Assembly (NCBI GenBank): GCA_949292635.1
Contig: CASEZY010000006.1
Location: 1-64,000, forward strand
Direction: 5' to 3'
Source of the DNA: an uncultured Methanomassiliicoccales archaeon
GTDB lineage: Archaea; Thermoplasmatota; Thermoplasmata; Methanomassiliicoccales; Methanomethylophilaceae
Length of the DNA stretch: 64,000 nucleotides
In this document: one piece after another, positions 1 through 64,000 of the stretch
How the letters are laid out: every line of letters starts with the position of its first letter
Position numbering within the stretch: the stretch's first letter is position 1
Position numbers and translations under genes: made by a program
Notes under the pieces: generated by a model
What the model saw: the letters and a program-made list of their open reading frames with translations, nothing else
Databases searched by the model: none
Told to the model about the DNA's origin: nothing

Positions 1-1
1 A

Positions 2-82
2 GCCAGGAAGTTCGATAACATGGTGAGGGAGGTCGAGCGCAAGCTCGCCCTCTTCAACATGCTGAAGAGGTGCACGAACTAA
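2..82 (+). CDS. C-terminal end of an unidentified protein (partial)
   Basis: The window opens inside a reading frame that runs 26 codons to a TAA at 80-82. The visible tail is highly charged and helical (RKFDNMVREVERKLALFN) and ends in RCTN. This is too little to assign a family. It lies about 60 bases upstream of the cobyric acid synthase gene on the same strand, and a TATA-like element separates the two, so co-transcription is uncertain. Confidence 0.5.
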   Translation, partial: ARKFDNMVREVERKLALFNMLKRCTN

Positions 83-145
83 TTATTCGACAAAGCCGCA
101 GTGGTCCGCGAACCGTATTTATCGAAGCAGGATATATCCGCCAAT

Positions 146-1651
146 ATGGAGACCCAGGCTCCCACAGCAGGACCTTGCCCGAAGGGACGGGCGGTGATGG
201 TCCTCGGTGCCACTTCCGATGCGGGAAAATCGATGACCGCCCTCGCCCTGTGCAGGATATTCAGTAACATGGGATACAAGGTGTGTCCCTTCAAGTCCCA
301 GAACATGAGTCTCAACGCCAAGGTGACGGCGGAGGGCCACGAGATCTCCATGATACAGGATCTGCAATGCCAGGCGGCACGTGTCGAGCCCACGTTCAGA
401 GTCAATCCCATCCTCTTGAAACCGACTGCGGACATGAGGTCCCAGGTGGTGGTGGAGGGGAAAGCCGTCGGCACCTACGACGTGCCGTCGTATTACAACG
501 ACTTCATCCCCAATCACGGGTTCCGCATACTGAGGGAGAATTTGGACGCCCTGCGCGAGGAGTACGACATCGTGGTGATGGAGGGCGCCGGCTCCCCGGC
601 GGAGATCAACATCTACGAGGCGGACATCGCCAACATGAGGGCGGCGGAGGTCGCCGATGCGGATTGCATCCTGGTGGTGAATGTGGAATGGGGAGGCTCC
701 TTCGCCTACGTTCTCGGAACGATCATGCTCATGCCGGAGCAGGACCGCAGACGTATCAAGGCGATACTGTACAACAACGTCCGCGGGAATCCAGCCGGCG
801 TGCTGGAAGGGGCACGCATGCTGTCGGAGCGCACCGGGATACCGGTCCTGGGGGCGGTGCCCCACATAGACTGTCATCTCCCCCAGGAGGACTCCGAGTT
901 CTTCAGGCACACATCCTCCATAGGCGAGGGCAAGGACGTCATCGCCGTGATCCGCACACCGAGGATCGCCAACTTCACCGACCTGGACCCGCTGTACGGG
1001 GAGGACGTGACCGTCAGGTTCGTCACATCCCCCGAAGGCCTGGACGGTTGCGGTGCCATAGTGATCCCGGGTACCAAGAACACGGTATCTGACATGAGGT
1101 GGATGGAGGCCAACGGTCTCGCCGATGCGGTGCGCTCGCTCCGCGGCAAGGTGCCCATATTGGGCATATGCGGCGGTTATCAGATGATGGGGAAGATGCT
1201 CCACGACCCTCACGGATACGAGGATCCCGAGGCTGGCGACACATCTGCGCTGGCTCTTTTCGATGCGGAGGCCTCTTGGATCACCGAGGAGAAGATCACC
1301 GTCAGGGATGTGGGTACACTCAACCTCACCGGGGAGGAAGTCACAGGATACGAGTTGCATGTCGGTCGCACCGTCACCAAGGAGAAGCCCCTGTTCACCG
1401 TCAGAGGGGAGCCGGAGGGCTCCGTCAGGGAGGACGAGATGCTCTTCGGCACCTATCTCCACGGGGTGCTGGAGAAGAATCCCTTCCGCAGACTGTTCCT
1501 GTCATTGGTGGGCGAGGGCGTGAAGGTCACCGAGGGCGACCGCTACGACGATGACGTAGAGGCAAGCATAGCCAAGGTGGCCTCCGGATTCAGGGATGCC
1601 ATGGACATGGATCTGTTGAAAGAGATCGCGGGGGTGCACCGATGCCGCTGA
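146..1651 (+). CDS. cobQ: Cobyric acid synthase CobQ/CbiP, full length
   Basis: This enzyme amidates adenosylcobyrinic acid diamide using glutamine and ATP in B12 synthesis. The 501-residue protein has an N-terminal P-loop synthetase domain (GATSDAGKS near residue 20, EGAGSPAEIN) and a C-terminal class I glutamine amidotransferase domain with GICGGYQMMG (nucleophile Cys342) and YLHG (His439). The synthetase motif usually read as DIxRGG is changed to NVEWGGSF, which is unusual. ATG 146 was chosen because a TATA-like GTATTTATC lies about 28 bases upstream, as for a leaderless transcript. A GTG at 101 would add 15 residues. The next gene, a second CobQ-like protein, overlaps its end by 10 bases, so the two are almost certainly co-expressed. 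Confidence 0.93.
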   Translation: METQAPTAGPCPKGRAVMVLGATSDAGKSMTALALCRIFSNMGYKVCPFKSQNMSLNAKVTAEGHEISMIQDLQCQAARVEPTFRVNPILLKPTADMRSQVVVEGKAVGTYDVPSYYNDFIPNHGFRILRENLDALREEYDIVVMEGAGSPAEINIYEADIANMRAAEVADADCILVVNVEWGGSFAYVLGTIMLMPEQDRRRIKAILYNNVRGNPAGVLEGARMLSERTGIPVLGAVPHIDCHLPQEDSEFFRHTSSIGEGKDVIAVIRTPRIANFTDLDPLYGEDVTVRFVTSPEGLDGCGAIVIPGTKNTVSDMRWMEANGLADAVRSLRGKVPILGICGGYQMMGKMLHDPHGYEDPEAGDTSALALFDAEASWITEEKITVRDVGTLNLTGEEVTGYELHVGRTVTKEKPLFTVRGEPEGSVREDEMLFGTYLHGVLEKNPFRRLFLSLVGEGVKVTEGDRYDDDVEASIAKVASGFRDAMDMDLLKEIAGVHRCR

Positions 1652-2460
1652 TGGTCCTGGGAACGTCATCCAATGCCGGGAAGACCACCATGGTGGCGGT
1701 GATCTGCCGCAGCCTCACCCGCAATGGCATGAAGGTTTCCCCGTTCAAAGCGCTGAACCTCTCGCTGAACGCTTACGTCACCTTGGGCGGCGAGGAGATA
1801 GGCATGGGTCAGGCCCTGCAGGCCTGGGCCTGCGGACGGGAGCCCTGCGGCGACATGAACCCCATATTACTGAAACCGGCGGGGAAGGGCGTTATGCAGT
1901 ACGTGGTCAACGGGAAGGTCCGTTCCAACAGGGAGCGCCCGCCCACCGACGAACTGGTGGCAGCGGCTTGTGCGGCCTACGACCGTCTCGCCTCCGAATA
2001 TCACATGATATGCGAGGGCTCCGGTTCTCCGGTGGAGCTTAATCTTATGGATAGGGACATCGCCAATCTTCGCATGGCCAAGGAGAGGGACATGGATATC
2101 GTCCTCGTCGGCGACATAGAGCGCGGGGGAGTCTTCGCCGCCCTGTACGGCACATGGCTGCTGGTGCCCGAGGACATGAGGCACATGGTGAAGGGCTTCG
2201 TGATCAACCGCTTCAGAGGCGACCCCGAGATACTGCAGAGCGCCATCGACCGTGTGGTGGAGCTCACCGGCATGAGGTTCCTGGGCACCATGCCCTACAC
2301 CGACATCATCCTCCCGGATGAGGACACCATCTCCGCAAGGTCCGGCGGACGCTACGGCGATGCCATGAAGGCTTACATGGACTCCCTGGACAGATTGGCG
2401 GACATCGCCGAGAAGGAATTGGACATGGGGGCCATCCGCAGGATGGTCACAGGAGTCTAG
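1642..2460 (+). CDS. CobQ-like synthetase lacking the glutaminase domain
   Basis: A 272-residue paralogue of the preceding CobQ. It keeps the P-loop (GTSSNAGKT, residues 7-15), CEGSGSPVELNL and the canonical GDIERGG motif, which the upstream copy has lost. After the synthetase domain it passes directly into the short helix that closes CobQ proteins (DSLDRLADIAEKELDM), so the whole amidotransferase domain is cleanly missing. GGGGGTG sits 5-6 bases before ATG 1642. It may need ammonia from the partner's glutaminase, act as a subunit of one complex, or act on another corrinoid intermediate. The family assignment is clear; the exact function is inference. The gene ends with TAG and overlaps the convergent gene by 14 bases. 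Confidence 0.85.
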   Translation: MPLMVLGTSSNAGKTTMVAVICRSLTRNGMKVSPFKALNLSLNAYVTLGGEEIGMGQALQAWACGREPCGDMNPILLKPAGKGVMQYVVNGKVRSNRERPPTDELVAAACAAYDRLASEYHMICEGSGSPVELNLMDRDIANLRMAKERDMDIVLVGDIERGGVFAALYGTWLLVPEDMRHMVKGFVINRFRGDPEILQSAIDRVVELTGMRFLGTMPYTDIILPDEDTISARSGGRYGDAMKAYMDSLDRLADIAEKELDMGAIRRMVTGV

Positions 2461-3436
2461 GCAATAGGGATCCGACGGGAACCAGTTCTCCGCGTCCGAT
2501 GTCGGTCGCGTAATTCGCCCTGAACGGTGTGTTTATGGGCAGATGCTCTCCGGTCAGGGAGGATGTGCCGTGATCGATGAAGTAGACGATCCTCTCCGCA
2601 TCGGAGAAGTATCTCTCCATCAGACGGTCCGCCTTCTCCAGGATCGCCACCTTCTTCATGGGGTCCCGCATGTGGCTGTACTCGTCGATTTCGTCCAGAT
2701 GAAGGAATACGTTCCCCTTCTCCAGCGCCTCCCTGGCGGGGGCGAAGCGGTCGTCGAAGTCCCTGATCATCCTGATGTCGTATCCCAACGAGGCGCAGAT
2801 CCCCAGGGATGTGGGGCTGTCCGAGAATGCGGTTAGGTTGTCCAAGCAGGCGAATGGAGGATACTGGTCTGTGAACCGCCCACATCCCCAGGGGTAGTCG
2901 GTGATCCCGCCCATGCGTTTTGCAACTTCTTCCACCATCTCTCCCAAGGGTCCGGGGATGTCCGCCTTGGAAGCGTCCACCGGAGGAGCCGGAAGTCCCT
3001 GCACGGGGTCGTAGTCCATGGTAAGGATCGCCCTGCCGCTGATGAAGAACTCGATCTGCGGGTCGTACTCCTCCACGATGTGGAGACAATCCCTCACAGT
3101 CTCCTGCAGCTTCTCGTAGAACGATGATGTGTCGTAGGCCCACCTGACGGTGTCGCCTTCCAGATAGGCGGGGCTGAGACGGAACGCCGTGCGCCCGCCG
3201 CTGAGGTCCATGCCCAAGCCCATGCCTTCGAGAACCGCCCTCTCCACGTCGGGTGGGTGTCCGGTGAAGAACTCGTTCAGGAACAGATGGGTGTACCCTC
3301 TGCCGGTGGTCTCGCCCATGGTGGCGTCCGCGGACCTGTAGAAAGGCATCTCCGCCTTCTCCAGCGGCTCCAATCCTCCGAATTCGGGGATCTTGTGATC
3401 CTTGGCTCCGTCCAACAGCACTAACAATGTGTTCAT
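2447..3436 (-). CDS. Archaeal phosphoglycerate-mutase-like (ApgM/alkaline phosphatase superfamily) protein
   Basis: The 329-residue protein opens with a metal-site strand (LLVLLDGAKD, Asp9). It has the ApgM-like stretch VLEGMGLGMDLSGGRTAFR and the metal motifs LHLDEIDEYSHMRDPMKK and FIDHGTSSLTGEH. Cofactor-independent archaeal mutases interconvert 2- and 3-phosphoglycerate. This copy is about 70 residues shorter than usual, and the region that normally carries the nucleophile (PGSD-like) reads GRGYTHLFLNEFF, so the substrate may differ. It is the last gene of the mscS-mscS-hypF operon; its ATG overlaps the hypF stop by four bases. Its 3' end overlaps the convergent cobQ-like gene. Confidence 0.7.
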   Translation of the reverse strand: MNTLLVLLDGAKDHKIPEFGGLEPLEKAEMPFYRSADATMGETTGRGYTHLFLNEFFTGHPPDVERAVLEGMGLGMDLSGGRTAFRLSPAYLEGDTVRWAYDTSSFYEKLQETVRDCLHIVEEYDPQIEFFISGRAILTMDYDPVQGLPAPPVDASKADIPGPLGEMVEEVAKRMGGITDYPWGCGRFTDQYPPFACLDNLTAFSDSPTSLGICASLGYDIRMIRDFDDRFAPAREALEKGNVFLHLDEIDEYSHMRDPMKKVAILEKADRLMERYFSDAERIVYFIDHGTSSLTGEHLPINTPFRANYATDIGRGELVPVGSLLPRLL

Positions 3437-5601
3437 TCCAGTCCCTTCAGCGCTATGGCGGCCTGACCCACCGATATGCCGCCGTCGCCGTTGGGCACCC
3501 GGCGGTGGAGGACAGGTATGAATCCGTTCCTTATCACCCTGTCCCTGAACATCCTGCTTATGGGCAGGCTGTAGGACACCCCGCCGGTGATACCGATGTG
3601 CTTCAAGCCCTTCTTCTCGGCAGCGTCGCAGGCGCAGTCGGTCATGGTGTCGACGATGGAACCGACGATACTGACGGCCACATCCTCCTTCCTGGCGTTC
3701 TTGGGGATGTCTTGGAACAGGTGCGCGGTACCGATCACGCCATTGTCGACGGAGGTGTCGAAGCCCCCCAGTCTCCTTCCCCTTTCGAGGAGCGGTTCCA
3801 ATCTCATGGCGGGTTCGCCGTCGTAGGTGCGTTGTTCACAGACGCCAAGGGAATACGACACCGCGTCCAACACCCTCCCCAACGATGATGTCATGACGCT
3901 GTTGCCGATCATCTTGGAGAACACGGACGCTTCCTTATCCGTTACGAATTGCGACTCCTCTCCGTTGATGCGGTCGATGGCGAACCTGAGTCTTCTGATG
4001 TCCTTGAGGGCGGCGTCTCCGCCGATCAAAGGTATGTATTCGAGATGGGCCACGCGTTCGTATGATTGGAGGTCGGAGGTCATCACCTCCCCGCCCCATG
4101 CGGCCCCGTCGGTGCCGTGTCCCGTACCGTCAACGGCCAGCGCCGCCATCTCGTAGATCCCGGCATCGGCCATCAGCGAGGCGCAGTGGGCCCAGTGGTG
4201 CTGCACCTCGATGACCCCCGCATCACACTCCTCGGCGATACGCTTGGCGACCTTCCTGTTTGTGTAGCCCGGATGGAGGTCCATGGCAACCATCTGCGGC
4301 CGGCAGCCGGTCATATCCATTAGCGAGCGTACCGCTTCGTCGAGATACTCCACCACGCCGATGGACTCGGCGTTGCCGATGTGCTGCGTGGTGTGCATCC
4401 TCCCGTTGACCGACACCGTGGCGGTGATGTTCTCCTGGGGCCCCACGGCGATCGCCGAGCCATTCAGCGGGATGTCGATGTATGACGGGATATGGCCTCT
4501 GGACTTCCGCAGGAAGTAGGTGCGGTCGTCCAGCATCTTGATGACGGAGTCGTCGGCGCGGTTCACTATCTCCTGGTTGTGGAGCAGGTACATGTCCGCG
4601 CCCATGGACATGACGTCCCTGTCGTCCAGCACCATGGGCTCTCCGGGGAGGTTGGCGGATGTCATGATCAGCGCATCCGTCTTGAGACGGTCGAACAGCA
4701 GGTGGTGCATCCCTGTGTAGGGGAGGAACATCCCGACGGTGTCCAGTCCCGGGGACACCTCCTCCGGGACGCAGTCCCTCTTCCTGACCAGGACGATGGG
4801 CCTGCGGGGGGACGTCATCTCCTCAAGCTCCCACGGAGTGGGGTCGCCGTATCTGCGGACGGCCTCCTCGTCTCTGACCATGACCGCGAACGGCTTGTAC
4901 CGCCTGCGGTACCACTCCCTCAGCTCCGCCACGCGGTCGATGGAGGCGCATATGTGCATGCCTCCCCAACTCTTGGCGATGCCGATCCTGCCGTCGTCCA
5001 GTCCTTCGGCGAACGCCGATACGGGGTCTACGGGGATCTCGACGCCTTCTTTGTCCAGGAGGCGGTAGGATGGTCCGCATACCGGGCAGCAGACAGTCTG
5101 ATGGTGGAACCTCCTGTCCGTCGGGTCATCGTACTCCCTGCCGCATTCCGGGCATACGGGGAATCCCGACATGGACGTGCGTGCACGGTCGTAGGGCATG
5201 GAGCGCATGAGGGTGAATCTGGCCCCGCATTCTGTGCAGGTGGTGAATGGGTAGCCTCCTCTCCTCCCGTCGGAGCGCATCTCCGCCAGGCATCTCGGGC
5301 ATACCGCGGTGTCCGCGGGTATGCCCACCCCTCCGGCGCCGGCAGAGGACTCCGATATGGAGAATCCTGTTCCGGATGCCACATCCGTCTCGCTGACGGA
5401 TATGGACTCCACCTTCGCCAATGGCGGGAGGCTGTGCAGGAGGGCGTCGATGAACCCGTCGTCCCTGTCGAGCTCGATCACCACCGAGGCACCGTCGTTG
5501 CGCACGCTGCCGCTGCGCCCCATGGCCTCCGCGAGGCGGTACACGGAGGGGCGGAAGCCCACTCCCTGCACGGTGCCGGTGATGACCGCCCTGACTCCCA
5601 T
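3433..5601 (-). CDS. hypF: Carbamoyltransferase HypF, [NiFe]-hydrogenase maturation
   Basis: HypF makes the thiocarbamoyl group on HypE that becomes the CN ligands of [NiFe] hydrogenases. Domains in order are acylphosphatase (VITGTVQGVGFRPSVYRLA, residues 5-90), paired zinc fingers (CPRC...CTEC and CPEC...CPVC), a YrdC-like domain (IAKSWGGMHICA to SANLPGEPM) and a Kae1-like carbamoyltransferase domain with the QHHWAHCA metal site and DGTGHGTDG. At 722 residues it is close to the family norm. The start chosen is ATG 5601, which shares one base with the upstream mscS stop (TGATG); a longer frame exists but carries no family sequence. No other hyp or hydrogenase gene is in the window. Confidence 0.95.
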   Translation of the reverse strand: MGVRAVITGTVQGVGFRPSVYRLAEAMGRSGSVRNDGASVVIELDRDDGFIDALLHSLPPLAKVESISVSETDVASGTGFSISESSAGAGGVGIPADTAVCPRCLAEMRSDGRRGGYPFTTCTECGARFTLMRSMPYDRARTSMSGFPVCPECGREYDDPTDRRFHHQTVCCPVCGPSYRLLDKEGVEIPVDPVSAFAEGLDDGRIGIAKSWGGMHICASIDRVAELREWYRRRYKPFAVMVRDEEAVRRYGDPTPWELEEMTSPRRPIVLVRKRDCVPEEVSPGLDTVGMFLPYTGMHHLLFDRLKTDALIMTSANLPGEPMVLDDRDVMSMGADMYLLHNQEIVNRADDSVIKMLDDRTYFLRKSRGHIPSYIDIPLNGSAIAVGPQENITATVSVNGRMHTTQHIGNAESIGVVEYLDEAVRSLMDMTGCRPQMVAMDLHPGYTNRKVAKRIAEECDAGVIEVQHHWAHCASLMADAGIYEMAALAVDGTGHGTDGAAWGGEVMTSDLQSYERVAHLEYIPLIGGDAALKDIRRLRFAIDRINGEESQFVTDKEASVFSKMIGNSVMTSSLGRVLDAVSYSLGVCEQRTYDGEPAMRLEPLLERGRRLGGFDTSVDNGVIGTAHLFQDIPKNARKEDVAVSIVGSIVDTMTDCACDAAEKKGLKHIGITGGVSYSLPISRMFRDRVIRNGFIPVLHRRVPNGDGGISVGQAAIALKGLE

Positions 5602-7205
5602 CACATCCCGTCCGGGTCCTTCGATCCCGCTTCGGTGATCTCGGTCCTGTCGATGTTCACGGTGTACTGCGAGTAGGGGATCTCGATGCCCTCCTCGTTG
5701 AAGCGGTCGTACACCGCCCTCCTCACCTGCGATGCGTAGGTGCCGTAGTTCTCGTGGTCGCTGACGATGTACGCCAGCCTCAGGCTGATGCCGCTGCGGT
5801 CCACGCCCATGAACTTCACATCCGGGACTCCGAAGGTGCCGTCGGTGACAACCTCCGGGTGGTCGAGCGCGCATTCCAGCATGATGCTCTTGGCCTTCCC
5901 GATGTCCGAGTCGTGTGCGATGCTGAAGTAGTCGTACACCTTGTAGTTCACATTGTCCTTGGTGATGTTCACCACGCTGTTCCCTGTGAGGGTGCTGTTG
6001 GGGATGATGTAGTTCTCCTCGTTGTTCCAGTTCTTCAGCTCGGTGCTCATGATCCTGACCTTCTTCACGATGAGCTCGGTCCTGTCGGTGCCGACCATGA
6101 CCTTGTCGCCGGTGGTGAAGGGGCGGTCGATGAGTATGACCAGTCCGCTAAGGAACTGGCTGATGATGCTGGACGCACCGATGGATATCGCCGTGGCGGC
6201 CAGACCGAGTCCTGCGATGAGCGAGACCAGGTCTATGCCGAATATTGCCAGGACCACCGTGGCCGCGCCGAAGAGGATGACGATCTTCCCCAGCATGAGC
6301 AGCAGCGGGGTGAGGGACTGGTAGTCGTCGTTGTCGTTCCTGATGCCCATCTCCACCACGAAGGCGCGGTAGAGGTCCCAGACCAGCTTGGCGCCGCAGA
6401 CGGCGATGATGAGGAACAGGAAGTCGTCTATGGTGACGACGACGCTCTCCTCCAGTCCGAGGACGTTGAGGCACTTCATGACGCCCACCATCATCGCGAT
6501 GATGAACACCGATCTCCACATGACCCTGAGGTTCCTGTAGTTCTCCTCCTCGGCCGCGTTCCTGGTCTTGGACGGCCTGATGATTATCCTGCCGGCGATC
6601 CTGGTGGCGATGAAGGCCACGATGCCCGCTCCGATCGCCCAGAGGATCAGCGTCAGCACAGCGGACACCGGGGCGGTGTTGAGGGGAGAGGGCAGGGGGT
6701 TGCCGAAGATCCCCAGTATCTTGTTGTAGTCCCCTTCGACGGATATGGTGGATGCGGCGTTGATGGAGAACGTTTTGACGATCGGCTCCAGACCGGTCTG
6801 CCCTTCCGCCGCCACATAGGGTATGAGGGTCAGGGTGCCGGAGAAGCTTCCGTTCTCCAGGAACTTGTCGCCGGTGAGCTCGATCCTTATGGCCAGGTTG
6901 TCCCCGGGCTTCAGGGTGAACGGCGTCATGGCGCCGGAGGCCACGGCGGTGCCGTTGACGCTCATCGTCACGCCCAGATGGGCACAGTCGGTGGCGAACA
7001 CCGGCGTGATGGTGTACGTCAGGTTCGACGAGTTGTGGACCACGGCGGTGTAGGTGGCGGCCTCCAGGGTCTCGATGTCCAGGCTGTCAGGGTCCGTGTG
7101 GACCGTCAGTTCCGTGGACGGGCTCGCCGCATCCGCGGTCTGCACCGGGACAAGCAGCATCGCGAGGATGACCGCAATCAGCACGGCGCATGTTCTGCGG
7201 CTCAT
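5601..7205 (-). CDS. MscS-family mechanosensitive channel (first in order from hypF)
   Basis: A 534-residue membrane protein. It has an N-terminal signal peptide (CAVLIAVILAMLLVPVQTADA), an extracytoplasmic beta-rich domain of about 150 residues, a membrane segment near 180-200, more helices, and the pore and cytoplasmic MscS core (GLAATAISIGASSIISQFLSGLVILIDRPFTTGDKV followed by NWNNEENYIIPNSTL). Such channels release solutes on hypo-osmotic shock. It is a tandem paralogue of the gene upstream, separated by one base (stop 7207, ATG 7205), and is joined to hypF by a TGATG junction. The extracytoplasmic domain is an addition compared with minimal MscS and may sense an external ligand or the envelope; that is inference. 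Confidence 0.9.
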   Translation of the reverse strand: MSRRTCAVLIAVILAMLLVPVQTADAASPSTELTVHTDPDSLDIETLEAATYTAVVHNSSNLTYTITPVFATDCAHLGVTMSVNGTAVASGAMTPFTLKPGDNLAIRIELTGDKFLENGSFSGTLTLIPYVAAEGQTGLEPIVKTFSINAASTISVEGDYNKILGIFGNPLPSPLNTAPVSAVLTLILWAIGAGIVAFIATRIAGRIIIRPSKTRNAAEEENYRNLRVMWRSVFIIAMMVGVMKCLNVLGLEESVVVTIDDFLFLIIAVCGAKLVWDLYRAFVVEMGIRNDNDDYQSLTPLLLMLGKIVILFGAATVVLAIFGIDLVSLIAGLGLAATAISIGASSIISQFLSGLVILIDRPFTTGDKVMVGTDRTELIVKKVRIMSTELKNWNNEENYIIPNSTLTGNSVVNITKDNVNYKVYDYFSIAHDSDIGKAKSIMLECALDHPEVVTDGTFGVPDVKFMGVDRSGISLRLAYIVSDHENYGTYASQVRRAVYDRFNEEGIEIPYSQYTVNIDRTEITEAGSKDPDGM

Positions 7206-7206
7206 G

Positions 7207-8730
7207 TCATCCCCTCACGTGCACGTCCACGACGTTGAACGGGATCTCGATGCCCTCGGCCCTGAATCTCCTGTAGACAGCCTCCTTGATCTGCCCGGAG
7301 ATGGTCAGGTAGTTCTCGTGGTCTGGGACGACATAGGTGACCCTGAGCTTCACCGAGGAGCTGTCCAGGGACTGGAACCTGAAGAGCGGCATGGACTTGG
7401 AGCCGTCCTTGATGACCTGGGGATGGGCCATGACCGTGCTCATGATGATCTCCCTGGCCTTGTCCACGTCTGCGCCGTAGGCGATGTCGAAGTAGTCGTA
7501 GACCTTGTAGGACTTGTCGTCCATGGTCATGTTGACGATGGTGGACGCCATCACGGTGCTGTTGGGCACGCGGGTGACCTCCTCGTTGAGCCAGTTCTTG
7601 AACTCCGTCTCCATGACGCTGATCTTCCTGACGATGAGGACCTCCCCGTCGGTTCCGAGACGGATCTTGTCGCCGATGCGGAAGGGGCGGCTGGTCATGA
7701 GGACCAGCCCGCTGAAGAATTGGTTGAGGGTGCTCTGCGCTCCGAGGGAGATACCCAGTGTGACCAGGCCGGCGCTGGTCAGTATTGCGGCGAGGCTGAG
7801 CCCCATCACCGCCAGTATGACGGATACGGCGACGATGGCGATGATGATCTTGCCTATCATATTCAGGAGCGGCAGCAGCGAGTCGTCGATCCTGTCCTTG
7901 GTGTCCATCCTGACGACGATGTTGTAGACCACGACCTTGTACGCCTTCCATGCCAGCACCGCGCCGACGAAGTAGGCGACGATCTTGCCTATGTCGGAGA
8001 AGGTGCCGATGTAGTACTCGTCCGCGCCGTAGACGCTGAGGCAGTTGGATATCCCGAAGAGGATGATCAGCACGGCGATCATGCGTCCGGCCCAGCGGAT
8101 GTCCTTCATCTCCTGGGATGAGCGGTCTGCTTTGGTCTTCCCCTGCATGAGGCGGTCGGAGACCAGTGCAGCGGCAACGGCGATCAGCAGCCAGATGATC
8201 GCGGAGATGGCGGTGTTGACGGCAGGGGTGTTCAGGGAGTCACCGAGGGGGTTGGCGAACACGCCGAGGATCATGTTGAACCTGCCCTCGGACTCGTATG
8301 CGGAGGTGACCTCGATGCCGATGGACAGGGTCCCGGTCTCCACGGTCCCGGAGATCACCCTGAAGCCGATTGGTATGCTGACCGTCTCGGTGGGGGCGAA
8401 CTTGTCCACGCGTATGGTCACAGGGATCTGGACCATGCTGTTGGCATCGATGGGGACGCCGCTCCCGGAGCCGGAGGACAGGGTCACCCCGTCTGCGGTG
8501 GCTGAGCAGTCCATGGTCACTATGACCTGGCTGTTGGAGTGGTTGGTAAGGACTAGGTAGATCGTATGGGTGGATCTGGCATCGAGCACCACGTCGGAAT
8601 CGACGCAGTACACGTTGACGTTGCCGATGCCGACGCTCTGCTCGCCTGCCGCAGAGGAGTCTACGGAGGCGAAGCAGGCCGTCAGTGCGACGAGGCAAAC
8701 TGCCAGCACGGTAAGGCTGCCGGTCTTCAT
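7207..8730 (-). CDS. MscS-family mechanosensitive channel (upstream paralogue)
   Basis: 507 residues with the same plan as its neighbour: signal peptide (LTVLAVCLVALTACFASVDSSAA), an extracytoplasmic domain, then the MscS core (GLVTLGISLGAQSTLNQFFSGLVLMTSRPFRIGDKI and NWLNEEVTRVPNSTV). The two proteins align along their whole length, so they arose by tandem duplication. It is the first gene of the mscS-mscS-hypF-ApgM-like operon. The 40 bases before ATG 8730 contain CTTTTTATCC (on the coding strand), which may serve both as the T-run of the preceding gene's terminator and as a TATA element. Confidence 0.9.
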   Translation of the reverse strand: MKTGSLTVLAVCLVALTACFASVDSSAAGEQSVGIGNVNVYCVDSDVVLDARSTHTIYLVLTNHSNSQVIVTMDCSATADGVTLSSGSGSGVPIDANSMVQIPVTIRVDKFAPTETVSIPIGFRVISGTVETGTLSIGIEVTSAYESEGRFNMILGVFANPLGDSLNTPAVNTAISAIIWLLIAVAAALVSDRLMQGKTKADRSSQEMKDIRWAGRMIAVLIILFGISNCLSVYGADEYYIGTFSDIGKIVAYFVGAVLAWKAYKVVVYNIVVRMDTKDRIDDSLLPLLNMIGKIIIAIVAVSVILAVMGLSLAAILTSAGLVTLGISLGAQSTLNQFFSGLVLMTSRPFRIGDKIRLGTDGEVLIVRKISVMETEFKNWLNEEVTRVPNSTVMASTIVNMTMDDKSYKVYDYFDIAYGADVDKAREIIMSTVMAHPQVIKDGSKSMPLFRFQSLDSSSVKLRVTYVVPDHENYLTISGQIKEAVYRRFRAEGIEIPFNVVDVHVRG

Positions 8731-8751
8731 CGACTCCCGCAGACGCTCCTA

Positions 8752-8779
8752 GGATAAAAAGGAGGGGAGCTCACTCCCC
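8752..8779 (-). terminator. Hairpin plus T-run after the MTA phosphorylase gene
   Basis: On the minus strand GGGGAG-TGAG-CTCCCC (8779-8764) forms a 6-bp stem that includes the stop codon. CTCCTTTTTATCC follows. This fits a factor-independent terminator for the phosphorylase gene and separates it from the mscS operon 40 bases downstream. Confidence 0.6.
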
Positions 8780-9559
8780 GGTGGCTCCGCACTCCTCGGC
8801 CGCATCTGCGCAGCGGCAGCGGGCCGGCAGCGCCGCCAGGTCCGGCAGCGCCCTCTCGAGGATCTCGGTGATGTTCTTCAGGCAGGCGGCCATGGTGTCC
8901 ATCACCATCTGTATGTCCACGGTCTCCTCCTTCCAGGCGTCGTAGTCGGTGATCGTGGCGAGGGAGCAGTAGCACATGCCGACCTCCCTGGCAAGCTGGC
9001 ACTCCGGCACCAGGGTCATGCCGATGATGTCGGCGAACTGCCTGAACATGGCGCTCTCCGCCCTGGTGGAGAACCTGGGGCCTTCGATGCACACATAGGT
9101 GCCGCCTTTGTGGTGCCTGATTCCCAGGTCCTTCGCCGCGACGTCGAAGACATCGGCCATTACCGGGCAGCAGGGGTCGGGCATGCTGATGTGCACCGTC
9201 CTGTCGTTGAAGAAGCTGTAGTCCCGCTTCTTGGTGAAATCGATGAACTGGTCCACGATGACCATGTCCCCGGGAGCGTATTTCTCCTGGAGGGAACCCA
9301 CAGCGCAGGGGGAGACGATCATCTGCACGCCGAGCATCTTCATGGCATGGATGTTCGCCTTGTACGGGACTGAGGTGGGAGGGAATCTGTGGTCCTTACC
9401 GTGGCGGGGAAGGAATGCTACCTCGATACCGCTGATCCTTCCCAGCAGTATCTCATCGGAAGGCTTCCCGTAGGGGGTGTCGGGGTAGAATGTCCCGGTC
9501 TGTTCGAATCTGTCCGGGTTGTAGACCCCGGAGCCGCCTATGATCCCGATTCTCGGCAT
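8771..9559 (-). CDS. S-methyl-5'-thioadenosine/methylthioinosine phosphorylase family (PNP/MTAP)
   Basis: A soluble phosphorylase that splits methylthio-purine nucleosides with phosphate and so salvages purine and methionine carbon. The 262-residue product shows IGIIGGSGVY at the N-terminus, FLPRHGKDH, the substrate strand YVCIEGPRFSTRAES and ATITDYDAWKEE near the C-terminus. DYD is typical of the 6-amino (adenine) type, but archaeal relatives can act on methylthioinosine, so the exact purine is open. The tail is unusually Cys-rich (RCRCADAAEECG). ATG 9559 is preferred over an upstream ATG because the family begins at MPRIGIIGG. The gene stands alone, between the his block and a terminator. 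Confidence 0.88.
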   Translation of the reverse strand: MPRIGIIGGSGVYNPDRFEQTGTFYPDTPYGKPSDEILLGRISGIEVAFLPRHGKDHRFPPTSVPYKANIHAMKMLGVQMIVSPCAVGSLQEKYAPGDMVIVDQFIDFTKKRDYSFFNDRTVHISMPDPCCPVMADVFDVAAKDLGIRHHKGGTYVCIEGPRFSTRAESAMFRQFADIIGMTLVPECQLAREVGMCYCSLATITDYDAWKEETVDIQMVMDTMAACLKNITEILERALPDLAALPARCRCADAAEECGATGE

Positions 9560-9616
9560 GCCGGCGGTATGTCCTTCGCGATAGAAAAAGGGAATCATGC
9601 CCCTGCGGGCATGTGT

Positions 9617-10273
9617 TCAAAGGGATCTGCGTCTGACGATATCGTAGGGGGTGCGGAACAGGGCGGTCTCTGCCTCCTTGACGGTGAGTCCCGCTCCGAT
9701 GGCAACGGTCATGGCTGCCGCCTCGTCCATCAGGTTCTCCGGGGCGTGGGTATCAGAGTCGACAACCATGTCAGCGCCCACGGCCCTGGCGATCTCCGCC
9801 ACATGGCCGTTGGTGATGTTGTGCCCGGCACGGCCGGTGATCTCCAGTGCCACGCCGTTGTCCCTGGCGGTCTGGGCATCCTCCACGGTAAGCATTCCGG
9901 GATGTGCCAGTATATCCACGTCCGGATTCTCGGCGGCGGCACGGTTGGTGCCCTTCTCCACCGGCTCCACCACGGTCTCGCCGTGCACCACCACGATCAT
10001 CGCTCCCAAAGAGCGAGCCTTCTTCACCACCGCATCCATCTGCGACGGGGGCACGTGGGTGATCTCCACCCCGGGGATCACCTCGATGGCATCGTCGGTC
10101 AGCTCGACGGCCTTGACGATGTTGGTGACGACCCACTCAACGTTGGTCATGTCCACGTGGTCTGTCAGTGCGATCACATTATGACCCAGCACCTTGGCTC
10201 TGCGCACAAGCTCCGCGGGGATCAGCTCCCCGTCGCTGTATACAGTATGGGTGTGCAGGTCCGCCCTCATCAT
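9617..10273 (-). CDS. PHP-domain phosphatase, likely histidinol-phosphate phosphatase
   Basis: A 218-residue metal-dependent PHP hydrolase with a full set of metal motifs: DLHTHTVYSDGE, ALTDHVD, GVEITHV, VVHGE, DILAHPG and SDTHAP. It is the last gene of the block hisB-hisF-hisIE. Its ATG lies in a four-base overlap with the hisIE stop. Because the hisB product here is only the dehydratase, a separate histidinol-phosphate phosphatase is needed, and a PHP protein is a known solution in other organisms. The pathway role is therefore inferred from position; the fold and metal site are seen directly. Confidence 0.82.
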   Translation of the reverse strand: MMRADLHTHTVYSDGELIPAELVRRAKVLGHNVIALTDHVDMTNVEWVVTNIVKAVELTDDAIEVIPGVEITHVPPSQMDAVVKKARSLGAMIVVVHGETVVEPVEKGTNRAAAENPDVDILAHPGMLTVEDAQTARDNGVALEITGRAGHNITNGHVAEIARAVGADMVVDSDTHAPENLMDEAAAMTVAIGAGLTVKEAETALFRTPYDIVRRRSL

Positions 10274-10869
10274 CTCCTCTCCGCCAGCTTCTCGTAGACG
10301 TCGGACATGTCGATGCCCTCCTTCTCCATGGCCACCATGGCATGGTATATCAGGTCGGCCATCTCCCAGGCGGCGTTGTCCTTGTCCCTGTCCTTGATGG
10401 CCAGGACGAACTCCGCCGCTTCTTCAACGATCTTCTTGCACATCTTGGTCTCGTCGTCGAAGAGCTTGCAGGTGTAGCTGCCCTCGTCGGGATTCACCCT
10501 GCGGTCGTGGATCACCCTCTTCAGCTCGGCGATGATGGCCGATGTCTGCTGCGGGTCGCCGTATATGGTGTTGAAGAAGCAGCTGGGGCTGCCGGTGTGG
10601 CAGGCGATGCCGTTCTCCTGGATCACCCTCACAAGAAGGGTGTCCTCGTCGCAGTCCGACTGTATGGAAACGATCCTCTGCACGTTGCCGGATTCCTCAC
10701 CCTTCTTCCACATCTTCTGACGGCTGCGGGACCAGAAGTGGGTGTATCCGGTATCCAGCATCAGGTCCACGGCCTCCTGGTTGGACCAGGCCACCATAAG
10801 CACCTCTCCGGTCCCGTGGTCCTGGACCACTACCGGGATCAGCCCGTCCGCTCCGAAGTTAAGGCTCAT
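10270..10869 (-). CDS. hisIE: Bifunctional phosphoribosyl-AMP cyclohydrolase / phosphoribosyl-ATP pyrophosphatase HisIE
   Basis: It catalyses steps two and three of histidine synthesis. The N-terminal cyclohydrolase half has [30 protein letters not shown] and the zinc-site cysteines ([21 protein letters not shown]). The C-terminal half is a MazG-like pyrophosphatase ([30 protein letters not shown]). 199 residues is the usual fused length. The ATG overlaps the hisF stop as ATGA (10866-10869); a longer upstream frame lacks family sequence. It sits between hisF and the PHP phosphatase in a tightly coupled operon. Confidence 0.95.
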
Positions 10870-11618
10870 CTGATCTCCACTCCCTTGTCCCTGAGATATT
10901 GCTTCACGTCGCCCACCGTGCACTCCCTGTAATGGAATATGGACGCCGCCAGCGCCGCCGAGGCGTTGGTCTGGGAGAACACCTCGTAGATGTGCTCCTT
11001 GCTGCCGCAGCCGCCGGAGGCGATCACCGGGATGGAGACCGCATCCGCCACCGCCTCAGTCAGCGGGATGTCGTACCCGGTCTTGACGCCGTCCGCGTCC
11101 ATGGATGTGAGCAGGATCTCCCCGGCACCCAGGTCCTGGGCCCTCTGCGCCCATTCCACCGCGTCGATGTCGGTCATCCTGGTGCCTCCGTGGGTGGAGA
11201 GCACCCAGCTGTTCCCCTTCCTCTTGGCGTCTATGGCCACGACAACGCACTGGCTACCGAATCCCTCGGAGCACTCGGTGATGATGTCCGGGTTGGCCAC
11301 CGCAGCGGAGTTCACGGACACCTTGTCCGCTCCGGCGTTCAGGGCGTCCCTCATGTCGGAGTAGGTGCGAATGCCCCCTCCCACTGTGAGGGGGACGAAC
11401 AGCCTGCGGGCGGTCTCGGAGACCACGTCCAACATGGTCTGCCTGGTCTCTATCGAAGCGGTGATGTCAAGGAAGGTGATCTCGTCTGCACCCTGCCTCT
11501 CGTACTCCTCCGCCAGTTCCGGCGGATGGCCCACGTCCCGCAGGTTCTCGAAGTTCACTCCCTTTACGACCTTGCCGTTCTTCACGTCGAGGCACGGTAT
11601 GATCCTGCGGGTGAGCAA
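10866..11618 (-). CDS. hisF: Imidazole glycerol phosphate synthase cyclase subunit HisF
   Basis: HisF takes ammonia from HisH and converts PRFAR to IGP and AICAR. The 250-residue (beta/alpha)8 barrel begins [20 protein letters not shown] (catalytic Asp in CLDV) and contains [30 protein letters not shown] (second catalytic Asp) and VIASGGCG. The start codon is TTG at 11618-11616, directly after the hisB stop (TGATTG). A rare start codon here may tune translational coupling. Its partner HisH is encoded in the other his block, about 3 kb away. Confidence 0.95.
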
Positions 11619-12167
11619 TCAGTCCACCTCCACCCTGTCCTTGGTACTGAGCTCCTCGCTCCTGACGTGGGTGGCGGTCTGAAGCGCCTTGCCCATGCTC
11701 TTGAAGGACGCCTCCACGATGTGGTGGTCGTCGAATCCCCTCACCACCAGGATGTGCAGTGTGATCCCGGCGGACATGGCGAAGCTCCTGAACCAGTGTG
11801 CGTACAGGGGGTCGGGGCAGTCCGCCTCGCAGTAGGGGCGGTCCACGATGTCCAGTGATGTCATGACCAGGGCGTCGTCCATCACCACGGTGGCGGTGCC
11901 CATCCTCTCGAGGGGCCTTTCGTCCAGTGCCTGGGCGAACGCCTTCCCCAAGGTGATGGCGACATCCTCGATCAGGTGGTGCGGGTTGTCTCCCGTCGCA
12001 CGCATGGTGATGTCCATGCCGGAGTACCTGGCCAGCGTCTCGGTCATGTGCTTGAGGAACTGGTCGTCGCACTCCACATCGTATCTTCCGCTGCCGTCGA
12101 TGTCCAGGGAGATGCTGATGTCGGTCTCCCGGGTCTTCCTGTGGATCTCGGAGGTTCTGGCGCTCAT
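11619..12167 (-). CDS. hisB: Imidazoleglycerol-phosphate dehydratase HisB
   Basis: This Mn-dependent enzyme dehydrates IGP to imidazole acetol phosphate. It is a 182-residue single-domain dehydratase with the family metal motifs DQFLKHMTETLARYS, GDNPHHLIEDVAITLGKA, FRSFAMSAGITLHI and GFDDHHIVEASFKSMGKAL. It is not fused to a phosphatase, so histidinol phosphate must be dephosphorylated elsewhere. It is the first gene of the hisB-F-IE-PHP block, with a TATA-like TTATTATAG about 30 bases upstream of ATG 12167, suggesting a nearly leaderless transcript. Confidence 0.95.
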   Translation of the reverse strand: MSARTSEIHRKTRETDISISLDIDGSGRYDVECDDQFLKHMTETLARYSGMDITMRATGDNPHHLIEDVAITLGKAFAQALDERPLERMGTATVVMDDALVMTSLDIVDRPYCEADCPDPLYAHWFRSFAMSAGITLHILVVRGFDDHHIVEASFKSMGKALQTATHVRSEELSTKDRVEVD

Positions 12168-12193
12168 GATAACGTCCCGAAGTACGGCAGGAC

Positions 12194-12202
12194 ACTATAA
12201 TA
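12194..12202 (-). promoter_or_regulatory. TATA-like element of the hisB operon
   Basis: The minus strand reads TTATTATAG about 28-35 bases before the hisB ATG. The spacing fits an archaeal promoter with a start site at or very near the initiation codon. Confidence 0.5.
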
Positions 12203-12305
12203 ACTGCGCGCCCGCACGCATCATACCCAGCCACCGAATTCCACTCTCGCGTGGGTTGAAAAACGACGGAATTGCGAAAAATCGCACGAAATGGAGTCCT
12301 CCCGA

Positions 12306-12335
12306 CATCATTATAATGTCCTCATCGTTATAATG
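12306..12335 (+). promoter_or_regulatory. Paired CATCRTTATAATG repeats before the CARF-type regulator
   Basis: CATCATTATAATG (12306-12318) is repeated as CATCGTTATAATG (12323-12335), 17 bases apart. The core CATTATAATG of the first copy is a perfect palindrome, and both copies hold a TATA-like TTATAAT. They lie 23-46 bases before the regulator's start. They may be a promoter overlapped by an autoregulatory operator; only the repeats themselves are directly seen. Confidence 0.5.
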
Positions 12336-12351
12336 GAGCCTGCTTCGAGGG

Positions 12352-13173
12352 GTGTTCTTGTCATCGGGTAGGAAGGAACGGGTTCTGATATCTTGCGTCA
12401 CGTTCGAGGTGGCGAAGATCGTGGATCCCATATCCTACTACTACGCCACCCGCGTCCACCTTCTGCACACCGCGGGGGAGGGCAGCGTCTACCGGGAGTT
12501 CTACGACGAGGTCATCCGTCAGATCGGCGCCATGGGAAGGCCGATCGAGGTGGTGGATCACAAGTGCCACGTGTACGAATTCTCCAACGTGATGAGGCAG
12601 GTCCTCTGCATCATGCAGGACGAGGTCAACAGATGCGGCGAGAACCTGGAGATCTACGTGAACATCTCCGCTGGCACATCCGAATATTCCGCCGCGGCTC
12701 TGATGGCATCGATGATGAACACGGAGATCGCCATCCCCTTCACCGTCAGCGCGGACAAGTTCCAGGTGCCTGCGGACAAGATCCGCGAGGTCTACTACGA
12801 CGGCGATACCCCGGTGGGTCTGACAAAGACCACCCGTGAGCCCAGAGCCGTATCAGCGTACCCACTGGAATCCCCGGATCCCACCAGGGTGCTGGCACTG
12901 AAGGTTCTGGAGGAGCAGATCGAGAAGGGCGATTCATGTGCATCCACCATGATGCGCCTGCTGAACGAGCAGGGTCTCTTCGAGGATTACGACAAGACCC
13001 CCACCGGACGTCCGGAGCAGAAGGACGTGATGCGCTATCAGCGCAACTACGTGGACTATTGGATAGACAAGGGCTGGGTGGAGAAGGTCTCCAAACGCAA
13101 GTCCCGGGTGACCCGGCAGGGCCGGGACGTCCTGGAGGTGTTCTGCGACAGCTATTCCCGCCGCAAGGCCTAG
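12352..13173 (+). CDS. CARF-like / HFX_2341-type (DUF6293) regulator with C-terminal winged helix
   Basis: The 273-residue protein has an N-terminal Rossmann-like domain of about 160 residues with RVLISCVTFEVAKIVDP, RVHLLHTAG and LEIYVNISAGTSEYSAAALMA, the nucleotide-binding pattern of CARF-like proteins such as haloarchaeal HFX_2341. The C-terminal part (residues 170-273) looks like a winged helix with a basic wing (EKVSKRKSRVTRQGRDVLEVF). Such proteins are thought to bind a nucleotide ligand and control transcription. It starts at GTG 12352, or more probably TTG 12358, which is better spaced from GAGGGGTG. It lies alone on the plus strand between the two his blocks. Its TAG stop shares a CTAG with the convergent gene. 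No CRISPR array or cas gene is nearby. Confidence 0.75.
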   Translation: MFLSSGRKERVLISCVTFEVAKIVDPISYYYATRVHLLHTAGEGSVYREFYDEVIRQIGAMGRPIEVVDHKCHVYEFSNVMRQVLCIMQDEVNRCGENLEIYVNISAGTSEYSAAALMASMMNTEIAIPFTVSADKFQVPADKIREVYYDGDTPVGLTKTTREPRAVSAYPLESPDPTRVLALKVLEEQIEKGDSCASTMMRLLNEQGLFEDYDKTPTGRPEQKDVMRYQRNYVDYWIDKGWVEKVSKRKSRVTRQGRDVLEVFCDSYSRRKA

Positions 13174-13559
13174 ATGTGCCTGGGGCACTCCATGCACTTG
13201 GACAGGGATGCCTTGGATCCCTGGTTCCGGTAGATCTCGTCGATCATGCCGGACCTCTTGAAGAAGGAGCACAGGTCGCACAGCTCGTTGGAGAGATCCG
13301 AACCCTTGGTCAGGTTCTCCGCTATGGCGCGAATCTTCTCGTAGAAATCTTCGCGGTATTGGCTGTTGTCGATGTAGGGGTTGCCGCCCCTCAGTCCCTT
13401 GACGTACTGGGATATGGCTGCCGACGTTATCCCGAACATCTTTGCCACCGCGGACTGGGTGTAGCCGTAAGTCTCCACAAGCTCCTTCGCTATGGCGCCT
13501 CTCGCCGTGGGAAGGAGCTCGAAGACCACCAGTTCGCAGGGCATCTTCCTTGAAACCAT
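13170..13559 (-). CDS. XRE-type HTH regulator (COG2522-like) with conserved C-terminal cysteines
   Basis: A 129-residue protein. Residues about 20-55 form a helix-turn-helix (AIAKELVETYGYTQSAVAKMFGITSAAISQYVKG). The C-terminal part has CDLCSFF and CMEC pairs, which with Cys8 could hold zinc or an Fe-S cluster. It begins three bases after the hisA stop, so it belongs to the hisG-C-H-A transcript and may regulate it or another amino-acid gene. Its TAG stop overlaps the stop of the convergent CARF-like regulator. Metal binding is inference from the cysteine spacing. Confidence 0.8.
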   Translation of the reverse strand: MVSRKMPCELVVFELLPTARGAIAKELVETYGYTQSAVAKMFGITSAAISQYVKGLRGGNPYIDNSQYREDFYEKIRAIAENLTKGSDLSNELCDLCSFFKRSGMIDEIYRNQGSKASLSKCMECPRHI

Positions 13560-13562
13560 GTC

Positions 13563-14276
13563 TCAGACCTCCCAGGGTACATCCCATTCCCAGGGTTTCA
13601 TGATGTCGGTGTAGATGGACACTCCCACCACCGCTCCCGCCACCCCGTGGGAAGCGAGGACCTTCGCATCCTCCATGGAGGAGATGCCTCCGGATGCGAT
13701 CACCCTGTGGGGGCAGATGGACATGAACTCGGAGACCCACTTCTCGTCGATGCCGTTGCCCTGACCCTCCACATCCACGTTGGTGTTGAGGATCCCGGCC
13801 AGGGGCAGGTCCTTGATGAAGCCCATCATCATCTTCGGCGGTATGGGGCTGACATCCTTCCAGCCGTTGGTGGTTATCTTCCCGCCCTTGGTGTCAAGCG
13901 CCATGACCAGCCTTCCGGGGAAGCACATGGCCATCTCCGCGAACCATTCGCGGTCGGTGATGGCCCTGGTGCCCACGATGACCCTGTCCGCCCCGGCGTC
14001 CAGGAGCTTGGCGATGGTGGACTCCTTGCGGATGCCTCCCCCCACCTGCACCGGCACTCCCGCCTGGGAGATTATCTTCTTGATCACCGACAGGTTATCG
14101 TCCTCGCCGAAGGCGGCGTCCAGGTCCACCACGTGAAGGTACTTGGCACCCTTCTCCACCCAGGAGAGGGCGGTGCTCACGGGGTCGGGCAGCTTGATCT
14201 TCTCGGTGCCGGGGACGCCCCCGACAAGCTGGACCACCTGGTGGTCCAAGATGTCTATGGCGGGTATGACGATCAT
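13563..14276 (-). CDS. hisA: ProFAR isomerase HisA
   Basis: HisA isomerises ProFAR to PRFAR. The 237-residue barrel starts VIPAIDILDHQVVQLVGG (catalytic Asp in AIDI) and has VVDLDAAFGED, VQVGGGIRKE, VIVGTRAI, NTNVDVEGQGNG and VIASGGISS. The second acid, usually in a TDID-type sequence, reads TNVDVEGQG here. It overlaps hisH upstream by ATGA and is followed after three bases by the HTH regulator gene. Confidence 0.95.
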   Translation of the reverse strand: MIVIPAIDILDHQVVQLVGGVPGTEKIKLPDPVSTALSWVEKGAKYLHVVDLDAAFGEDDNLSVIKKIISQAGVPVQVGGGIRKESTIAKLLDAGADRVIVGTRAITDREWFAEMAMCFPGRLVMALDTKGGKITTNGWKDVSPIPPKMMMGFIKDLPLAGILNTNVDVEGQGNGIDEKWVSEFMSICPHRVIASGGISSMEDAKVLASHGVAGAVVGVSIYTDIMKPWEWDVPWEV

Positions 14277-14875
14277 TTGGACTCCTCCGCTGATTGGATA
14301 AAGTTGCGCAGGAAGGCCATGCCCGATGTGCTGCTCTTCTCCGGATGGAACTGTGAGCCAACCAGGTTGCCCCTGCGGATGAGTGTGGGGAATCTGAACC
14401 CGTCGTACTCCGTTGTGCCCTTCACGCAGGACTTGTCGACGGGGTCGCAGTAGAATGAGTTGGCGAAGTAGAAGTGGCGATCCTGTACGCCTTCGAAGAT
14501 GGGGTCGTCACTCTCCACGGAGTTCCAGCCCATGTGGGGGATGTTCTCCAGCGGGAGCTTCCTGACTCTGCCGCTGACGAAGCCGATGCCTTCCACGGTG
14601 CCCTCCTCGCTGCTGTCCAGGAGGATCTGGGTGCCTATACAGATGCTCAGAGCGGGCACACCCGCGTCCAGCCTCTCCCTGATGCCCTCGCGATACGGCA
14701 TAAGTCTTTCCATGGTGCGGTCGAAGGCCCCCACGCCGGGGAACGCCATGCACTCGGCGTCCAGCACCTCCTTCATGTCGGTGACCGTGATGACCTTGGC
14801 ACCGCAATTCTCCAGTGCCTTGCGCAGGGAGTGGAGGTTCCCCACGCCGTAATCCGCCAGGGTGACGGTCAGCAT
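14273..14875 (-). CDS. hisH: Imidazole glycerol phosphate synthase glutaminase subunit HisH
   Basis: HisH hydrolyses glutamine and channels ammonia to HisF. It is 200 residues, with LADYGVGNLHSLRKALE, the oxyanion strand FPGVGAFD, the nucleophile motif SICIGTQILLD (usual form GICLGMQ) and SQFHPEKSS with the catalytic His and Glu. The nucleophile motif is slightly divergent but keeps the Cys. It overlaps hisC by seven bases and hisA by four bases. Confidence 0.94.
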   Translation of the reverse strand: MLTVTLADYGVGNLHSLRKALENCGAKVITVTDMKEVLDAECMAFPGVGAFDRTMERLMPYREGIRERLDAGVPALSICIGTQILLDSSEEGTVEGIGFVSGRVRKLPLENIPHMGWNSVESDDPIFEGVQDRHFYFANSFYCDPVDKSCVKGTTEYDGFRFPTLIRRGNLVGSQFHPEKSSTSGMAFLRNFIQSAEESK

Positions 14876-15915
14876 TCCGAGAGCACCTCCTCTATCTTGG
14901 ACAGGAGCAGTTTGTTGAGCTCTTCGGTGCCCACGGTTGTGCGGATGCAGTTCTCGGTGCGGCGCTTGGATCCGAAGTCGCGGATGAGAACGCCCTTCTG
15001 CTTCAGCTTGGCCACCAACTCGGCGTGGTCGATGGGCGCCTTCGCAAGGATGAAATTGGAATCTGATGGGAATGGTTCGAAGCCCAGTCTCTTGAGGCCG
15101 GCGGACAGCAGCGGGCGCTGCTCCTTTACCATCTGCTTGCTCCTCTTGATGAAATCCTGGTCCTTCACAGCGGCGATGGCGGCCCCCTCGCTGACCATGT
15201 TCACCGAGTAGGGGATCTTCACGCAGTTCATCATCTCCGCCGTGGACCTGGATGCCACCGCATAACCGACCCTCAGGGCAGCCATGGCGTACGCCTTGGA
15301 GAAGGTCTTCAGCACGATCAGGTTGTCGAATTCGTTCACACGGTCCACCATGGTGTCGTCGGCGTATTCGCCGTAGGCCTCGTCAACGATGACGATACCC
15401 TCGGTGCGGTTGAGGATCTCCTCCACGTCCTTGGGACGGAAGCAGTTGCCGGTGGGGTTGTTGGGGCTGGGCATGATGATCACCTTGCCTTTCGGCTTCA
15501 GCATGGCGTCCACGTCCAACTGGAAATCCTCGTCGAGATCGACGCCCACACACTTCCCGCCGTTGAGCTTCATGAAGTACTCGTAGAGGGTGTACGATGG
15601 CACCGGGGACACGGAGCCGTCACCCCATTCCGTGAAGGTCTTGAAGGACACGTCCAGCATCTCGTCAGACCCGGAACCGATGACGAAGTTATCCCTCTCC
15701 AGGCCGTACAGGTTCGCCAGCGCGTCCCTGAGCCCGTCGGAATATGTGTTGGGATACCCGTTCAGGTCTCCCCTGAAATCCCTGAGGTAAGCGGCCGCCG
15801 CGGGGTTGCTGCCCAGCACGTTGGTGTTGGTGTCCAGCCTCACCTCCCCGTGCAGCTCGGGGTTGTAGTACATCTGCAGGTCCATTACCGTGGACCTCAT
15901 GCGGCTGCGGTCCAT
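14869..15915 (-). CDS. hisC: Histidinol-phosphate aminotransferase HisC
   Basis: A PLP enzyme that converts imidazole acetol phosphate to histidinol phosphate. 348 residues, with GSGSDEML, PSPNNPTG, VDEAYGEYAD and the PLP lysine in VLKTFSKAYAMAALRVGYA. ATG 15915 was chosen because it forms TGATG with the hisG stop; a GTG one codon upstream is possible. It is the second gene of the hisG-C-H-A-regulator operon. Confidence 0.95.
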   Translation of the reverse strand: MDRSRMRSTVMDLQMYYNPELHGEVRLDTNTNVLGSNPAAAAYLRDFRGDLNGYPNTYSDGLRDALANLYGLERDNFVIGSGSDEMLDVSFKTFTEWGDGSVSPVPSYTLYEYFMKLNGGKCVGVDLDEDFQLDVDAMLKPKGKVIIMPSPNNPTGNCFRPKDVEEILNRTEGIVIVDEAYGEYADDTMVDRVNEFDNLIVLKTFSKAYAMAALRVGYAVASRSTAEMMNCVKIPYSVNMVSEGAAIAAVKDQDFIKRSKQMVKEQRPLLSAGLKRLGFEPFPSDSNFILAKAPIDHAELVAKLKQKGVLIRDFGSKRRTENCIRTTVGTEELNKLLLSKIEEVLSEC

Positions 15916-16778
15916 CACGGCACCAGCCTGTCGATGGGGAGGGTGAGGATGCCCTTGGCCCCCAGTCTCTTGAGCCTGTTGATGTCGTCGTAGACCTCGG
16001 AGGCCTCGATGACCACGTGTATCGCCACCATATCGTCCCTGCCGGCGATGTTCATCACCGTGGGTCCGGCCATGCCGGGGAACATGGCCTCGATCTCACT
16101 CATCTTGTCGGTGGGCACGTCGGCCATCAGGTACTTCTTGCTCTCGGCGTCGATGACGCTCTTCAGAGCGTAGATGATATCCCACATCTCCTCGCCCTTG
16201 ACGGCCACGGAGTCGGGGTTGCCGACGACGACAGCTTGAGACTGAAGGATCACGGCAACCTCCCTCAGACGGTTGGTCTTGAGGGTGGATCCGCTTGAGA
16301 CCAGGTCGACGATGTAGTCGGAGACGCCCATGTACGGCATGATCTCGGCGGCGCCGGTGACCGGGACTATCTCCACGTTCTTGCCTACGGAGGCGAAGAA
16401 TCTGGATGCCGCTCCGGAGAATGATGTGGCGACGCGGCTGCCGTCGGGGATATCCTCCGCCGTCCTGACGGGGGAGTCATCGGGAACGGCCACGGAAAGG
16501 CGGCAGTGTCCGAATCCCAGCAGGAGCATCTCGTCGAGCTTCACGTTGGCATCCGCAATCTGGTCCTGTCCGGTGATGCCCATGTCCACGGCTCCGGAAT
16601 GCACGAACACCGGGATGTCCTGAGCACGGACGAATATGATCTCGATGTCCTTGTTCTTCACCTTGACATAGAGCCTTCTGCCCCAATCCTCGCCCAGGTC
16701 CAGCCCGGACTTCTGCAGGAGCTCCACCGCCCTTTCGTTCAGTCTGCCCTTGTTGGGTACCGCCATCTTGAGGACCAT
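15915..16778 (-). CDS. hisG: ATP phosphoribosyltransferase HisG, long form
   Basis: It catalyses the first, feedback-controlled step of histidine synthesis. The 287-residue protein has MAVPNKGRLNERAVELLQKSGL, GITGQDQIAD, VATSFSGAASRFF and DLVSSGSTLKTNRL. It ends with the ACT-like regulatory domain of the long form (VVIEASEVYDDINRLKRLGAKGILTLPIDRLV), so no HisZ is needed and histidine inhibition is expected. AGAGGT seven bases before ATG 16778 supports this start over an upstream one. A TATA-like element lies at 16811-16822. Confidence 0.95.
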   Translation of the reverse strand: MVLKMAVPNKGRLNERAVELLQKSGLDLGEDWGRRLYVKVKNKDIEIIFVRAQDIPVFVHSGAVDMGITGQDQIADANVKLDEMLLLGFGHCRLSVAVPDDSPVRTAEDIPDGSRVATSFSGAASRFFASVGKNVEIVPVTGAAEIMPYMGVSDYIVDLVSSGSTLKTNRLREVAVILQSQAVVVGNPDSVAVKGEEMWDIIYALKSVIDAESKKYLMADVPTDKMSEIEAMFPGMAGPTVMNIAGRDDMVAIHVVIEASEVYDDINRLKRLGAKGILTLPIDRLVP

Positions 16779-16810
16779 CTGCCAACCTCTGGGGGCTTGT
16801 AAGCCCACCA

Positions 16811-16822
16811 CCTATAAAAATC
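16811..16822 (-). promoter_or_regulatory. TATA-like element of the hisG operon
   Basis: The minus strand reads ATTTTTATAGG about 35-40 bases before hisG ATG 16778. It leaves a short leader that carries the AGAGGT ribosome site. The element also lies just downstream of the UPF0280 gene's stop. Confidence 0.5.
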
Positions 16823-16836
16823 GTAACGCGCGCGCG

Positions 16837-17556
16837 TCACAGCAGGATGCGGGTGATGAGGCCGTCGTCCTCCCCGCATTCCGTCAGTTCCGGGACGGTG
16901 CCGCAGACGGCCATGCGGCCGCCTCCGATGGCGGAACAGCCGTCCACCCCCCGGATGGACGCGATCCTCTCCGCCGCCTCTTTGAGTTCTGATTCGGTGC
17001 ATGTGCCGACGAGATTCCCGAAGGCCGTGGCACATGCGTCCGCAAGCACAGGGTCGTCGGAGAACACTGTGCAGATGCCGCTCCTGCCGAAGGAGACGGA
17101 GGGACCCACCTTGCCGGAGGATGAGCATATCCCCACGATCCTCCCGGTGGGCGGGATGGAATATGCCAGATCGGAGAACCCGGGTTCGGAGGAGAACAGT
17201 CCTATGCGCACCTCCTCCGACGTGATCATGGCGATGTCCCCGCCGTTCTCCACGATTATGTGCCAGCACCCCTCGTCGACGGCGGCGCGAACGGCGTGAT
17301 ACGCCACCGCCCCCGCAACGGCAGCCATGGGCCCCACATTGGCGGAGACCGATGCCTGGCACATCCTCCTGATCAACGGATCATCGTCCTTAGACGGAGG
17401 CAGGGGGTCGTAGGTGATGCCGAAGAAAGGGTCCTCGGCGATCTTGGATTCGATCCTCTCCCTGGCGTCGTAGACCGCGTCCTTCACCGCTCTGAGGTAT
17501 CTCTCGTCGCAGACCACCGTGAGGGCGGTCTGTCTCACCTCGAAGTGCGTCCTCAT
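16837..17556 (-). CDS. UPF0280 (ApbE-like fold) protein, sulfide/homocysteine assimilation
   Basis: A 239-residue member of UPF0280 (COG2122). Visible family features are MRTHFEVRQTALTVVCDE at the start, SANVGPMAAVAGAVA, HIIVENGGDIA, GRIVGICSSSGKVGPSVSFG and VDGCSAIGGGRMAV. A homologue in Methanosarcina acetivorans (MA1715) is reported to help sulfide assimilation; its chemistry is unresolved. Here the gene is joined by an ATGA overlap to a NIL-ferredoxin gene and lies in the same operon as DUF39 and aspartate-semialdehyde dehydrogenase, which fits a role in homocysteine formation. The start is set by that overlap. Confidence 0.88.
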   Translation of the reverse strand: MRTHFEVRQTALTVVCDERYLRAVKDAVYDARERIESKIAEDPFFGITYDPLPPSKDDDPLIRRMCQASVSANVGPMAAVAGAVAYHAVRAAVDEGCWHIIVENGGDIAMITSEEVRIGLFSSEPGFSDLAYSIPPTGRIVGICSSSGKVGPSVSFGRSGICTVFSDDPVLADACATAFGNLVGTCTESELKEAAERIASIRGVDGCSAIGGGRMAVCGTVPELTECGEDDGLITRILL

Positions 17557-17954
17557 ATCGTGAGGCTGATGGCGTGGGTGGGACAGGATGTGAGGCAGGA
17601 CCCGCAGGCCACGCACTTCTGGAAGTCCAGGTGCACCTCCCAGTTGTCCCTGTCGATAGTGAACGCCCTGGAGGGGCAGATTGCCACGCAGGACCCGCAG
17701 TCGATGCACTTGTCGTGGTCCCTGGTGATGTGCTTGCTCAGCTCCATCACGCTGATGCCGAGGGACTGGACGTACTCGACGGCCTTGTTCAGGTCGTCCT
17801 CATCGCCCTTGAGCTTGAGGATGAGCACCCCTCCGCTGTCGTCCATCTCTGCCTTCAGAATGTTGGGTTCGATATCGAACCTGCTGACCAGCGTGTAGGT
17901 GACGGAGGACTGCATCTCCAGCTCGCTGAATTGGAACTTGTACTTCCTCTCCAT
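17553..17954 (-). CDS. NIL-domain plus 2x[4Fe-4S] ferredoxin protein
   Basis: 133 residues: a NIL domain of about 75 residues followed by two ferredoxin motifs (CIDCGSCVAICPSRAF and CVACGSCLTSCPTHAI). In methanogens this protein works with the DUF39 protein to turn aspartate semialdehyde and sulfide into homocysteine (homologues MA1822 and MA1821). The gene lies four bases after the DUF39 stop and overlaps the UPF0280 start by four bases, so the three are translated from one message. Confidence 0.92.
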   Translation of the reverse strand: MERKYKFQFSELEMQSSVTYTLVSRFDIEPNILKAEMDDSGGVLILKLKGDEDDLNKAVEYVQSLGISVMELSKHITRDHDKCIDCGSCVAICPSRAFTIDRDNWEVHLDFQKCVACGSCLTSCPTHAISLTI

Positions 17955-17958
17955 CTTA

Positions 17959-19107
17959 TCACTCCCTGATCTCCAGCGTCTTCACCGCACTGTGCTCCGG
18001 CAGCTTGGCCACCGGCTCGGTTATCGTGAACTCCCCGTGCTCGATCCAGTCCTTCAGGGTAGCGGCCACGATCCTGGCGTTCCTGTAGGATGACAGTGGC
18101 GAGGTGCGTATGGTCTGCCCGTCGTACTCGATCTTACCGCTCTTCAACTGGGCGTAGGTGTACTGTGCCAGCACCGGACGGCTCCTGCTGGTGACGCTGT
18201 AGTCGGTCAGGTTGGCGTAGATGTCCTCGTCGCTGATGGCGCAGTTCCTCATGATGTCCGCGTTGAGTATCGGTATGGGTATGCCGACGCCTATCGCCAG
18301 GGATATGCCGTATCCATAGATGTCCAGTCCGCGGACGAACCTGTGGCTCATCTGCTTCATGTCGCCGATGAGTGCCAGCGTCCTGCTTCCGCCCACCGGT
18401 ACGCCGTTCTTCTCGGGAACGGTGGTGTTGAACTGTGTGCCCTGCCAGGACACGTATCCCTCCCCTCCTCCGAAGAAGATCCTGGTGCCGATGCCGATGG
18501 TGGCTAGGTGGGGGTCGTTGAGCAGGGGGGACAGCTGTCCCGCGGAGCTGTAGTTGGCATTCTTCATCCTGGGCAGCAGCTTGCCCATGTAGGTGTGCAG
18601 GGTGCGGTCCGAGGTGTTCGTGGCGACCCCGTAGTTCTGATAGGAGTTGCGGGGGTTGTACAGGTACGCCTCGTTGATCTCGTCCAGGGTGAACGAGGTC
18701 TTGATGTTCTTCCTGACGTAGCAGTCGGTGCCGGGGCCCCAGGCTTCAAGGGACACCCTCTTGCCGGCCACCAGGTCCTCGATCACGAATCCTCCGCCGT
18801 AGGTGCGGTCGGTCTCGCTGACCTGGGTGGCGCCAACGTACGTGTCCACAGCGGCGAGTCCGCCGTAGCCCTCCACGCCGTTGATCATGATGTTGGTCAT
18901 GCGCAGCGGGGGGTCGCTGTGTCCGAAGTTGAGGAAAGCTCCAGAGGAGCACATGGCGCCGAAGGTGCCGGTGGTGACCACGTCGACCTCCTCGGCGGCC
19001 TTCTCCGCCCCTTTGCTCCTGACCAGGTCGATGACCTCCTCGGCGGTGTAGACCACCGCCTTGCCGGCCTTTATGCGCTCGTTGATCTCGGCGACCGTCT
19101 TCGACAG
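17959..19107 (-). CDS. DUF39 homocysteine biosynthesis protein, probable CTG start
   Basis: A COG1900/DUF39 protein (homologue MA1821) that forms homocysteine from aspartate semialdehyde and sulfide with the NIL-ferredoxin. Motifs seen are VVTTGTFGAMCSSGAFLNFGHSDPP with the conserved Cys, GGGFVIEDLVAGK, GIGTRIFFGGGEGYVSWQGTQFN and GGSRTLALIGDMKQM. The first ATG/GTG in frame (GTG 19056) would cut the expected start. Upstream in frame are TVAEINERIKAGKAV, which resembles family N-termini, then a CTG at 19107 preceded at five bases by GAGGTG. No ATG, GTG or TTG lies between this site and the asd stop, so a CTG start (382 residues) is proposed. Confidence 0.85.
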   Translation of the reverse strand: MSKTVAEINERIKAGKAVVYTAEEVIDLVRSKGAEKAAEEVDVVTTGTFGAMCSSGAFLNFGHSDPPLRMTNIMINGVEGYGGLAAVDTYVGATQVSETDRTYGGGFVIEDLVAGKRVSLEAWGPGTDCYVRKNIKTSFTLDEINEAYLYNPRNSYQNYGVATNTSDRTLHTYMGKLLPRMKNANYSSAGQLSPLLNDPHLATIGIGTRIFFGGGEGYVSWQGTQFNTTVPEKNGVPVGGSRTLALIGDMKQMSHRFVRGLDIYGYGISLAIGVGIPIPILNADIMRNCAISDEDIYANLTDYSVTSRSRPVLAQYTYAQLKSGKIEYDGQTIRTSPLSSYRNARIVAATLKDWIEHGEFTITEPVAKLPEHSAVKTLEIRE

Positions 19108-19116
19108 GGTATCACC

Positions 19117-20178
19117 TCAGATCAGCTTCTTGGCCACGGCCATCTCTGCGTTGAGGACCGAGCCGCCCGCACCGCCCCTGAGGGTGTTGTGGGACAGAGC
19201 GAAGATCTTGATGCATTCGTCTTTCTTCCTGACCCTTCCCACGGTGACGGCCATGCCCTTGGACCTGCCGGTCCCTCCGGCGAAGACGTCGAAGGCAGGC
19301 TGGGGGCGGTTGTTCTCGCTCCTGACGATGATGGGCTGCGGAGGAGCGGAAGGGAGGTCCAGCTTCTGGGGCTCTCCCCTGTAGGACTCCAGGGTCTTGA
19401 TCACGTCTTCGACGGAAGGCTCGGTGTCCATCCTCAGCACCAGGGACTCCAGGTGGCCGTCGACGACGGGCACCCTGGCACAGTTGGCGAACACTCTGAA
19501 CCCTGCGGGGACGAAGGACTTGTTCTCGTACTTCCCGAGCATCTTGGCCAGCTCGGACTCCATCTTCTCCTCCTCTCCGCCGATGTAGGGGATCACGTTC
19601 CCCACGGCGTCCAGGGAGGGTACTCCCGGGTATCCGGCGCCGGAGAGGGCCTGGTATGTGGACACATAGACCTCTTTCAGACCGTAGGCGTCGTCCATGG
19701 CCTTCAGCGGGGCGGCGATGCCGGTGGATGAGCAGTTGGCGTTGGTGATGATGAATCCGCCGTCCTTGAATGTGGGCTGGTCCTTCACGGACATCATGTG
19801 CTCCGGATTGACCTCCGGGATGAGGATGGGCACATCCTTGTCCATGCGGTGGGAGCCTGCGTTGGTGAACACGCCCACCCCCGCGTTGGCAAGTTCGGTC
19901 TCGGTGGGACCCGCCAGGTCGGAGGGGATGCCGCTGAAGGCGATCTTCGCCCTGTCGGCGATGCCCTTCACGTCCATGACTCTCATCTCCATGTCCAGGG
20001 TCTCTTCTCTGTACACATGGTCCCTGACCTTGAGCACGTCCCTGAGACGCTTGCCCTCGGACCTCTCGGAGGCGTACAGCCCCTCGATCTCGAAATAAGG
20101 GTGGTCCTCCAGCATCTCGATGAACCTTTGACCGATCATGCCGGTAGCACCCAGAACTGCAACTCCAATCCTCGCCAT
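19117..20178 (-). CDS. asd: Aspartate-semialdehyde dehydrogenase
   Basis: It reduces aspartyl phosphate to aspartate semialdehyde with NADPH. 353 residues, with the nucleotide-binding GVAVLGATGMIGQRF, the catalytic Cys motif ITNANCSSTG, TYQALSGAGYPG and the C-terminal SHNTLRGGAGGSVLNAE. It is the first gene of the operon asd-DUF39-NIL ferredoxin-UPF0280, so its product directly feeds the homocysteine-forming enzymes. ATG 20178 fits the family start. An inverted repeat, CACTTT-N5-AAAGTG, lies five bases upstream. Confidence 0.95.
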   Translation of the reverse strand: MARIGVAVLGATGMIGQRFIEMLEDHPYFEIEGLYASERSEGKRLRDVLKVRDHVYREETLDMEMRVMDVKGIADRAKIAFSGIPSDLAGPTETELANAGVGVFTNAGSHRMDKDVPILIPEVNPEHMMSVKDQPTFKDGGFIITNANCSSTGIAAPLKAMDDAYGLKEVYVSTYQALSGAGYPGVPSLDAVGNVIPYIGGEEEKMESELAKMLGKYENKSFVPAGFRVFANCARVPVVDGHLESLVLRMDTEPSVEDVIKTLESYRGEPQKLDLPSAPPQPIIVRSENNRPQPAFDVFAGGTGRSKGMAVTVGRVRKKDECIKIFALSHNTLRGGAGGSVLNAEMAVAKKLI

Positions 20179-20183
20179 GATAT

Positions 20184-20200
20184 CACTTTTCGCGAAAGTG
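20184..20200. promoter_or_regulatory. Inverted repeat in the asd leader
   Basis: CACTTT-TCGCG-AAAGTG lies 6-22 bases before the asd ATG and overlaps the likely ribosome site GTGAT. It could be an operator or a translation-controlling hairpin. A TATA-like run (minus strand CTTTTTAATACT) is at about 20229-20240. Confidence 0.4.
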
Positions 20201-20250
20201 CGGAATGTCATCCGCAGTTATTCGTAGTATTAAAAAGGATTGTGTCAATA

Positions 20251-20268
20251 ATATTCTTAAAAGAATAT
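20251..20268. repeat. AT-rich perfect inverted repeat upstream of asd
   Basis: ATATTCTT-AA-AAGAATAT has 8-bp perfect arms. It lies upstream of the asd TATA-like element and just after the GC-rich hairpin that follows chorismate mutase. It may be an upstream operator of the asd operon or part of the terminator region. Confidence 0.35.
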
Positions 20269-20273
20269 CGAAC

Positions 20274-20289
20274 CGCCGGCTGGCCGGCG
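20274..20289 (-). terminator. GC hairpin after the chorismate mutase gene
   Basis: CGCCGGC-TG-GCCGGCG forms a 7-bp stem immediately after the chorismate mutase stop (20293). On the minus strand an AT-rich stretch with TTCTTTT follows. It probably ends that transcript before the asd promoter. Confidence 0.5.
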
Positions 20290-20292
20290 TGT

Positions 20293-20562
20293 TCAGAAGT
20301 AGTTGGACTGACGCTCCTTGGAGATCTTCAGCAACAGCCTGGCGATCTGTTCGGCCTCCTCCTTGGAGAGGCTGACCTCCTCGCAAAGCTCGTGGTATCT
20401 GTTGATGACCTCCTCCTCCTTCTGCTGATCCCAGGAAGTCTTGCCCTCCTGCTTTTTGGCCTCGGCAAGCTTGTCTGCAATCTCCATGCGGACCGCGATG
20501 CTCTCGATGATGTCCTGGTCGATCTCCTCGATCATGGCTCTGAGTTCCTCTGTGTCCGTCAT
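20293..20562 (-). CDS. Chorismate mutase, AroQ class
   Basis: An 89-residue all-helical enzyme that converts chorismate to prephenate for Phe and Tyr. Family features are ELRAMIEEIDQDIIESIAVRMEIADKLAEAKK with the active-site Arg and Lys, the middle stretch WDQQKEEEVINRYHEL, and the last helix EEAEQIARLLLKISKERQ. The start ATG 20562 has GGGGGAG upstream, and a TATA box (coding strand CTTATATACA, 20591-20600) precedes it. It is divergent from an ACT-domain regulator. Confidence 0.9.
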   Translation of the reverse strand: MTDTEELRAMIEEIDQDIIESIAVRMEIADKLAEAKKQEGKTSWDQQKEEEVINRYHELCEEVSLSKEEAEQIARLLLKISKERQSNYF

Positions 20563-20616
20563 CTTAACCGAACTCCCCCGACACCATAGATGTATATAAG
20601 GGATAACACTGTGTAT

Positions 20617-20636
20617 AATGTACAAAATTGTTCATT
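20617..20636. promoter_or_regulatory. Perfectly symmetric operator between chorismate mutase and the ACT regulator
   Basis: AATG-N-ACAA-AA-TTGT-N-CATT is a 20-base interrupted palindrome with 9-base arms (one unpaired position per arm). It is placed midway between the TATA box of chorismate mutase (20591-20600) and that of the ACT regulator (about 20647-20656). This is the position expected for an operator acting on both genes. The binding protein may be the neighbouring regulator; that is inference. Confidence 0.55.
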
Positions 20637-20677
20637 TCTGAGTAGCTTTTAATATTCATTTAACGATAATCGATAAC

Positions 20678-21175
20678 ATGGAGTATCTTGAGAAGTGTTT
20701 CAAGGGATTCCCGTCCCAGGAGAAGGTGGTAACCCTCCTCATGGCGTCGGGAATACGGGTGGTCGATGGAGTCGCCTACAGCAACGACATCGAGCTCTCC
20801 GATTCGGCCATCGGCCGCGCCGCAGGCGTGGACCGCAGGGTCGTAAGGTCCACTCTCGAGAAGATCGACTCCAACCCGCGGTTGAAGAGCCTGTTCTCCA
20901 AGATGATATCGATAGCCCTCCTGTCCGATGCATCATCCGAGTTGGGCTGCACCACCGTGGAGATAGTCCCTGAGAACGCCAGGATGCCCGGGATCCTGGC
21001 CGAGGTCACCGCCACCGTCTACCGTGCCGGGGTATCGGTGAGGCAGGCTGTGGTGGTGGATCACGGATACTCCGGAGAGCAACACCTGGTCCTGGTCTTG
21101 GACGGCAAGTTCCCCTCGGAGTACATGCCGGCCCTCAGGAGCTGCACCGGAGTCCGCAGCGTGACGCTGAGGTGA
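20678..21175 (+). CDS. ACT-domain amino-acid metabolism regulator (COG2061-like)
   Basis: 165 residues. The N-terminal part (about 1-75) has a helix-turn-helix-like stretch (DSAIGRAAGVDRRVVRSTLEKI). The C-terminal part (about 90-165) is an ACT ligand-binding domain (PGILAEVTATVYRAGVSVRQAVVVD). Archaeal proteins of this type are predicted amino-acid-responsive regulators. A TATA-like TTTTAATATT lies about 28 bases before ATG 20678, consistent with a leaderless message. It is divergent from chorismate mutase with a palindrome between them, suggesting control of aromatic synthesis. Confidence 0.8.
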   Translation: MEYLEKCFKGFPSQEKVVTLLMASGIRVVDGVAYSNDIELSDSAIGRAAGVDRRVVRSTLEKIDSNPRLKSLFSKMISIALLSDASSELGCTTVEIVPENARMPGILAEVTATVYRAGVSVRQAVVVDHGYSGEQHLVLVLDGKFPSEYMPALRSCTGVRSVTLR

Positions 21176-21231
21176 TCTTCAAACGATGGGTCCGCCCGGA
21201 TGCGCACCCCCCTCGCGTGTCCTTATCGGGC

Positions 21232-24200
21232 TCAGACGTGGAAGTCCTTCATGCTGCGAACGCCGACCCTGCCGCTCCTGGCGACCCTGATGGCGGCCAC
21301 GGCGATGTTGGCGCCCTGCACGGTGGTCATGGAAGGTATCTCCAGTTCCACGGCGAGACGGCGCATGGTGCTTCCGTCCCTGATTGCACCGGAGCGTAGC
21401 GACGGGGTGTTGATGATCAGATTGATCTTGCCCTGACGCATGAGGGTCAATCCGTCGATGCCCTTGTTCTCCTTGATCTTGAAGACCGTGGTCACCTGCA
21501 GGCCGTTGTTCCTCAGGAAGGTGGACGTGCCCTTGGTGGCGTATATCTCGAAGCCCATCTCCGCCAGTGCCTTGGCGGCGGGGAGGATGTTGGGCTTGTC
21601 CTCGTCGTTGACGGTTATGTAAACACCGCCCTCGGTGGGAAGCTTGTCCCCTGCGGCGATGAGCGCCTTGTAGCATGCGGTGTCGAAGTCCTCGTCGATA
21701 CCCATGACCTCGCCGGTGGATTTCATCTCAGGGGTGAGGATCGAATCCACACCGACCAGCTTCAGGAAGGGGAACACGGACGCCTTGATGGCATAGTGGT
21801 CCAGGGTCTTGTATCCCGAACCGAGGCCCAGCTCCTTCAGGGTCTTGCCCAGCATGATCTGCGTGCTCATCTTCGCCAGCGGGATGCCGGTGGCCTTGGA
21901 TATGAACGGCACCGTTCTGGACGACCTGGGGTTGGCCTCGATCATGTAGATCTTGTCGTCCTTGACGGCAAGCTGCAGGTTCATGAGTCCCTTGATCTGC
22001 AGTGCAAGTGCGACCTTGCGGGAGATGTCCAGTACCTCTTCGATGTTCTTTTCGGAGAGGGTGAAGGGAGGCAGCACCATGGTGGCGTCACCGGAGTGCA
22101 CACCAGCGTACTCCACGTGTTCCATGATGCCTCCGACGAACACATCGGTGCCGTCGCAGAGCAGGTCCACGTCCAGCTCTATCGCTTTGGTCAGATACCT
22201 GTCGATGAGGATCGGGTGGTTCCTGGATACCTTCACAGCGGTCTCGACGTATGTCTTCAGCTCGTCGGTGGAGTAGACGATCTCCATCGCCCTTCCTCCC
22301 AGAACGTACGACGGCCTGACGAGTACGGGGTATCCGATGCCCTCGGCGATGGCCTTGGCCTCCTCGAAGGAGTAACCGGTGCCGGACTCGGGCTGGTTGA
22401 TCTTGAGCTCGTCCATCAGCTTGGAGAATCTTCTCCTGTCCTCGGCCACGTCCATCATGTCCGGGCTGGTGCCCAGGATCTTGGTGTTGGTGCCCTTGAG
22501 GGCGTTCTCCAGATCCACTGCGAGGTTCACGCTGGTCTGTCCGCCGTACTGGCAGATCACACCGTCGGCCTTCTCCGCCTCCACGATGTTCAGAACATCC
22601 TCCAGGGTGAGGGGCTCGAAGTACAGCCTGTCGGAGATGTCGAAGTCGGTGGACACGGTTTCCGGGTTGTTGTTGATGATGACCGCGTCGACACCCGCAT
22701 CCTGCAGGGCCATGACGCTGTGAACGCAGCTGTAGTCGAACTCGATGCCCTGTCCGATCCTGATGGGGCCTCCGCCGATGATGACCACGCTCTTCTTGTC
22801 GGGGTCGCGGCGGTGCTCACTGCTATTGCCGTAGGTGGAGTAGAAGTAAGGCGTCCTGGCCTCGAACTCTCCGGCGCAGGTGTCGACCATCTTGTAAACG
22901 GGTATGATCCCGGCGTCCTTGCGGGCCCTTCTTACGCTCATCTCGTCGGAGCCGGTGAGCTTGGCGATGACCGCATCGGCGAAGCCCATGTGCTTCGCCT
23001 CCTTCAGGAGTTCGGGTGTCAGGGGACCCTTGGAGAGCTTGGACTCCATATCCACGATGTTCTTCACCTTGAGGACGAAGAACTTGTCCCACTGGGCCAG
23101 CGAGGATACCTCCTCCGGGGACATGCCCCTCCTCAGCGCCTCGGCGATGGCGAAGATGCGCCTGTCGGTGGCGTGCACGAGCTCCTCGCGGATCTCGGCG
23201 TCGGTCATGTCCACCCTGTCCAGGTGCATGACCCCGATCTCCAGGGACCTGACTCCCTTGAGGATGGCCTCCTCGAAGGTGCGTCCGATGGCCATGATCT
23301 CGCCGGTGGACTTCATCTGGGTTCCCAGGTGCCTGTCCACGGTGCGGAACTTGTCGAAGGGCCACCTGGGGATCTTCAGCACCACGTAGTCTATGGCGGG
23401 CTCGAAAGCGGCGTAGGTGGTGCCGGTGACCTTGTTGGGGATCTCGTCCAGGGTGTATCCCACGGCGATCTTCGCCGAGACCCTGGCGATGGGGTATCCG
23501 GTGGCCTTGGAGGCCAGCGCGGAGGATCTCGACACACGGGGGTTGACCTCGATGACGCGGTAGTCCCCGTTGGCGGGGTTGAATGCGAACTGGACGTTGC
23601 AGCCGCCCTCGATGTTCAGGGTCCTGATGATCTTCAGGGACGCGTCCCTCAGGCGCTGGTGGTCGTCGTCGGAGAGGGTGAGGCAGGGCGCACACACGAT
23701 GCTCTCGCCGGTGTGGATGCCCATGGCGTCCAGGTTCTCCATGTTACAGATGATGATGCAGTTGTCGTTGTGGTCGCGCATCACCTCGTACTCGTACTCC
23801 TTCCATCCCAGGACGCTCTCCTCGATGAGCACCTGGTGGATACGGGAGTAGGCGAGACCGCGGCCGCAGATGTCCTTCAGCTCCTCCTCGTCGTAGGCGA
23901 TGCCTCCGCCGGTGCCTCCAAGGGTGTATGCAGGTCTAACCAGAACGGGGTACCTGCCGATGGCGTTGGCGGCCTCGATCGCCTCGTCGATGCTGGTGAC
24001 CGTCCTGCTCATGGGTACGGGCTCACCGATCCTCTCCATGGTCTCCTTGAACAGCTCCCTGTCCTCGGACATGGCGATGGCCTCGGGCTGTGTCCCGAGA
24101 AGGTGCACGCCCAATCTGTCCAGGGTGCCGTTCTCCGCCAGCTCGGAGCAGATGTTCAGGGCGGTCTGTCCGCCCATGCCGGCCATGATGCCGTCCACGC

Positions 24201-24438
24201 CCTCCTTCTCGATGATCTTGGCCACGATGTCCGCCTGCAGCGGCTCTATGTAAACGGAATCCGCCATGTCCAGGTCCGTCTGAATGGTGGCGGGGTTGGA
24301 GTTGACCAGAACGGTATGATAACCCTCCTCCCTCAGGGACTTGCACGCCTGGGATCCGGAGAAGTCGAACTCCGCTGCCTGACCGATCACGATGGGGCCG
24401 GAGCCGATGACCATGAGCTTCTTGTAATCCTTCCTCAT
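21232..24438 (-). CDS. carB: Carbamoyl-phosphate synthase large subunit CarB
   Basis: It makes carbamoyl phosphate from ammonia, bicarbonate and two ATP for pyrimidines and arginine. At 1068 residues it is full length, with two homologous ATP-grasp halves. Each half opens with a PIVIGQ/PIRIGQ-type strand (GSGPIVIGQAAEFDFSG and GGGPIRIGQGIEFDYS), and each contains VLVRPAYTLGGTGGG/VLVRPSYVLGGRAM and EVNPRVSRSSALASKATG/EANPRSSRTVPFISKATG. The C-terminal MGS-like allosteric domain (GGVYITVNDEDKPNILPAAKALAE) is present. It overlaps carA by four bases. Confidence 0.97.
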   Translation of the reverse strand: MRKDYKKLMVIGSGPIVIGQAAEFDFSGSQACKSLREEGYHTVLVNSNPATIQTDLDMADSVYIEPLQADIVAKIIEKEGVDGIMAGMGGQTALNICSELAENGTLDRLGVHLLGTQPEAIAMSEDRELFKETMERIGEPVPMSRTVTSIDEAIEAANAIGRYPVLVRPAYTLGGTGGGIAYDEEELKDICGRGLAYSRIHQVLIEESVLGWKEYEYEVMRDHNDNCIIICNMENLDAMGIHTGESIVCAPCLTLSDDDHQRLRDASLKIIRTLNIEGGCNVQFAFNPANGDYRVIEVNPRVSRSSALASKATGYPIARVSAKIAVGYTLDEIPNKVTGTTYAAFEPAIDYVVLKIPRWPFDKFRTVDRHLGTQMKSTGEIMAIGRTFEEAILKGVRSLEIGVMHLDRVDMTDAEIREELVHATDRRIFAIAEALRRGMSPEEVSSLAQWDKFFVLKVKNIVDMESKLSKGPLTPELLKEAKHMGFADAVIAKLTGSDEMSVRRARKDAGIIPVYKMVDTCAGEFEARTPYFYSTYGNSSEHRRDPDKKSVVIIGGGPIRIGQGIEFDYSCVHSVMALQDAGVDAVIINNNPETVSTDFDISDRLYFEPLTLEDVLNIVEAEKADGVICQYGGQTSVNLAVDLENALKGTNTKILGTSPDMMDVAEDRRRFSKLMDELKINQPESGTGYSFEEAKAIAEGIGYPVLVRPSYVLGGRAMEIVYSTDELKTYVETAVKVSRNHPILIDRYLTKAIELDVDLLCDGTDVFVGGIMEHVEYAGVHSGDATMVLPPFTLSEKNIEEVLDISRKVALALQIKGLMNLQLAVKDDKIYMIEANPRSSRTVPFISKATGIPLAKMSTQIMLGKTLKELGLGSGYKTLDHYAIKASVFPFLKLVGVDSILTPEMKSTGEVMGIDEDFDTACYKALIAAGDKLPTEGGVYITVNDEDKPNILPAAKALAEMGFEIYATKGTSTFLRNNGLQVTTVFKIKENKGIDGLTLMRQGKINLIINTPSLRSGAIRDGSTMRRLAVELEIPSMTTVQGANIAVAAIRVARSGRVGVRSMKDFHV

Positions 24439-25517
24439 CTCTCCGCCTCCATCATCCTGCCGAACCTGTCGAACAGGAACATGGTGTCAAGGGGGCCGGG
24501 GCTGGCCTCGGGGTGGTACTGGCAGGTGAATATGGGCAGATTCTTGTGCTTCACGCCCTCCACGGTGCCGTCGTTGATGTTGATCTGGTTCACCTCCAGC
24601 CCGGTGCCGTCCAGGGAGTCCCCGTCCACGGCGAACCCGTGGTTCTGGGAGGTGAGGTACACCTTGCCGTCCAGCTTGACGGGCTGGTTGGAGCCGCGGT
24701 GTCCGAACTTGAGCTTGTAGGTGCTGCCGCCGAAGGCCAGGGCCATCAGCTGGCTGCCGTAGCAGATGCCCATGAGGGGCTTGTGAGAGGACAGGTCCGA
24801 GATCGTCCTGACGACGGTCCTTACGATGTCCGGGTGGGAGGGGTCCCCGGGTCCGTTGGACACCATGATGCCGTCCACGCCGGCGTCCAGGATTTCCTGG
24901 GCGGGGGTGTCGTAGGGGAACACCTTCACGTTGAATCTGAGTGCGAGCTGGTCCACGATGCTCTTCTTGGTGCCGCAGTCGATCATGCCCACGGTGACGT
25001 CCTTGCCGGAGGCCACCTCGTAAGGCCTCTTGCATGAGACTTCTGCCACCAGGTTCGCCTCCGAGGGGGCGGGCATGGTCCTGAGCTTCTCCAGCGTCTC
25101 GGGGATCCTCGCTTCGTCGTTGATGATGGCTCCTTTGAAGGTTCCCTTGCTCCTCGTCTTGATCACGAGCTCGCGGGTGTCGATGCCGGATATGCCGGGA
25201 ATCCCGTGTGCTTTCATGAAGTCGTCCAGGGTCCTGCCGCCGTACATGAGGGAGGGTTCCTTGCAGTATTCCCTGACAACGAGTCCGCGGACGTGGATGC
25301 CGTCGGACTGGTCGGCGGAATCCATGATCCCGTAGTTGCCCACCAGCGGATACGTGAGCATCAGGATCTCGCCTTGGTAGGAAGGATCGGTAAGCGCCTC
25401 TTGGTAGCCGCTCATGCAGGTGCTGAAGACGACCTCGCCGAAATCCGGCTTGTCGGTACCGAAGGCCTCACCTTCGAGGACTGTCCCGTCCTCAAGAACG
25501 AGGTAGTTGCGTGCCAT
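24435..25517 (-). CDS. carA: Carbamoyl-phosphate synthase small subunit CarA
   Basis: The glutaminase subunit that supplies ammonia to CarB. 360 residues, with the N-terminal domain (YLVLEDGTVLEGEAFG, GYQEALTDPSYQGEIL) and the amidotransferase domain with VSNGPGDPS, the nucleophile motif LMGICYGSQLMALAFGG and YHPEASPGP. The usual GICLGHQ is GICYGSQ. A TATA-like ATTAAATAGA (coding strand, 25541-25550) lies about 29 bases before ATG 25517. The stop overlaps the carB start. Confidence 0.97.
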   Translation of the reverse strand: MARNYLVLEDGTVLEGEAFGTDKPDFGEVVFSTCMSGYQEALTDPSYQGEILMLTYPLVGNYGIMDSADQSDGIHVRGLVVREYCKEPSLMYGGRTLDDFMKAHGIPGISGIDTRELVIKTRSKGTFKGAIINDEARIPETLEKLRTMPAPSEANLVAEVSCKRPYEVASGKDVTVGMIDCGTKKSIVDQLALRFNVKVFPYDTPAQEILDAGVDGIMVSNGPGDPSHPDIVRTVVRTISDLSSHKPLMGICYGSQLMALAFGGSTYKLKFGHRGSNQPVKLDGKVYLTSQNHGFAVDGDSLDGTGLEVNQININDGTVEGVKHKNLPIFTCQYHPEASPGPLDTMFLFDRFGRMMEAER

Positions 25518-25585
25518 CGGGGAACTCCCTACTCTCGGAATCTATTTAATGGCTACCGTCTCCCCCTGACAGCCCCAAGTTTGAG

Positions 25586-25617
25586 TTGTCCAATAATGGA
25601 CAAACCCCCTTCGGGGT
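25586..25617. promoter_or_regulatory. Two adjacent inverted repeats between carA and pelA
   Basis: TTGTCCA-ATAA-TGGACAA (25586-25603) has perfect 7-bp arms. It is followed directly by ACCCC-CTTC-GGGGT (25604-25617). They lie about 40 bases upstream of the carA TATA element and about 75 bases before the pelA start. The first resembles an operator, the second a small hairpin. Which gene they serve is not decided by position. Confidence 0.4.
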
Positions 25618-25690
25618 CCTGTCGGATGCCCCCGTGAATGTGGTCTCCGGGCTGATAGTTTCATATCGCCGGGGCGCATGGGATGGTGAG

Positions 25691-26710
25691 ATGAGGTACT
25701 GGCAGACCGACGGCGGCATCGGCGTCCAACTGGAGACGGACGACGACATCTGGCATCTCTACAACGTGCTGGAGGTGGGCGATCTTGTCACGGCGTCCAC
25801 TGTCCGCAGGGACGAGAAGGCCGCCGATAAGATCCGTGCCGAGCGGGCGGAGAAGCGCAGGATGACCCTGGGCATCAGGGTGGAGAAGATGGAGTTCTCG
25901 GAGGAGGATGTCCGCCTGCGCATCCTGGGCGTCATAGAGACAGGGCCTCAGGACATCGGTCAGCACCACACCCTGATAGCTGAGGTGGGGGAGCGCATGA
26001 CCATCTCCAAGCCTCACTGGAAGGAGACCCAGATCGAGAGGTTGAAGCGTGCCGCGGCGGATACGAACAAGCCCCGCATGCTGTTCGTCTCGCTGGATCA
26101 GGACGATGCCACCATAGCCGTCCTCAGACAGTTCGGACTGAAGGAGGCGGCATCCATCCGTTCAGGCAGATCCGGCAAGCAGTACGCCGGGGAGGGGAAG
26201 GACACCTACCATTCCGACATCATCTCCAAGCTCAAGTCCATGGGTGACGGGGAGTCCCCCCTGGTGCTTCTGGGCCCAGGATTCGAGAAGGAGGACCTGG
26301 CGGAGTCGGTGAGGGCCTCCGGTCTGACCAACAGGGTGTTCGTCTATCACACCGGCCAGAGTGGTATGCAAGGCATCAACGAGCTCCTGAAGAAGGGCAT
26401 GGGCGCGGACCTGCTAAGGGAGTCCCGGGTCGGAGCGGAGATGGAGGCCGTGGAGAAGCTGATGGAGAACATCGGGAAGGACGGTCTCGCCACATACGGG
26501 ACGAACGAGGTGTCCGACGCCGCATCCGCGGGTGCGGTGGAGACCTTGCTGATCCTGGACTCCAAGCTGAGGGAGTCGGACCTGGACCCGATAGTGAAGG
26601 ATGTGGAGAGCCAGAAGGGCACCGTGCTGGTGGTCTCCGGGCAGCACGACGGGGGCAAGCAGCTGGCCTCCCTGGGCGGGTTGGCGGCCATCCTCAGATA
26701 CCGCATCTGA
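25691..26710 (+). CDS. pelA: mRNA surveillance protein Pelota (Dom34)
   Basis: Pelota works with aEF1A/ABCE1 to release ribosomes stalled on mRNA. 339 residues. The N-terminal domain has the family pattern VQLETDDDIWHLYNVLEVGDLVTASTVRRDE, followed by the eRF1-like central domain and the C-terminal L30e-like domain (GAVETLLILDSKLRE, GTVLVVSGQHDGGKQLASLGGLAAILRYR). ATG 25691 matches the family start and has GGTGAG just before it; an upstream TTG would add 35 residues not typical of the family. It is divergent from carAB. Confidence 0.94.
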   Translation: MRYWQTDGGIGVQLETDDDIWHLYNVLEVGDLVTASTVRRDEKAADKIRAERAEKRRMTLGIRVEKMEFSEEDVRLRILGVIETGPQDIGQHHTLIAEVGERMTISKPHWKETQIERLKRAAADTNKPRMLFVSLDQDDATIAVLRQFGLKEAASIRSGRSGKQYAGEGKDTYHSDIISKLKSMGDGESPLVLLGPGFEKEDLAESVRASGLTNRVFVYHTGQSGMQGINELLKKGMGADLLRESRVGAEMEAVEKLMENIGKDGLATYGTNEVSDAASAGAVETLLILDSKLRESDLDPIVKDVESQKGTVLVVSGQHDGGKQLASLGGLAAILRYRI

Positions 26711-26835
26711 GGGGTTTCGCAATCCGCAGAGAATCCTTCGAAACCCGCAGAGCATACAAAAAGGCTTTAATCGTTATACGCAAGCGTGGTTTCGTTATCG
26801 GGTCCGTCTCTTACCGATATATTATAATGTCCAGG

Positions 26836-26847
26836 AAACCTTTAAAT
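26836..26847 (+). promoter_or_regulatory. TATA region before citrate synthase
   Basis: AAACCTTTAAAT lies 65-76 bases before the citrate synthase ATG, leaving a leader of about 40 bases with a GAGGGGAG ribosome site. The preceding bases ATTATAATGTCC (26821-26832) form a second AT element. They repeat a 12-mer found before the CARF-like regulator at 12310-12321. Bases 26711-26835 hold no gene. Confidence 0.45.
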
Positions 26848-26911
26848 CGCCTGTTCGTTTGTGCAACGACTGTAGGATGAGACAGACAGTCGGCATCCGA
26901 GGGGAGAGATT

Positions 26912-28270
26912 ATGCAGAAGAATGTCGACACCAGAGAGTTCATAAGGAAACAGAGCGAGATTTGCAGTACCAATGACCTGATCCCTGCCGAACTCTACAC
27001 CCAGTACGACGTCAAGAAGGGTCTTCGCGACAAGTACGGCAAAGGTGTCCTCACTGGTCTGACCAACATCTCCCGCGTGGACGGCTTCATCAACGTGGAC
27101 GGTGTCCGCACCCCCTGCGAGGGCAGGCTCTGGTACCGCGGATACGACGTGGTCAAGATGATCAAGGGCCGCGGAAGCCGCAGGTTCGGATACGAGGAGG
27201 CCACGTACCTCCTGCTGTTCGGGAATCTCCCCACCAAGCAGCAGCTCAACGACTTCCGCTGCGTCCTGGGCGAGTACAGGGTGCTCCCGGTGACCTTCAT
27301 CCGCGACGTCATCATGAAGGCCCACAGCAAGGACATCATGAACTCCATCACCAAGTCCGTGCTGACCCTGGCCGCATACGACCCCAACATGTCCGACTGC
27401 TCCATCGACAACGTTCTCAGGCAGTCCCTGCAGCTGATCAGCGTCTTCCCCATGCTGGCCGTCTACGGATACCAGGCGTACAGCTACTACGACTGCGACA
27501 ACAGCATGTACATCCACCGCCCGGACAACAACCTGTCCACGGCGGAGAACATCCTCAGGATGCTCCGCCCCGACAGCAAGTACACCGAGCTGGAGGCCAA
27601 GGTGCTGGATATCGCGTTGATACTCCACATGGAGCACGGCGGAGGGAACAACTCCACATTCACCACCCGCGTGGTCACATCCACCGGTTCCGATACCTAT
27701 TCCGTGCTGGCCGCGGCACTGTCCTCGTTGAAGGGCCCCAAGCACGGCGGCGCCAACATCAAGGTCAACGAGATGATCGCCGACATCAAGAAGAACGTGG
27801 ACAACCCCCTGGACGAGGAACAGCTCACCGATTACCTGAAGAAGATCCTGGACAAGCAGGCCTTCGACGGCATGGGGCTGATCTACGGTATGGGCCACGC
27901 GGTCTATTCCATATCCGATCCCAGGGCCATGGTCTTCAAGGCCTTCGTCAAGGAGCTGGCACAGGCCAAGGGCAGGGAGGATGACTTCGAACTCTTCTCC
28001 ATGATCGAGAGGATAGCTCCCGGACTCATCGAGGAGCGCAGGCACGCCTTCACCGGCGTCAGTGCCAACGTGGACTTCTACAGCGGATTCGTCTACAGCA
28101 TGCTGGGCATCCCCCAGGAACTGTTCACCCCCCTGTTCTCCATCGCCAGGGTGGTGGGATGGTCCGCCCACAGGATCGAGGAGCTTGTGAACTCCGGCAA
28201 GATCATCCGTCCGGCCTACCAGTCCGTCATGTCCGAGAGGGAGTACATCTCCATCGAGGAGAGGGAGTGA
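26912..28270 (+). CDS. Citrate synthase
   Basis: It condenses oxaloacetate and acetyl-CoA. The 452-residue protein has LWYRGYDVVKMI, the catalytic His regions ILHMEHGGGNNSTFTTRVV and LKGPKHGGANIKV, GMGHAVY, and the Asp region SANVDFYSGFVYSMLGI. Together with isocitrate dehydrogenase (41991-43169) it points to an oxidative route from citrate toward 2-oxoglutarate and glutamate. GAGGGGAG lies five bases before the ATG. Its stop codon overlaps the start of a MazG-type gene (GTGA), so the two are translationally coupled. Confidence 0.93.
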   Translation: MQKNVDTREFIRKQSEICSTNDLIPAELYTQYDVKKGLRDKYGKGVLTGLTNISRVDGFINVDGVRTPCEGRLWYRGYDVVKMIKGRGSRRFGYEEATYLLLFGNLPTKQQLNDFRCVLGEYRVLPVTFIRDVIMKAHSKDIMNSITKSVLTLAAYDPNMSDCSIDNVLRQSLQLISVFPMLAVYGYQAYSYYDCDNSMYIHRPDNNLSTAENILRMLRPDSKYTELEAKVLDIALILHMEHGGGNNSTFTTRVVTSTGSDTYSVLAAALSSLKGPKHGGANIKVNEMIADIKKNVDNPLDEEQLTDYLKKILDKQAFDGMGLIYGMGHAVYSISDPRAMVFKAFVKELAQAKGREDDFELFSMIERIAPGLIEERRHAFTGVSANVDFYSGFVYSMLGIPQELFTPLFSIARVVGWSAHRIEELVNSGKIIRPAYQSVMSEREYISIEERE

Positions 28271-28644
28271 CCTCCGACCGCGACACCACGGTGGATGACC
28301 TCAAGGCATCCGCCGCACGCTTCTGCGACGAGCGGGACTGGGGACAGTTCCATAACCCCAAGGACCTGGCGATCGGCATCGCCAGCGAGGCCGGCGAGCT
28401 GTTGGAGATATTCAGGTTCAAGACTTCCGAAGAGGTCGGAGAGCTGATGCTGGGTCATAGGATGGAGGACGTCAGGGACGAGCTTGCCGACGTACTCTAT
28501 TTCGTGCTCAGGTTCTCGCAGGTCACCGGTATAGACCTATCGGCCGCCTTGGAGGACAAGCTGGCGAAGAACGCCCTGAGATATCCTGCGGACAAGGTCA
28601 GAGGGGACAACCGGAAGTACGAGGAGTATTTAACTCATCCTTAG
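28267..28644 (+). CDS. MazG-type nucleotide pyrophosphohydrolase (RS21-C6/dCTPase-like)
   Basis: A 125-residue all-alpha NTP pyrophosphatase that removes non-canonical or excess nucleotides. Metal motifs are ASEAGELLEIFRF (ExxxE type) and EDVRDELADVLYFVLRFS (ExxD type). The start GTG 28267 lies inside the citrate synthase stop (GTGA), with GGAGAGGGA directly upstream. Pairing with citrate synthase has no obvious metabolic reason and may simply be transcriptional. It ends with TAG and overlaps the convergent ATPase gene by four bases. Confidence 0.85.
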   Translation: MTSDRDTTVDDLKASAARFCDERDWGQFHNPKDLAIGIASEAGELLEIFRFKTSEEVGELMLGHRMEDVRDELADVLYFVLRFSQVTGIDLSAALEDKLAKNALRYPADKVRGDNRKYEEYLTHP

Positions 28645-30017
28645 GGGCGCTCGTCTAATAACCTCTCCATTTCACCTTCTTCGGGGAGGTCGAGAACGAT
28701 CTCCGGTTCATCATACATGGAATCTATGAAGGCACAGGCGAACAGGGGATAGTGCTCGACACCTTCGCCGTCCACCTCTATGTCCGTGATCTCGAACTTC
28801 ATCCTGTGCTTTACCCCGTACTTGTCCCTTATCGACCTCAGGGATTTGGAGCGGCGGTTATTGCCCGATTTGACCTCCATGGCGGTGACGGTACCCCTCA
28901 TCACGGTGATGAAGTCCACCTCCAAGGTCTTGGTGCCGAAGTAGAGGGGGCGATGACCGCATTTGGAGATGCATTCGGCCACCAGGTTCTCCATGATACC
29001 GCCGTTATTGACCCTTCTGTCGCCTCTGATCAGAGCGGCGGCCACATCCCTCTTGTACATGGACATCAGCAGACCGGTGTCGCGGATATAGATCTTGAAC
29101 TGGTTGGGGATCATACGGGACTCAAGCGGGAGGACTGGTTCGGTCAGATTGTGGCACTGCTCGGCGATCCCGGCATCGGCGATCCACTGTATCGCTTCCA
29201 AATATGCCGCTGCGTTGGCGGGGATGCTGTCTCCGATCCTGGAGTACATGAACTTCTTGTTCTCTTGCGCAAGCTGATCGGGGAGCGAATCGAAGCATGC
29301 GAATGCGCTGTTGCGCCCTCTGGTCCCCAGATATTTCGACGTATCCGTCCGGAATCCTTCGAGGATGGCCTGCTGTTCTGCTCTAACGATGTCCAGGTCC
29401 CTGGTCTCCAGATATCTGTTCACGGCCGACGGCATCCCACCGACCACGGCGAACATGGTGAACCACCTGTCGATGTTCTCCAACAATGTCTTGCCGAAAC
29501 GTTCCCTCTTACGGATGATGTCGCGTATGCGTTCCGTGGTCTCCTCCCCGATACCGATGGCCCACAGGAACTCCTCGAAGTCCAAAGAACGCATCTCCAC
29601 AACCCTCTCATAGCCGACGGGATACATCGGGACCTCCCTGTAATGGAGCCCCAGGATGGAACCAGAGGCGATGACAGGATATCTACCGTCGACGGCGAAG
29701 TTCTTCAGGGAGGTGCGGGCACCGGGACATTCCTGGATCTCGTCCATGAATATGGGGGTCCCGGGTTTGAGGGGGTGCCTGAGTATGATGCGCAGACTCT
29801 CGATTATGGAGTCTACTGAAAGATCGTCACCGAATGCATCGAACAGTTCACGATCGGTACCAAAATCCACGACGGCGAAATCGTCATAGTTGTCCCTCAG
29901 GAATCTGGTGACGGAATATGTCTTCCCCACCTGTCTGGCACCCTTTATCACGAGGCATTTTCCGTGAGGGTCCCTTCTCCATTCCTCAAGTACGGATTCG
30001 ATCTTCCTCTTCAGCAC
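28641..30017 (-). CDS. AAA+ ATPase with C-terminal DUF4143 (accessory type)
   Basis: 458 residues. Walker A is VIKGARQVGKTYSV (about 24-37) and Walker B is GTPIFMDEIQECP, followed by IASGSILGLHY. A DUF4143 nuclease-like C-terminal half has LYFGTKTLEVDFITVMRGTVTAMEVKSG (D...ExK). These ATPases are common, mobile and largely uncharacterised in archaea and anaerobic bacteria. The start is GTG 30017. Two 20-base direct repeats holding TTCCTAGGAA lie just upstream, overlapping the probable TATA element. It is one of three such ATPases in this stretch, along with a remnant of another. Confidence 0.85.
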   Translation of the reverse strand: MLKRKIESVLEEWRRDPHGKCLVIKGARQVGKTYSVTRFLRDNYDDFAVVDFGTDRELFDAFGDDLSVDSIIESLRIILRHPLKPGTPIFMDEIQECPGARTSLKNFAVDGRYPVIASGSILGLHYREVPMYPVGYERVVEMRSLDFEEFLWAIGIGEETTERIRDIIRKRERFGKTLLENIDRWFTMFAVVGGMPSAVNRYLETRDLDIVRAEQQAILEGFRTDTSKYLGTRGRNSAFACFDSLPDQLAQENKKFMYSRIGDSIPANAAAYLEAIQWIADAGIAEQCHNLTEPVLPLESRMIPNQFKIYIRDTGLLMSMYKRDVAAALIRGDRRVNNGGIMENLVAECISKCGHRPLYFGTKTLEVDFITVMRGTVTAMEVKSGNNRRSKSLRSIRDKYGVKHRMKFEITDIEVDGEGVEHYPLFACAFIDSMYDEPEIVLDLPEEGEMERLLDERP

Positions 30018-30044
30018 ATTTATGACATGGTAGTCGGGATAATA

Positions 30045-30130
30045 AAAGTTCCTAGGAAAAATATTATAAAATTAGATAAAGTTCCTAGGAAAAATATAAC
30101 AAAACAATATGGAATTCCTATGAACTTTTA
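30045..30130. repeat. Direct repeats AAAGTTCCTAGGAAAAATAT with a third inverted copy
   Basis: The same 20 bases occur at 30045-30064 and 30078-30097, 33 bases apart. Each contains the perfect palindrome TTCCTAGGAA. A degenerate inverted copy (reverse strand AAAGTTCATAGGAATTCC) is at about 30111-30128. The coding-strand TATA-like TTTTATAAT lies between the first two copies, so they are candidate operators for the ATPase gene starting at 30017. The rest of 30018-30180 holds no gene. Confidence 0.6.
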
Positions 30131-30180
30131 TTGACGATAACATTGAATGTAATTGTCTGGCTCATAAGAAAAGGAAAGAT

Positions 30181-30202
30181 GGCGGCTGGGGTTCCGGCCG
30201 CC
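30181..30202 (-). terminator. Hairpin after the rubrerythrin fusion gene
   Basis: GGCGGCTGG-GGTT-CCGGCCGCC forms a stem of about nine pairs, four bases after the stop at 30207. On the minus strand ATCTTTCCTTTTCTTA follows. It is a good factor-independent terminator candidate for the rubredoxin/rubrerythrin operon. Confidence 0.6.
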
Positions 30203-30206
30203 TTGC

Positions 30207-31385
30207 TCAGTAGTTCTCCTGCCTGATCTCGAAGAAGCTCTTCGACATGCCGCAGACCGGACAGACCTCCGGGGCCTTGGTGCCGACCACGATGTGTCCG
30301 CAGACCCTGCACTCCCACATGGCCTGACCGCTCTTCTCGAAGACCTGCTGCATCTCCACGTTCTTCAGCAGTTTGCGGTAGCGCTCCTCGTGGGTCTTCT
30401 CGATGGCGCCCACCTTGCGGAACCTCTCCGCCAGGTCGTGGAAGCCTTCCTCGTCGGCCTCCTTGGCCATGCGGTCGTACATGTCCGTCCACTCGTAGTT
30501 CTCGCCCTCTGCCGCATGCAGCAGGTTCTCAGCGGTGCCGCCGATGCCTCCCAGCTCCTGGTACCAGATCCTGGCGTGCTCCTGTTCGTTGCGGGCGGTC
30601 TTCAGGAAGATCTCCGCCAATTGTTCGTACCCCTCCCGCTGGGCAACCTGGGCGAAATAGGTGTACTTGTTCCTCGCCTGGCTCTCGCCGGCGAAGGCCT
30701 CCTGCAGGTTCTTCTCCGTCTTGGTGCCGGTGTACCTGTTCCCGGACTTCTCCTCGACGATCTTCTGGAACACGGATCCCGGCTGTTTGCACACCGGGCA
30801 CTTCTCCGGGGGTTCGTCTCCTTCGTGTATGTATCCGCAGACCGAGCAGCGCCATTTCGTCACTTTCTTCTCCTCCTTGGGTTGTGATGTATCGTTGTTG
30901 GGAATGAGTTTGAGCAGCTCCTTCGCCGCTTCCACCGGGAATCCCTCTCCTGGGGGATTGTCCACCAGCATCTGAAGCATCCGGTGGGTGTTGTCGCTCT
31001 GGGGGAGCATGTAACCGTCCTCCCTGAGGATGTCCTCGGCCATCAGGCGGTTGGACATTGCCACGGCCTCCATCAGCTGTGCCAGATACGGATTGTCGGT
31101 GGTCTTAGCGATACCGGATGCGATCCTCTCCTGCCGGCATTTGCTCTCGGCGAGTGCGTTCATGGCAGCCGTGACCCTCTCGGTCTTGGGCTGCTGCGGG
31201 GGATATTCGTAAGGCGCCATGGTGATCGCCCCGGAGGGGCAGGCGGCCGCGCATTCCCCGCATCCGATGCATTTGCTCACGTCGATGATGCTGTCCTCGG
31301 TATCCGTCGCTCCGAAGGGGCAGACGTAGAGGCAGAGGCAGTCCTTGGTGCAGAGGCGCAGGTTCCTCACTGCGAACTTCTTCAT
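30207..31385 (-). CDS. Ferredoxin - rubredoxin - rubrerythrin - rubredoxin fusion protein
   Basis: A 392-residue redox protein. Residues 1-60 form an 8Cys ferredoxin-like domain ([28 protein letters not shown]). Residues 60-165 are a helical linker. A rubredoxin-like site ([20 protein letters not shown]) follows near 170, then a ferritin-like di-iron domain ([26 protein letters not shown], later [12 protein letters not shown]), and a second rubredoxin-like site at the C-terminus ([20 protein letters not shown]). Rubrerythrins reduce peroxide in anaerobes. The fused ferredoxin could deliver electrons in cis; that is inference. It overlaps the upstream rubredoxin fusion gene by four bases and is followed by a hairpin. 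Confidence 0.88.
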
Positions 31386-32044
31386 GTGGTCACCCTCCTC
31401 TCGATCCTCTTGAACTTCCAGGGCGGGACGCTGCACACCGGGCACTTCTCCGGGGGTTGGTCGCCTATGTAGACGAAGCCGCAGATGGTGCACACCCAAA
31501 CGCCGGTGTTCTCCAGCATGGAGCTTCCCTCCTTCTCATACCTCGACAGTATGGACGACAGCATGCGGGAGATCTTCTCCCCCCACACCAGCGCCCTCAG
31601 CGCTCCCCTGTCCTCATCGGCCCTGGCGGAGGCGTATGCCGCCTGATAGTCCTCGTCCAGGTCGCTGTTCACCAGCTCTAGCAGCTTCGAGTGGTCACCC
31701 TCCTCCTCGGGCACCGCCGCTCTGAAGTAATCGGCCAGTTGGTAGAACAGTTCCATCTCCTTGTTGAGGTACTGCTTCTCGCATCCCCTCGCCAGGTTGG
31801 AGCACAGGGCGGACAGCTCCCCGACGGAGAGCTCCTTGTACTCCACGTCGGACACCTGCGACACCGCAGCGGCGGCGGGCGCATCCTCCTGCTTCCTGAA
31901 ATCGGACTTGGCGGCACCGCACAGCGGACACTTCCAGTCGTCGGGCAGGCTCTCCCACTTGGTTCCCGGGGGGATCCCGGCGGAGGGGATGCCTGCACCC
32001 TCGTCGTAGACGTATCCGCAGATCGTGCAGACGTATCTTGCCAT
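31382..32044 (-). CDS. Rubredoxin - helical domain - rubredoxin-like fusion protein
   Basis: 220 residues. The N-terminus is a true rubredoxin ([35 protein letters not shown]). A helical middle of about 120 residues, resembling the linker domain of the next protein, and a C-terminal rubredoxin-like knuckle follow ([21 protein letters not shown]). It is a probable electron donor to the downstream rubrerythrin fusion, to which it is joined by an ATGA overlap. A TATA box (coding strand CATTTAAATA, 32062-32071) lies about 25 bases before ATG 32044, so the message is probably leaderless. Confidence 0.87.
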
Positions 32045-32178
32045 GGATGCGGTATGGTGTTGTATTTAAATGAAGGATTGTTAGGACACCGGTGCCGAGA
32101 GTGGAAAATATGCGATCTTTTCTCCGCGATTCCCAAAGTCGGTGACGTACGGGTATTTTCTACCGACAACGGAATCCC

Positions 32179-33738
32179 GTGTCCATGAGATCGGGGAACC
32201 TTGGCCTGCTCGCCATGGCCATCGTATCTATGCTTCTGGTGACCGGGTACACCTACGTCACTGTCGGTCCCGCCGGGGACCTGGACGGGGAGGTGTACAT
32301 CATCCACACCAACGACACCCACGGATACTACGACGAATCCTACGGCACATCCACTGTCTCGGTGCTGGGATTCACCGCCGTGGCGGCGCTGAAGGACGAT
32401 TACGAATCCCGGGGGGCCACCGTGTTCTTGGTGGACGCCGGTGATGCATTCCAAGGCACTGCGGCCACCCTGATCACCCACGGATCGTCCTCGGTGGATG
32501 TGCTCAACGCCATGGGCTACGACCTCATGGTCCCCGGGAACCACGAGTTCGACTACGGTAAGGACAGATACCTGGGCTATGCGGCTCAGCTGAACTTCCC
32601 GACCCTATGCGCCAACATCATCGTGGAGGAGACCGGCGATTACCTCTGCGATCCGTACAAGGTGGTGGAGAGGGACGGATACACCATAGGGTTCTTCGGC
32701 CTGGCCACCCCCGACACCGTGACCTCGGTCATCGCCGGAGCCACCGATGGGCTGGAATTCACCGACCCCGTGGTCGCGGCGGAGAACATGGTGAAGACGC
32801 TAAGCTCCATGGACGTGGATGCCGTCGTCTGCGTAGGTCACATCGGTGTCGACAGATCGTCCTCTATCACCTCGGATTCCATATGTGCCAGCGTTGAAGG
32901 TATAGATGTGTTCATAGACGGTCACAGCCACACCGTTATGACCGGCGGGAAGGTGGCGGACGGCAGCGTGACCTTGCTGGAATCGGATACGCTCATCGCC
33001 AGTACCGGTTGCTACAATCAGCACATCGGTGTGGTGCACATGACCGCCGAGGGCGGACCCGAGGCGTATCTGGAGGACATTGCCGGCATCGACCCGAATG
33101 TCACAGCCGTGATTGATGGGGTCAATGATAGCATCAACGAACAGAGGAATATCGTGGTCGGTCACACCGAGGTGGAGCTCAGCGGAGGATATCTAGAGAA
33201 CCGCGTTCATGAGACGGTGCTAGGTGACTTCCTGGCCGACACCATGCTTCATGCAACGGACGCCGATGTGGCGGTGATCAACGGCGGCGCCGTCAGGAAC
33301 ACCATATCCGTCGGGGAGATCATCGCCGGGGATGTGTACAGTGCATACGCCTTCGAGAGTCAGGTGCTGACGAAGGAGGTTACCGGTGAACAATTGAGAT
33401 TGCTGCTGGAGGTATGGCTGTCCGGGCTGCCATCGGCTTCCGGCGGATTCGCCCAGGTATCGGGCATGACGGTTACGTACGATTCCTCAGCTACCGCAGG
33501 ACATAGGGTGGAATCGGTCACGGTCAACGGCACTCCTTTGGACCCGTCGGCGACGTATGTTCTGGCCTCCAACGATTTTGTGATGGCAGGCAGTAGTGGA
33601 TACGAGTGGATGGGCAACATCCCGACCAAGGACAGCTTCGGTTCATTCTATGACATAATCTTCGACAGGTTGGGCAAGTTGGATCCGGTGAAGTCCGGGG
33701 ACATCGTCATCGGAAGGCTGATCGATACTGCGGCATGA
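32179..33738 (+). CDS. Secreted or membrane-anchored 5'-nucleotidase / 2',3'-cyclic phosphodiesterase (UshA type)
   Basis: 519 residues. An N-terminal hydrophobic segment (LGLLAMAIVSMLLVTGYTYV) acts as signal or anchor. The metallophosphatase domain follows with IIHTNDTHGYY, FLVDAGDAFQG, VPGNHEFDYG, VGHIGVD and IDGHSHT. The C-terminal nucleotide-binding domain has VLGDFLADTML, VINGGAVRNTI and LASNDFVMAGSSGYEWM. It likely hydrolyses extracellular nucleotides for phosphate and nucleoside uptake. The start is GTG 32179 or ATG 32185; neither has a clear ribosome site or well-placed TATA box. Confidence 0.9.
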   Translation: MSMRSGNLGLLAMAIVSMLLVTGYTYVTVGPAGDLDGEVYIIHTNDTHGYYDESYGTSTVSVLGFTAVAALKDDYESRGATVFLVDAGDAFQGTAATLITHGSSSVDVLNAMGYDLMVPGNHEFDYGKDRYLGYAAQLNFPTLCANIIVEETGDYLCDPYKVVERDGYTIGFFGLATPDTVTSVIAGATDGLEFTDPVVAAENMVKTLSSMDVDAVVCVGHIGVDRSSSITSDSICASVEGIDVFIDGHSHTVMTGGKVADGSVTLLESDTLIASTGCYNQHIGVVHMTAEGGPEAYLEDIAGIDPNVTAVIDGVNDSINEQRNIVVGHTEVELSGGYLENRVHETVLGDFLADTMLHATDADVAVINGGAVRNTISVGEIIAGDVYSAYAFESQVLTKEVTGEQLRLLLEVWLSGLPSASGGFAQVSGMTVTYDSSATAGHRVESVTVNGTPLDPSATYVLASNDFVMAGSSGYEWMGNIPTKDSFGSFYDIIFDRLGKLDPVKSGDIVIGRLIDTAA

Positions 33739-33808
33739 GCATCCGTCCATCGCACACGTGAACCGGTCACAGCGGGCGGGCTGTAGGCTGGGCTATAATG
33801 TGCCAGAT

Positions 33809-33823
33809 ATGATGGGACATCAT
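33809..33823. repeat. Small inverted repeat between convergent genes
   Basis: ATGATG-GGA-CATCAT is a 6-bp perfect stem in the 125-base gap between the nucleotidase stop and the convergent small gene. It may be a transcription end signal. Nothing else is seen in this gap. Confidence 0.25.
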
Positions 33824-33863
33824 AGCTGCAACCCGGGATGCCTTTGATGATGCCGTGTCCCGA

Positions 33864-34289
33864 TCACTCGCCGTTGATGGCCTGAAGGATCTCCCTCCGG
33901 TCCGCCAGGGTGTCCAGTACCAGGCGTCCGAGATAGTACAGCTCGTCGTTGTCCTTCCACACCTCCCCGTACACGGTGTGGTTGAGGGTGATGGCCCCGT
34001 CGCTCTCCACGTCGAACGGATGCCGGGGTATCGACTGCAGTCTCCAGGCGGTATCCATCCATTGTCTCAGCGACGTGCCGCCGGTGATCTCGTTCAGGTC
34101 AGCAACGAAGGCCTGCACGATCACGCCGTTGTCGAACCTGCTCACGTATACCGATGCACCGCTGCCGTCATCGAACACCGCGGCGGTACCGTCGTACTGT
34201 GTGCACTCCAATCCGGAGTCCCTGAGGAACGCCACCACTCTATCCATGGGGTTGCCTTCCTCGTTCCCATCCCTTCCGAAGAATGACAT
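33864..34289 (-). CDS. Uncharacterised small acidic protein, possibly YbjN-like
   Basis: 141 residues, soluble, with no membrane segment or Cys motif. The N-terminal pattern (MDRVVAFLRDSGLECTQYDGTAAVFDDG) and a predicted alternation of strands and a helix loosely resemble YbjN/chaperone-like folds, like the protein at 38335-38757, but the similarity is weak. A second possible start, ATG 34247, has GAGGAAGG upstream and gives 127 residues. It stands alone between a nucleotidase and an ABC-F gene. I do not recognise a function. Confidence 0.6.
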   Translation of the reverse strand: MSFFGRDGNEEGNPMDRVVAFLRDSGLECTQYDGTAAVFDDGSGASVYVSRFDNGVIVQAFVADLNEITGGTSLRQWMDTAWRLQSIPRHPFDVESDGAITLNHTVYGEVWKDNDELYYLGRLVLDTLADRREILQAINGE

Positions 34290-34341
34290 GATGGGAGGAT
34301 GGCCTACGGGTTTGATAACCGTTATGATGAAAGTTGCTGGC

Positions 34342-36153
34342 TCATTCGCCGGTGACCTCAGGCTTGTCCACCGCCACCTTCTTCCGCTGGCGTCCTCCGG
34401 TCTTCTTCATCTTGCCCTGGGAGATGGCCCACTCATAGCTCTTCATCTCCGTCGGTGCGACGAGTACGCGGTCCCCCTTGGCGAACTTCCTTCCCGTCAC
34501 CCAATTGGTGAACGGCGAGAGCACACGGTACTCGTCCGCGTCCATCACCACCTCGGTGGTGTTGGGGCGCCCTCTCAGGGATGAGTATGTGCCGGTGTAC
34601 ATGGTCACGCGACCATCTTTGACCTCGCATACCTTGTTGCACACGGTGTCCAGGAAGTACCTGTCGTGGGTGACGGTTATGATGGTGCCGTCATACTCGG
34701 TCAACGCTTCCTCCACCGCGTGGCGGGCGGGGATGTCCAGGTAGTTGGTAGGTTCATCGAGAATCAGGAGGTTGGTCTCCTGGAGCAGCAACACCGTCAG
34801 GGCCACCCTGACCCTCTCGCCGCCGCTGAGCAGCCTCATGGGCTTGTCCACCTCCTCGTTGAACAGCAGCATCCTCGCCAGCAGTTTCCTGGCGTCACCT
34901 CTGCGATCCTTCCCTATGATCTGCAGGATTTGCTCTTCCGCCGTGAGGTCCAGGTTGAGGCCTTCGTGGTTCTGAGAGAAGTATCCGATCTTTGCCCCGG
35001 GTGCGATCCAAAGGTCCCCTTCCACGGGGATCTCCCCGATGAGCCCTTTTATCAGGGTGCTCTTGCCCTGTCCGTTGGCGCCGAAGATGCCGATCTTCTC
35101 CCCCTTGTGGATGTCCAGATCCACCCCGGAGAGGATGACCTTGCCGCCTTGTTTGAAGACGAGGCCCTTGCCGGTGATAACGTTCTTCCCTGACTTCGGA
35201 GCAGCCTGGATCCTCACGGTGATCTCCTTGCTCTTCTCGGGGGCCTCCTTCTCCTCCATCTTCTCGATCAGCTTCTGCCTGGTCTTGTGGGTGGTCAGGA
35301 ACCACTGGTCCTTGTGGAGGCGTTCGGCGATCTCCTCCTGCTTCTTCTTCTGGTTGACGTACTTCCGGTACTCCTTCTCCATCCGGTCCAGGTCAAGCAT
35401 CTTCTTCATGATGAAGGCGGAGTAGTTGCCCTTGTACTCCCGGGTCTTCCCGTTGGAGATCTCCACGCAGCGGGTGGCCATCTTGTCCAGGAAGTACCTG
35501 TCGTGGCTGATTACAACGCAGGCGATGTGGCTGTCCAGGAGGAAGTCCTCCAGCCATTCAACGGTCTCGATGTCTAGATGGGAGGTGGGCTCGTCCAGGA
35601 AGAGCAGGTCGCAACCCTTGGCCTGCACCACCACCCTGGAGAGCATGACCTTGGTGCGCTCACCTCCGCTGAGGGTGTCCATGCGTCTGTCCATGAATCC
35701 CCCGTCCAATCCCACGGTCTCTAAGGCGTCGACCTGGGTCTTCTCATCGTCGTGGTTGGATTTGGCCAATTCGCCCTCCAACTTCGCGTACTCGGTGGTG
35801 ATCGCGTTCCAGTCGGTATCCGGGTTGCCGGAGGCCATCTCCTCGTCCAGTTCCCTCAATCTGCGGCGGATGTGCTCCAGATGTCCGTATGGTCTTCCTA
35901 GCACATCACGCACGGTGACCGCATCGGCGGTCTCCGCGAACTGGGGCAGATAGCCGATCCTCTCGGTCTGTCTGGTCATCTCCCCGGTGTCGGGCTTGTC
36001 GGCGCCCAGGAGGATGTTCATGAACGTGCTCTTGCCCGCGCCGTTGATGCCGATGAGGCCGATGCTGTCGCCCTCGTTGATCTGAAGGCTGGCGTCCAGC
36101 AGGACCTTGATGGGTCCGAAGGCCTTGGTTACCGACTGGGCTTTGAGGAGCAT
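34342..36153 (-). CDS. ABC-F family ATPase (ribosome-associated)
   Basis: 603 residues with two ABC cassettes and no membrane segments. The first has GINGAGKST, LSGGERTK and LLFLDEPTSHLDI. The second has GANGQGKST, LSGGERVR and LILDEPTNYLDI. The linker (MEKEYRKYVNQKKKQEEIAERLHKDQ) is charged and helical, as in translation factors of this family. A C-terminal extension of about 90 residues ends in a basic tail (KKTGGRQRKKVAVDKPEV). ABC-F proteins act on ribosomes in translation rescue or antibiotic protection; the exact subtype cannot be told here. The start ATG 36153 matches the first cassette; an upstream extension is not family-like. Confidence 0.9.
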   Translation of the reverse strand: MLLKAQSVTKAFGPIKVLLDASLQINEGDSIGLIGINGAGKSTFMNILLGADKPDTGEMTRQTERIGYLPQFAETADAVTVRDVLGRPYGHLEHIRRRLRELDEEMASGNPDTDWNAITTEYAKLEGELAKSNHDDEKTQVDALETVGLDGGFMDRRMDTLSGGERTKVMLSRVVVQAKGCDLLFLDEPTSHLDIETVEWLEDFLLDSHIACVVISHDRYFLDKMATRCVEISNGKTREYKGNYSAFIMKKMLDLDRMEKEYRKYVNQKKKQEEIAERLHKDQWFLTTHKTRQKLIEKMEEKEAPEKSKEITVRIQAAPKSGKNVITGKGLVFKQGGKVILSGVDLDIHKGEKIGIFGANGQGKSTLIKGLIGEIPVEGDLWIAPGAKIGYFSQNHEGLNLDLTAEEQILQIIGKDRRGDARKLLARMLLFNEEVDKPMRLLSGGERVRVALTVLLLQETNLLILDEPTNYLDIPARHAVEEALTEYDGTIITVTHDRYFLDTVCNKVCEVKDGRVTMYTGTYSSLRGRPNTTEVVMDADEYRVLSPFTNWVTGRKFAKGDRVLVAPTEMKSYEWAISQGKMKKTGGRQRKKVAVDKPEVTGE

Positions 36154-36458
36154 GGTCCGGTCATCGCTTACATCTTGATATGGGAATCGGTCTCGGATGG
36201 GAATCCATGTTGCCGACTGTCGTCCATGATGAGGTATGGGCGGTTTGTGGAGTGGATTGGCTTCATTCAAAGTGGGATTTTACGATATCCAATATGGTGA
36301 ATTCACGAATTTTTAACAGTTGTTAAATGATGTTCACCTGGGTGGTTCGACGGTCCGATGAAGAAATGGTATCTGCCGAGAATCGCGGATGACGATCTGC
36401 GAAGGGTGCCGAGTCTCTTCGGCGTCGTTTACGCGGGGGTCTCACGGGATGCGGGGGC
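36154..36458. other. Gene-free stretch upstream of the ABC-F gene
   Basis: No convincing gene is present. It contains an inverted repeat TTTAACA-GT-TGTTAAA (36312-36327) and presumably the ABC-F promoter, although no strong TATA box is evident. From about 36330 onward the sequence may be the decayed upstream part of the ATPase remnant that becomes readable at 36459. Confidence 0.4.
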
Positions 36459-36668
36459 GCGAACGACAGGTGGGGTGCATTAGAATTCAAGACCGGTGCC
36501 GATGGTATAGAGCAGGGCGCGTCCGGTCTCAAGAAGGTAAGGGGGTTGTATAAGGACCAGGGGTGTCCACTGCCGGATTTCCTCTGTGTGATCTGCGGAA
36601 CGGCTCCTGCCGCATACAGGCGCAGCGACGGCGTATATATGGTTCCGGCCACGAGTCTGCGGTCTTGA
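36459..36668 (+). pseudogene. Remnant of a DUF4143 ATPase (C-terminal end only)
   Basis: The frame reads GANDRWGALEFKTG, then GASGLKKVRGLYKDQGCPLPDFL, then YRRSDGVYMVPATSLRS and a TGA at 36666-36668. This parallels the C-terminus of the intact ATPase at 40670-41935 (DGRWCAMEVKLG, AYRREDGVYVIPLGCL). It is different enough to be another family member, not a recent copy. No start codon or upstream domains are found in frame. It marks loss of a fourth accessory ATPase gene. Confidence 0.65.
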
Positions 36669-36684
36669 GCTGGCATCTCCCGCA

Positions 36685-38106
36685 TCAGGGTTTACTGATA
36701 TCGAATCTCAGGGCATGGGGGTGTTTTCCGGCGAAGAGCTCGTCTGGGCCTACAGTTATAACACTCAATCCCTCGGCTGCCCGGAGGAACTCTTCATCGA
36801 ATCCGGAGGCGGAGATGATCATCAGTCTCTCGTTGGATGCATCTGTCAGAAATACGCGGCGTTCCAGGTCTTCGTACTCACTGAATCCGGCTTTCCCTCC
36901 TCTGAATTTGCATTCGGCGAAGAGGTCGTATTTCACGCCTTCGAATACGGTCCGTGCGGCGATGTCGATCTCCTCGGTGGTGCCACTCTTGAAGGATCTC
37001 CACCATTTCCCGATCTCCAGAACGCTGTAGTTCCTTGTTATGTAGTCCATACAGAACAGTTCGAATCTCTTTCCCAAGAACGTGTTAAGGGTCTCTTCCA
37101 GCGCATCGTATGCAGAATCTGGGTCATTGCCCAAAAGCAGAGACTTGCGCCTTTGGACCACACCAAAGTAGAAAGCGAAGAGGTCATCGGTAATCATGTA
37201 TGACTTACGTTTTGGGGAACCGTACATCGGGTTCACGGTACCGACCATCCCTGCTGCTTCCAGCTCTCTTAGGACCTGGGTGCAGGTGGCGTTGTCGATG
37301 CCCGTTTTGTCAGATATTAGGTTGAGGTGCACACTGCCTCCCGCGATGGCGGACATCACTGCCAGTACTTTATCGGCATGACGGAATTCGTACCCGATGA
37401 CCAACCTTGCCTCATCCGACACTCTGTCCGAGGCTATGCACTCGTCGATGATGCATTGGCGATATGTGTCTCCACGCATCCATTGATGATATCTCGGGAC
37501 GCCTCCGAAGGTCAAGTACATCCGGAGTTCATCGATATCGTTCATGTTCGGATGGAACGATCTGCATTCATCAAAGGAAAGCTGGCTAAGGTGGATGATC
37601 CTGTCGAATCTCCCATACAGTGGTCTTGCACCGTCGGTGCCCTCTCTCATAAGGACTCCCACAGCAGATCCGCAGAGTATCAGCGTGCATTTTGTTCCGG
37701 GAAGGGTCGTATCGATGAAATGTTGCAGATACGATGATGCGGAAGGTATCGCCCGAAGCAGATATTGGTATTCGTCGATGGCAAACACCAGAGGTATGTC
37801 ACCGGCGGTTTCGGCCACTTGAAGAAGGAATGCCCTAAGACTCTGGCATGACGCTTCTTTGCCCTTTAAAATCGACAGCTCCTCGGAAAAATATTGCAGA
37901 TTCTCACTCTCGGACCCCTCTATGCAGGACAGATACAGTACTCTCTTGTCTTTTGCGAATTGGCGTATGAGGGAACTCTTCCCAATACGCCTCCTTCCAT
38001 AGATGAGGAATGCCGATGGTCTCCCGTATCCTTCTTCCAATATCCCGAGTTCTTTTTCCCGTCCGACGAACACGATATTGCGATGTGCTTCATCGGCTAT
38101 AAACAT
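36685..38106 (-). CDS. Archaeal AAA ATPase with C-terminal DUF234-like domain
   Basis: 473 residues. FVGREKELGILEE is followed by Walker A FLIYGRRRIGKSSLIRQFA (about 32-50), Walker B LVFAIDEYQYL and CGSAVGVLM. A winged-helix region follows (LISDKTGIDNATCTQVLRELEAAGMV), then a nuclease-like C-terminal domain with EEIDIAARTVFEGVKYDLFAECKF. It belongs to the large archaeal ATPase group typified by DUF234 proteins, which is common in accessory regions and of unknown cellular role. AT-rich direct repeats (AAAATTTGTA) lie directly upstream with the likely TATA element. Confidence 0.86.
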   Translation of the reverse strand: MFIADEAHRNIVFVGREKELGILEEGYGRPSAFLIYGRRRIGKSSLIRQFAKDKRVLYLSCIEGSESENLQYFSEELSILKGKEASCQSLRAFLLQVAETAGDIPLVFAIDEYQYLLRAIPSASSYLQHFIDTTLPGTKCTLILCGSAVGVLMREGTDGARPLYGRFDRIIHLSQLSFDECRSFHPNMNDIDELRMYLTFGGVPRYHQWMRGDTYRQCIIDECIASDRVSDEARLVIGYEFRHADKVLAVMSAIAGGSVHLNLISDKTGIDNATCTQVLRELEAAGMVGTVNPMYGSPKRKSYMITDDLFAFYFGVVQRRKSLLLGNDPDSAYDALEETLNTFLGKRFELFCMDYITRNYSVLEIGKWWRSFKSGTTEEIDIAARTVFEGVKYDLFAECKFRGGKAGFSEYEDLERRVFLTDASNERLMIISASGFDEEFLRAAEGLSVITVGPDELFAGKHPHALRFDISKP

Positions 38107-38110
38107 ATTG

Positions 38111-38148
38111 AAAATTTGTAAAAAAATATAGTTATTTTAAAATTTGTA
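38111..38148. repeat. Direct repeat AAAATTTGTA upstream of the DUF234 ATPase
   Basis: AAAATTTGTA occurs at 38111-38120 and 38139-38148, 28 bases apart, flanking a TATATTTTTT-type promoter element on the coding strand. They may be operator half-sites or only AT-rich promoter sequence. Confidence 0.4.
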
Positions 38149-38156
38149 TTTTACAA

Positions 38157-38203
38157 CCTGACTTTGACAGAATCCATCAGCGGAGGCTTCTGTCAAAGTC
38201 AGG
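38157..38203. repeat. 16-bp perfect inverted repeat (stable hairpin or element ends)
   Basis: CCTGACTTTGACAGAA (38157-38172) is repeated exactly in inverted orientation at 38188-38203, with a 15-base loop. It lies between the ATPase promoter and a second hairpin. The perfect 16-bp arms suggest either terminal repeats of a deleted insertion element or a structured RNA. No duplicated target bases are evident at its borders. Confidence 0.6.
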
Positions 38204-38260
38204 TGATAAGGCTGGAGATCATGCCCCTGCCCTAATGGCCGCTGGTGATGGCTAGAATGT

Positions 38261-38293
38261 GGGCTCCCGGCCGATGGATGCGGCCGAGAGCCC
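38261..38293 (-). terminator. Hairpin downstream of the YbjN-like gene
   Basis: GGGCTC-C-CGGCCG, seven bases, CGGCCG-A-GAGCCC form two 6-bp stems with one mismatch. It lies about 40 bases after the YbjN-like stop (38335) on the minus strand. It probably terminates the kinase-like/YbjN-like transcript, although no T-run follows. Confidence 0.4.
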
Positions 38294-38334
38294 GGAGGTA
38301 AAGGGTGACCCTCTTCGCAGAGGTGCCAGATGGC

Positions 38335-38757
38335 TCATTGAATCAGTTTCGCTAGTCTGCCGTCGTAGTCGTCGGCGGTACCGATAACCATGTGGGCGAT
38401 CTGGAGTATCAGCTCCTCCGACGGCTTGGCTTCTTCGAACAGGTAGGCGTATGCGAAGAGGGCCTTTCCCGAATCAGGGTCCATGACGAAGTTTCCGAAA
38501 CGCAGGTTGCCGTTGATCTTGTTGATCTCCCACACGAAATCCTGCATCTTGTCCTTCGGCACGACGAACCGCAAGACAGATTCCATATGCAGAGCCCCAT
38601 CGTAGACTCTGGATTCGAACAGGATTGGCAGGTCGTTGCCTTTGAACATGGCTCTAAGCGCGAGGTGCGCATCATCTGCTTCATAGCGGTATCCTGCCGA
38701 GTCGAAGGATTGCTTCAGCAGCTTGAATGCCTTTTCATCATCTATCTTTCCGAACAT
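38335..38757 (-). CDS. YbjN-domain protein
   Basis: 140 residues with the alpha/beta layout of YbjN/secretion-chaperone-like proteins: DDEKAFKLLKQSFDSAGYRYEADDAHLALRAMF, then strands (LPILFESRV, ESVLRFVVPKDKMQDFVWEINKINGNLRFGNFVMD) and a last helix (PSEELILQIAHMVIGTADDYDGRLAKLI). Such domains act as chaperones or sensory adaptors. The gene follows the pseudokinase-like gene by four bases and ends near a hairpin, so the two form one unit and their products may bind each other. Confidence 0.75.
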   Translation of the reverse strand: MFGKIDDEKAFKLLKQSFDSAGYRYEADDAHLALRAMFKGNDLPILFESRVYDGALHMESVLRFVVPKDKMQDFVWEINKINGNLRFGNFVMDPDSGKALFAYAYLFEEAKPSEELILQIAHMVIGTADDYDGRLAKLIQ

Positions 38758-38761
38758 ACCT

Positions 38762-39973
38762 TCACTCTCTCATCCCATTTAGTTCATCCTTTATCGTGCC
38801 CATGTCAGTGATGCGTCCTCTGGCTATGTCCACGGCTAGTCTCAGCAGGTCCGAATCCCCGGTCGCCGACGCGAAGGCCTTTATGACCGATCCCAGTCCA
38901 CGAACGTCCCGGGCAGCGCTGGCGGCCCTGACCGTTCCGTCGGGGTCGGAGGATTCGTCCATATGGACTGCCGAATGCCATCCGTTCAGGACGCAGTTGT
39001 ACTTGGATCCCCTGCCGTACACCACCACGTTCCCGGGGTAGATGCCGTTGTGGAACCAGCCTTTGGTGTGGAATGACTTCACGGTCCGGGCTAGGTCGTA
39101 AGCCATCTGTTTCACGGAGGGTGCATCAGTCGCACCCAGGGCGCCGATGGGCACGGAGTCGTCGTGGATGGAGTACCTGATGAAGGTGAACCCACGATCA
39201 ATGATGACCTGCAGGTGTTTGTCCACGCACATGATGCCGTTCTTTCTGAGGTCTCTCTCAAGGTGCTTCCTCATGTAGTCGTCCGTGCTCTTCGACTCCC
39301 TTGCGAAGACAACGAAGAACTTGTCGGTCTTGTTGCGCTTGACCCTGATGTGCGCATAGGGGCTGTCGATGACCCACTCGCCGAAGGCAATGTGGCGTCC
39401 GATGTTCTTGCATTCCTTCAGCCTCTCCACTGCCACGGGGTTGACGGGCGTCACGGGATCGACCGGGAAATGTACCTCCAGGGGCTCTACGGGCTTGATC
39501 GGGTTGATGGGCTCGACCGGGGGCTCTACAGGCACGGTCGGGACGACGTGGGTGTCCTTCTCCTTCTCTATGACTGTGTCCTCCGGATCCACGGGCTCGA
39601 CATCGACAATCTCGGCCTCTATGCCGCAGGACAGTGGCACCGCTCCGAACGAGTCCCGGAAGGATTCGTCCCAGATACCAGATATCAGCGCGTTCTTGGA
39701 CCTCTCCAGCTCGTTCACCCTGGCCTTAGCCTCCTTCAGGGCCTGCAGGTTCTCGTCCGTGGGCTCGAGGCGTCTGATGCGTGAACGCTCGCTCCTGGCA
39801 GCGTTCCACTCATCCACGGCCTCGAAAGCGGGCCTCAGGACGGAGGCCATGTGCCTGCGCCTGTCGGCGAAGACCTCGTGGGCATCCGATTCATCGAACC
39901 CGAACGCCCTGCCAGCGAGCGTGCGGTCGTCGAAGGCCCTCGGCTCCAGGAGGCGCGTCAGGATCTTTGACAC
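38762..39973 (-). CDS. Proline-rich protein with degenerate protein-kinase-like C-terminal domain
   Basis: 403 residues. Residues about 1-105 are charged helices. Residues about 125-185 are a proline-rich spacer with repeated PVxP/INPIKP units. The C-terminal 210 residues resemble the end of a kinase fold: AYDLARTVKSFHTKGWFHNGIYPGNVVVYG sits where HRDLKPxN is expected, and NCVLNGWHSAV where DFG is expected. The catalytic Asp and the DFG Asp are both replaced (HNG, NGW), so it is probably a pseudokinase. The start is GTG 39973, which lies at the edge of a transposase remnant on the other strand; ATG 39847 is an alternative. It is co-transcribed with the YbjN-like gene. Confidence 0.7.
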   Translation of the reverse strand: MSKILTRLLEPRAFDDRTLAGRAFGFDESDAHEVFADRRRHMASVLRPAFEAVDEWNAARSERSRIRRLEPTDENLQALKEAKARVNELERSKNALISGIWDESFRDSFGAVPLSCGIEAEIVDVEPVDPEDTVIEKEKDTHVVPTVPVEPPVEPINPIKPVEPLEVHFPVDPVTPVNPVAVERLKECKNIGRHIAFGEWVIDSPYAHIRVKRNKTDKFFVVFARESKSTDDYMRKHLERDLRKNGIMCVDKHLQVIIDRGFTFIRYSIHDDSVPIGALGATDAPSVKQMAYDLARTVKSFHTKGWFHNGIYPGNVVVYGRGSKYNCVLNGWHSAVHMDESSDPDGTVRAASAARDVRGLGSVIKAFASATGDSDLLRLAVDIARGRITDMGTIKDELNGMRE

Positions 39974-40502
39974 GGATGTCTACGCGTACGTCTATGTGGA
40001 TTACGACAATGCCCTGCGCGGATACCGCAGGTTCATGGCCGAACATCCGACGGAGTTCGAAGCCCTCACGGACAAAGACAAGACCTGGCATCGCTACAAG
40101 GAGGGCTACTTCATCCTCCTGTCCAGCATATCGGAGGTGCCCGCCGCTATGCTGGAGAGGTACTTCGGCAGGACCAGGATCGAATGTGTGTTCAAGACCG
40201 GCAAGGAGTACCTGGACATCCTCCCGCTGAACAAGTGGACCGTGGAGACCGTTCGCGGCAAACTACTGAACGACACCATCGCCCTCATCGCATATCTCGG
40301 GATCAGAAGAGCTCTGGCCGACTCGCCGTTCTCGGTCCCGGAAGTCATCTCCCGCTCCCGGTCGCTCCAATGCATGCTGGGGTCGGACGGCGTTGTTACC
40401 GTGGACCCCCCGAACAAGCACGTCAAGAAGATCTTCTCTCAATTCCACATGCGCGTACCCGTCAGGGTATCGGTCGGAGACTTCCCTTCAAGCGGTCCCT
40501 GA
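39960..40502 (+). pseudogene. Transposase fragment, IS4/IS1634-like, C-terminal part
   Basis: The readable frame starts abruptly near 39960 (IFDTDVYAYVYVDYDNALRGYRRFM) and ends with TGA at 40500-40502. It includes GYFILLSSI, the Glu-containing RTRIECVFKTGKEYLDILPL and VRGKLLNDTIALIAYLGIRRAL, as in the last third of DDE transposases of the IS4/IS1634 type. The N-terminal two thirds with the first two catalytic Asp are missing. No terminal inverted repeats were found around it. It abuts the GTG start of the pseudokinase gene on the opposite strand, so the insertion or its decay shaped that gene's 5' end. Confidence 0.75.
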
Positions 40503-40533
40503 AATGTATTGCTCAATTCGGTGGGAACGTAGG

Positions 40534-40649
40534 ATTACACAACGAAAACACCCTCAGATTACACAACGAAAACACCCTCAGATTACACAACGAAAACACC
40601 CTCAGATTACACAACGAAAATACCCTCAAATTACACAATCATAATATAG
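40534..40649 (+). repeat. 24-bp tandem repeats (four full units plus a partial fifth)
   Basis: Units beginning ATTACACAACGAAAA repeat every 24 bases at 40534, 40558, 40582 and 40606. The first three are identical and the fourth has two changes. A partial fifth unit (ATTACACAAT) starts at 40630 and runs into a TATA-like ATAATATAG (about 40640-40650). The array ends about 20 bases before ATG 40670 of a DUF4143 ATPase. There are no spacers. Operator iterons or slippage-prone repeats are both possible. Confidence 0.85.
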
Positions 40650-40669
40650 CCAGAACATATGCTTCAATC

Positions 40670-41935
40670 ATGGACGTCGAAGGCTATATTCCGCGGGTAG
40701 TGGATGATGAGATCCGTCGGAGATTGAGGACCTCGGGGGCTGTTTTGATAGAGGGTCCGAAATATTGTGGAAAGACGACGTCCGCATCTACTGTTGCTGC
40801 CAGTGTCCTGTATATGCAGGATGAGGATACATCCGAAGATAATCTCAAGATAGCGGGATTACAGCCCTCGTTGCTTCTCGAGGGGGAGAAGCCGAGACTG
40901 ATCGACGAATGGCAGATTGCACCGAAGCTCTGGGGCGCCATCAGGTTCGACATCGACCGCAACCCAGGCTTCGGCCGCTACATCCTCACGGGTTCCACAT
41001 CTCCGGACGAGAGCAAGTTGTCTCATTCCGGTGCAGGCAGGATAGCCCGTATGCGCATGCGGACCATGAGCTTGTTCGAGTCTGGGGACTCCACAGGTGC
41101 GGTGAGTCTGAAGGGGTTATTCGATGGTACGGGGGAAGTTGCGGAACGTTCGAAACTCGACTACCGCGGTATCGCTAAGGTGCTGGTCAGAGGCGGATGG
41201 CCGACATCCATCGGATTGAAGGAGCAGGACGCCAGGGATGTGGTGGAATCCTATTGCGATGCTGTGTTGAGGATAGATATCAATCTCCCTGGTGGCAGAC
41301 GTCGGGATCCGCAACGCATGAGGGCGCTCCTCCGTTCACTTTCCCGGAACATATCCACAAGCACCTCGGTTCGTACGATCTTGGAAGATATCGGGGATGG
41401 TGATACCATGTCCCCTACAACCCTGGTGGATTACATCGGGGCGTTGAAGTCCATACATGTGGTGGAAGATCTCCCTGCCTGGCTCCCTAAACTCAGGTCG
41501 AAGACGGCGATACGTCAAGCCGACACCCGTCACCTTACTGATCCGGCGATCGCTGCATTCTTCCTCGGGGCGGGATCTCATGACTTGGAGATGGATCCCA
41601 ATACCTTCGGTCTGCTTTTCGAATCCCTGGCGGTCAGGGATGTCAGGGTCTATTCGCAGGGTATGGGCGGGGACGTCTACCACTACCGGGACGGGGATGG
41701 GTTGGAGGCCGACATAGTGGTACACCTCCACGATGGGCGGTGGTGTGCAATGGAGGTGAAGCTCGGTTCGATGGATGTGGACAAGGCCGCGAAGAATCTC
41801 CTGCGCCTGTCCAACAAGGTGGACGGTGCCTCTCTGGGCGCTCCCGCATTCCTGGCGGTGATAACCGGGACGGAATACGCATATCGTCGCGAGGACGGGG
41901 TGTACGTGATCCCTCTGGGGTGCCTTGGGCCGTGA
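40670..41935 (+). CDS. AAA+ ATPase with C-terminal DUF4143
   Basis: 421 residues: GYIPRVVDDEIRRRLRTSGAVLIEGPKYCGKTTSA (Walker A), RLIDEWQIAPKLW (Walker B region), YILTGSTSPDESK, a winged-helix-like middle (SRNISTSTSVRTILEDIGDGDTMSPTTLVDYIGAL), and the DUF4143 end (FESLAVRDVRVYSQ, HYRDGDGLEADIVVHLHDGRWCAMEVKLGS). The D...ExK pattern suggests a nuclease-like fold. ATG 40670 is about 25 bases after a TATA-like element, fitting a leaderless message; the frame stays open upstream through the 24-bp repeats but carries no domain there. Confidence 0.88.
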   Translation: MDVEGYIPRVVDDEIRRRLRTSGAVLIEGPKYCGKTTSASTVAASVLYMQDEDTSEDNLKIAGLQPSLLLEGEKPRLIDEWQIAPKLWGAIRFDIDRNPGFGRYILTGSTSPDESKLSHSGAGRIARMRMRTMSLFESGDSTGAVSLKGLFDGTGEVAERSKLDYRGIAKVLVRGGWPTSIGLKEQDARDVVESYCDAVLRIDINLPGGRRRDPQRMRALLRSLSRNISTSTSVRTILEDIGDGDTMSPTTLVDYIGALKSIHVVEDLPAWLPKLRSKTAIRQADTRHLTDPAIAAFFLGAGSHDLEMDPNTFGLLFESLAVRDVRVYSQGMGGDVYHYRDGDGLEADIVVHLHDGRWCAMEVKLGSMDVDKAAKNLLRLSNKVDGASLGAPAFLAVITGTEYAYRREDGVYVIPLGCLGP

Positions 41936-41960
41936 TCTGAGAGTTTGATTGAAAGGGATG

Positions 41961-41980
41961 GGCCCGGCCACTGCCGGGCC
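41961..41980 (-). terminator. Hairpin after isocitrate dehydrogenase
   Basis: GGCCCGGC-CACT-GCCGGGCC is a perfect 8-bp GC stem ten bases after the icd stop (41991). On the minus strand ATCCCTTTCAATCAAACTC follows. It probably serves the convergent ATPase gene too. Confidence 0.6.
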
Positions 41981-41990
41981 TGTGAGGGTT

Positions 41991-43169
41991 TCAGTTCTTC
42001 GCCTTGGCGATGGCGGCGTCCACGTAGCCCTGCCAGACCTTCTCCAGGTCGGGGCGCTGCATGGTCTCCATTATGTAGTCGGCGAACTCGTCGCCGGTGG
42101 CACCGGTGTTCCTGCCGGTCATCACCAGCTTCTTCTCGAACTGGGTGCAGATGTCCAGGGCCATCTCCAGCTTCCTGCCCTTCTCGGACTCACCGATGTG
42201 GTTCATCATCATGGCCACGGCCTTGATCATGCTGCACGGGTCGGCGTACTGGGCGCGTCCCTCGGTGACCATCCTGGGAGCGGATCCGTGGATGGCCTCG
42301 AACATGGCGTACCTACTGCCGACGTTGGCGGAGCCCGCGGTGCCCACGCCTCCCTGGATCTGGGCGGCCTCGTCGGTTATGATGTCGCCGTAGAGATTGG
42401 GGAGGACGAAGACCTTGAAGTCGCTCCTCCTGGCGGGGTCGATCAGCTTGGCGGTGGTGATGTCCACGAACCAGACGTCGTGCTTGACCTCGGGGTAGTC
42501 CTTGATGATATTGGCCTTCACGATGACTGACACATAGTTCTTGCCGGTCTTCCTGGCGTGGTCGAAACCGGCTCTGAGGATCCTCTCAGTACCCTGGACG
42601 GTGGCCACGCAGAAATCCATGGCCAGGTCGTCGGAGACGAAGAAGCCGTCGCTTCCCAGGGCATAGGACCCCTCGGTGTTCTCCCTGAAGAAGGTCCAGT
42701 CGATGCCCAGCTCGGGTACGGACACGGGTCTGACGTTGGCGAACAGGTCCAGCTCCTTTCTCATGGCGACGTTGGCCGACTCGATGTTGGGCCAGGGGTC
42801 GCCTTTAGCGGGGGTGGTGGTGGGACCCTTGAGGATCACGTGGCACTTCTTCAGCTCTTCCAGGGTGTCGTCGGGGATGGCCTTCATGACCTCGGCACGC
42901 CTCTCGATGGTGAGGCCGTCGATCTGCCTAATCTCCGCCTTGCCCGCCTTGAGCTTGTCGGCCAGCAGGAACTCCATGACCCTCTGCGCGGAAGCGCAGA
43001 TGTATGGACCGATGCCGTCTCCGCCGCAGACGCCTATGATGAGCTTGTCCAGTTTGGAGTAGTCGACGGGAGCGCCCTGCTCCTTCAGGCCCTCCACCCT
43101 CTCAAGCTGTCTCCTGACGAGGTCTCCGAACCTCTCCTTCGCATCGTTGATGGCTTTCTCGTCAACCAT
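41991..43169 (-). CDS. icd: Isocitrate dehydrogenase (isocitrate/isopropylmalate dehydrogenase family)
   Basis: A decarboxylating dehydrogenase giving 2-oxoglutarate. 392 residues with VCGGDGIGPYI, HVILKGPTTTPAKGD, the substrate loop NIESANVAMRKELDLFANVRPV, FRENTEGSYA, VKANIIKDYP, LPNLYGDIITDEAAQIQGGVG and AIHGSAPR. The SAN in the loop and a 25-residue N-terminal extension favour isocitrate over isopropylmalate, but substrate and cofactor choice cannot be proved by eye. With citrate synthase it supplies glutamate carbon. It is monocistronic, with a hairpin at its end. Confidence 0.87.
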   Translation of the reverse strand: MVDEKAINDAKERFGDLVRRQLERVEGLKEQGAPVDYSKLDKLIIGVCGGDGIGPYICASAQRVMEFLLADKLKAGKAEIRQIDGLTIERRAEVMKAIPDDTLEELKKCHVILKGPTTTPAKGDPWPNIESANVAMRKELDLFANVRPVSVPELGIDWTFFRENTEGSYALGSDGFFVSDDLAMDFCVATVQGTERILRAGFDHARKTGKNYVSVIVKANIIKDYPEVKHDVWFVDITTAKLIDPARRSDFKVFVLPNLYGDIITDEAAQIQGGVGTAGSANVGSRYAMFEAIHGSAPRMVTEGRAQYADPCSMIKAVAMMMNHIGESEKGRKLEMALDICTQFEKKLVMTGRNTGATGDEFADYIMETMQRPDLEKVWQGYVDAAIAKAKN

Positions 43170-43200
43170 GTGTACCAGAGGAGGGGTACGCGAAACTGTG

Positions 43201-43920
43201 TTATAACTGAATCGGGAGGTCCCAATCTATCTCGAGAGGGCCGCTGAAGGCCTCGCTCTCCAGCTCCCCGATGATCCTGTCCGTCAGGTCCCGGACGCCG
43301 TAGGTGGGGATGCTGAGCATGGTCAGCACCAGGAAGACGTAGGTGCTGATGTCCTCCCTGAGGTCCCCGGTGCCGGAGTAGTGGCGGGCGTCGATCAGCC
43401 TTCCCACGGCGCCGCTGGTCAGGAGAAGCCGGCGCCAGAGGTCCGCGGGCAGGCGCATGTTGCTGTTGGATGACATGCTCAGGTACCAGTCGGTCTGCCT
43501 GTCCACCATGCGGTGGACGATCGGCCAGGACGAATACGCCTCGTGGAACAGTTCCGCCATGCGAGGGTCCCGGTATGTGACAAAGATCTCCAGGGCCACG
43601 GGCATCACGGCGGCGTGGATGAAGTCGTCATCCTCCTTCGTGTTCTCGCGGTACATGGACATCAGGGTGGCGGAGACCCTGGAGATGATGTAATCGAAGA
43701 CATCCTCCTTGCTGGCGAAGGCGTTGTACAACGACCCGTTCAATATGCCAGCCTTGGTGGCTATCTGTCTCATGGTGGTCTTCTCGTAGCCCTTCTCCAT
43801 GAAGACCTCCATGGCAGCCTTGGCGATGCGTTGCTTTAGCTCCACCTTGCGGGCGACGGACGGTTTGAGCTTGGATACCGCCTTGTCCTTGAGTTTGCTG
43901 AGCTGCTTCTCCACGGGCAT
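43201..43920 (-). CDS. TetR-family repressor of the adjacent MMPL exporter
   Basis: 239 residues. Residues about 25-75 are the DNA-binding domain (LKQRIAKAAMEVFMEKGYEKTTMRQIATKAGILNGSLYNAFASKEDVFDYII). The rest is the ligand-binding helical domain. It is divergent from the MMPL transporter gene. Two near-identical palindromic sites lie between them, one overlapping its own TATA-like element (coding strand CAAATACTACC), so it probably represses both genes until a ligand binds. Confidence 0.92.
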   Translation of the reverse strand: MPVEKQLSKLKDKAVSKLKPSVARKVELKQRIAKAAMEVFMEKGYEKTTMRQIATKAGILNGSLYNAFASKEDVFDYIISRVSATLMSMYRENTKEDDDFIHAAVMPVALEIFVTYRDPRMAELFHEAYSSWPIVHRMVDRQTDWYLSMSSNSNMRLPADLWRRLLLTSGAVGRLIDARHYSGTGDLREDISTYVFLVLTMLSIPTYGVRDLTDRIIGELESEAFSGPLEIDWDLPIQL

Positions 43921-43947
43921 TGTGCTTCAGCTAATGCGGTGGTAGTA

Positions 43948-43965
43948 TTTGAGCGTGTTCAAATG
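43948..43965. promoter_or_regulatory. Operator copy 1 (TetR side)
   Basis: TTTGAGCGTGTTCAAATG carries the near-palindrome TTGARCG-type half sites facing each other (TTGAGCG...GTTCAA). It overlaps the repressor gene's own promoter. It matches operator copy 2 in inverted orientation at 16 of 17 bases. Confidence 0.65.
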
Positions 43966-44030
43966 ACTATGGCGAAAAACCTGCCCACAGGATAAGCCAG
44001 TGTATCGCATTAGACATCCGGTATTTCAAT

Positions 44031-44047
44031 CATTTGAACGCGCTCAA
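44031..44047. promoter_or_regulatory. Operator copy 2 (MMPL side)
   Basis: CATTTGAACGCGCTCAA is the inverted copy of the site at 43948-43965. It directly adjoins the transporter's TATA box ATTATATAAT (44047-44056), where bound repressor would block TBP/TFB. Confidence 0.65.
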
Positions 44048-44076
44048 TTATATAATAACACCCTGATACGAAGAGC

Positions 44077-47000
44077 ATGGGCAATATGTACGCGAAGCTT
44101 GCGGACTTCATTGAGAAGTACCCCAAGCAAATAGTCATCGTGTGGATCGTCGCCCTTCTCGTGTCCCTGCCCATCGGGATACACACCTTCACCGACGACG
44201 GTGTGCTGTCCTACGACATGACCAACATGTCCGGTCTGGGCGACAGCGAGTCCGTCCAGGGCATGGCGATCCTCGGCGACACCAATTACTTCTCCGGGAG
44301 CACCATGGACATCGTGGTCGTGGTGGATGCTCCCGCCAGCGACATCGATAAGATATCCGCTTTCGCGACTTCTCTTGACAACGAATTGAAGAACCGCTAC
44401 GGCGCCGATAAGGGCGTATCCGCGGCGTTCATGCAGTATCTGACCGCGGAAGGTCAGACCGACGGTGTGGGATTGATCACCGTCACGTTCCCATCCGATT
44501 GGGAGGGTTCGCTGTCCAACGAGATCGAGACCGTCCGCGCGGCGGTATCCGCGGCCAACACCGAGGGCCTCACCACCTACGTAACAGGCTCATCCGCCAT
44601 CGGTCACGACACCGAGGCCGGTGCCATGACCGACGTGGAGAGGATCGACCCCTTCACCATCCTGCTGATCCTGATCCTGATAGGTCTGTTCTTCAGGTCG
44701 ATCATCTCGGCGGCCACGCCTCCCGTGGTCATCGGGTTCGCCTACGGGCTGGTGCTCACCGTCATCTTCGGCGTGGCCCACGTGCTGGATGTCTACTACA
44801 TCAGCAGCACCATCGTGCTCGTTGCGATGCTGGGTGCCGGCTGCGACTACTGCATCTTCATCCTCGCAAGGTACCGTGAGGAGAGGAAGAAGGGACTGGA
44901 CCACCACGCCGCTCTGAAGGAGTCGGTCACCTGGGCGGGAGAGTCCATCACCACCTCCGGTATCTCCGTCATCATCGGATTCGGCACCATGTCGATCTGC
45001 TCCTTCAGCATGATCAGCACCATGGGAATCATCCTGGCCAGCGGTGTGGTGCTGGCTTTGTTGGCGGCCCTGACCTTCATCCCGTCGATCATCTGCCTCG
45101 CGGGTGACAGGATCTTCTACCCCACCACCATCGAGAAGCTGAATCCCGACGGCAAGATCATGCAGGGCTGGTACGGCAAGGTCTCCAGGCTCGGGGAGCG
45201 CTACTTCAAGAGCTCCGCCGACCACGCCGTCAAGTACGCCATACCGATCGTCCTCGCGGCACTGGTAGTCACCGTCCCCCTGACCTACATAGCGACGACC
45301 AACGAGGGTTCCTACGACATGGTCGCCACCATGCCCGCGGGAGAGGCCAAGGACGGAGTGGACGCGATCACCGAGACCGGCAACGGCGGTCTCATCATGC
45401 CTACGTACATCCTTCTGGAGATCGATAACCAGACGGAGCCTTTGTACGAGTATCAGAGTTATCCGATCGACGATCCATTTACAGGGCAGACCATAATGAC
45501 ATTGGGTCTGTTGCGGTGGACAGATACGGGACAGCAGTATGTGAATGCGGCCACCGCGCTTGCGATGCAGATCCAGAATTCGGATGAGAACATCTCGCAG
45601 GTGGTGCCGCCCTATCAGTTCGCGCTGATGGTCCAACTGTACCTGGCACAGCACCCCAACATGTCCGAACTGGATGCTGCCAAGGGTGTGATCAACAGTT
45701 CTGAGATCTTCCGTATGGTCAGTGACGACGAGAGGCAGGCCCTCATCGATGGTCTGGACCTCCTTACAGGTATGATGGGTGCAGATGTGGCAGTGGATGT
45801 CATCGGAGCGACCATCGACTATGAAGTCAACATGATGCTGGGCACCGTCTCCAACAGCTATGAGGGCAAGCAGTACATCAGGATGACCCTCACTACCGTC
45901 GATGAGCCCATGTCCAACAGGTCCATGGACACCATCGCCAACGTGAAGACCCTGGTCGACAACTTCGACGCCACCCCCACAGGAAGCATCTTCGCCGCCA
46001 GCTACGTCACCGGTTCTGTCGCGGCCACCCATGACATCGCCCAGGTGATCAACAGCGAGTTCACCATGGTTGAGCTGCTGGTGGTCCTGCTGATCTTCCT
46101 GCTGCTCTTCTTCGTGATGAAGTCGTATCTCACGCCGCTGCGTGCGATCCTCACCATCGCCATGAGCATCATGTGGACGCTTGGCCTCACCTTCCTGGTG
46201 TTCGAGGGACTGCTGGGAGTGCCGGTGTCCTTCATCGTGCCCATCATCCTGTTCGTGATATGCCTAGGGTTGGGAATGGACTACGACATCCTGCTCACCA
46301 CGCGTATCAAGGAGTACGTGTCCAAGGGCATGGACAACGACACCGCCATCAAGGAGGCCATCCACAAATCCGGATCGGTCATCACCATCTGCGGACTGAT
46401 CATGGCGGGTGCGTTCGGCACCATGATGCTGTCCACCTCCCCCATGCTGCAGGAGATGGGATTCGCTCTCTGCTTCGCCATCGCGGTCGATGCTCTTATA
46501 GTGCGTACGTACATTGTGCCTGCAGTGATGCACTTGCTTGGCAAATGGAATTGGGTCGGACCGAAGAGCATGCAGGAGGGAACATTCCGCTTCACACCCC
46601 ACAACACGGGCCTCATCGCCCTGTTCGCCGTGGGTCTGATCGGCGTCTGCATCTTCGGAGCAATGGCGCTGGGCGGCTTCAACCTGCAGACCGCGGGAAT
46701 GCACGAGCTGCTCGACCTCAAAGGTACTGCGAACACCCTGATGGGCATCGCCACTCTCGGCGGTGCCGTCCTGATGCTCCTGCTGGGATACGCTTACAGC
46801 AGGTCCCACCCGGACGCCTACGGAACAGCCTCCGGCGCACTGATCGTGCTGACCGGCGTGCTGATGGCCATCAGCACCATCGCCAAGGTGGACCCCGTCA
46901 ACCTGATGTGGGCGATCACCTTCGGCGTGGGCATACTCGCGGTGGTCGTGCAGGCGTACAGGTACGCCAAGAACGGCAACGGCGTCGCCGCCGGCCTGCT

Positions 47001-47115
47001 GGTGATGCTCATCTCCGTCTGTGCCGTCGCGGCGCTATACGGCGCCATGTTCGTCAGCACCGCCATGGCCGTGGCGTTCTTTGCCGGCCTCCTGGTCATC
47101 TCGCTGCACGAGTGA
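44077..47115 (+). CDS. RND/MMPL-family transporter
   Basis: 1012 residues with the two-fold RND plan. A first membrane helix (QIVIVWIVALLVSLPIGI) precedes a large external loop and the helix bundle with FTILLILILIGLFFRSIISAATPP and GAGCDYCIFILARYREERKKG. The second half repeats this with FTMVELLVVLLIFLLLFFVMKSYLTPLRAI and GLGMDYDILLTTRIKEYVSKGMDN. Four extra C-terminal membrane segments follow residue 840. Proteins of this type export lipids, drugs or hydrophobic compounds; the substrate is unknown here. TATA at 44047-44056 is about 26 bases before ATG 44077, so the message is probably leaderless and TetR-controlled. Confidence 0.92.
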   Translation: MGNMYAKLADFIEKYPKQIVIVWIVALLVSLPIGIHTFTDDGVLSYDMTNMSGLGDSESVQGMAILGDTNYFSGSTMDIVVVVDAPASDIDKISAFATSLDNELKNRYGADKGVSAAFMQYLTAEGQTDGVGLITVTFPSDWEGSLSNEIETVRAAVSAANTEGLTTYVTGSSAIGHDTEAGAMTDVERIDPFTILLILILIGLFFRSIISAATPPVVIGFAYGLVLTVIFGVAHVLDVYYISSTIVLVAMLGAGCDYCIFILARYREERKKGLDHHAALKESVTWAGESITTSGISVIIGFGTMSICSFSMISTMGIILASGVVLALLAALTFIPSIICLAGDRIFYPTTIEKLNPDGKIMQGWYGKVSRLGERYFKSSADHAVKYAIPIVLAALVVTVPLTYIATTNEGSYDMVATMPAGEAKDGVDAITETGNGGLIMPTYILLEIDNQTEPLYEYQSYPIDDPFTGQTIMTLGLLRWTDTGQQYVNAATALAMQIQNSDENISQVVPPYQFALMVQLYLAQHPNMSELDAAKGVINSSEIFRMVSDDERQALIDGLDLLTGMMGADVAVDVIGATIDYEVNMMLGTVSNSYEGKQYIRMTLTTVDEPMSNRSMDTIANVKTLVDNFDATPTGSIFAASYVTGSVAATHDIAQVINSEFTMVELLVVLLIFLLLFFVMKSYLTPLRAILTIAMSIMWTLGLTFLVFEGLLGVPVSFIVPIILFVICLGLGMDYDILLTTRIKEYVSKGMDNDTAIKEAIHKSGSVITICGLIMAGAFGTMMLSTSPMLQEMGFALCFAIAVDALIVRTYIVPAVMHLLGKWNWVGPKSMQEGTFRFTPHNTGLIALFAVGLIGVCIFGAMALGGFNLQTAGMHELLDLKGTANTLMGIATLGGAVLMLLLGYAYSRSHPDAYGTASGALIVLTGVLMAISTIAKVDPVNLMWAITFGVGILAVVVQAYRYAKNGNGVAAGLLVMLISVCAVAALYGAMFVSTAMAVAFFAGLLVISLHE

Positions 47116-47122
47116 GCCAAAC

Positions 47123-47155
47123 GGGAGGGGTCACCCCCTCCCTTTCTCGTTTTTC
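47123..47155 (+). terminator. Hairpin plus T-run after the MMPL gene
   Basis: GGGAGGGG-TCAC-CCCCTCCC (47123-47142) forms a perfect 8-bp stem followed by TTTCTCGTTTTT. It is a strong terminator candidate seven bases after the transporter stop. Confidence 0.75.
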
Positions 47156-47194
47156 ATACGATACCAAGTTATCATCGACCGCCCATTACGTGGT

Positions 47195-48181
47195 ATGATC
47201 ATTCCCGCCTTCCTCGGAAAGGGGGACACCGTGGGTGTCACCGCCCCATCCGCCGGGGTGTCGGAGTTCACCGACACCGTCAGGTTCGCCAACGCCGCCA
47301 GGAACCTCTCCCGCAGGGGATACGGCGTGAGGTTCACGCCGGACGTGTTCACCGACGATGGCGGACGCAGCGCCCCTGCGGAGCAGCGGGCGAGGGAGCT
47401 GGAATCCCTGTTCCTTGATCCCGGGGTGAAGGCGGTGTTCTCCGCCAAGGGCGGGGACTACCTCAACGAGATCCTGCCGTTCATTGACATTGATGTCCTG
47501 AGGGAGAATCCCAAGTGGTTCCAGGGATATTCCGACAACACCGACATCTGCCTGATGCTTACCGTGGATTGCGGTATCGTGTCATCCTATGCGGGTCAGT
47601 TCGGTGATTATGGCATGTGCCCCTGGCACATCAGCGTGGACGAGAACATCCGCATATTGGAAGGGAGCCTGAAGGAACAGTCTTCATACGATAGGTACGA
47701 GAGCGCCTACGGCGAGAGGCTCACCGGCACGGAGCCCACCGTGGGAGACACCCCTGTCAGATGGGTGTCCGATGACGACGTCCGCATGGAGGGCATGCTA
47801 CTGGGCGGATGCAGCGACAAGCTGGCACTGATCCCGGGAACGGAGAGGGACACCGTCGGCGGATTCTGCGAGGAGAACGACGGGATCATCTGGTACATGG
47901 AGACCTACGAGGCCGACGAGCCCTCATTGGTGCATTCCTTGAGGGATATGGAGGGGGCGGGATGGTTCCGCGGGGTCTCCGGATTCCTCTTCGGAAGGCC
48001 GCTGTTCTTCGACGGCGGACGTTCGTACAGGGACGTGGTATCTGAGACGCTGGCTCATTTGGAGGTGCCCATGGTCTTCGATGCGGACGTGGGGCACCGC
48101 GCACCCCGCATGACCATGCTGAACGGCATGGAAGCGAGGATCACCTGCGCCGACGGCAAGGGCACTCTGAAGTACCTTTGA
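47195..48181 (+). CDS. S66-family peptidase (LD-carboxypeptidase / MccF-like)
   Basis: 328 residues with the family order: LGKGDTVGVTAPSAG, FSAKGGDYLNEILPFID, the nucleophile motif WFQGYSDNTDICLML (Ser in GYSD), MEGMLLGGCSDKLALIPGT with the Glu region downstream, and the His region DVGHRAPRMTML. Bacterial relatives trim murein peptides or inactivate microcin C. Methanogens of this type have no murein, so a role in detoxifying peptide-nucleotide antibiotics or processing diet-derived muropeptides is more plausible; that is inference. The ribosome site is weak. Confidence 0.88.
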   Translation: MIIPAFLGKGDTVGVTAPSAGVSEFTDTVRFANAARNLSRRGYGVRFTPDVFTDDGGRSAPAEQRARELESLFLDPGVKAVFSAKGGDYLNEILPFIDIDVLRENPKWFQGYSDNTDICLMLTVDCGIVSSYAGQFGDYGMCPWHISVDENIRILEGSLKEQSSYDRYESAYGERLTGTEPTVGDTPVRWVSDDDVRMEGMLLGGCSDKLALIPGTERDTVGGFCEENDGIIWYMETYEADEPSLVHSLRDMEGAGWFRGVSGFLFGRPLFFDGGRSYRDVVSETLAHLEVPMVFDADVGHRAPRMTMLNGMEARITCADGKGTLKYL

Positions 48182-48220
48182 CGGCAAGGTTAATCATCGC
48201 CTTCCCGCAATCACGTAGCG

Positions 48221-48928
48221 ATGGATGACGGAACCGTCCGCCTGAACAAGCACCTTGCCGACTGTGGCGTATGCTCCCGCCGTCAGGCTGACGTCCTCAT
48301 AGACGAGGGCAGGGTCACGGTGGACGGTGTCACCGCGGTCACCGGTCAGAGGATATCTCCGGGACAGAGGGTGGAGGTTGACGGCAAACCCATCTCCGAC
48401 GACGGGGAGACGATCCTGTTGATACTGAACAAGCCGGTGGGCATCGAATGCACCACCGCGGACGTGAAGGACAGCGTGGTCCGCTTCGTGAACTACCCCC
48501 GCCGCGTGTATCCGATCGGCAGACTGGACAAGGATTCCGAAGGGTTGCTTCTTTTGACCAACAGGGGGGACCTGGTGAACGGGATCATGCGTTCCCGCTA
48601 CCGCCACGAGAAGGAGTATCAGGTGAAGGTGGACAAACCGGTCACCGACGCCTTCGTCAGGGGCATGTCCTCCGGCGTGAGGATATTGGACACCGTCACC
48701 CGCCCGTGCACAGTCAGACGCACAGGGAAATATACCTTCAATATCATAATCACCCAGGGCCTCAACCGCCAGATAAGGAGGATGTGCCAGCACTTCGGAT
48801 ATGAGGTCACCTCGCTCAGAAGGGTGAGGGTGCTGGACATCCGCCTGGGGGACCTTCCGGTGGGTAAGTACCGCAAGGCCACCCCGGAGGAGCTGAGGTG
48901 CGTTACCGAACATGCGGGGATGAGATGA
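48221..48928 (+). CDS. RsuA/RluB/RluF-type pseudouridine synthase
   Basis: 235 residues. The N-terminal S4 RNA-binding domain (VRLNKHLADCGVCSRRQADVLIDEGRVTVDGV) is followed by the catalytic domain with YPIGRLDKDSEGLLLLTNRGDL (catalytic Asp in GRLDKDS) and GLNRQIRRMCQHFGYEVTSLRRVRV. It converts a uridine of rRNA to pseudouridine. This family is typical of bacteria and rare in archaea, so transfer from bacteria is likely. Its end overlaps the methyltransferase gene by ATGA, and a Sel1-repeat gene follows. Confidence 0.93.
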   Translation: MDDGTVRLNKHLADCGVCSRRQADVLIDEGRVTVDGVTAVTGQRISPGQRVEVDGKPISDDGETILLILNKPVGIECTTADVKDSVVRFVNYPRRVYPIGRLDKDSEGLLLLTNRGDLVNGIMRSRYRHEKEYQVKVDKPVTDAFVRGMSSGVRILDTVTRPCTVRRTGKYTFNIIITQGLNRQIRRMCQHFGYEVTSLRRVRVLDIRLGDLPVGKYRKATPEELRCVTEHAGMR

Positions 48929-49533
48929 TGCTCCCGAAAGCCTATCTGCAGAACACCAGGAAGCCCAAGGGGATCCTTGGGGACATGATGCTCAGGAGGA
49001 TGAACCGCCGCCACACGCCGCTGTCGGAGTGGGCGTTCTCGATCATCGAGATCCCCCCTGGCGGCAGGATACTTGATGCGGGATGCGGCGGGGGCATGAA
49101 CCTCAAGCGCATGCTGGACGCCGACCCCAGGGCGGTGGTCCACGGCCTCGACTACTCGGAGAAGAGCGTGGCCATGTCCAAGAAGCTGTGCAAGGAGTAC
49201 GGCGGCAGGTGCGTGGTGGATAAGGGCAACGTGAGGGAGATGCCCTATCATGACAACACCTTCGATCTTGTCACAGCATTCGAGACGGTGTTCTTCTGGA
49301 AGCACATCGACGAGGCGTTCGCCGAGGTGCACAGGGTGCTGAAGGACGGCGGCGTGTTCGCCGTGGTCTGCGAGATGAGCGACCCGGAGGACCGCACCTA
49401 TCAGGACGCCATCAAGGGGCTACACATCCTCTCGGCGGAGGATATATCGGGATTGATGTCATCCGCCGGTCTCACCGATATCGAGATCCATCGCGGAGAG
49501 GGCGAGTGGATCTGTGTGACGGGGGTGAGATGA
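48925..49533 (+). CDS. Class I SAM-dependent methyltransferase
   Basis: 202 residues with the SAM-binding pattern GGRILDAGCGGGMNLKRML, VHGLDYSEKSVAMSKKL, VDKGNVREMPYHDNTFDLVTAFETVFFW and EVHRVLKDGGVFAVVCEM. The substrate is not evident; small molecules and RNA are both possible. Translation is coupled to the pseudouridine synthase (ATGA overlap) and the downstream Sel1 gene starts directly after its stop. ATG 48925 is taken because the longer frame starts inside the upstream gene. Confidence 0.85.
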   Translation: MMLPKAYLQNTRKPKGILGDMMLRRMNRRHTPLSEWAFSIIEIPPGGRILDAGCGGGMNLKRMLDADPRAVVHGLDYSEKSVAMSKKLCKEYGGRCVVDKGNVREMPYHDNTFDLVTAFETVFFWKHIDEAFAEVHRVLKDGGVFAVVCEMSDPEDRTYQDAIKGLHILSAEDISGLMSSAGLTDIEIHRGEGEWICVTGVR

Positions 49534-50610
49534 GTGCCCAGCGACGATTTCATTCATGCCGACGGACTGCTGCGGGGAAGCAAGCAGCAGTATGCGGAAG
49601 GTCTCAGGATCATGAGGAGGCTGGCGGATGCCGGCGACTGCGACGCGTGCGTCGCCTTGGGTTCCTTGGAGATGGACAAGTTCACCCCGGAGAGCGTGGA
49701 CAAGGGCATATCCTATTTCACCAAGGGCGCGGAGGCCGGTCATTCCTATTCGCAATACATGCTCGGCATGGCCTACCACCTGGCGAAGCGGGACGATGCT
49801 CAGGCGGTTCCCTGGTTGAGGAAGGCCGCAGATGCCGGGCTGCCGGAGGCCCAGGATGCGTTGGGGGTGCTGGCACTTAACGAGGATATCGACAGTGTGA
49901 GCAAGGACGACGCTTGGAGATATCTCCGCAAGGCATCCGATTCCGGGTATCCCGAAGCGCAGTTCAATCTTGGTTTCCAGATCTACGTGCACGATTCCGG
50001 CGCGGATTCGGACAGGGAGGCATTCGACCTGTTCTGCAAGGCCGCGGAGCAGGGACTGCCAGAGGCCATGCACATGATCGGCCGCATGTACTATCACGGC
50101 GACGCCGTCAAGCAGGACCGTGAGAAGGCGTTCCGCTGGTTCACCGACGCGGCGGATCGGGGCCACGACGGTTCCATGTACATGCTGGGCTGTATGTTGG
50201 CGGACGGCAGCGGGGTGGACCGCGACGACACCCAGGCATTGGAGTGGTTCGTCAAGTCCGCGAACATGGGCAACGAGAAGGCCGCCAGGGAGCTGGGTCA
50301 TATGTATTACGACGGCCGCGGCACCAAGCAGGACAAGGCTGAGGCCTTGCGCTGGTATCTTCTGGCGGCATCCGTCGGGGACGGCGATGCCCTGAACGCG
50401 GCGGGATACATGTACCTCAACGGGGACGGGGTGAAGAAGGATCCCGCCCGTGCCTTCAAGATGTTCTCCAAGGGTGTGGAATCCCAGTCCCCGGAGTGCA
50501 TGCGGAACCTGGCGGTGATGTACGACACCGGCGAGGGCGCTCCCAAGGACCCCGCCAAGGCGGAGGAGCTCCGCAGGGACGCAGAGGCTCTGGAGAAGGA
50601 AAGGGCGTAG
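49534..50610 (+). CDS. Sel1-like repeat protein
   Basis: 358 residues made almost wholly of 36-residue Sel1/TPR-like repeats, with units such as AMHMIGRMYYHGDAVKQDREKAF and AARELGHMYYDGRGTKQDKAEAL. At least eight units are recognisable. There is no signal peptide. Such solenoids mediate protein-protein contacts. The start is GTG 49534, immediately after the methyltransferase TGA. It is the last gene of the pseudouridine synthase operon; its partner is unknown. It ends with TAG. Confidence 0.88.
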   Translation: MPSDDFIHADGLLRGSKQQYAEGLRIMRRLADAGDCDACVALGSLEMDKFTPESVDKGISYFTKGAEAGHSYSQYMLGMAYHLAKRDDAQAVPWLRKAADAGLPEAQDALGVLALNEDIDSVSKDDAWRYLRKASDSGYPEAQFNLGFQIYVHDSGADSDREAFDLFCKAAEQGLPEAMHMIGRMYYHGDAVKQDREKAFRWFTDAADRGHDGSMYMLGCMLADGSGVDRDDTQALEWFVKSANMGNEKAARELGHMYYDGRGTKQDKAEALRWYLLAASVGDGDALNAAGYMYLNGDGVKKDPARAFKMFSKGVESQSPECMRNLAVMYDTGEGAPKDPAKAEELRRDAEALEKERA

Positions 50611-50735
50611 TCTCTTTCCGCCCCTTGCTTCGATGGGATACGCAGCGGTATCCGTCAACATAGCCAGATATGCACATTCCGTGTCTTTTTCACACGATTT
50701 AGGGCACCTCCAGCCCAGATGGTCGGAACGGATAC

Positions 50736-50745
50736 CTTTAATATG
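50736..50745 (+). promoter_or_regulatory. TATA box of the FKBP gene
   Basis: CTTTAATATG lies 46 bases before ATG 50791, leaving a leader of about 20-25 bases that contains AGGTGA five bases before the ATG. Bases 50611-50735 show no gene. Confidence 0.55.
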
Positions 50746-50790
50746 GGTGCGCCATAGGCCGTTCCCATTCCACTAATATAGGTGAGCAAA

Positions 50791-51504
50791 ATGGCTGACA
50801 ACGTGAAGAAGGGCGACATCGTCCGCATGAACTACAACGCTTACATCGCCGACACCGGCAGGCTCTACGACACCACCGACGCCGAGAAGGCCAAGGAGGC
50901 CGGTATCTTCGACGAGAAGTACTCCTACGCCCCCATGCCCTACATCGTGGGCTCCGGCAAGCTCTTCAAGCCCATCGAAGAGGCCATCGCTTCCGCCGAG
51001 ATCGGAAAGGACTGCACCGTCGAGATCGCCTGCGACGACGCCGTCGGCCCCAGGGACCCCAAGCTCGTCGAGCTGCACACCATGAACGAGTTCGCCAAGC
51101 AGGGCATCAGGCCCTACCCCGGCGCAGTCGTCAGGCTGGGCGACCGCACCGGTGTGGTCGACACCGTCAGCGCCGGACGTGTCAGGGTGGACTTCAACAA
51201 CGCCCTGGCCGGCAAGGACCTGAGGTACGAGTTCACCATCACCGAGGTCGTCTCCGACCCCGCCGCCAAGGCCTCCTCCGTCGTCATGATGGACTTCGGC
51301 ACCTCCGACGACTTCTCCTTCGAGATGGGCGACGACAAGGTCACCGTCAAGACCTCCGACCTGGTCAAGTTCAACTCCAACTGGCTGATGGCCAAGTTCA
51401 GGATCGTCAACGACCTGAGGGACGTGCTGGGCGTCAGCACCGTGGAGTTCCTCGAGGTCTGGGAGATCCCCAAGGAGTCCTCCAAGGACAAGACCGAGGA
51501 GTGA
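50791..51504 (+). CDS. Long archaeal FKBP-type peptidyl-prolyl isomerase (SlyD-like)
   Basis: 237 residues. The FKBP domain begins VKKGDIVRMNYNAYIADTGRLYDTTD and has MPYIVGSGKLFKPIEEAIASAEIGKDCTVEIACDDAVG. The chaperone insert follows (FAKQGIRPYPGAVVRLGDRTGVVDTVSAGRVRVDFNNALAGKDLRYEFTI), and a C-terminal domain of about 85 residues is specific to archaeal long forms. Codon use is very biased to C- and G-ending codons, as in highly expressed genes. ATG 50791 has AGGTGA at five bases; a GTG three codons upstream is less likely. Confidence 0.93.
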   Translation: MADNVKKGDIVRMNYNAYIADTGRLYDTTDAEKAKEAGIFDEKYSYAPMPYIVGSGKLFKPIEEAIASAEIGKDCTVEIACDDAVGPRDPKLVELHTMNEFAKQGIRPYPGAVVRLGDRTGVVDTVSAGRVRVDFNNALAGKDLRYEFTITEVVSDPAAKASSVVMMDFGTSDDFSFEMGDDKVTVKTSDLVKFNSNWLMAKFRIVNDLRDVLGVSTVEFLEVWEIPKESSKDKTEE

Positions 51505-51553
51505 ATCTCCTCATCATAAACCTTTTAAACCAAACATCGTTACGCACCTCTAC

Positions 51554-51631
51554 GGACGGGTGGCCTAGTCTGGATATGGCAGCAGCCTCCTAAGCTGCAG
51601 GCCGGGGGTTCGAATCCCTCCCCGTTCGCCA
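51554..51631 (+). tRNA. tRNA-Arg (anticodon CCT)
   Basis: A complete cloverleaf. The acceptor 5' strand GGACGGG (51554-51560) pairs with CCCGTTC (51621-51627), and CCA is encoded at 51629-51631. The D stem is GCC/GGC, the anticodon stem GCAGC/GCTGC with loop CTCCTAA (anticodon CCT at 51589-51591), and the T arm contains GGTTCGAATCC. There is no intron. It decodes AGG, which this genome uses heavily. An AT-rich toxin-antitoxin stretch follows directly. Confidence 0.95.
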
Positions 51632-51801
51632 TCAATCACATCCAGATATCTGGGTTTTAATTCTATAGAATGATGGGATTGCCATCGATTCGGTCATATT
51701 GTCTGCTGATTGTTCTAGAATATCGTGTAGCATTCGGCAATAATTATCATTTAGAACTATGTCAGATTCTGTTTATATAACGTCGATGAGATTATCTTAC
51801 C
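51632..51801 (+). promoter_or_regulatory. AT-rich stretch with palindromes and TATA box before the MNT gene
   Basis: The sequence drops in GC content directly after the tRNA. It contains the perfect palindrome ATTCTATAGAAT (51660-51671) and TTCTAGAA (about 51713-51720), possible operators for the toxin-antitoxin pair. A TATA box TTTATATAA is at 51772-51780, about 25 bases before ATG 51802, so the message is probably leaderless. No copy of the tRNA 3' end was found downstream as an attachment site. Confidence 0.5.
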
Positions 51802-52107
51802 ATGGCCGAAGTAAAAGAGTACACATTTGAGGAGCTCCGACAGATAGTCGGCGTTGTCGCGGCTCGTCATGGGATGATTCGTGTGTACCTATTCGGTTCT
51901 AGGGCTCGGGGAGATGATGCCGAGGGCAGTGACTATGATTTCTGTATTCTGACTCCGGACGACTATGGTTTATTTGAGGTCGGAGGGTTTTACGCCGATC
52001 TCAGGGATGCCTTGGGTACGGAGATAGATGTTGTGTGTGAGGAATCTCTTCGCAGTAACTTTAGAGGCGAGGTTCTCAAAGATCGGAGACTTCTGTATGA
52101 AGCGTGA
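51802..52107 (+). CDS. Minimal nucleotidyltransferase (MNT) antitoxin
   Basis: 101 residues with the nucleotidyltransferase motif YLFGSRARGDDAEGSDYDFCIL (GSRARG and the metal pair DYD) and a third acid in GTEIDVV. In MNT/HEPN pairs this protein adds nucleotides to, and so silences, the HEPN ribonuclease encoded next to it. Its end overlaps the start of the HEPN frame by 11 bases. Base composition is more AT-rich than the flanks, suggesting acquisition by transfer. Confidence 0.87.
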   Translation: MAEVKEYTFEELRQIVGVVAARHGMIRVYLFGSRARGDDAEGSDYDFCILTPDDYGLFEVGGFYADLRDALGTEIDVVCEESLRSNFRGEVLKDRRLLYEA

Positions 52108-52453
52108 CGTTGAGAACATAGATGCAATTCCGGAGTACTGCGACGGAATTATTGCTACAATGGGTCTTTACGGCGACGATATAGAGGATTTCATGGGTAA
52201 TATTCAGTACCAATGGAGTACAGCGTTCGCTATCTGACAGATAGGCGAGTCCGTGAAGAGACTTTCTAAAGAACTGCTTTCGCGGTATGTTGATGTGCCT
52301 TGGACTGAAATCGCCGGTATGCGCGATCGTGCTGCTCATCGGTATCATGAGAATGATCTTGTCAAACAATGGAACACAATACGAAAAGACATTCCCGCAT
52401 TGAGAGATGCGTGCATTAGAATAAAGCACGAGCTCGAATCAGAGATGGAATAG
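52097..52453 (+). pseudogene. HEPN (DUF86) toxin gene interrupted by an in-frame TGA
   Basis: One frame of 119 codons from ATG 52097 to TAG 52451-52453 encodes a HEPN domain. A TGA at 52235-52237 stops it after 46 residues, at QYQWSTAFAI-stop-QIGESVKRLS. Both sides align with the continuous family pattern (hydrophobic helix then QIGExxxxLS), so this is one gene with a nonsense change, possibly at a former Cys or Trp codon. The RNase motif R-x4-H is kept after the stop (MRDRAAHRYHEND). The toxin is probably inactive unless the stop is read through. Confidence 0.8.
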
Positions 52454-52566
52454 AGTGAGTTGCACTACAACTTTGTTTTGGTTTTGAAACCATTTCGGCT
52501 CTGATTAGTCATACGGAAGTCTTCTGATAGAATCAGAGGTGCCTGTTGTCATAGACTGTACCTCCA

Positions 52567-54093
52567 TCAGACATGGAACAGACATTGGGTCTGATAGTCC
52601 GGCTCGCAGGTCTGGTTCATGCCCAGCTTGCGGAACGATTCCTCGTCCACCTTGGAGATGATCACAGAGCAGTGGACCTCGCATCCTCTCAGCTCGGGGA
52701 TCTTGGAGAACGCCGCCTCCGCCATGGGATCGGTGTTCGCGGCTATGGAAAGTGCCACCAGCATCTCGTCCACGTGTAGCGCGGGCTTGCGGTTGCCCAG
52801 ATAGTCCACCTTCAGACGCTGCATGGACCTGATGACCTCGGGGGAGATCAGCAGCACGCTGTCGTCTATGCCCGCCAATCTCTTCAATGCGTTCAGCAGC
52901 ATGGCGGAGGATGCCCTCAGCAGGGAGGAGGACTTCCCGGTGACTATGGTCCCGTCGGGGAGTTCCGCCGCCACTATGGGCATGGGGTGGGTGGGCATCA
53001 TCTCCCTGATGACGGTGACCACCTTGCGGTAGTCAACGTCCACTCCCGCCTTCTTCATGATGACCTCCTGCCTGAACACCTGGGCGTCGTCGCATTTCCC
53101 TTCCCTGCGGTCCTTGGCGGACGAGAAGTACCTGCGGACTATCTCGTTCAACGCTGCGCGTCTCACCGCATCGTCGTCGGAGATGCACTTGCCCGCCATG
53201 TTCACGCCCATGTCGGTGGGCGACCTGTAGGGGCAGTCGCCGGAGATGCTGTCAAGGATCGCTTTCAACACAGGGAAGATCTCGATGTCCCGGTTATAGT
53301 TGACAGCGGTCTCCCCGTAGGCCTCCAGGTGGAAGGGGTCGATCATGTTGCTGTCAGCCAGGTCGGCGGTGGCAGCCTCGTATGCTATGTTCACGGGATG
53401 GTTCAGGGGCAGGTTCCAGATGGGGAAGGTCTCGAACTTCGCGTATCCCGCGTTTACACCGCGTTTGTGCTCATGGTACAGTTGGGAGAGACAGACCGCC
53501 ATCTTCCCGCTGCCGGGCCCGGGTGCGGTCACCACCACCAGGGGGCGGGTGGTCTCCACGAACTCGTTGCGGCCGTAGCCGTCGTCGCTGACGATGAGGG
53601 GTATGTTGGCCGGGTATCCGGCGATGGGATAATGTCTGTAGACGCGAAGACCCAGATTCTCCGCTTTCATCTGGAACAGGTCCACCGAGCGCTGTCCCGT
53701 GTAGTGGGTGATCACAACACCGGCAACGGGGATGCCGCGCTCCCGGAAGGAGTCCACCAGCCTGAGCACCTCGAGGTCATAGGTGATGCCCAGGTCCTGG
53801 CGCTTCTTGCTCTTCTCCACGTCATCGGCGTTCACCACAACCAGCGCTTCCGCCTGGTCCCCGAACTCCATCAGCATGGAGATCTTGCTGTCCGGCCTGA
53901 ATCCCGGCAGCACCCTGGAGGCGTGATAATCGTCGAAGATCTTCCCTCCGAACTCCAGGTAGAGCTTCCCGCCGAAGCGGTTGATGCGCTCGCGGATGTG
54001 CTCGGACTGCATCCTGAGGTACTGGGCGTTGTCGAAGCCGGCGGTCATGCCGGGTACAGTGCTTGAGGATAGATAACGGTCACGCTCGGACAT
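52567..54093 (-). CDS. DUF1846/UPF0371 protein
   Basis: 508 residues of the UPF0371 family, with FDNAQYLRMQSEHIRERINRFGGKLYLEFGGKIFDDYHASRVLPGF at the start, an internal P-loop-like APGPGSGKMAVCLSQLYHE, FPIWNLPLNHPVNIAYEAATADL, and NPMAEAAF-type sequence (NTDPMAEAAFSKIPELRGCEVH) near the end. The biochemical function is unknown to me. ATG 54093 lies about 27 bases after a TATA element shared with the feo operon; ATG 54048 is the usual family start and is an alternative. The two DtxR-like operators in the shared promoter suggest iron or manganese control. Bases 52454-52566 hold no gene. Confidence 0.85.
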   Translation of the reverse strand: MSERDRYLSSSTVPGMTAGFDNAQYLRMQSEHIRERINRFGGKLYLEFGGKIFDDYHASRVLPGFRPDSKISMLMEFGDQAEALVVVNADDVEKSKKRQDLGITYDLEVLRLVDSFRERGIPVAGVVITHYTGQRSVDLFQMKAENLGLRVYRHYPIAGYPANIPLIVSDDGYGRNEFVETTRPLVVVTAPGPGSGKMAVCLSQLYHEHKRGVNAGYAKFETFPIWNLPLNHPVNIAYEAATADLADSNMIDPFHLEAYGETAVNYNRDIEIFPVLKAILDSISGDCPYRSPTDMGVNMAGKCISDDDAVRRAALNEIVRRYFSSAKDRREGKCDDAQVFRQEVIMKKAGVDVDYRKVVTVIREMMPTHPMPIVAAELPDGTIVTGKSSSLLRASSAMLLNALKRLAGIDDSVLLISPEVIRSMQRLKVDYLGNRKPALHVDEMLVALSIAANTDPMAEAAFSKIPELRGCEVHCSVIISKVDEESFRKLGMNQTCEPDYQTQCLFHV

Positions 54094-54102
54094 GCCAATA
54101 GT

Positions 54103-54143
54103 TTTAGGTTTGACTAAAGTTAAATACTATTAGGTTTTCCTAA
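54103..54143. promoter_or_regulatory. Divergent feo/DUF1846 promoter with two DtxR-like operators
   Basis: TTTAG-GTTTGA-CTAAA (54103-54118) and TTAGG-TTTT-CCTAA (54130-54143) resemble DtxR/IdeR/MntR-type operators (TTAGG...CCTAA). Between them GTTAAATAC (54119-54127) reads as a TATA-like box on both strands, about 26 bases from each start codon (54150 plus, 54093 minus). Each operator covers the expected start site of one direction. Metal-dependent repression of both transcripts is inferred. Confidence 0.65.
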
Positions 54144-54149
54144 ACATCA

Positions 54150-54458
54150 ATGGAAGCAAGCGTGCTGTGTGCCCGGAACTGTGTGTCCTGCAGCTCGAAC
54201 GGGTGCGGAATGCGGGAGGAGGCTCCCCGGTCCGGCGGAATTCCGCTGTCCACCGCGGGTGCGGGCTCCAAAGGGACGATCGTGAGGATCTCCGGCAAGG
54301 AAGAGGTGCGCCGTCACCTGTTCTGTTTGGGGTTCACAATCGGCGAGAGCGTCGCCGTCCACTCCGTGGTGGGCGGCAACATGATCCTGGCCGTCAGAGG
54401 CTCCAAGATCGCTATCGACCGCACACTGGTTTCCAAGATCATGTACGACCCGGAGTGA
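54150..54458 (+). CDS. feoA: FeoA-domain protein with Cys-rich N-terminus
   Basis: 102 residues. The first 35 residues are Cys-rich (CARNCVSCSSNGCGM). The rest is an SH3-like FeoA domain (GSKGTIVRISGKEEVRRHLFCLGFTIGESVAVHSVVGGNMILAVRGSKIAIDRTLVSKI). FeoA proteins bind and modulate the FeoB ferrous iron transporter. The added cysteines could bind a metal or an Fe-S cluster and act as an iron sensor; that is inference. It is the first gene of the feo operon and its message is probably leaderless. Confidence 0.88.
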   Translation: MEASVLCARNCVSCSSNGCGMREEAPRSGGIPLSTAGAGSKGTIVRISGKEEVRRHLFCLGFTIGESVAVHSVVGGNMILAVRGSKIAIDRTLVSKIMYDPE

Positions 54459-54465
54459 GAGATTC

Positions 54466-54687
54466 ATGGTTACACTCAAGGAGGCGGCCTTCGGAACGGA
54501 GGTCAAGGTCAAGAGAATCGGCGGGGAGGGCCCCGTCAGGAGGAGACTGATGGACATGGGCATCACCAAGGGATGCACCATCGTCGTCAACAAGGTAGCC
54601 CCGTTGGGGGATCCGTTGGAGGTCACCGTCAGGGGATACGAGCTCTCCCTCAGGAAGAGCGAGGCCGCGCTCATCGAGATCGAGTGA
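54466..54687 (+). CDS. feoA: FeoA protein (second copy)
   Basis: A 73-residue classic FeoA: LKEAAFGTEVKVKRIGGEGPVRRRLMDMGITKGCTIVVNKVAPLGDPLEVTVRGYELSLRKSEAALIEI. It starts seven bases after the first FeoA gene, with GAGTGAGAG before the ATG. Two different FeoA proteins in one operon may form a heteromeric regulator of FeoB. Confidence 0.93.
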   Translation: MVTLKEAAFGTEVKVKRIGGEGPVRRRLMDMGITKGCTIVVNKVAPLGDPLEVTVRGYELSLRKSEAALIEIE

Positions 54688-54753
54688 GCGAGCCTTCCGA
54701 TAACATTTGAAAACGCATCCGTCAGCGGATGCTATGTACGGAGGATTGAAAGA

Positions 54754-56871
54754 ATGAGAACCATAGCATTGGCCGGTAACCCCAACTGCGGGAAGACCAC
54801 GGTGTTCAATAAGCTCACCGGGTCATCTCAGCGTACAGGGAACTGGCCGGGCGTGACTATCGATCGGAAGGAGGGTCGCATCAGGGGCGTGGAGAACACC
54901 GTCCTTGTGGACCTGCCGGGCATCTATTCATTGTCGCCCTACTCCCCCGAAGAGATAGTCTCGAGAGATTACATTGTGAACGAGCGGCCGGACCTGATCC
55001 TGAATGTGGTGGACGCGTCCAATCTTGAGAGGAACCTGTACCTCACGGTGCAGCTCCTGGAGATGGGCGTCCCCGTGGTGATGATCCTCAACATGATGGA
55101 CCTGGCCGCAGCCAAGGGGATGTCCATCAGCGCCGCCAACCTGGGCAGGATGCTTGGATGCACGGTGGTCGAGACCACCGCTTCCAAGGGCACCGGCATC
55201 GAGGATGTGAAGAAGGCGCTGGACGGCGCCGCCAAGGTGGAGCCGATCCACCAGACCTTCGACCCCTCTGTGGAAGAGGCAATATCGAAGGCGATGGAGG
55301 GGATAAGGTCGGACCTGAGGCCGGAGCTGAGGAGATGGGCCGCCATCAAGGTGGTGGAGAGGGACGAGAGGTCCTCCGATTACATGAAGGAGGGATTCGA
55401 CCCCGAACCCATCATCAAGGCACTGGAGGACGAGTACGACGATACCACCGAGAGCATCATCACCGACCAGAGGTACAACTCCATCTGCGACATCGTCGCC
55501 GGGAGCCTGAACGCACCCATCGACAGGAATAAGGAGACCTTCTCCGACAAAGTGGACAGATACGTCACAAACAAGTGGTTGGGTCTTCCCATATTCATCC
55601 TGATCATGTACGGCGTGTACTACATCGCCGTGCAGACAATCGGCACCATGGGTACCGATTGGGTCAACGACGTGTTCTTCGGCGAGTGGATCCTGCCCGC
55701 CGCATCCGACTGGCTCTCCGACGCCGGCGTTAACGAGGCACTCAGCGGCTTCATCGTTGACGGACTGATCGGCGGAGTGGGCGCAGTGTTGGGATTCCTG
55801 CCTCAGATGCTGGTCATGTTCCTGCTGCTGGCCATATTGGAGGAGGTGGGCTACATGTCCAGGATCGCCTTCGTCATGGATCGCATCTTCAGGCGCTTCG
55901 GCCTTTCCGGGAAATCCTTCATACCCGTGATGGTGGGAATGGGTTGCGGTGTTCCCGGGGTCATGGCCTCCAGGACCATCGAGAGCGACAGGGACCGCCG
56001 CATCACCGCGATGACCACCACCTTCATCCCCTGCAGCGCCAAGCTGCCCATCATAGCACTGATTGCCGGTGCGCTGTTCGGAGGCTCCGCCATCATCGCG
56101 CTGTCCTCATACCTGATCGGCATCGTGTGCATCCTGGCATCCGGAATCATCCTGAAGAAGTGGAAGTCCTTCGTGGGAGAGCCGTCGCCGTTCATCATGG
56201 AGCTGCCCCCCTACCACCTGCCCTCGGTGACCAACACCGTGGTGTCCACCCTGCAGAGGGGCTGGGCCTTCGTGAAGAAGGCAGGTACCTTCATCCTGGT
56301 GGCCTGCGCACTGGTCTGGTTCCTGTCCAGCTTCAACTGGTCCCTGGAGATGGTGGATGCCAACGAATCCATGCTGGCGTCCATCGGCTCGGCGGTTGGA
56401 TTCATCTTCGCACCCCTGGGATTCGGGGACTGGGAGTTCACCGTGGCCACCATCACCGGTCTGCTGGCGAAGGAGAACGTCGTCGGTACATTGGGGGTCC
56501 TGTTCGGTTTCGCGGAGGTGTCCGAGGCGGGAGAGGAGTTCTGGACCATCCTGGCCGGAGTACTCACGCCGCTGGCGGGATTCTCATTCCTGCTGTTCAA
56601 CCTGATCTGCGCCCCGTGCTTCGCAGCGATCGGTGCCATGCGCCGTGAGCTGGGAACTTGGAAGGCCACTGGGTTCGCCGTGGCATACCAGTGCCTGCTG
56701 GCATATGCGGTGGCCGCCATCGTCTACCAGTTCGGATTGGTCATATTGTACGGCACCGTGCAGCCGGCGATCATCATCGCGCTGATTGCGCTGGCGGTGC
56801 TGGCGTACCTGCTGATAGCGAAGGACCCCTTCGGCACCATGAAGGCCAAGGTGGAGGCGGTGACCGCATGA
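54754..56871 (+). CDS. feoB: Ferrous iron transporter FeoB
   Basis: 705 residues. The N-terminal G domain has [16 protein letters not shown] (G1), [13 protein letters not shown] (G2), [16 protein letters not shown] (G3) and NMMD (G4). Eight or more membrane helices follow, with the gate sequences [44 protein letters not shown] and [10 protein letters not shown]. It imports Fe2+ across the membrane using GTPase-controlled gating. A GGAGG site lies eight bases before the ATG. The stop overlaps the start of the Cys-rich small protein (ATGA). Confidence 0.97.
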
Positions 56872-57029
56872 ACCTCGCCACCCTTGCCGTGGGAGCAGTG
56901 GTCATCGCGGTGCTGGCACTTGCCTGCTACTGCATCTATCGCAGCATGCGGACCAAATCCGGTTGCGGGAGCTGCGGCGGTTGCTGCGGCTGCGGCGGGC
57001 GTTCCGGAAGCTGCGAGAAGAAGCACTGA
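56868..57029 (+). CDS. FeoB-associated Cys-rich membrane protein
   Basis: 53 residues: one membrane helix ([22 protein letters not shown]) followed by a cytoplasmic tail [24 protein letters not shown] with seven cysteines. Small proteins of this kind follow feoB in many anaerobes and are thought to handle Fe2+ at the inner face. The ATG overlaps the feoB stop. Confidence 0.85.
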
Positions 57030-57064
57030 ACCGCCCCGGCAGGGGTGCTTCCAAACCCTTTCAC

Positions 57065-57649
57065 TCACATTTCCTTGTACACGTGCAAAAGCAGTTCGTG
57101 CACGGTACGCAGGTCCGGGGTGAACATACCGGTCTCCAACAGCATGTCCCTCAGGCGTCTGCAGTCGTCCAGGAACATCAGGTATTGGGTGAACGTAGCT
57201 GCCTTTCCTTCAAATCCCATCTCTCTGACGGCGGTGAGGGTGAACAGGTCCGCAGGGATGTTCGACGAAGGTTCTGCCAGGGCGGCGATCTCCGTCTTCA
57301 GGGACACGTCCAATCCCGGCAGGGGCTCCTCGAACTTCGCCTTGGTTATCGGCCCGCTGAGAAGACCCAGCATGGCATTGGACAGCCTGTCCGGGCTGTT
57401 GGACGATATCAGCACATCAGCGGGGTCGTCGTACGCACCAGTCTGGTCGACGAAATAGGATGACGGACAAAGTGCCAGTATAGATCTTATGCGATCGGCG
57501 TCGAGTACGTAGACCTTCCCTAGGTTCAGCTTCCGGAATGATTCCGAGGACCTGCGCACGAAGTCTATGTACGGATTCTTGCTAAGGTCGAACCTGGAAG
57601 CTCTGACGAAGCTCCGTATCCATCCGTCCGAATCCTCCGGCCGTTCCAT
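57065..57649 (-). CDS. Uncharacterised protein
   Basis: 194 residues, soluble, without membrane segments or a recognisable motif. The predicted content is mainly helical, with two long helices at the C-terminus (AATFTQYLMFLDDCRRLRDMLLETG and DLRTVHELLLHVYKEM). Internal phrases (KVYVLDADRIRSILALCPSSYFVDQ, LLSGPITKAKFEEPLPGLDVSLKTEIAALAEP) do not recall a family I know. It is convergent with the feo operon and divergent from the CobW-like gene. There is no obvious ribosome site. Confidence 0.6.
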   Translation of the reverse strand: MERPEDSDGWIRSFVRASRFDLSKNPYIDFVRRSSESFRKLNLGKVYVLDADRIRSILALCPSSYFVDQTGAYDDPADVLISSNSPDRLSNAMLGLLSGPITKAKFEEPLPGLDVSLKTEIAALAEPSSNIPADLFTLTAVREMGFEGKAATFTQYLMFLDDCRRLRDMLLETGMFTPDLRTVHELLLHVYKEM

Positions 57650-57715
57650 CGCCCGGGAATCGGGCTGTCATAATTTCAAATAAGCGCATATCGATTTGTT
57701 GCCCGAGGTAAGCGG

Positions 57716-58387
57716 ATGAAGGTAGCACAGATCGCTGGATTCCTGGGAAGCGGTAAGACCACCGCACTGATGAGGATCGTGGACGGACTCGTCTGCGACG
57801 GACGCAAGGTGGCCATTATAGTCAACGACGTGGGCGACATCAGCGTGGACGCCCGTTACATAGAGGCGCACGGCCTGAAGGCCAAGGAGATCTCAGGAGG
57901 CTGCATCTGCTGCCAGATTGCCGGGTCATTCGCGGAGACCATCGCCAAGCTGTACGATTCATTCGCCCCCGACATCATAATCGTGGAGCCCTCCGGTGTG
58001 GCCATCCCCTGGGGTCTGAAGCGTGCTGCGGAGTATGCCGAGGCGAAGACCGAGGTGGTCATCGAGCACGCTCCCGTGATTACTCTGGTGGACGCATCCA
58101 GGATCGACCTGATGATGAAGGCGGTCAAGCGTCTGGTGGAGACCCAGATCAGGGAGGCTGACATCTGCTTCATCAACAAGGTGGACATCGCATCGGAAGA
58201 GGACATCGCCAAGGCCGGCGAGCTCATCAGGGAGATGAATGACCATGCCGAGATCCACAGGATGTCCTCGGAGACTGGAGAGGGGATCGAGTACGCCGTG
58301 AAGGCCATCGAAGACCGCATCTCCCCGAGATACGATGAGTCCGTGGAGATCCAGAGACTGAAGGAGCAGTACGATTCGGAGGAGTGA
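57716..58387 (+). CDS. CobW/COG0523-type G3E GTPase (metallochaperone)
   Basis: 223 residues: P-loop AGFLGSGKTTALM (about 7-19), the metal-binding motif GGCICCQ (CxCC) near residue 62, the Walker B region IIIVEPSGVA, and NKVDIASEED as the G4 motif. It lacks the C-terminal CobW domain found in longer members. G3E GTPases of this group deliver metal ions (Zn, Co, Ni) to client enzymes. The next gene, reached by a GGAGG site inside this gene's end, encodes a His-rich protein, which suggests a metal store for the chaperone. GAGGTAAGCGG precedes the ATG. Confidence 0.9.
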   Translation: MKVAQIAGFLGSGKTTALMRIVDGLVCDGRKVAIIVNDVGDISVDARYIEAHGLKAKEISGGCICCQIAGSFAETIAKLYDSFAPDIIIVEPSGVAIPWGLKRAAEYAEAKTEVVIEHAPVITLVDASRIDLMMKAVKRLVETQIREADICFINKVDIASEEDIAKAGELIREMNDHAEIHRMSSETGEGIEYAVKAIEDRISPRYDESVEIQRLKEQYDSEE

Positions 58388-58389
58388 CC

Positions 58390-59001
58390 ATGCACGGAGA
58401 CGACCATCACGACCACGAGCACGACCATGATCACGATCATGAGCATGATCACGACCACGGCCACGACTACGACTTCACCGAGGTAGACCACGACGCCGAC
58501 GGAAGGGATTCCGACGTTCCGCACTACGACAACAACCCGGTGGAGGAGGGTAGCAAACTCCATCTCGAGATGCACCGCATGGTGGACGAGCTGGGCAAGT
58601 ATGCCATCGAGATGGAGATCAAGTCAGAGGAGGGTCTGAAGAAATCAGACCTGATAGGATTCATCGAGGACATGATGCACGCATCCGCGTCGGACTGCTT
58701 TCGTCACGGCGCCGACCTGATAGGACACATCAAGTCGTTCCTGAAGGTGGGCGAGCAGAGCGTCATGTGCAGCATGGTGGACGAGAGCATCCCCATCAGG
58801 GTGCAGGACCATATCCAAGCCGACGTGATCTACGACGGCATCTTCGTATTGCACGTGATCGTCCACGGCATCTGGGACGATGTGATCAGGGAATGCACCC
58901 TGGAAGTGCTCCCTGGCATCGCAAAGAAATGGGGTGTGCCGTACCGCATAATGGCGGATTATTACGACACCGAGAAGAGCATCGCCCATCACGAGAAGTG
59001 A
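58390..59001 (+). CDS. His-rich metal-binding protein partner of the CobW-like GTPase
   Basis: 203 residues. The first 40 residues are almost only His, Asp and Glu (HGDDHHDHEHDHDHDHEHD and further DHGHDYD), a likely Zn, Ni or Co reservoir. The rest is an alpha/beta domain of unknown family (KLHLEMHRMVDELGKYAIEME, MMHASASDCFRHGADLIGHIKSFL, IFVLHVIVHGIWDDVIRECTLEVLPGIAKKWG). GGAGG lies seven bases before ATG 58390; a GTG two codons upstream is also in frame. It is translationally coupled to the GTPase gene. A client could be the Zn- or corrinoid-dependent methyltransferase proteins encoded 2.5 kb downstream; that is inference. Confidence 0.75.
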   Translation: MHGDDHHDHEHDHDHDHEHDHDHGHDYDFTEVDHDADGRDSDVPHYDNNPVEEGSKLHLEMHRMVDELGKYAIEMEIKSEEGLKKSDLIGFIEDMMHASASDCFRHGADLIGHIKSFLKVGEQSVMCSMVDESIPIRVQDHIQADVIYDGIFVLHVIVHGIWDDVIRECTLEVLPGIAKKWGVPYRIMADYYDTEKSIAHHEK

Positions 59002-59002
59002 T

Positions 59003-59299
59003 TCAGAGGCTCTTCACCCTGCCGAGGGTCTCAACGGCATCGTCCCAGGTGGCACAGTCCACCACGTCGGTGCCGAACCCCGGTAACTCTTCCACGCTGT
59101 ATTCCTCGGGGCCGCTGAATTTCAGTAGCATAGCCCTGTATCCTTCCCTGCCGTACGTGCCGCTGTGGGGATTGTTAACCACCGATGCGCCGTATCCGTT
59201 GGGGAAGCGGTAGATCTTGTGGAACCTGTTGCTGCTCATGCATCCGCATTTGCAGTCCGCGTTCAGGTCCACGACGTACTCGTCGAATTCCATAGACAT
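59003..59299 (-). CDS. Small uncharacterised protein with CxCxC motif
   Basis: 98 residues. The N-terminus has ADCKCGCMSSNRFHKIYRFPNGYGASVVNNP, in which three closely spaced cysteines may bind a metal or be redox-active. The remainder (LLKFSGPEEYSVEELPGFGTDVVDCATWDDAVETLGRV) is an alpha/beta tail. It begins three bases after the sensor kinase stop on the same strand, so it is probably co-transcribed with it. I do not recognise a family. Confidence 0.65.
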   Translation of the reverse strand: MSMEFDEYVVDLNADCKCGCMSSNRFHKIYRFPNGYGASVVNNPHSGTYGREGYRAMLLKFSGPEEYSVEELPGFGTDVVDCATWDDAVETLGRVKSL

Positions 59300-59302
59300 G
59301 CC

Positions 59303-61174
59303 CTACTGACCTATCTCGTAGCGGTCCGCAGGCACCACGATCTCGAACCTGTTGCCGGAGTTCGGGTCGCCCACCTCGGAGATGGTGAACCCGGACGCGT
59401 CCGCCACGCTCTTGGCCACGAATAGCATTATGGATTTTATATTAGAGGTGTCCAGGAACAGCCTGGCCTTCTTCTCCTCGGGCACGCCCCTGCCGTCGTC
59501 GGCCATGATTATCTTCAATTTGCCCATAGAGATGGAGTATCCCACGGTGATGCGGGTGGCGTTGGATTGCTCGGACACGTACGCCAGGATGTTGAACATG
59601 CTGCGGAGGCTGGCGTCGGCGTAGATGCTCACGTTGCGGAATCCGCAGACTATCTCCAAACGATCGCGGTAGGCGATGGAGACCAGGTCCATCATCACGC
59701 CCAGGTCGAACCACTCCTTCCCGGTCATGCCGATGCTCTCATAGATCCTGAAGAGGTCCACCTCCGCACGGATCTTGTCCAGGCGCTCCCTCACCGCATC
59801 CGCCACGTCCTGCTGCGGTATGGTGCCGATGGCCGCCAGGCATCCGTTGATGCTGTTGGTCACCGACATGTGGAGGATGTCGTAGACGAGCTTGCTCTTG
59901 AAGAAGTTCCTCTCGATGACCTCGGACATGTCCGCGATGCCGGTCACATCCTCGATAATGATGACGAAGTACGGCCTCCCGCTCCCGTCACGGGTGAGGG
60001 AGACCTGCACCCGGTAGCTGCTGCCTTCCACCGAGAAGGTGTGCTCCGCCTTCCCGTTCTCCGCGGAGCGGTCCATGCCGGCCAGCATCTCGGTGATGCC
60101 CTCGGGCAGGGTCCCGGAGACGTTCCCCAGGGAGTCGCCGATGGTCAGTGACGTGAGGGCGCTGGCGCTGGCGTTGCAGTCCTGCACGGTGAGTCTGTCA
60201 TCCAGGAGCAGGATGCCGAAGTTGGCAGCCTTTAGCACACTGCTCATCCTGGTCTCCAGAGAGATTCTCTGCTCCACGGCCAGGCGGTCCATGTACATGC
60301 CGATGAACCCATCCATCATCAGGATGAACTGGTTCATGTCGCTCTCGTTGTAGTCGGTGGTCTTGTTGGCAACTCCCGCGGTACCGACCACCTCTCCGTT
60401 GTGCATCAGCGGGATCATGATCAGGCGTTTGAGCTTCACATGCCCCGGCGGCGTCCCCTTCTTGCCGGGGACGTTGGTGGATTCGTAGTCGTTGACGATG
60501 ATGCTCTGTCTGAGTCTCACCGGCTGTCCCCACAGGCCGGTCTTCTGCATCGGATACCGCATGGGACGGTCCACCATGCTGGTCTGGGCCATGGTCCTCT
60601 GGGACCAGGTCTGCATCTCCAGCTCGTCGGTCTCCTTGTTGTATAACGCCACATAACCGATGTCGCTGGACGTGAGCACTATGCTTTCCTCTAATGCGTA
60701 GTACATCAGCTCCTTGTCACTGTGGCTGTACATACGGGACAGTTTCACCAGCGCCTTCAGCCTGCGGTCGTTGAGACGGTTGTCATTCTCCGCCCTGTTC
60801 TTCTCTATGGAGACCACTATCCTCTTGGCCATGGACAGGAAGTCCACGACAGGCGCGTTCTTCCTGGGGAAGCAGGTGCTGACGTCCATGTCGAAGGCAC
60901 GCAGAAGGCTGTCCTCGTCGAAATCGGGGGCGGTGATCATGAACGGCCGGTAGTCCTTGGCGGCGATGCGCTTCTCGAAGACCCTAAACGCATCGAGCTT
61001 TGGCGGATCGTGGTCGCAGATGTATGCGTCCACGGTGATGTCCCTCACGGAAGCGTCGATCTTGGAGGGATCGTCTATCGGTAGTACCCTGAGGTCGCTC
61101 ATGAACTTGGTCAGATACTTCTCGGCATCTGACAGCCAATTCCTGTTGGCGCTGATCACTGCGACCCTGTACAT
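59303..61174 (-). CDS. Sensor histidine-kinase-like protein: receiver-like, GAF, PAS, HATPase
   Basis: 623 residues, no membrane segment. Residues 1-130 look like a response-receiver fold (AVISANRNWLSDAEKYLTKF, VDAYICDHDPPKLDAFRVF). A GAF domain follows (about 140-300: IVLTSSDIGYVALYNKETDELEMQTW, IIVNDYES, LIMIPLMHNGEVVGTAGVANK). A PAS-like domain spans about 310-420. A weak dimerisation region (KLVYDILHMSVTNSINGCLAAI) may hold the phosphoacceptor His, and the ATPase domain has IMADDGRGVPEEKKARLF. AGGAGGTGAGGG lies directly before the ATG. Divergent placement from the methyl-transfer operon suggests it senses conditions for that system, as redox/heme sensor kinases do in Methanosarcina; that is inference. 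Confidence 0.8.
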   Translation of the reverse strand: MYRVAVISANRNWLSDAEKYLTKFMSDLRVLPIDDPSKIDASVRDITVDAYICDHDPPKLDAFRVFEKRIAAKDYRPFMITAPDFDEDSLLRAFDMDVSTCFPRKNAPVVDFLSMAKRIVVSIEKNRAENDNRLNDRRLKALVKLSRMYSHSDKELMYYALEESIVLTSSDIGYVALYNKETDELEMQTWSQRTMAQTSMVDRPMRYPMQKTGLWGQPVRLRQSIIVNDYESTNVPGKKGTPPGHVKLKRLIMIPLMHNGEVVGTAGVANKTTDYNESDMNQFILMMDGFIGMYMDRLAVEQRISLETRMSSVLKAANFGILLLDDRLTVQDCNASASALTSLTIGDSLGNVSGTLPEGITEMLAGMDRSAENGKAEHTFSVEGSSYRVQVSLTRDGSGRPYFVIIIEDVTGIADMSEVIERNFFKSKLVYDILHMSVTNSINGCLAAIGTIPQQDVADAVRERLDKIRAEVDLFRIYESIGMTGKEWFDLGVMMDLVSIAYRDRLEIVCGFRNVSIYADASLRSMFNILAYVSEQSNATRITVGYSISMGKLKIIMADDGRGVPEEKKARLFLDTSNIKSIMLFVAKSVADASGFTISEVGDPNSGNRFEIVVPADRYEIGQ

Positions 61175-61438
61175 CCCTCACCTCCTATCGCTGTTGAGTC
61201 AAACTTGTTGAAATATTTAAATAATGACAAATCTGCGGCAGTTCTTTTCCTACTGTTTTACTTCAACCATAACGATTGTTAAAATACGATAGTATGTGTC
61301 TCATTTAAATATATATCAACCAATAATTTAGTAGTACTGAATAAATTTGTATGGACCTATAATCCATCCATCATTTTCGTTAAATAACCGCTAGAATCTT
61401 AATCGGGTCACACCCCCAGCGGTGAAGGAGAAAACGAA
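61175..61438. promoter_or_regulatory. AT-rich divergent promoter region, sensor kinase / corrinoid protein
   Basis: On the minus strand TTATTTAAATATT (about 61211-61223) and the ribosome site AGGAGGTGAGGG (61186-61175) serve the sensor kinase. On the plus strand CGTTAAATAA (61379-61387) is about 55 bases before the corrinoid protein ATG, with GGTGAAGGAG (61421-61430) as ribosome site. A second strong TATA-like run CATTTAAATATATAT (61303-61316) would give a leader of about 100 bases. No gene is seen. Confidence 0.5.
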
Positions 61439-62077
61439 ATGTCGAAGGAAGAGATCCTCAGCATGCTGAGTGAGGCCGTCGTCGGCGGAAAGGTCGAGCA
61501 GGCAAAGGTCGGAGCTCAGAAGGCCCTGGACGAGGGCATGGACGCTCTCGAGGCCATCAACGAAGGCCTCGTCAACGGAATGTCGATCGTCGGAGAGAAG
61601 TATGCTGCCCATCAGGTCTACCTCCCGCAGGTACTGATGTCGGCGCACACCATGTACGCCGGACTCGACATCCTGCTCCCTGCGATCCCCAAGACTCAGC
61701 TGGACGACAGGAAGAAGTGCAGCATCTGCGTCGTGGAGGGAGATGTCCACGACATCGGAAAGAACATCGTCAAGACTATGATGACCGCTGCCGGATATGA
61801 CGTGGTCGACCTCGGAAAGGACGTCCCCGCGGACCAGATTGTGGAGACCGCCGATAAGGAGGCCGTGGACGTGGTCGCAATGTCCACCCTCATGACTCCC
61901 ACAATGGACGGCATGAAGGAGGTCATCGACGGACTGGTGGAGAGCGGAACCCGCAGCAAGGTCAAGGTCTGTATCGGCGGACCGCCCACATCCCCCGCCT
62001 TCGCGGAGGAGATCGGTGCCGACCACAGGGACACCAACGCCCAGGACTGCGTCGGCTGGCTGAAAGAGGTGTTGTGA
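61439..62077 (+). CDS. Corrinoid (methyl-carrier) protein of a methyltransferase system
   Basis: 212 residues. The N-terminal helical cap (residues 1-85) has LVNGMSIVGEKYAAHQVYLPQVLMSAHTMYAGLDIL. The B12-binding domain has the cobalt-ligand motif EGDVHDIGKNIVKTMMTAAGYDVVDLGKDVP (lower-axial His in DVHDIGKN) and ends VCIGGPPTSPAFAEEIGADH. It carries a methyl group from a substrate-specific methyltransferase to the CoM-specific one. The downstream UroD-type methyltransferase starts two bases after its stop. The primary methyl donor is not shown by the sequence, because no substrate methyltransferase (MtmB, MtbB, MttB or MtaB type) is in the window. Confidence 0.94.
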   Translation: MSKEEILSMLSEAVVGGKVEQAKVGAQKALDEGMDALEAINEGLVNGMSIVGEKYAAHQVYLPQVLMSAHTMYAGLDILLPAIPKTQLDDRKKCSICVVEGDVHDIGKNIVKTMMTAAGYDVVDLGKDVPADQIVETADKEAVDVVAMSTLMTPTMDGMKEVIDGLVESGTRSKVKVCIGGPPTSPAFAEEIGADHRDTNAQDCVGWLKEVL

Positions 62078-62078
62078 T

Positions 62079-63161
62079 ATGGCCGAGATGAACCACATCG
62101 AGAGGGCAATGGCCGCTCTCGGCAACCAGGAGGTCGACAGGCTCACCACCTATCCCATCGCCTGCGGTGTCTGCAGGAAGCTGCTGCCGGGCAACGTGAC
62201 CTACAAGCAGTGGTGCAGCGACCCCAAGCTCTTCGCTGACGCGTTCATCGCCGGACAGAAGTACTTCGACTTCGACTTTTGCATCGGTCTGATGGACCTG
62301 TCCGTCATGGCTGGAGACCTGGGAGCCCACGTTAGGATGGATGAGGAGAACACCCCCTTCGTGGACCAGCACATCGTCCACGACCCCGAGGACTACGAGA
62401 AGTTGGAGGTCCCCGACATCAGGAAGGGAAGGTCCAACGTCCTTCTGGAGGGGACCAAGATCTACGCCGACAAGCTGAAGGGCGAAGTCATCACCGCCGG
62501 ATTCCTGGAGGGCCCCCTGCTGGCACTGTCCCAGTCCGCCGGAGCCGAGAGGATGTTCATGGACATGTTCACCAACCCCGAGCTGATCCACAAGGCCATG
62601 GAGGTCACCACCGCCTACGACGTTGAGATGGTGAAGGCCTTCGCCCAGACAGGTGTCAACGGACTGTGCTGGGACTACCTGTGGGCCAACTACTCCTGTC
62701 TAGGAGACGCGGAGTACGGAGAGTTCGAGGCGAACAAGTACGCCAGCAAGCTCAACCAGCTGACGCAGGACGAGGGAATGGCCCTGGCCATCCACAACTG
62801 CGCCGACCTGCCCCACCTGGACACCCAGATCCTGAAGTACAAACCCGCCATCTACTCCATGGCATATTACCCGCTGATCCCTGGATCCCCCAAGGCATCC
62901 GAAGTCATCGAGAAGGGCTACGCCGACAAGTGCCTGGTCGCCGGTCAGATCGACCCCCAGCTCTTCGTCAGGGGTTCCGTGGAGAAGATCAGCAAGGTCA
63001 CCACCGACCTGTGCCAGGAGGTCAAGACCGCACTGTGCAAGAGGGGAATCAAGTCCTCCTACTGCATCTCCTCCGGATGCGAGGTCCCGCCGGATATCGG
63101 AACCAAGATGGAGAACATCAAGGCGGTCGTCGACATCACCAAGACGGCAGGAGCGTTCTGA
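62079..63161 (+). CDS. UroD-family methylcobamide:thiol methyltransferase (MtaA/MtbA/MtsA-like)
   Basis: 360 residues of the uroporphyrinogen-decarboxylase fold used by methylcobamide:CoM methyltransferases. The zinc ligands are visible as AIHNCADLPHLD (His-x-Cys) and ISSGCEVPPDIG (Cys) near the C-terminus. The N-terminus (NHIERAMAALGNQEVDRLTTYPIACGVCRKLLPG) is family-typical. It transfers the methyl of the corrinoid protein encoded just upstream to coenzyme M or another thiol. Codon use is strongly biased, as in highly expressed genes. Which of the MtaA, MtbA or MtsA groups it belongs to is not decided. Confidence 0.9.
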   Translation: MAEMNHIERAMAALGNQEVDRLTTYPIACGVCRKLLPGNVTYKQWCSDPKLFADAFIAGQKYFDFDFCIGLMDLSVMAGDLGAHVRMDEENTPFVDQHIVHDPEDYEKLEVPDIRKGRSNVLLEGTKIYADKLKGEVITAGFLEGPLLALSQSAGAERMFMDMFTNPELIHKAMEVTTAYDVEMVKAFAQTGVNGLCWDYLWANYSCLGDAEYGEFEANKYASKLNQLTQDEGMALAIHNCADLPHLDTQILKYKPAIYSMAYYPLIPGSPKASEVIEKGYADKCLVAGQIDPQLFVRGSVEKISKVTTDLCQEVKTALCKRGIKSSYCISSGCEVPPDIGTKMENIKAVVDITKTAGAF

Positions 63162-63186
63162 GTAGAATTTAATCACCCTTAAACCC

Positions 63187-63230
63187 CTTCCAAACACCTT
63201 CCAAACACCTTCCAAACATCTTGAAACACG
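63187..63230. repeat. 11-bp tandem repeats CTTCCAAACAC
   Basis: CTTCCAAACAC occurs at 63187 and 63198, CTTCCAAACAT at 63209 and a degenerate CTTGAAACACG at 63220, followed by TTCCAAAT. The period of 11 equals one helical turn, so bound protein would stack on one face. The array fills the gap between the methyltransferase stop and the zinc-ribbon gene. Confidence 0.7.
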
Positions 63231-63262
63231 TTCCAAATAGATCGATACCGGGAGAGTTGCAG

Positions 63263-63577
63263 ATGGCGGACGGATATTCGGAGGCTATGAAGAGGAAGGG
63301 GTTCTCTTACGAGACCACGGCGGCGTTGAAGAAGTTCAAATGCCCTCACTGCGGCTTCGAGTTCTCCATGGTCTACGGGCGCACGTTCGCCTGCCAGGGG
63401 TGCTCCGAGGCGCTGAAGGGCTGTCCCAAGATGAGGTGCGCCAAGTGCGACTCCGAATTCTGGATCAAGGAGACACCTCAGGTCCATAACGAGCTGCAGC
63501 AGCGGTTCATGGCGGATCACATAGCCAAGGTCGTGGCCGATTATCGCAGGGATTACGGACTGGTTGGCAACAGGTGA
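63263..63577 (+). CDS. Zinc-ribbon protein of the methyltransferase cluster
   Basis: 104 residues with eight cysteines in paired knuckles: FKCPHCGFEFSMVYGRTFACQGCSEALKGCPKMRCAKCDSEFWI. The C-terminal helix (NELQQRFMADHIAKVVADYRRDYG) is charged. It is probably a Zn or Fe binding adaptor. GGAGAG lies seven bases before ATG 63263. It is followed after four bases by the hydantoinase-A/ASKHA gene, so these two are co-translated. I do not know a characterised homologue. Confidence 0.8.
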   Translation: MADGYSEAMKRKGFSYETTAALKKFKCPHCGFEFSMVYGRTFACQGCSEALKGCPKMRCAKCDSEFWIKETPQVHNELQQRFMADHIAKVVADYRRDYGLVGNR

Positions 63578-63581
63578 TCGT

Positions 63582-64000
63582 ATGCCTGAATATGGCCTGG
63601 GATTCGATACGGGCGGCACCTATACAGACGCCGTCATAATGGATTTTACAACGGGCGAGGTGGTCTGCAGCGCCAAGTCGCTGACCACCCGCTACGACCT
63701 CTCCGTAGGCATCGCCGGCTCCCTGGAAGGCTTCGACCAGGAGATGCTCAGACATGTGAGGATGGTCTCCCTCTCGTCCACCCTGGCCACCAACTCCATC
63801 GTGGAAGGCAAGGGCTGCAGGGTGGCTTTGGTGTCCATAGGCAGGGAGTACGATAGGTCGGTCCCGGTGGACCAGTACATCCGTGTCGCCGGGGGGCATA
63901 CCCTCAACGGCACCGAGGCGGAGGAACTGGACGAGGTTGCCGTAGTGAATTTCCTGGAATCCGTCAAGGGGAATGTGGACGGCGTGGCCGTCACCGGATA
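63582..64000 (+). CDS. Hydantoinase A / ASKHA-fold ATPase, N-terminal part (cut by window end)
   Basis: 139 residues are visible. The start GLGFDTGGTYTDAVIMDFTTGEVVCSAKSLTTRYDLSVGIAGSLEGF is the phosphate-binding motif of hydantoinase/oxoprolinase proteins, followed by VSLSSTLATNSIVEGKGCRVALVSIG. Known family members open hydantoin or oxoproline rings with ATP. The same ASKHA fold is used by ATPases that reactivate oxidised corrinoid proteins. Location after a corrinoid protein and methyltransferase allows either a substrate-processing role or a corrinoid-reactivation role; the missing C-terminal part is needed to choose. Confidence 0.85.
   Translation, partial: MPEYGLGFDTGGTYTDAVIMDFTTGEVVCSAKSLTTRYDLSVGIAGSLEGFDQEMLRHVRMVSLSSTLATNSIVEGKGCRVALVSIGREYDRSVPVDQYIRVAGGHTLNGTEAEELDEVAVVNFLESVKGNVDGVAVTG

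Follow-up and report, generated by a model that had tools for sequence, protein, structure and literature searches.

RamA/RACo proteins (DUF4445, PF14574) are ASKHA-fold ATPases that adjoin corrinoid proteins and have DUF1638 and CobW-type neighbours, traits shared by the ASKHA protein described here. MAP of Methanosarcina barkeri is an ATP-dependent activator of MtaBC without an Fe-S cluster; to our knowledge there is no agreed gene for MAP of the methanol system, and no sequence of MAP was found in the open-access papers searched. HyuA/OplA/AcxA proteins (hydantoinase, oxoprolinase, acetone/acetophenone carboxylase, caprolactamase alpha) have the fold and the ATP motifs in common with the ASKHA protein, as well as PF05378 and the first part of PF01968.

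MtsA/MtsB and the type 1 mlp clusters consist, like the present locus, of a corrinoid protein and a URO-D methyltransferase without a separate first methyltransferase; a Ram/RACE gene and genes for several Mlp proteins are further members of the type 1 mlp clusters (PMC10418091). In Phaeobacter inhibens, DUF1638 is genetically linked to the split methionine synthase, which requires both it and a RamA-like protein; the two were proposed to be B12 reactivation proteins (PMC5764234). For the betaine:CoM pathway of Methanolobus vulcani B1d, MtgB, MtgC, RamM and MtaA were sufficient in vitro together with ATP and Ti(III) citrate (PMC6855144). In strain DCMF, glycine betaine strongly induces a glycine betaine gene cluster that encodes a HydA-type protein (PMC9768040). 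In "Ca. Formimonas warabiya", the "HydA" encoded in the glycine betaine cluster adjoins corrinoid methyltransferases, as do the hydantoinases MA4395/MA4396 of Methanosarcina acetivorans, and the passages that describe these proteins assign them no role (PMC9768040, PMC11619418).

Gene content and order

The window is the whole analysed stretch of 64,000 nucleotides, from a member of the order Methanomassiliicoccales (hereafter the order). A preliminary description had placed a corrinoid protein, a UroD-type methyltransferase, a zinc-ribbon protein and a HyuA-type ASKHA ATPase at its 3' end. This assignment is confirmed, and the four genes form a tight array on one strand (Table 1). The ASKHA gene, cut by the end of the window, encodes a full-length protein of 685 aa; the next gene specifies a formate/nitrite-type transporter, and neither HyuB nor a substrate methyltransferase is encoded 3' of ASKHA. 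The gene order is conserved across many genera. The cluster is larger than first described, since a CobW GTPase and a His-rich protein also belong to it: the array of corrinoid protein, URO-D, (CobW, His-rich), zinc ribbon and ASKHA is found again in several families of the order, with the CobW and His-rich genes inside the cluster in relatives and set apart by two minus-strand genes here. A second cluster, of corrinoid, ASKHA and MtaA genes, is located elsewhere in the same genome.

Table 1. Genes of the methyl-transfer cluster and its surroundings (window coordinates).
Feature	Position	Strand	Evidence or remark
CobW/COG0523-type GTPase of 223 aa, consisting of the G domain	57716..58387	+	PF02492 4.4e-39
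His-rich protein	58384..59001	+	conserved domain about 58531-58998, similar to CobW C-terminal half
GAF/HATPase sensor-type gene	59303-61174		recurs near related clusters
Corrinoid protein, MtxC-type, 212 aa	61439..62077	+	PF02310 5.5e-26, PF02607 3.3e-20
URO-D-type methyltransferase, divergent from MtaA/CmuA	62079..63161	+	PF01208 1.4e-44
Zinc-ribbon protein, CxxC, CxxC, C, CxxC and invariant His	63263..63577 (about)	+	alignment of 21 homologues
HyuA-type ASKHA ATPase	63582..64000, runs on to window-equivalent 65639	+	PF05378, PF01968

Corrinoid protein and URO-D-type methyltransferase

The corrinoid protein has the B12-binding cap (PF02607) and the B12-binding domain (PF02310) that define an MtxC-type protein. 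It scores just below the cut-off of TIGR02370 (208 bits against 215.3), and methylamine corrinoid proteins rank first among its PDB matches; the DxHxxG motif is present in 82 of the 82 corrinoid proteins of the set. The URO-D protein (URO1) fails the MtaA/CmuA models, with 84.2 bits against cut-offs of 235-244 (235.4 in the MtaA/CmuA test); in being so far below them it differs from the MtsA/MtsB and mlp systems, whereas the URO-D protein of the second cluster passes with 315 bits. MtaA (4ay7) is the structure nearest to URO1 among those solved. The Zn motif H239-x-C241 ... C334 was found with H239 in 61/61, C241 in 60/61 and C334 in 60/61 sequences.

Only four corrinoid genes are present in the genome, and a possible first methyltransferase (MT1) elsewhere in it was sought among MttB and MtmB, both of which are absent. 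As in MtsA/MtsB, the corrinoid protein and the Zn-dependent URO-D protein of the window probably perform both methyl-transfer half-reactions. By comparison with the type 1 mlp clusters, the array has a HyuA-type ASKHA protein, a zinc ribbon and a CobW pair instead.

Domains and fold of the ASKHA protein

The ASKHA protein matches PF05378 (3.7e-26) and PF01968 (4.4e-31), the latter at model positions 1-138 of 291 only. Its phosphate-1, phosphate-2 and adenosine motifs (DTGGTYTD, DIGGTTTD and the GIGAP region) are invariant or nearly so in 18 aligned members. The AF2 model has a pLDDT of 85, and the nearest PDB folds (Foldseek) are acetone carboxylase beta, NMHase, Apc and caprolactamase alpha; carboxylases and hydantoinases are thus closest, and RACo follows only at rank 39-40. 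PF13941 (MutL) is also matched by 18/18 aligned members and BcrAD_BadFG by 12/18; both families count ATP-dependent activators or reactivators among their members.

The fold, together with the matches of the N-terminal half to N-methylhydantoinase, caprolactamase and acetone/acetophenone carboxylases, would suit a catabolic enzyme that opens a ring or carboxylates at the expense of ATP and so prepares a methylated substrate; the opening of a ring such as that of N-methylhydantoin had been proposed for this locus. HyuB (PF02538), however, is absent from 119 of the 120 genomes of the order, the present one included, and the sole genome that has it (G004) carries it beside a different, true HyuA. 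The PF01968 match reaches position 284 in this HyuA and ends at 138-145 of 291 in the ASKHA family, in which the second half of the domain is unrecognised and the C-terminal part is distinct. Against the best-placed curated enzyme, caprolactamase alpha, the ASKHA protein scores 100.9 bits (cut-off 1000). Its clade is separated from the HyuA of G004 by a very long branch and does not group with catabolic oxoprolinases. Because HyuB is missing, the domain is partial, the clade is distant and the context is one of corrinoid systems for many unrelated substrates (see below), ring opening is unsupported, and we consider a catabolic role most improbable.

The protein may also be read as a sensor of substrate or redox state, with a winged-helix-like insert by which it would control the methyltransferase genes. 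Weak helix-turn-helix matches (Sigma70_r4, HTH_5, MarR_2, TrmB, DprA_WH) were obtained in the insert of several members, and the GAF/HATPase gene of Table 1 is of sensor type; all of these matches, however, are far under the curated cut-offs, and the ATP motifs are conserved in the 18 aligned members; we consider such a function very unlikely.

Distribution and gene neighbourhoods

ASKHA loci were collected by an alignment scan of genome contigs, which gave 80 loci among the matches listed; a single-sequence query gave none. A corrinoid gene is located within 5 kb of 51 of the 87 ASKHA genes listed in the order, against a background that we estimate at about 4% (336 corrinoid genes, 61 genomes). 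Among 63 cluster-type zinc-ribbon genes, an ASKHA gene is located within 7 kb of at least 40, which are spread over 39 genomes. Outside the order, where loci were picked by ASKHA alone, methyl-transfer genes are found within 5 kb of 36 of the 77 loci listed; about half of the family there, many members overall, has no methyl-transfer gene within this distance, which counts against the role proposed below. The family stands beside MtaBC in Methanolobus, Methanosarcina and Methanococcoides, beside MttB-family genes (bacteria and archaea), fused corrinoid proteins and corrinoid/URO-D pairs, and it accompanies methanol and methyl-sulfide-type corrinoid systems in archaea and bacteria. The association of ASKHA with corrinoid proteins is substrate-independent. 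Since the gene lies beside methyl-transfer genes across many archaea and bacteria, its product probably helps to keep a B12 protein working and does not digest hydantoins.

Published systems include loci of the same kind. HydA and MA4395/MA4396 agree with ASKHA in kind of gene and in setting, as judged from their published descriptions; the gene order of locus L165 agrees with the description available for M. acetivorans. In M. vulcani B1d (L156), the ASKHA gene is situated between MtaB and MtaA. Because the reconstitution of the betaine pathway lacked it, ASKHA is dispensable there in vitro; it may still have a role in vivo. DUF1638 is fused to ASKHA in four bacterial loci (all E below 1e-39) and stands beside it in further loci, type-1 clusters included; DUF1638 of P. 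inhibens acts with a RamA-like protein (PMC5764234), and here it is joined to or adjacent to ASKHA in several lineages. The fusions point to reactivation.

Zinc ribbon, CobW GTPase and His-rich protein

The zinc ribbon, initially counted as having eight cysteines, has seven, all invariant in 21 homologues, and one invariant His. In clusters of the same-strand type, its gene is at most about 100 nt from the ASKHA gene. Outside the order, no zinc ribbon was found beside ASKHA among the matches listed, ASKHA itself being far wider spread. A paralogue of the zinc ribbon occurs almost throughout the order near another URO-D gene, and this weakens the case for a cluster-specific adaptor.

In relatives, the CobW gene is located between the URO-D and zinc-ribbon genes (for example in L044, L053, L106, L108 and L110). 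The conserved domain of the His-rich protein (AF2 model, pLDDT 88) aligns with the C-terminal half of Methanosarcinaceae CobW proteins (373-385 aa; hhalign probability 90%, E 1.7e-6), and H15, C56, H66, H108 and H112 are invariant in 18 homologues. A PDB fold search with the protein gave weak matches, none with an E-value of 0.001 or better, CobW-type YjiA being among them. The profile comparison, the clearer of the two, suggests that the domain is a C-terminal half that has been split off from a full-length CobW protein; on this match, the G domain and the C-terminal domain of CobW are both present, the latter as a separate protein. Recoding of the His-rich gene was considered on account of in-frame stops in some genomes and was rejected: in L053, which was checked, the sole stop is the normal gene end.

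The zinc ribbon, the CobW GTPase and the separate C-terminal partner of the latter resemble factors that supply metal to the corrinoid/URO-D pair. All accessory genes other than ASKHA look like genes for metal handling, which would suit a maturation cassette in which these proteins load the zinc of URO-D and ASKHA is an ATP-dependent chaperone that loads cobamide into freshly synthesised corrinoid protein. The MutL-like matches in all aligned members agree with such a chaperone, as does the reconstitution without ASKHA (PMC6855144), provided that the corrinoid protein came with its cofactor. Reactivation, by contrast, is favoured by the co-location with RACo (see below) and by the link to DUF1638, and we rate the chaperone as a rather unlikely, tentative alternative.

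Relation to RamA/RACo

The absence of a RamA-type reactivase, noted earlier, holds for the window; three RamA/RACo genes are present elsewhere in the genome, and the family is found in 120/120 genomes of the order. RACo is located within 5 kb of 21 of the 164 ASKHA genes listed, and clusters with both are also found among early members of the type-1 clade (L061, L079, L117). The ASKHA protein differs from RamA/RACo in that no match to DUF4445 (PF14574) was obtained with it (P0001) or with 17 other members; Pfam scans of the same proteins gave no 2Fe-2S/4Fe-4S domain, and no 4Fe-4S motif was found in 163 family members.

These data bear on the idea that ASKHA is a stand-alone ATP-dependent reductive reactivase that replaces RamA, with the zinc ribbon carrying electrons or bridging. 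RACo is missing from the vicinity of most type-1 clusters that have a zinc ribbon, the DUF1638 fusions are compatible with a reactivase, and the CobW/His-rich pair, which accompanies ASKHA in type-1 clusters, adjoins RamA in mtaBC operons (L190, L191, L192, L194, L196), as though both ATPases occupied a similar slot. The slot argument is weakened because MtaB and URO-D are both zinc enzymes, which the pair might just as well serve. Replacement itself is weak because RamA/RACo occurs in every genome of the order, ASKHA lacks an Fe-S motif and clusters are often shared, so that the two co-occur and do not substitute for each other; we hold it to be unlikely. The earlier proposal of an ATP-dependent corrinoid reactivase with a zinc-ribbon adaptor is partly supported: the link to corrinoid proteins is strong and is joined by the DUF1638 fusions, but the missing Fe-S motif, the presence of RamA/RACo in every genome and the restriction of the zinc-ribbon neighbour to the order weaken it.

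ASKHA and MAP agree in gene context and in the missing Fe-S motif only. We consider it doubtful that the family, working with RamA, forms an additional class of ATP-dependent corrinoid activators that is free of Fe-S clusters and could include the Methanosarcina MAP.

Proposed role

From gene context, the most likely of the roles considered is that ASKHA uses ATP to maintain corrinoid methyl-transfer proteins and acts beside RamA, a prediction for which we see the chances as evenly balanced. Binding to the corrinoid protein, use of ATP, a repair step and the substrate are what we infer from the observed gene content, order and motifs. The ASKHA protein would bind the corrinoid protein, and ATP-driven movement of its lobes would repair or reset the corrinoid cofactor: the corrinoid might be made accessible to reduction, or a damaged one might be exchanged or reloaded. 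The ASKHA protein would work with the Fe-S protein RamA/RACo, not in place of it. In the window, it would act for the corrinoid protein and the URO-D methyltransferase.

Annotation pipelines label ASKHA genes hydantoinase or oxoprolinase, and these labels conceal what is probably a general component of anaerobic methyl metabolism. The systems concerned are those for methanol, betaine and methyl sulfides and the URO-D systems. If the proposal is true, in vitro systems without ASKHA may miss a maintenance step that operates in vivo, and DUF1638 would gain a partner in B12 reactivation. The ASKHA gene is a concrete candidate for ATP-dependent corrinoid activation beyond RamA.

Gene cluster at the window edge

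All four genes named in the preliminary description were located in the window, and their positions are collated with those of related features in the table. The window belongs to contig C6; the genome measures 1.48 Mb, and its relatives bear the names Methanomethylophilaceae and Methanomassiliicoccaceae. The ASKHA gene (HyuA-type ASKHA-fold ATPase) proved to be complete past the window edge and is followed by a formate/nitrite-type transporter gene; neither HyuB nor a substrate methyltransferase gene, the two for which a check had been suggested, was found downstream. The zinc ribbon, previously given as Cys8, is present and carries seven cysteines rather than eight, all seven being invariant in 21 homologues.

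Features of the window cluster and RACo genes of the same genome
Feature	Position	Remark
CobW GTPase and His-rich genes	57716-59001	window
GAF/HATPase sensor-type protein	59303-61174	window; between CobW pair and corrinoid gene
Corrinoid protein	61439-62077	window
URO-D methyltransferase (URO1)	62079-63161	window
Zinc-ribbon protein	about 63263-63577	window
HyuA-type ASKHA gene	start 63582	window; complete gene L004:7582-9639, 685 aa
RACo copies, own genome		L187 with mtaBC; L186 alone; L185 beside apparent CdhDE/ACS set

Conserved module within the order

Sixty regions surrounding ASKHA genes were retrieved from genomes of the Methanomassiliicoccales. The typical array encodes a corrinoid protein, URO-D, CobW GTPase, His-rich protein, zinc ribbon and ASKHA; DUF1638 or DGC-domain genes often follow. 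The corrinoid/URO-D/ASKHA array is a real, conserved module, and exceeds the four genes for which conservation of order was to be checked. In the window, two minus-strand genes (59003-61174) split the CobW and His-rich genes from the remaining module; relatives of the sensor-type gene recur close to such clusters in other genomes.

Zinc ribbon and ASKHA lie on the same strand, overlapping or less than 50 nt apart, at 15 of 28 zinc-ribbon loci. Cluster-type zinc ribbons (score >135 bits) were found in 57 of 120 genomes, with ASKHA within 7 kb in at least 39 of these, and PF01968 matches in 108 of the 120. Some zinc-ribbon match occurs in 117/120 genomes; paralogues scoring about 70-95 bits, present in most genomes of the order (here G000:C1:130270-130551; L185:4256-4558), neighbour a divergent URO-D gene and a radical SAM gene resembling tetraether synthase.

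A second cluster, on another contig of the same genome, comprises corrinoid, ASKHA (737 aa) and MtaA-family URO-D (315 bits) genes. P0002, the second ASKHA member of this genome, has about 80 extra N-terminal residues (L006:11634-11880, the gene start), with a motif that by eye resembles the start of a transposase-like ORF at L007:10133. In L082, L083, L112 and L113, a type-2 and a type-1 ASKHA gene stand in tandem, in that order, within one cluster that also has two corrinoid genes.

Neighbours across archaea and bacteria

Loci were obtained from an alignment scan of named genomes and were selected on ASKHA alone. MtaBC adjoins ASKHA in Methanolobus, Methanosarcina and Methanococcoides, and MttB-family genes do so in groups that include Bacillota and Chloroflexi. 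Further neighbours are fused corrinoid proteins and corrinoid/URO-D pairs. Of the ASKHA genes, 59/87 in the order and 36/77 outside have a corrinoid, URO-D, MttB, MtaB or RACo gene no more than 5 kb away. For corrinoid genes, the figure in the order is 51/87, against about 4% expected for random genes, an estimate based on the 336 corrinoid genes of 61 genomes; the comparison is uncorrected for relatedness among genomes. At L150, L154 and L160, bacterial relatives precede a protein of ~590 aa, with no corrinoid genes nearby; these possibly have a separate function within the family.

Properties of the ASKHA protein

The window ASKHA matches PF05378, and its PF01968 match is limited to positions 1-138 of 291, a truncation shared by relatives from Methanosarcina and bacteria. 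The order has only one true HyuA (G004), which adjoins HyuB and matches over 1-284. The AlphaFold model (pLDDT 85, pTM 0.80) is nearest in fold to acetone carboxylase beta, N-methylhydantoinase, Apc and caprolactamase subunits, sequence likeness to which falls mostly within residues 1-325. The ATP-site motifs show no variation among 18 aligned members, and no 4Fe-4S motif was found in 163. Type-1 (window), type-2, Methanosarcinaceae and bacterial clades were resolved, every one distant from true HyuA; in the larger tree (FastTree), long branches are unsure. In several family members, the inserted region (about residues 375-425 of the window protein) weakly matches winged-helix/helix-turn-helix domains.

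Ring opening, reactivation and relation to RamA

The suggestion that ASKHA opens a ring such as N-methylhydantoin is not supported, given the absence of HyuB from 119/120 genomes of the order. Its alternative, a corrinoid reactivase, stands in part. RACo/RamA was found in 120/120 genomes, with three copies in the own genome, which speaks against a simple RamA substitute; since 12 ASKHA genes in the order and 9 from elsewhere have RACo no more than 5 kb away, the two proteins are more likely complementary. At L185:11755-19446, ACS-like and CdhD/CdhE corrinoid Fe-S protein-like genes adjoin a 2Fe-2S-type RACo; the genome concerned resembles that of a methanol-reducing methanogen.

DUF1638 is fused to ASKHA in four bacterial loci. 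In Phaeobacter inhibens, the split methionine synthase depends on both DUF1638 and a RamA-like protein; B12 reactivation was inferred by Price et al., and DUF1638 was given no specific role (PMC5764234). Profile comparison aligns the His-rich protein with the C-terminal half of full-length Methanosarcinaceae CobW (90% probability, E 1.7e-6), genes for which are located between RamA and mtaBC (L130, L135, L156). The split CobW/His-rich pair directly adjoins RamA in five genomes of the order and is thus common to RamA and ASKHA settings.

Published loci, methyltransferase pair and proposed role

"Hydantoinases" beside corrinoid systems are mentioned, with no role assigned, in excerpts of PMC9768040 and PMC11619418; the former excerpt reports strong induction on betaine of a nine-gene betaine cluster of strain DCMF that includes one such gene. 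In Methanolobus vulcani B1d, MV10335 (RamM), MV10345 (MtaC), MV10350 (MtaB) and MV10360 (MtaA) have been described (PMC6855144), and the order RACo, CobW, corrinoid, MtaB, ASKHA, URO-D of L156 agrees with these genes; by inference, ASKHA would be MV10355, a tag without mention in that paper. The betaine:CoM pathway was reconstituted in vitro without ASKHA (PMC6855144), which is therefore dispensable for RamM-driven reduction by Ti(III) citrate.

In the own genome, four corrinoid genes were counted, two of them MtaC, and neither MttB nor MtmB was found; URO1 retains its Zn motif. Given this inventory, the window pair has no visible first methyltransferase except URO1, and would most simply be read as an MtsA/MtsB-like arrangement with URO1 as the sole visible candidate. 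From gene context and the published genetics of its partner domain, ASKHA is best seen as a putative ATP-dependent corrinoid-protein helper alongside RamA, which may act on the corrinoid cofactor by reactivation, exchange or loading.
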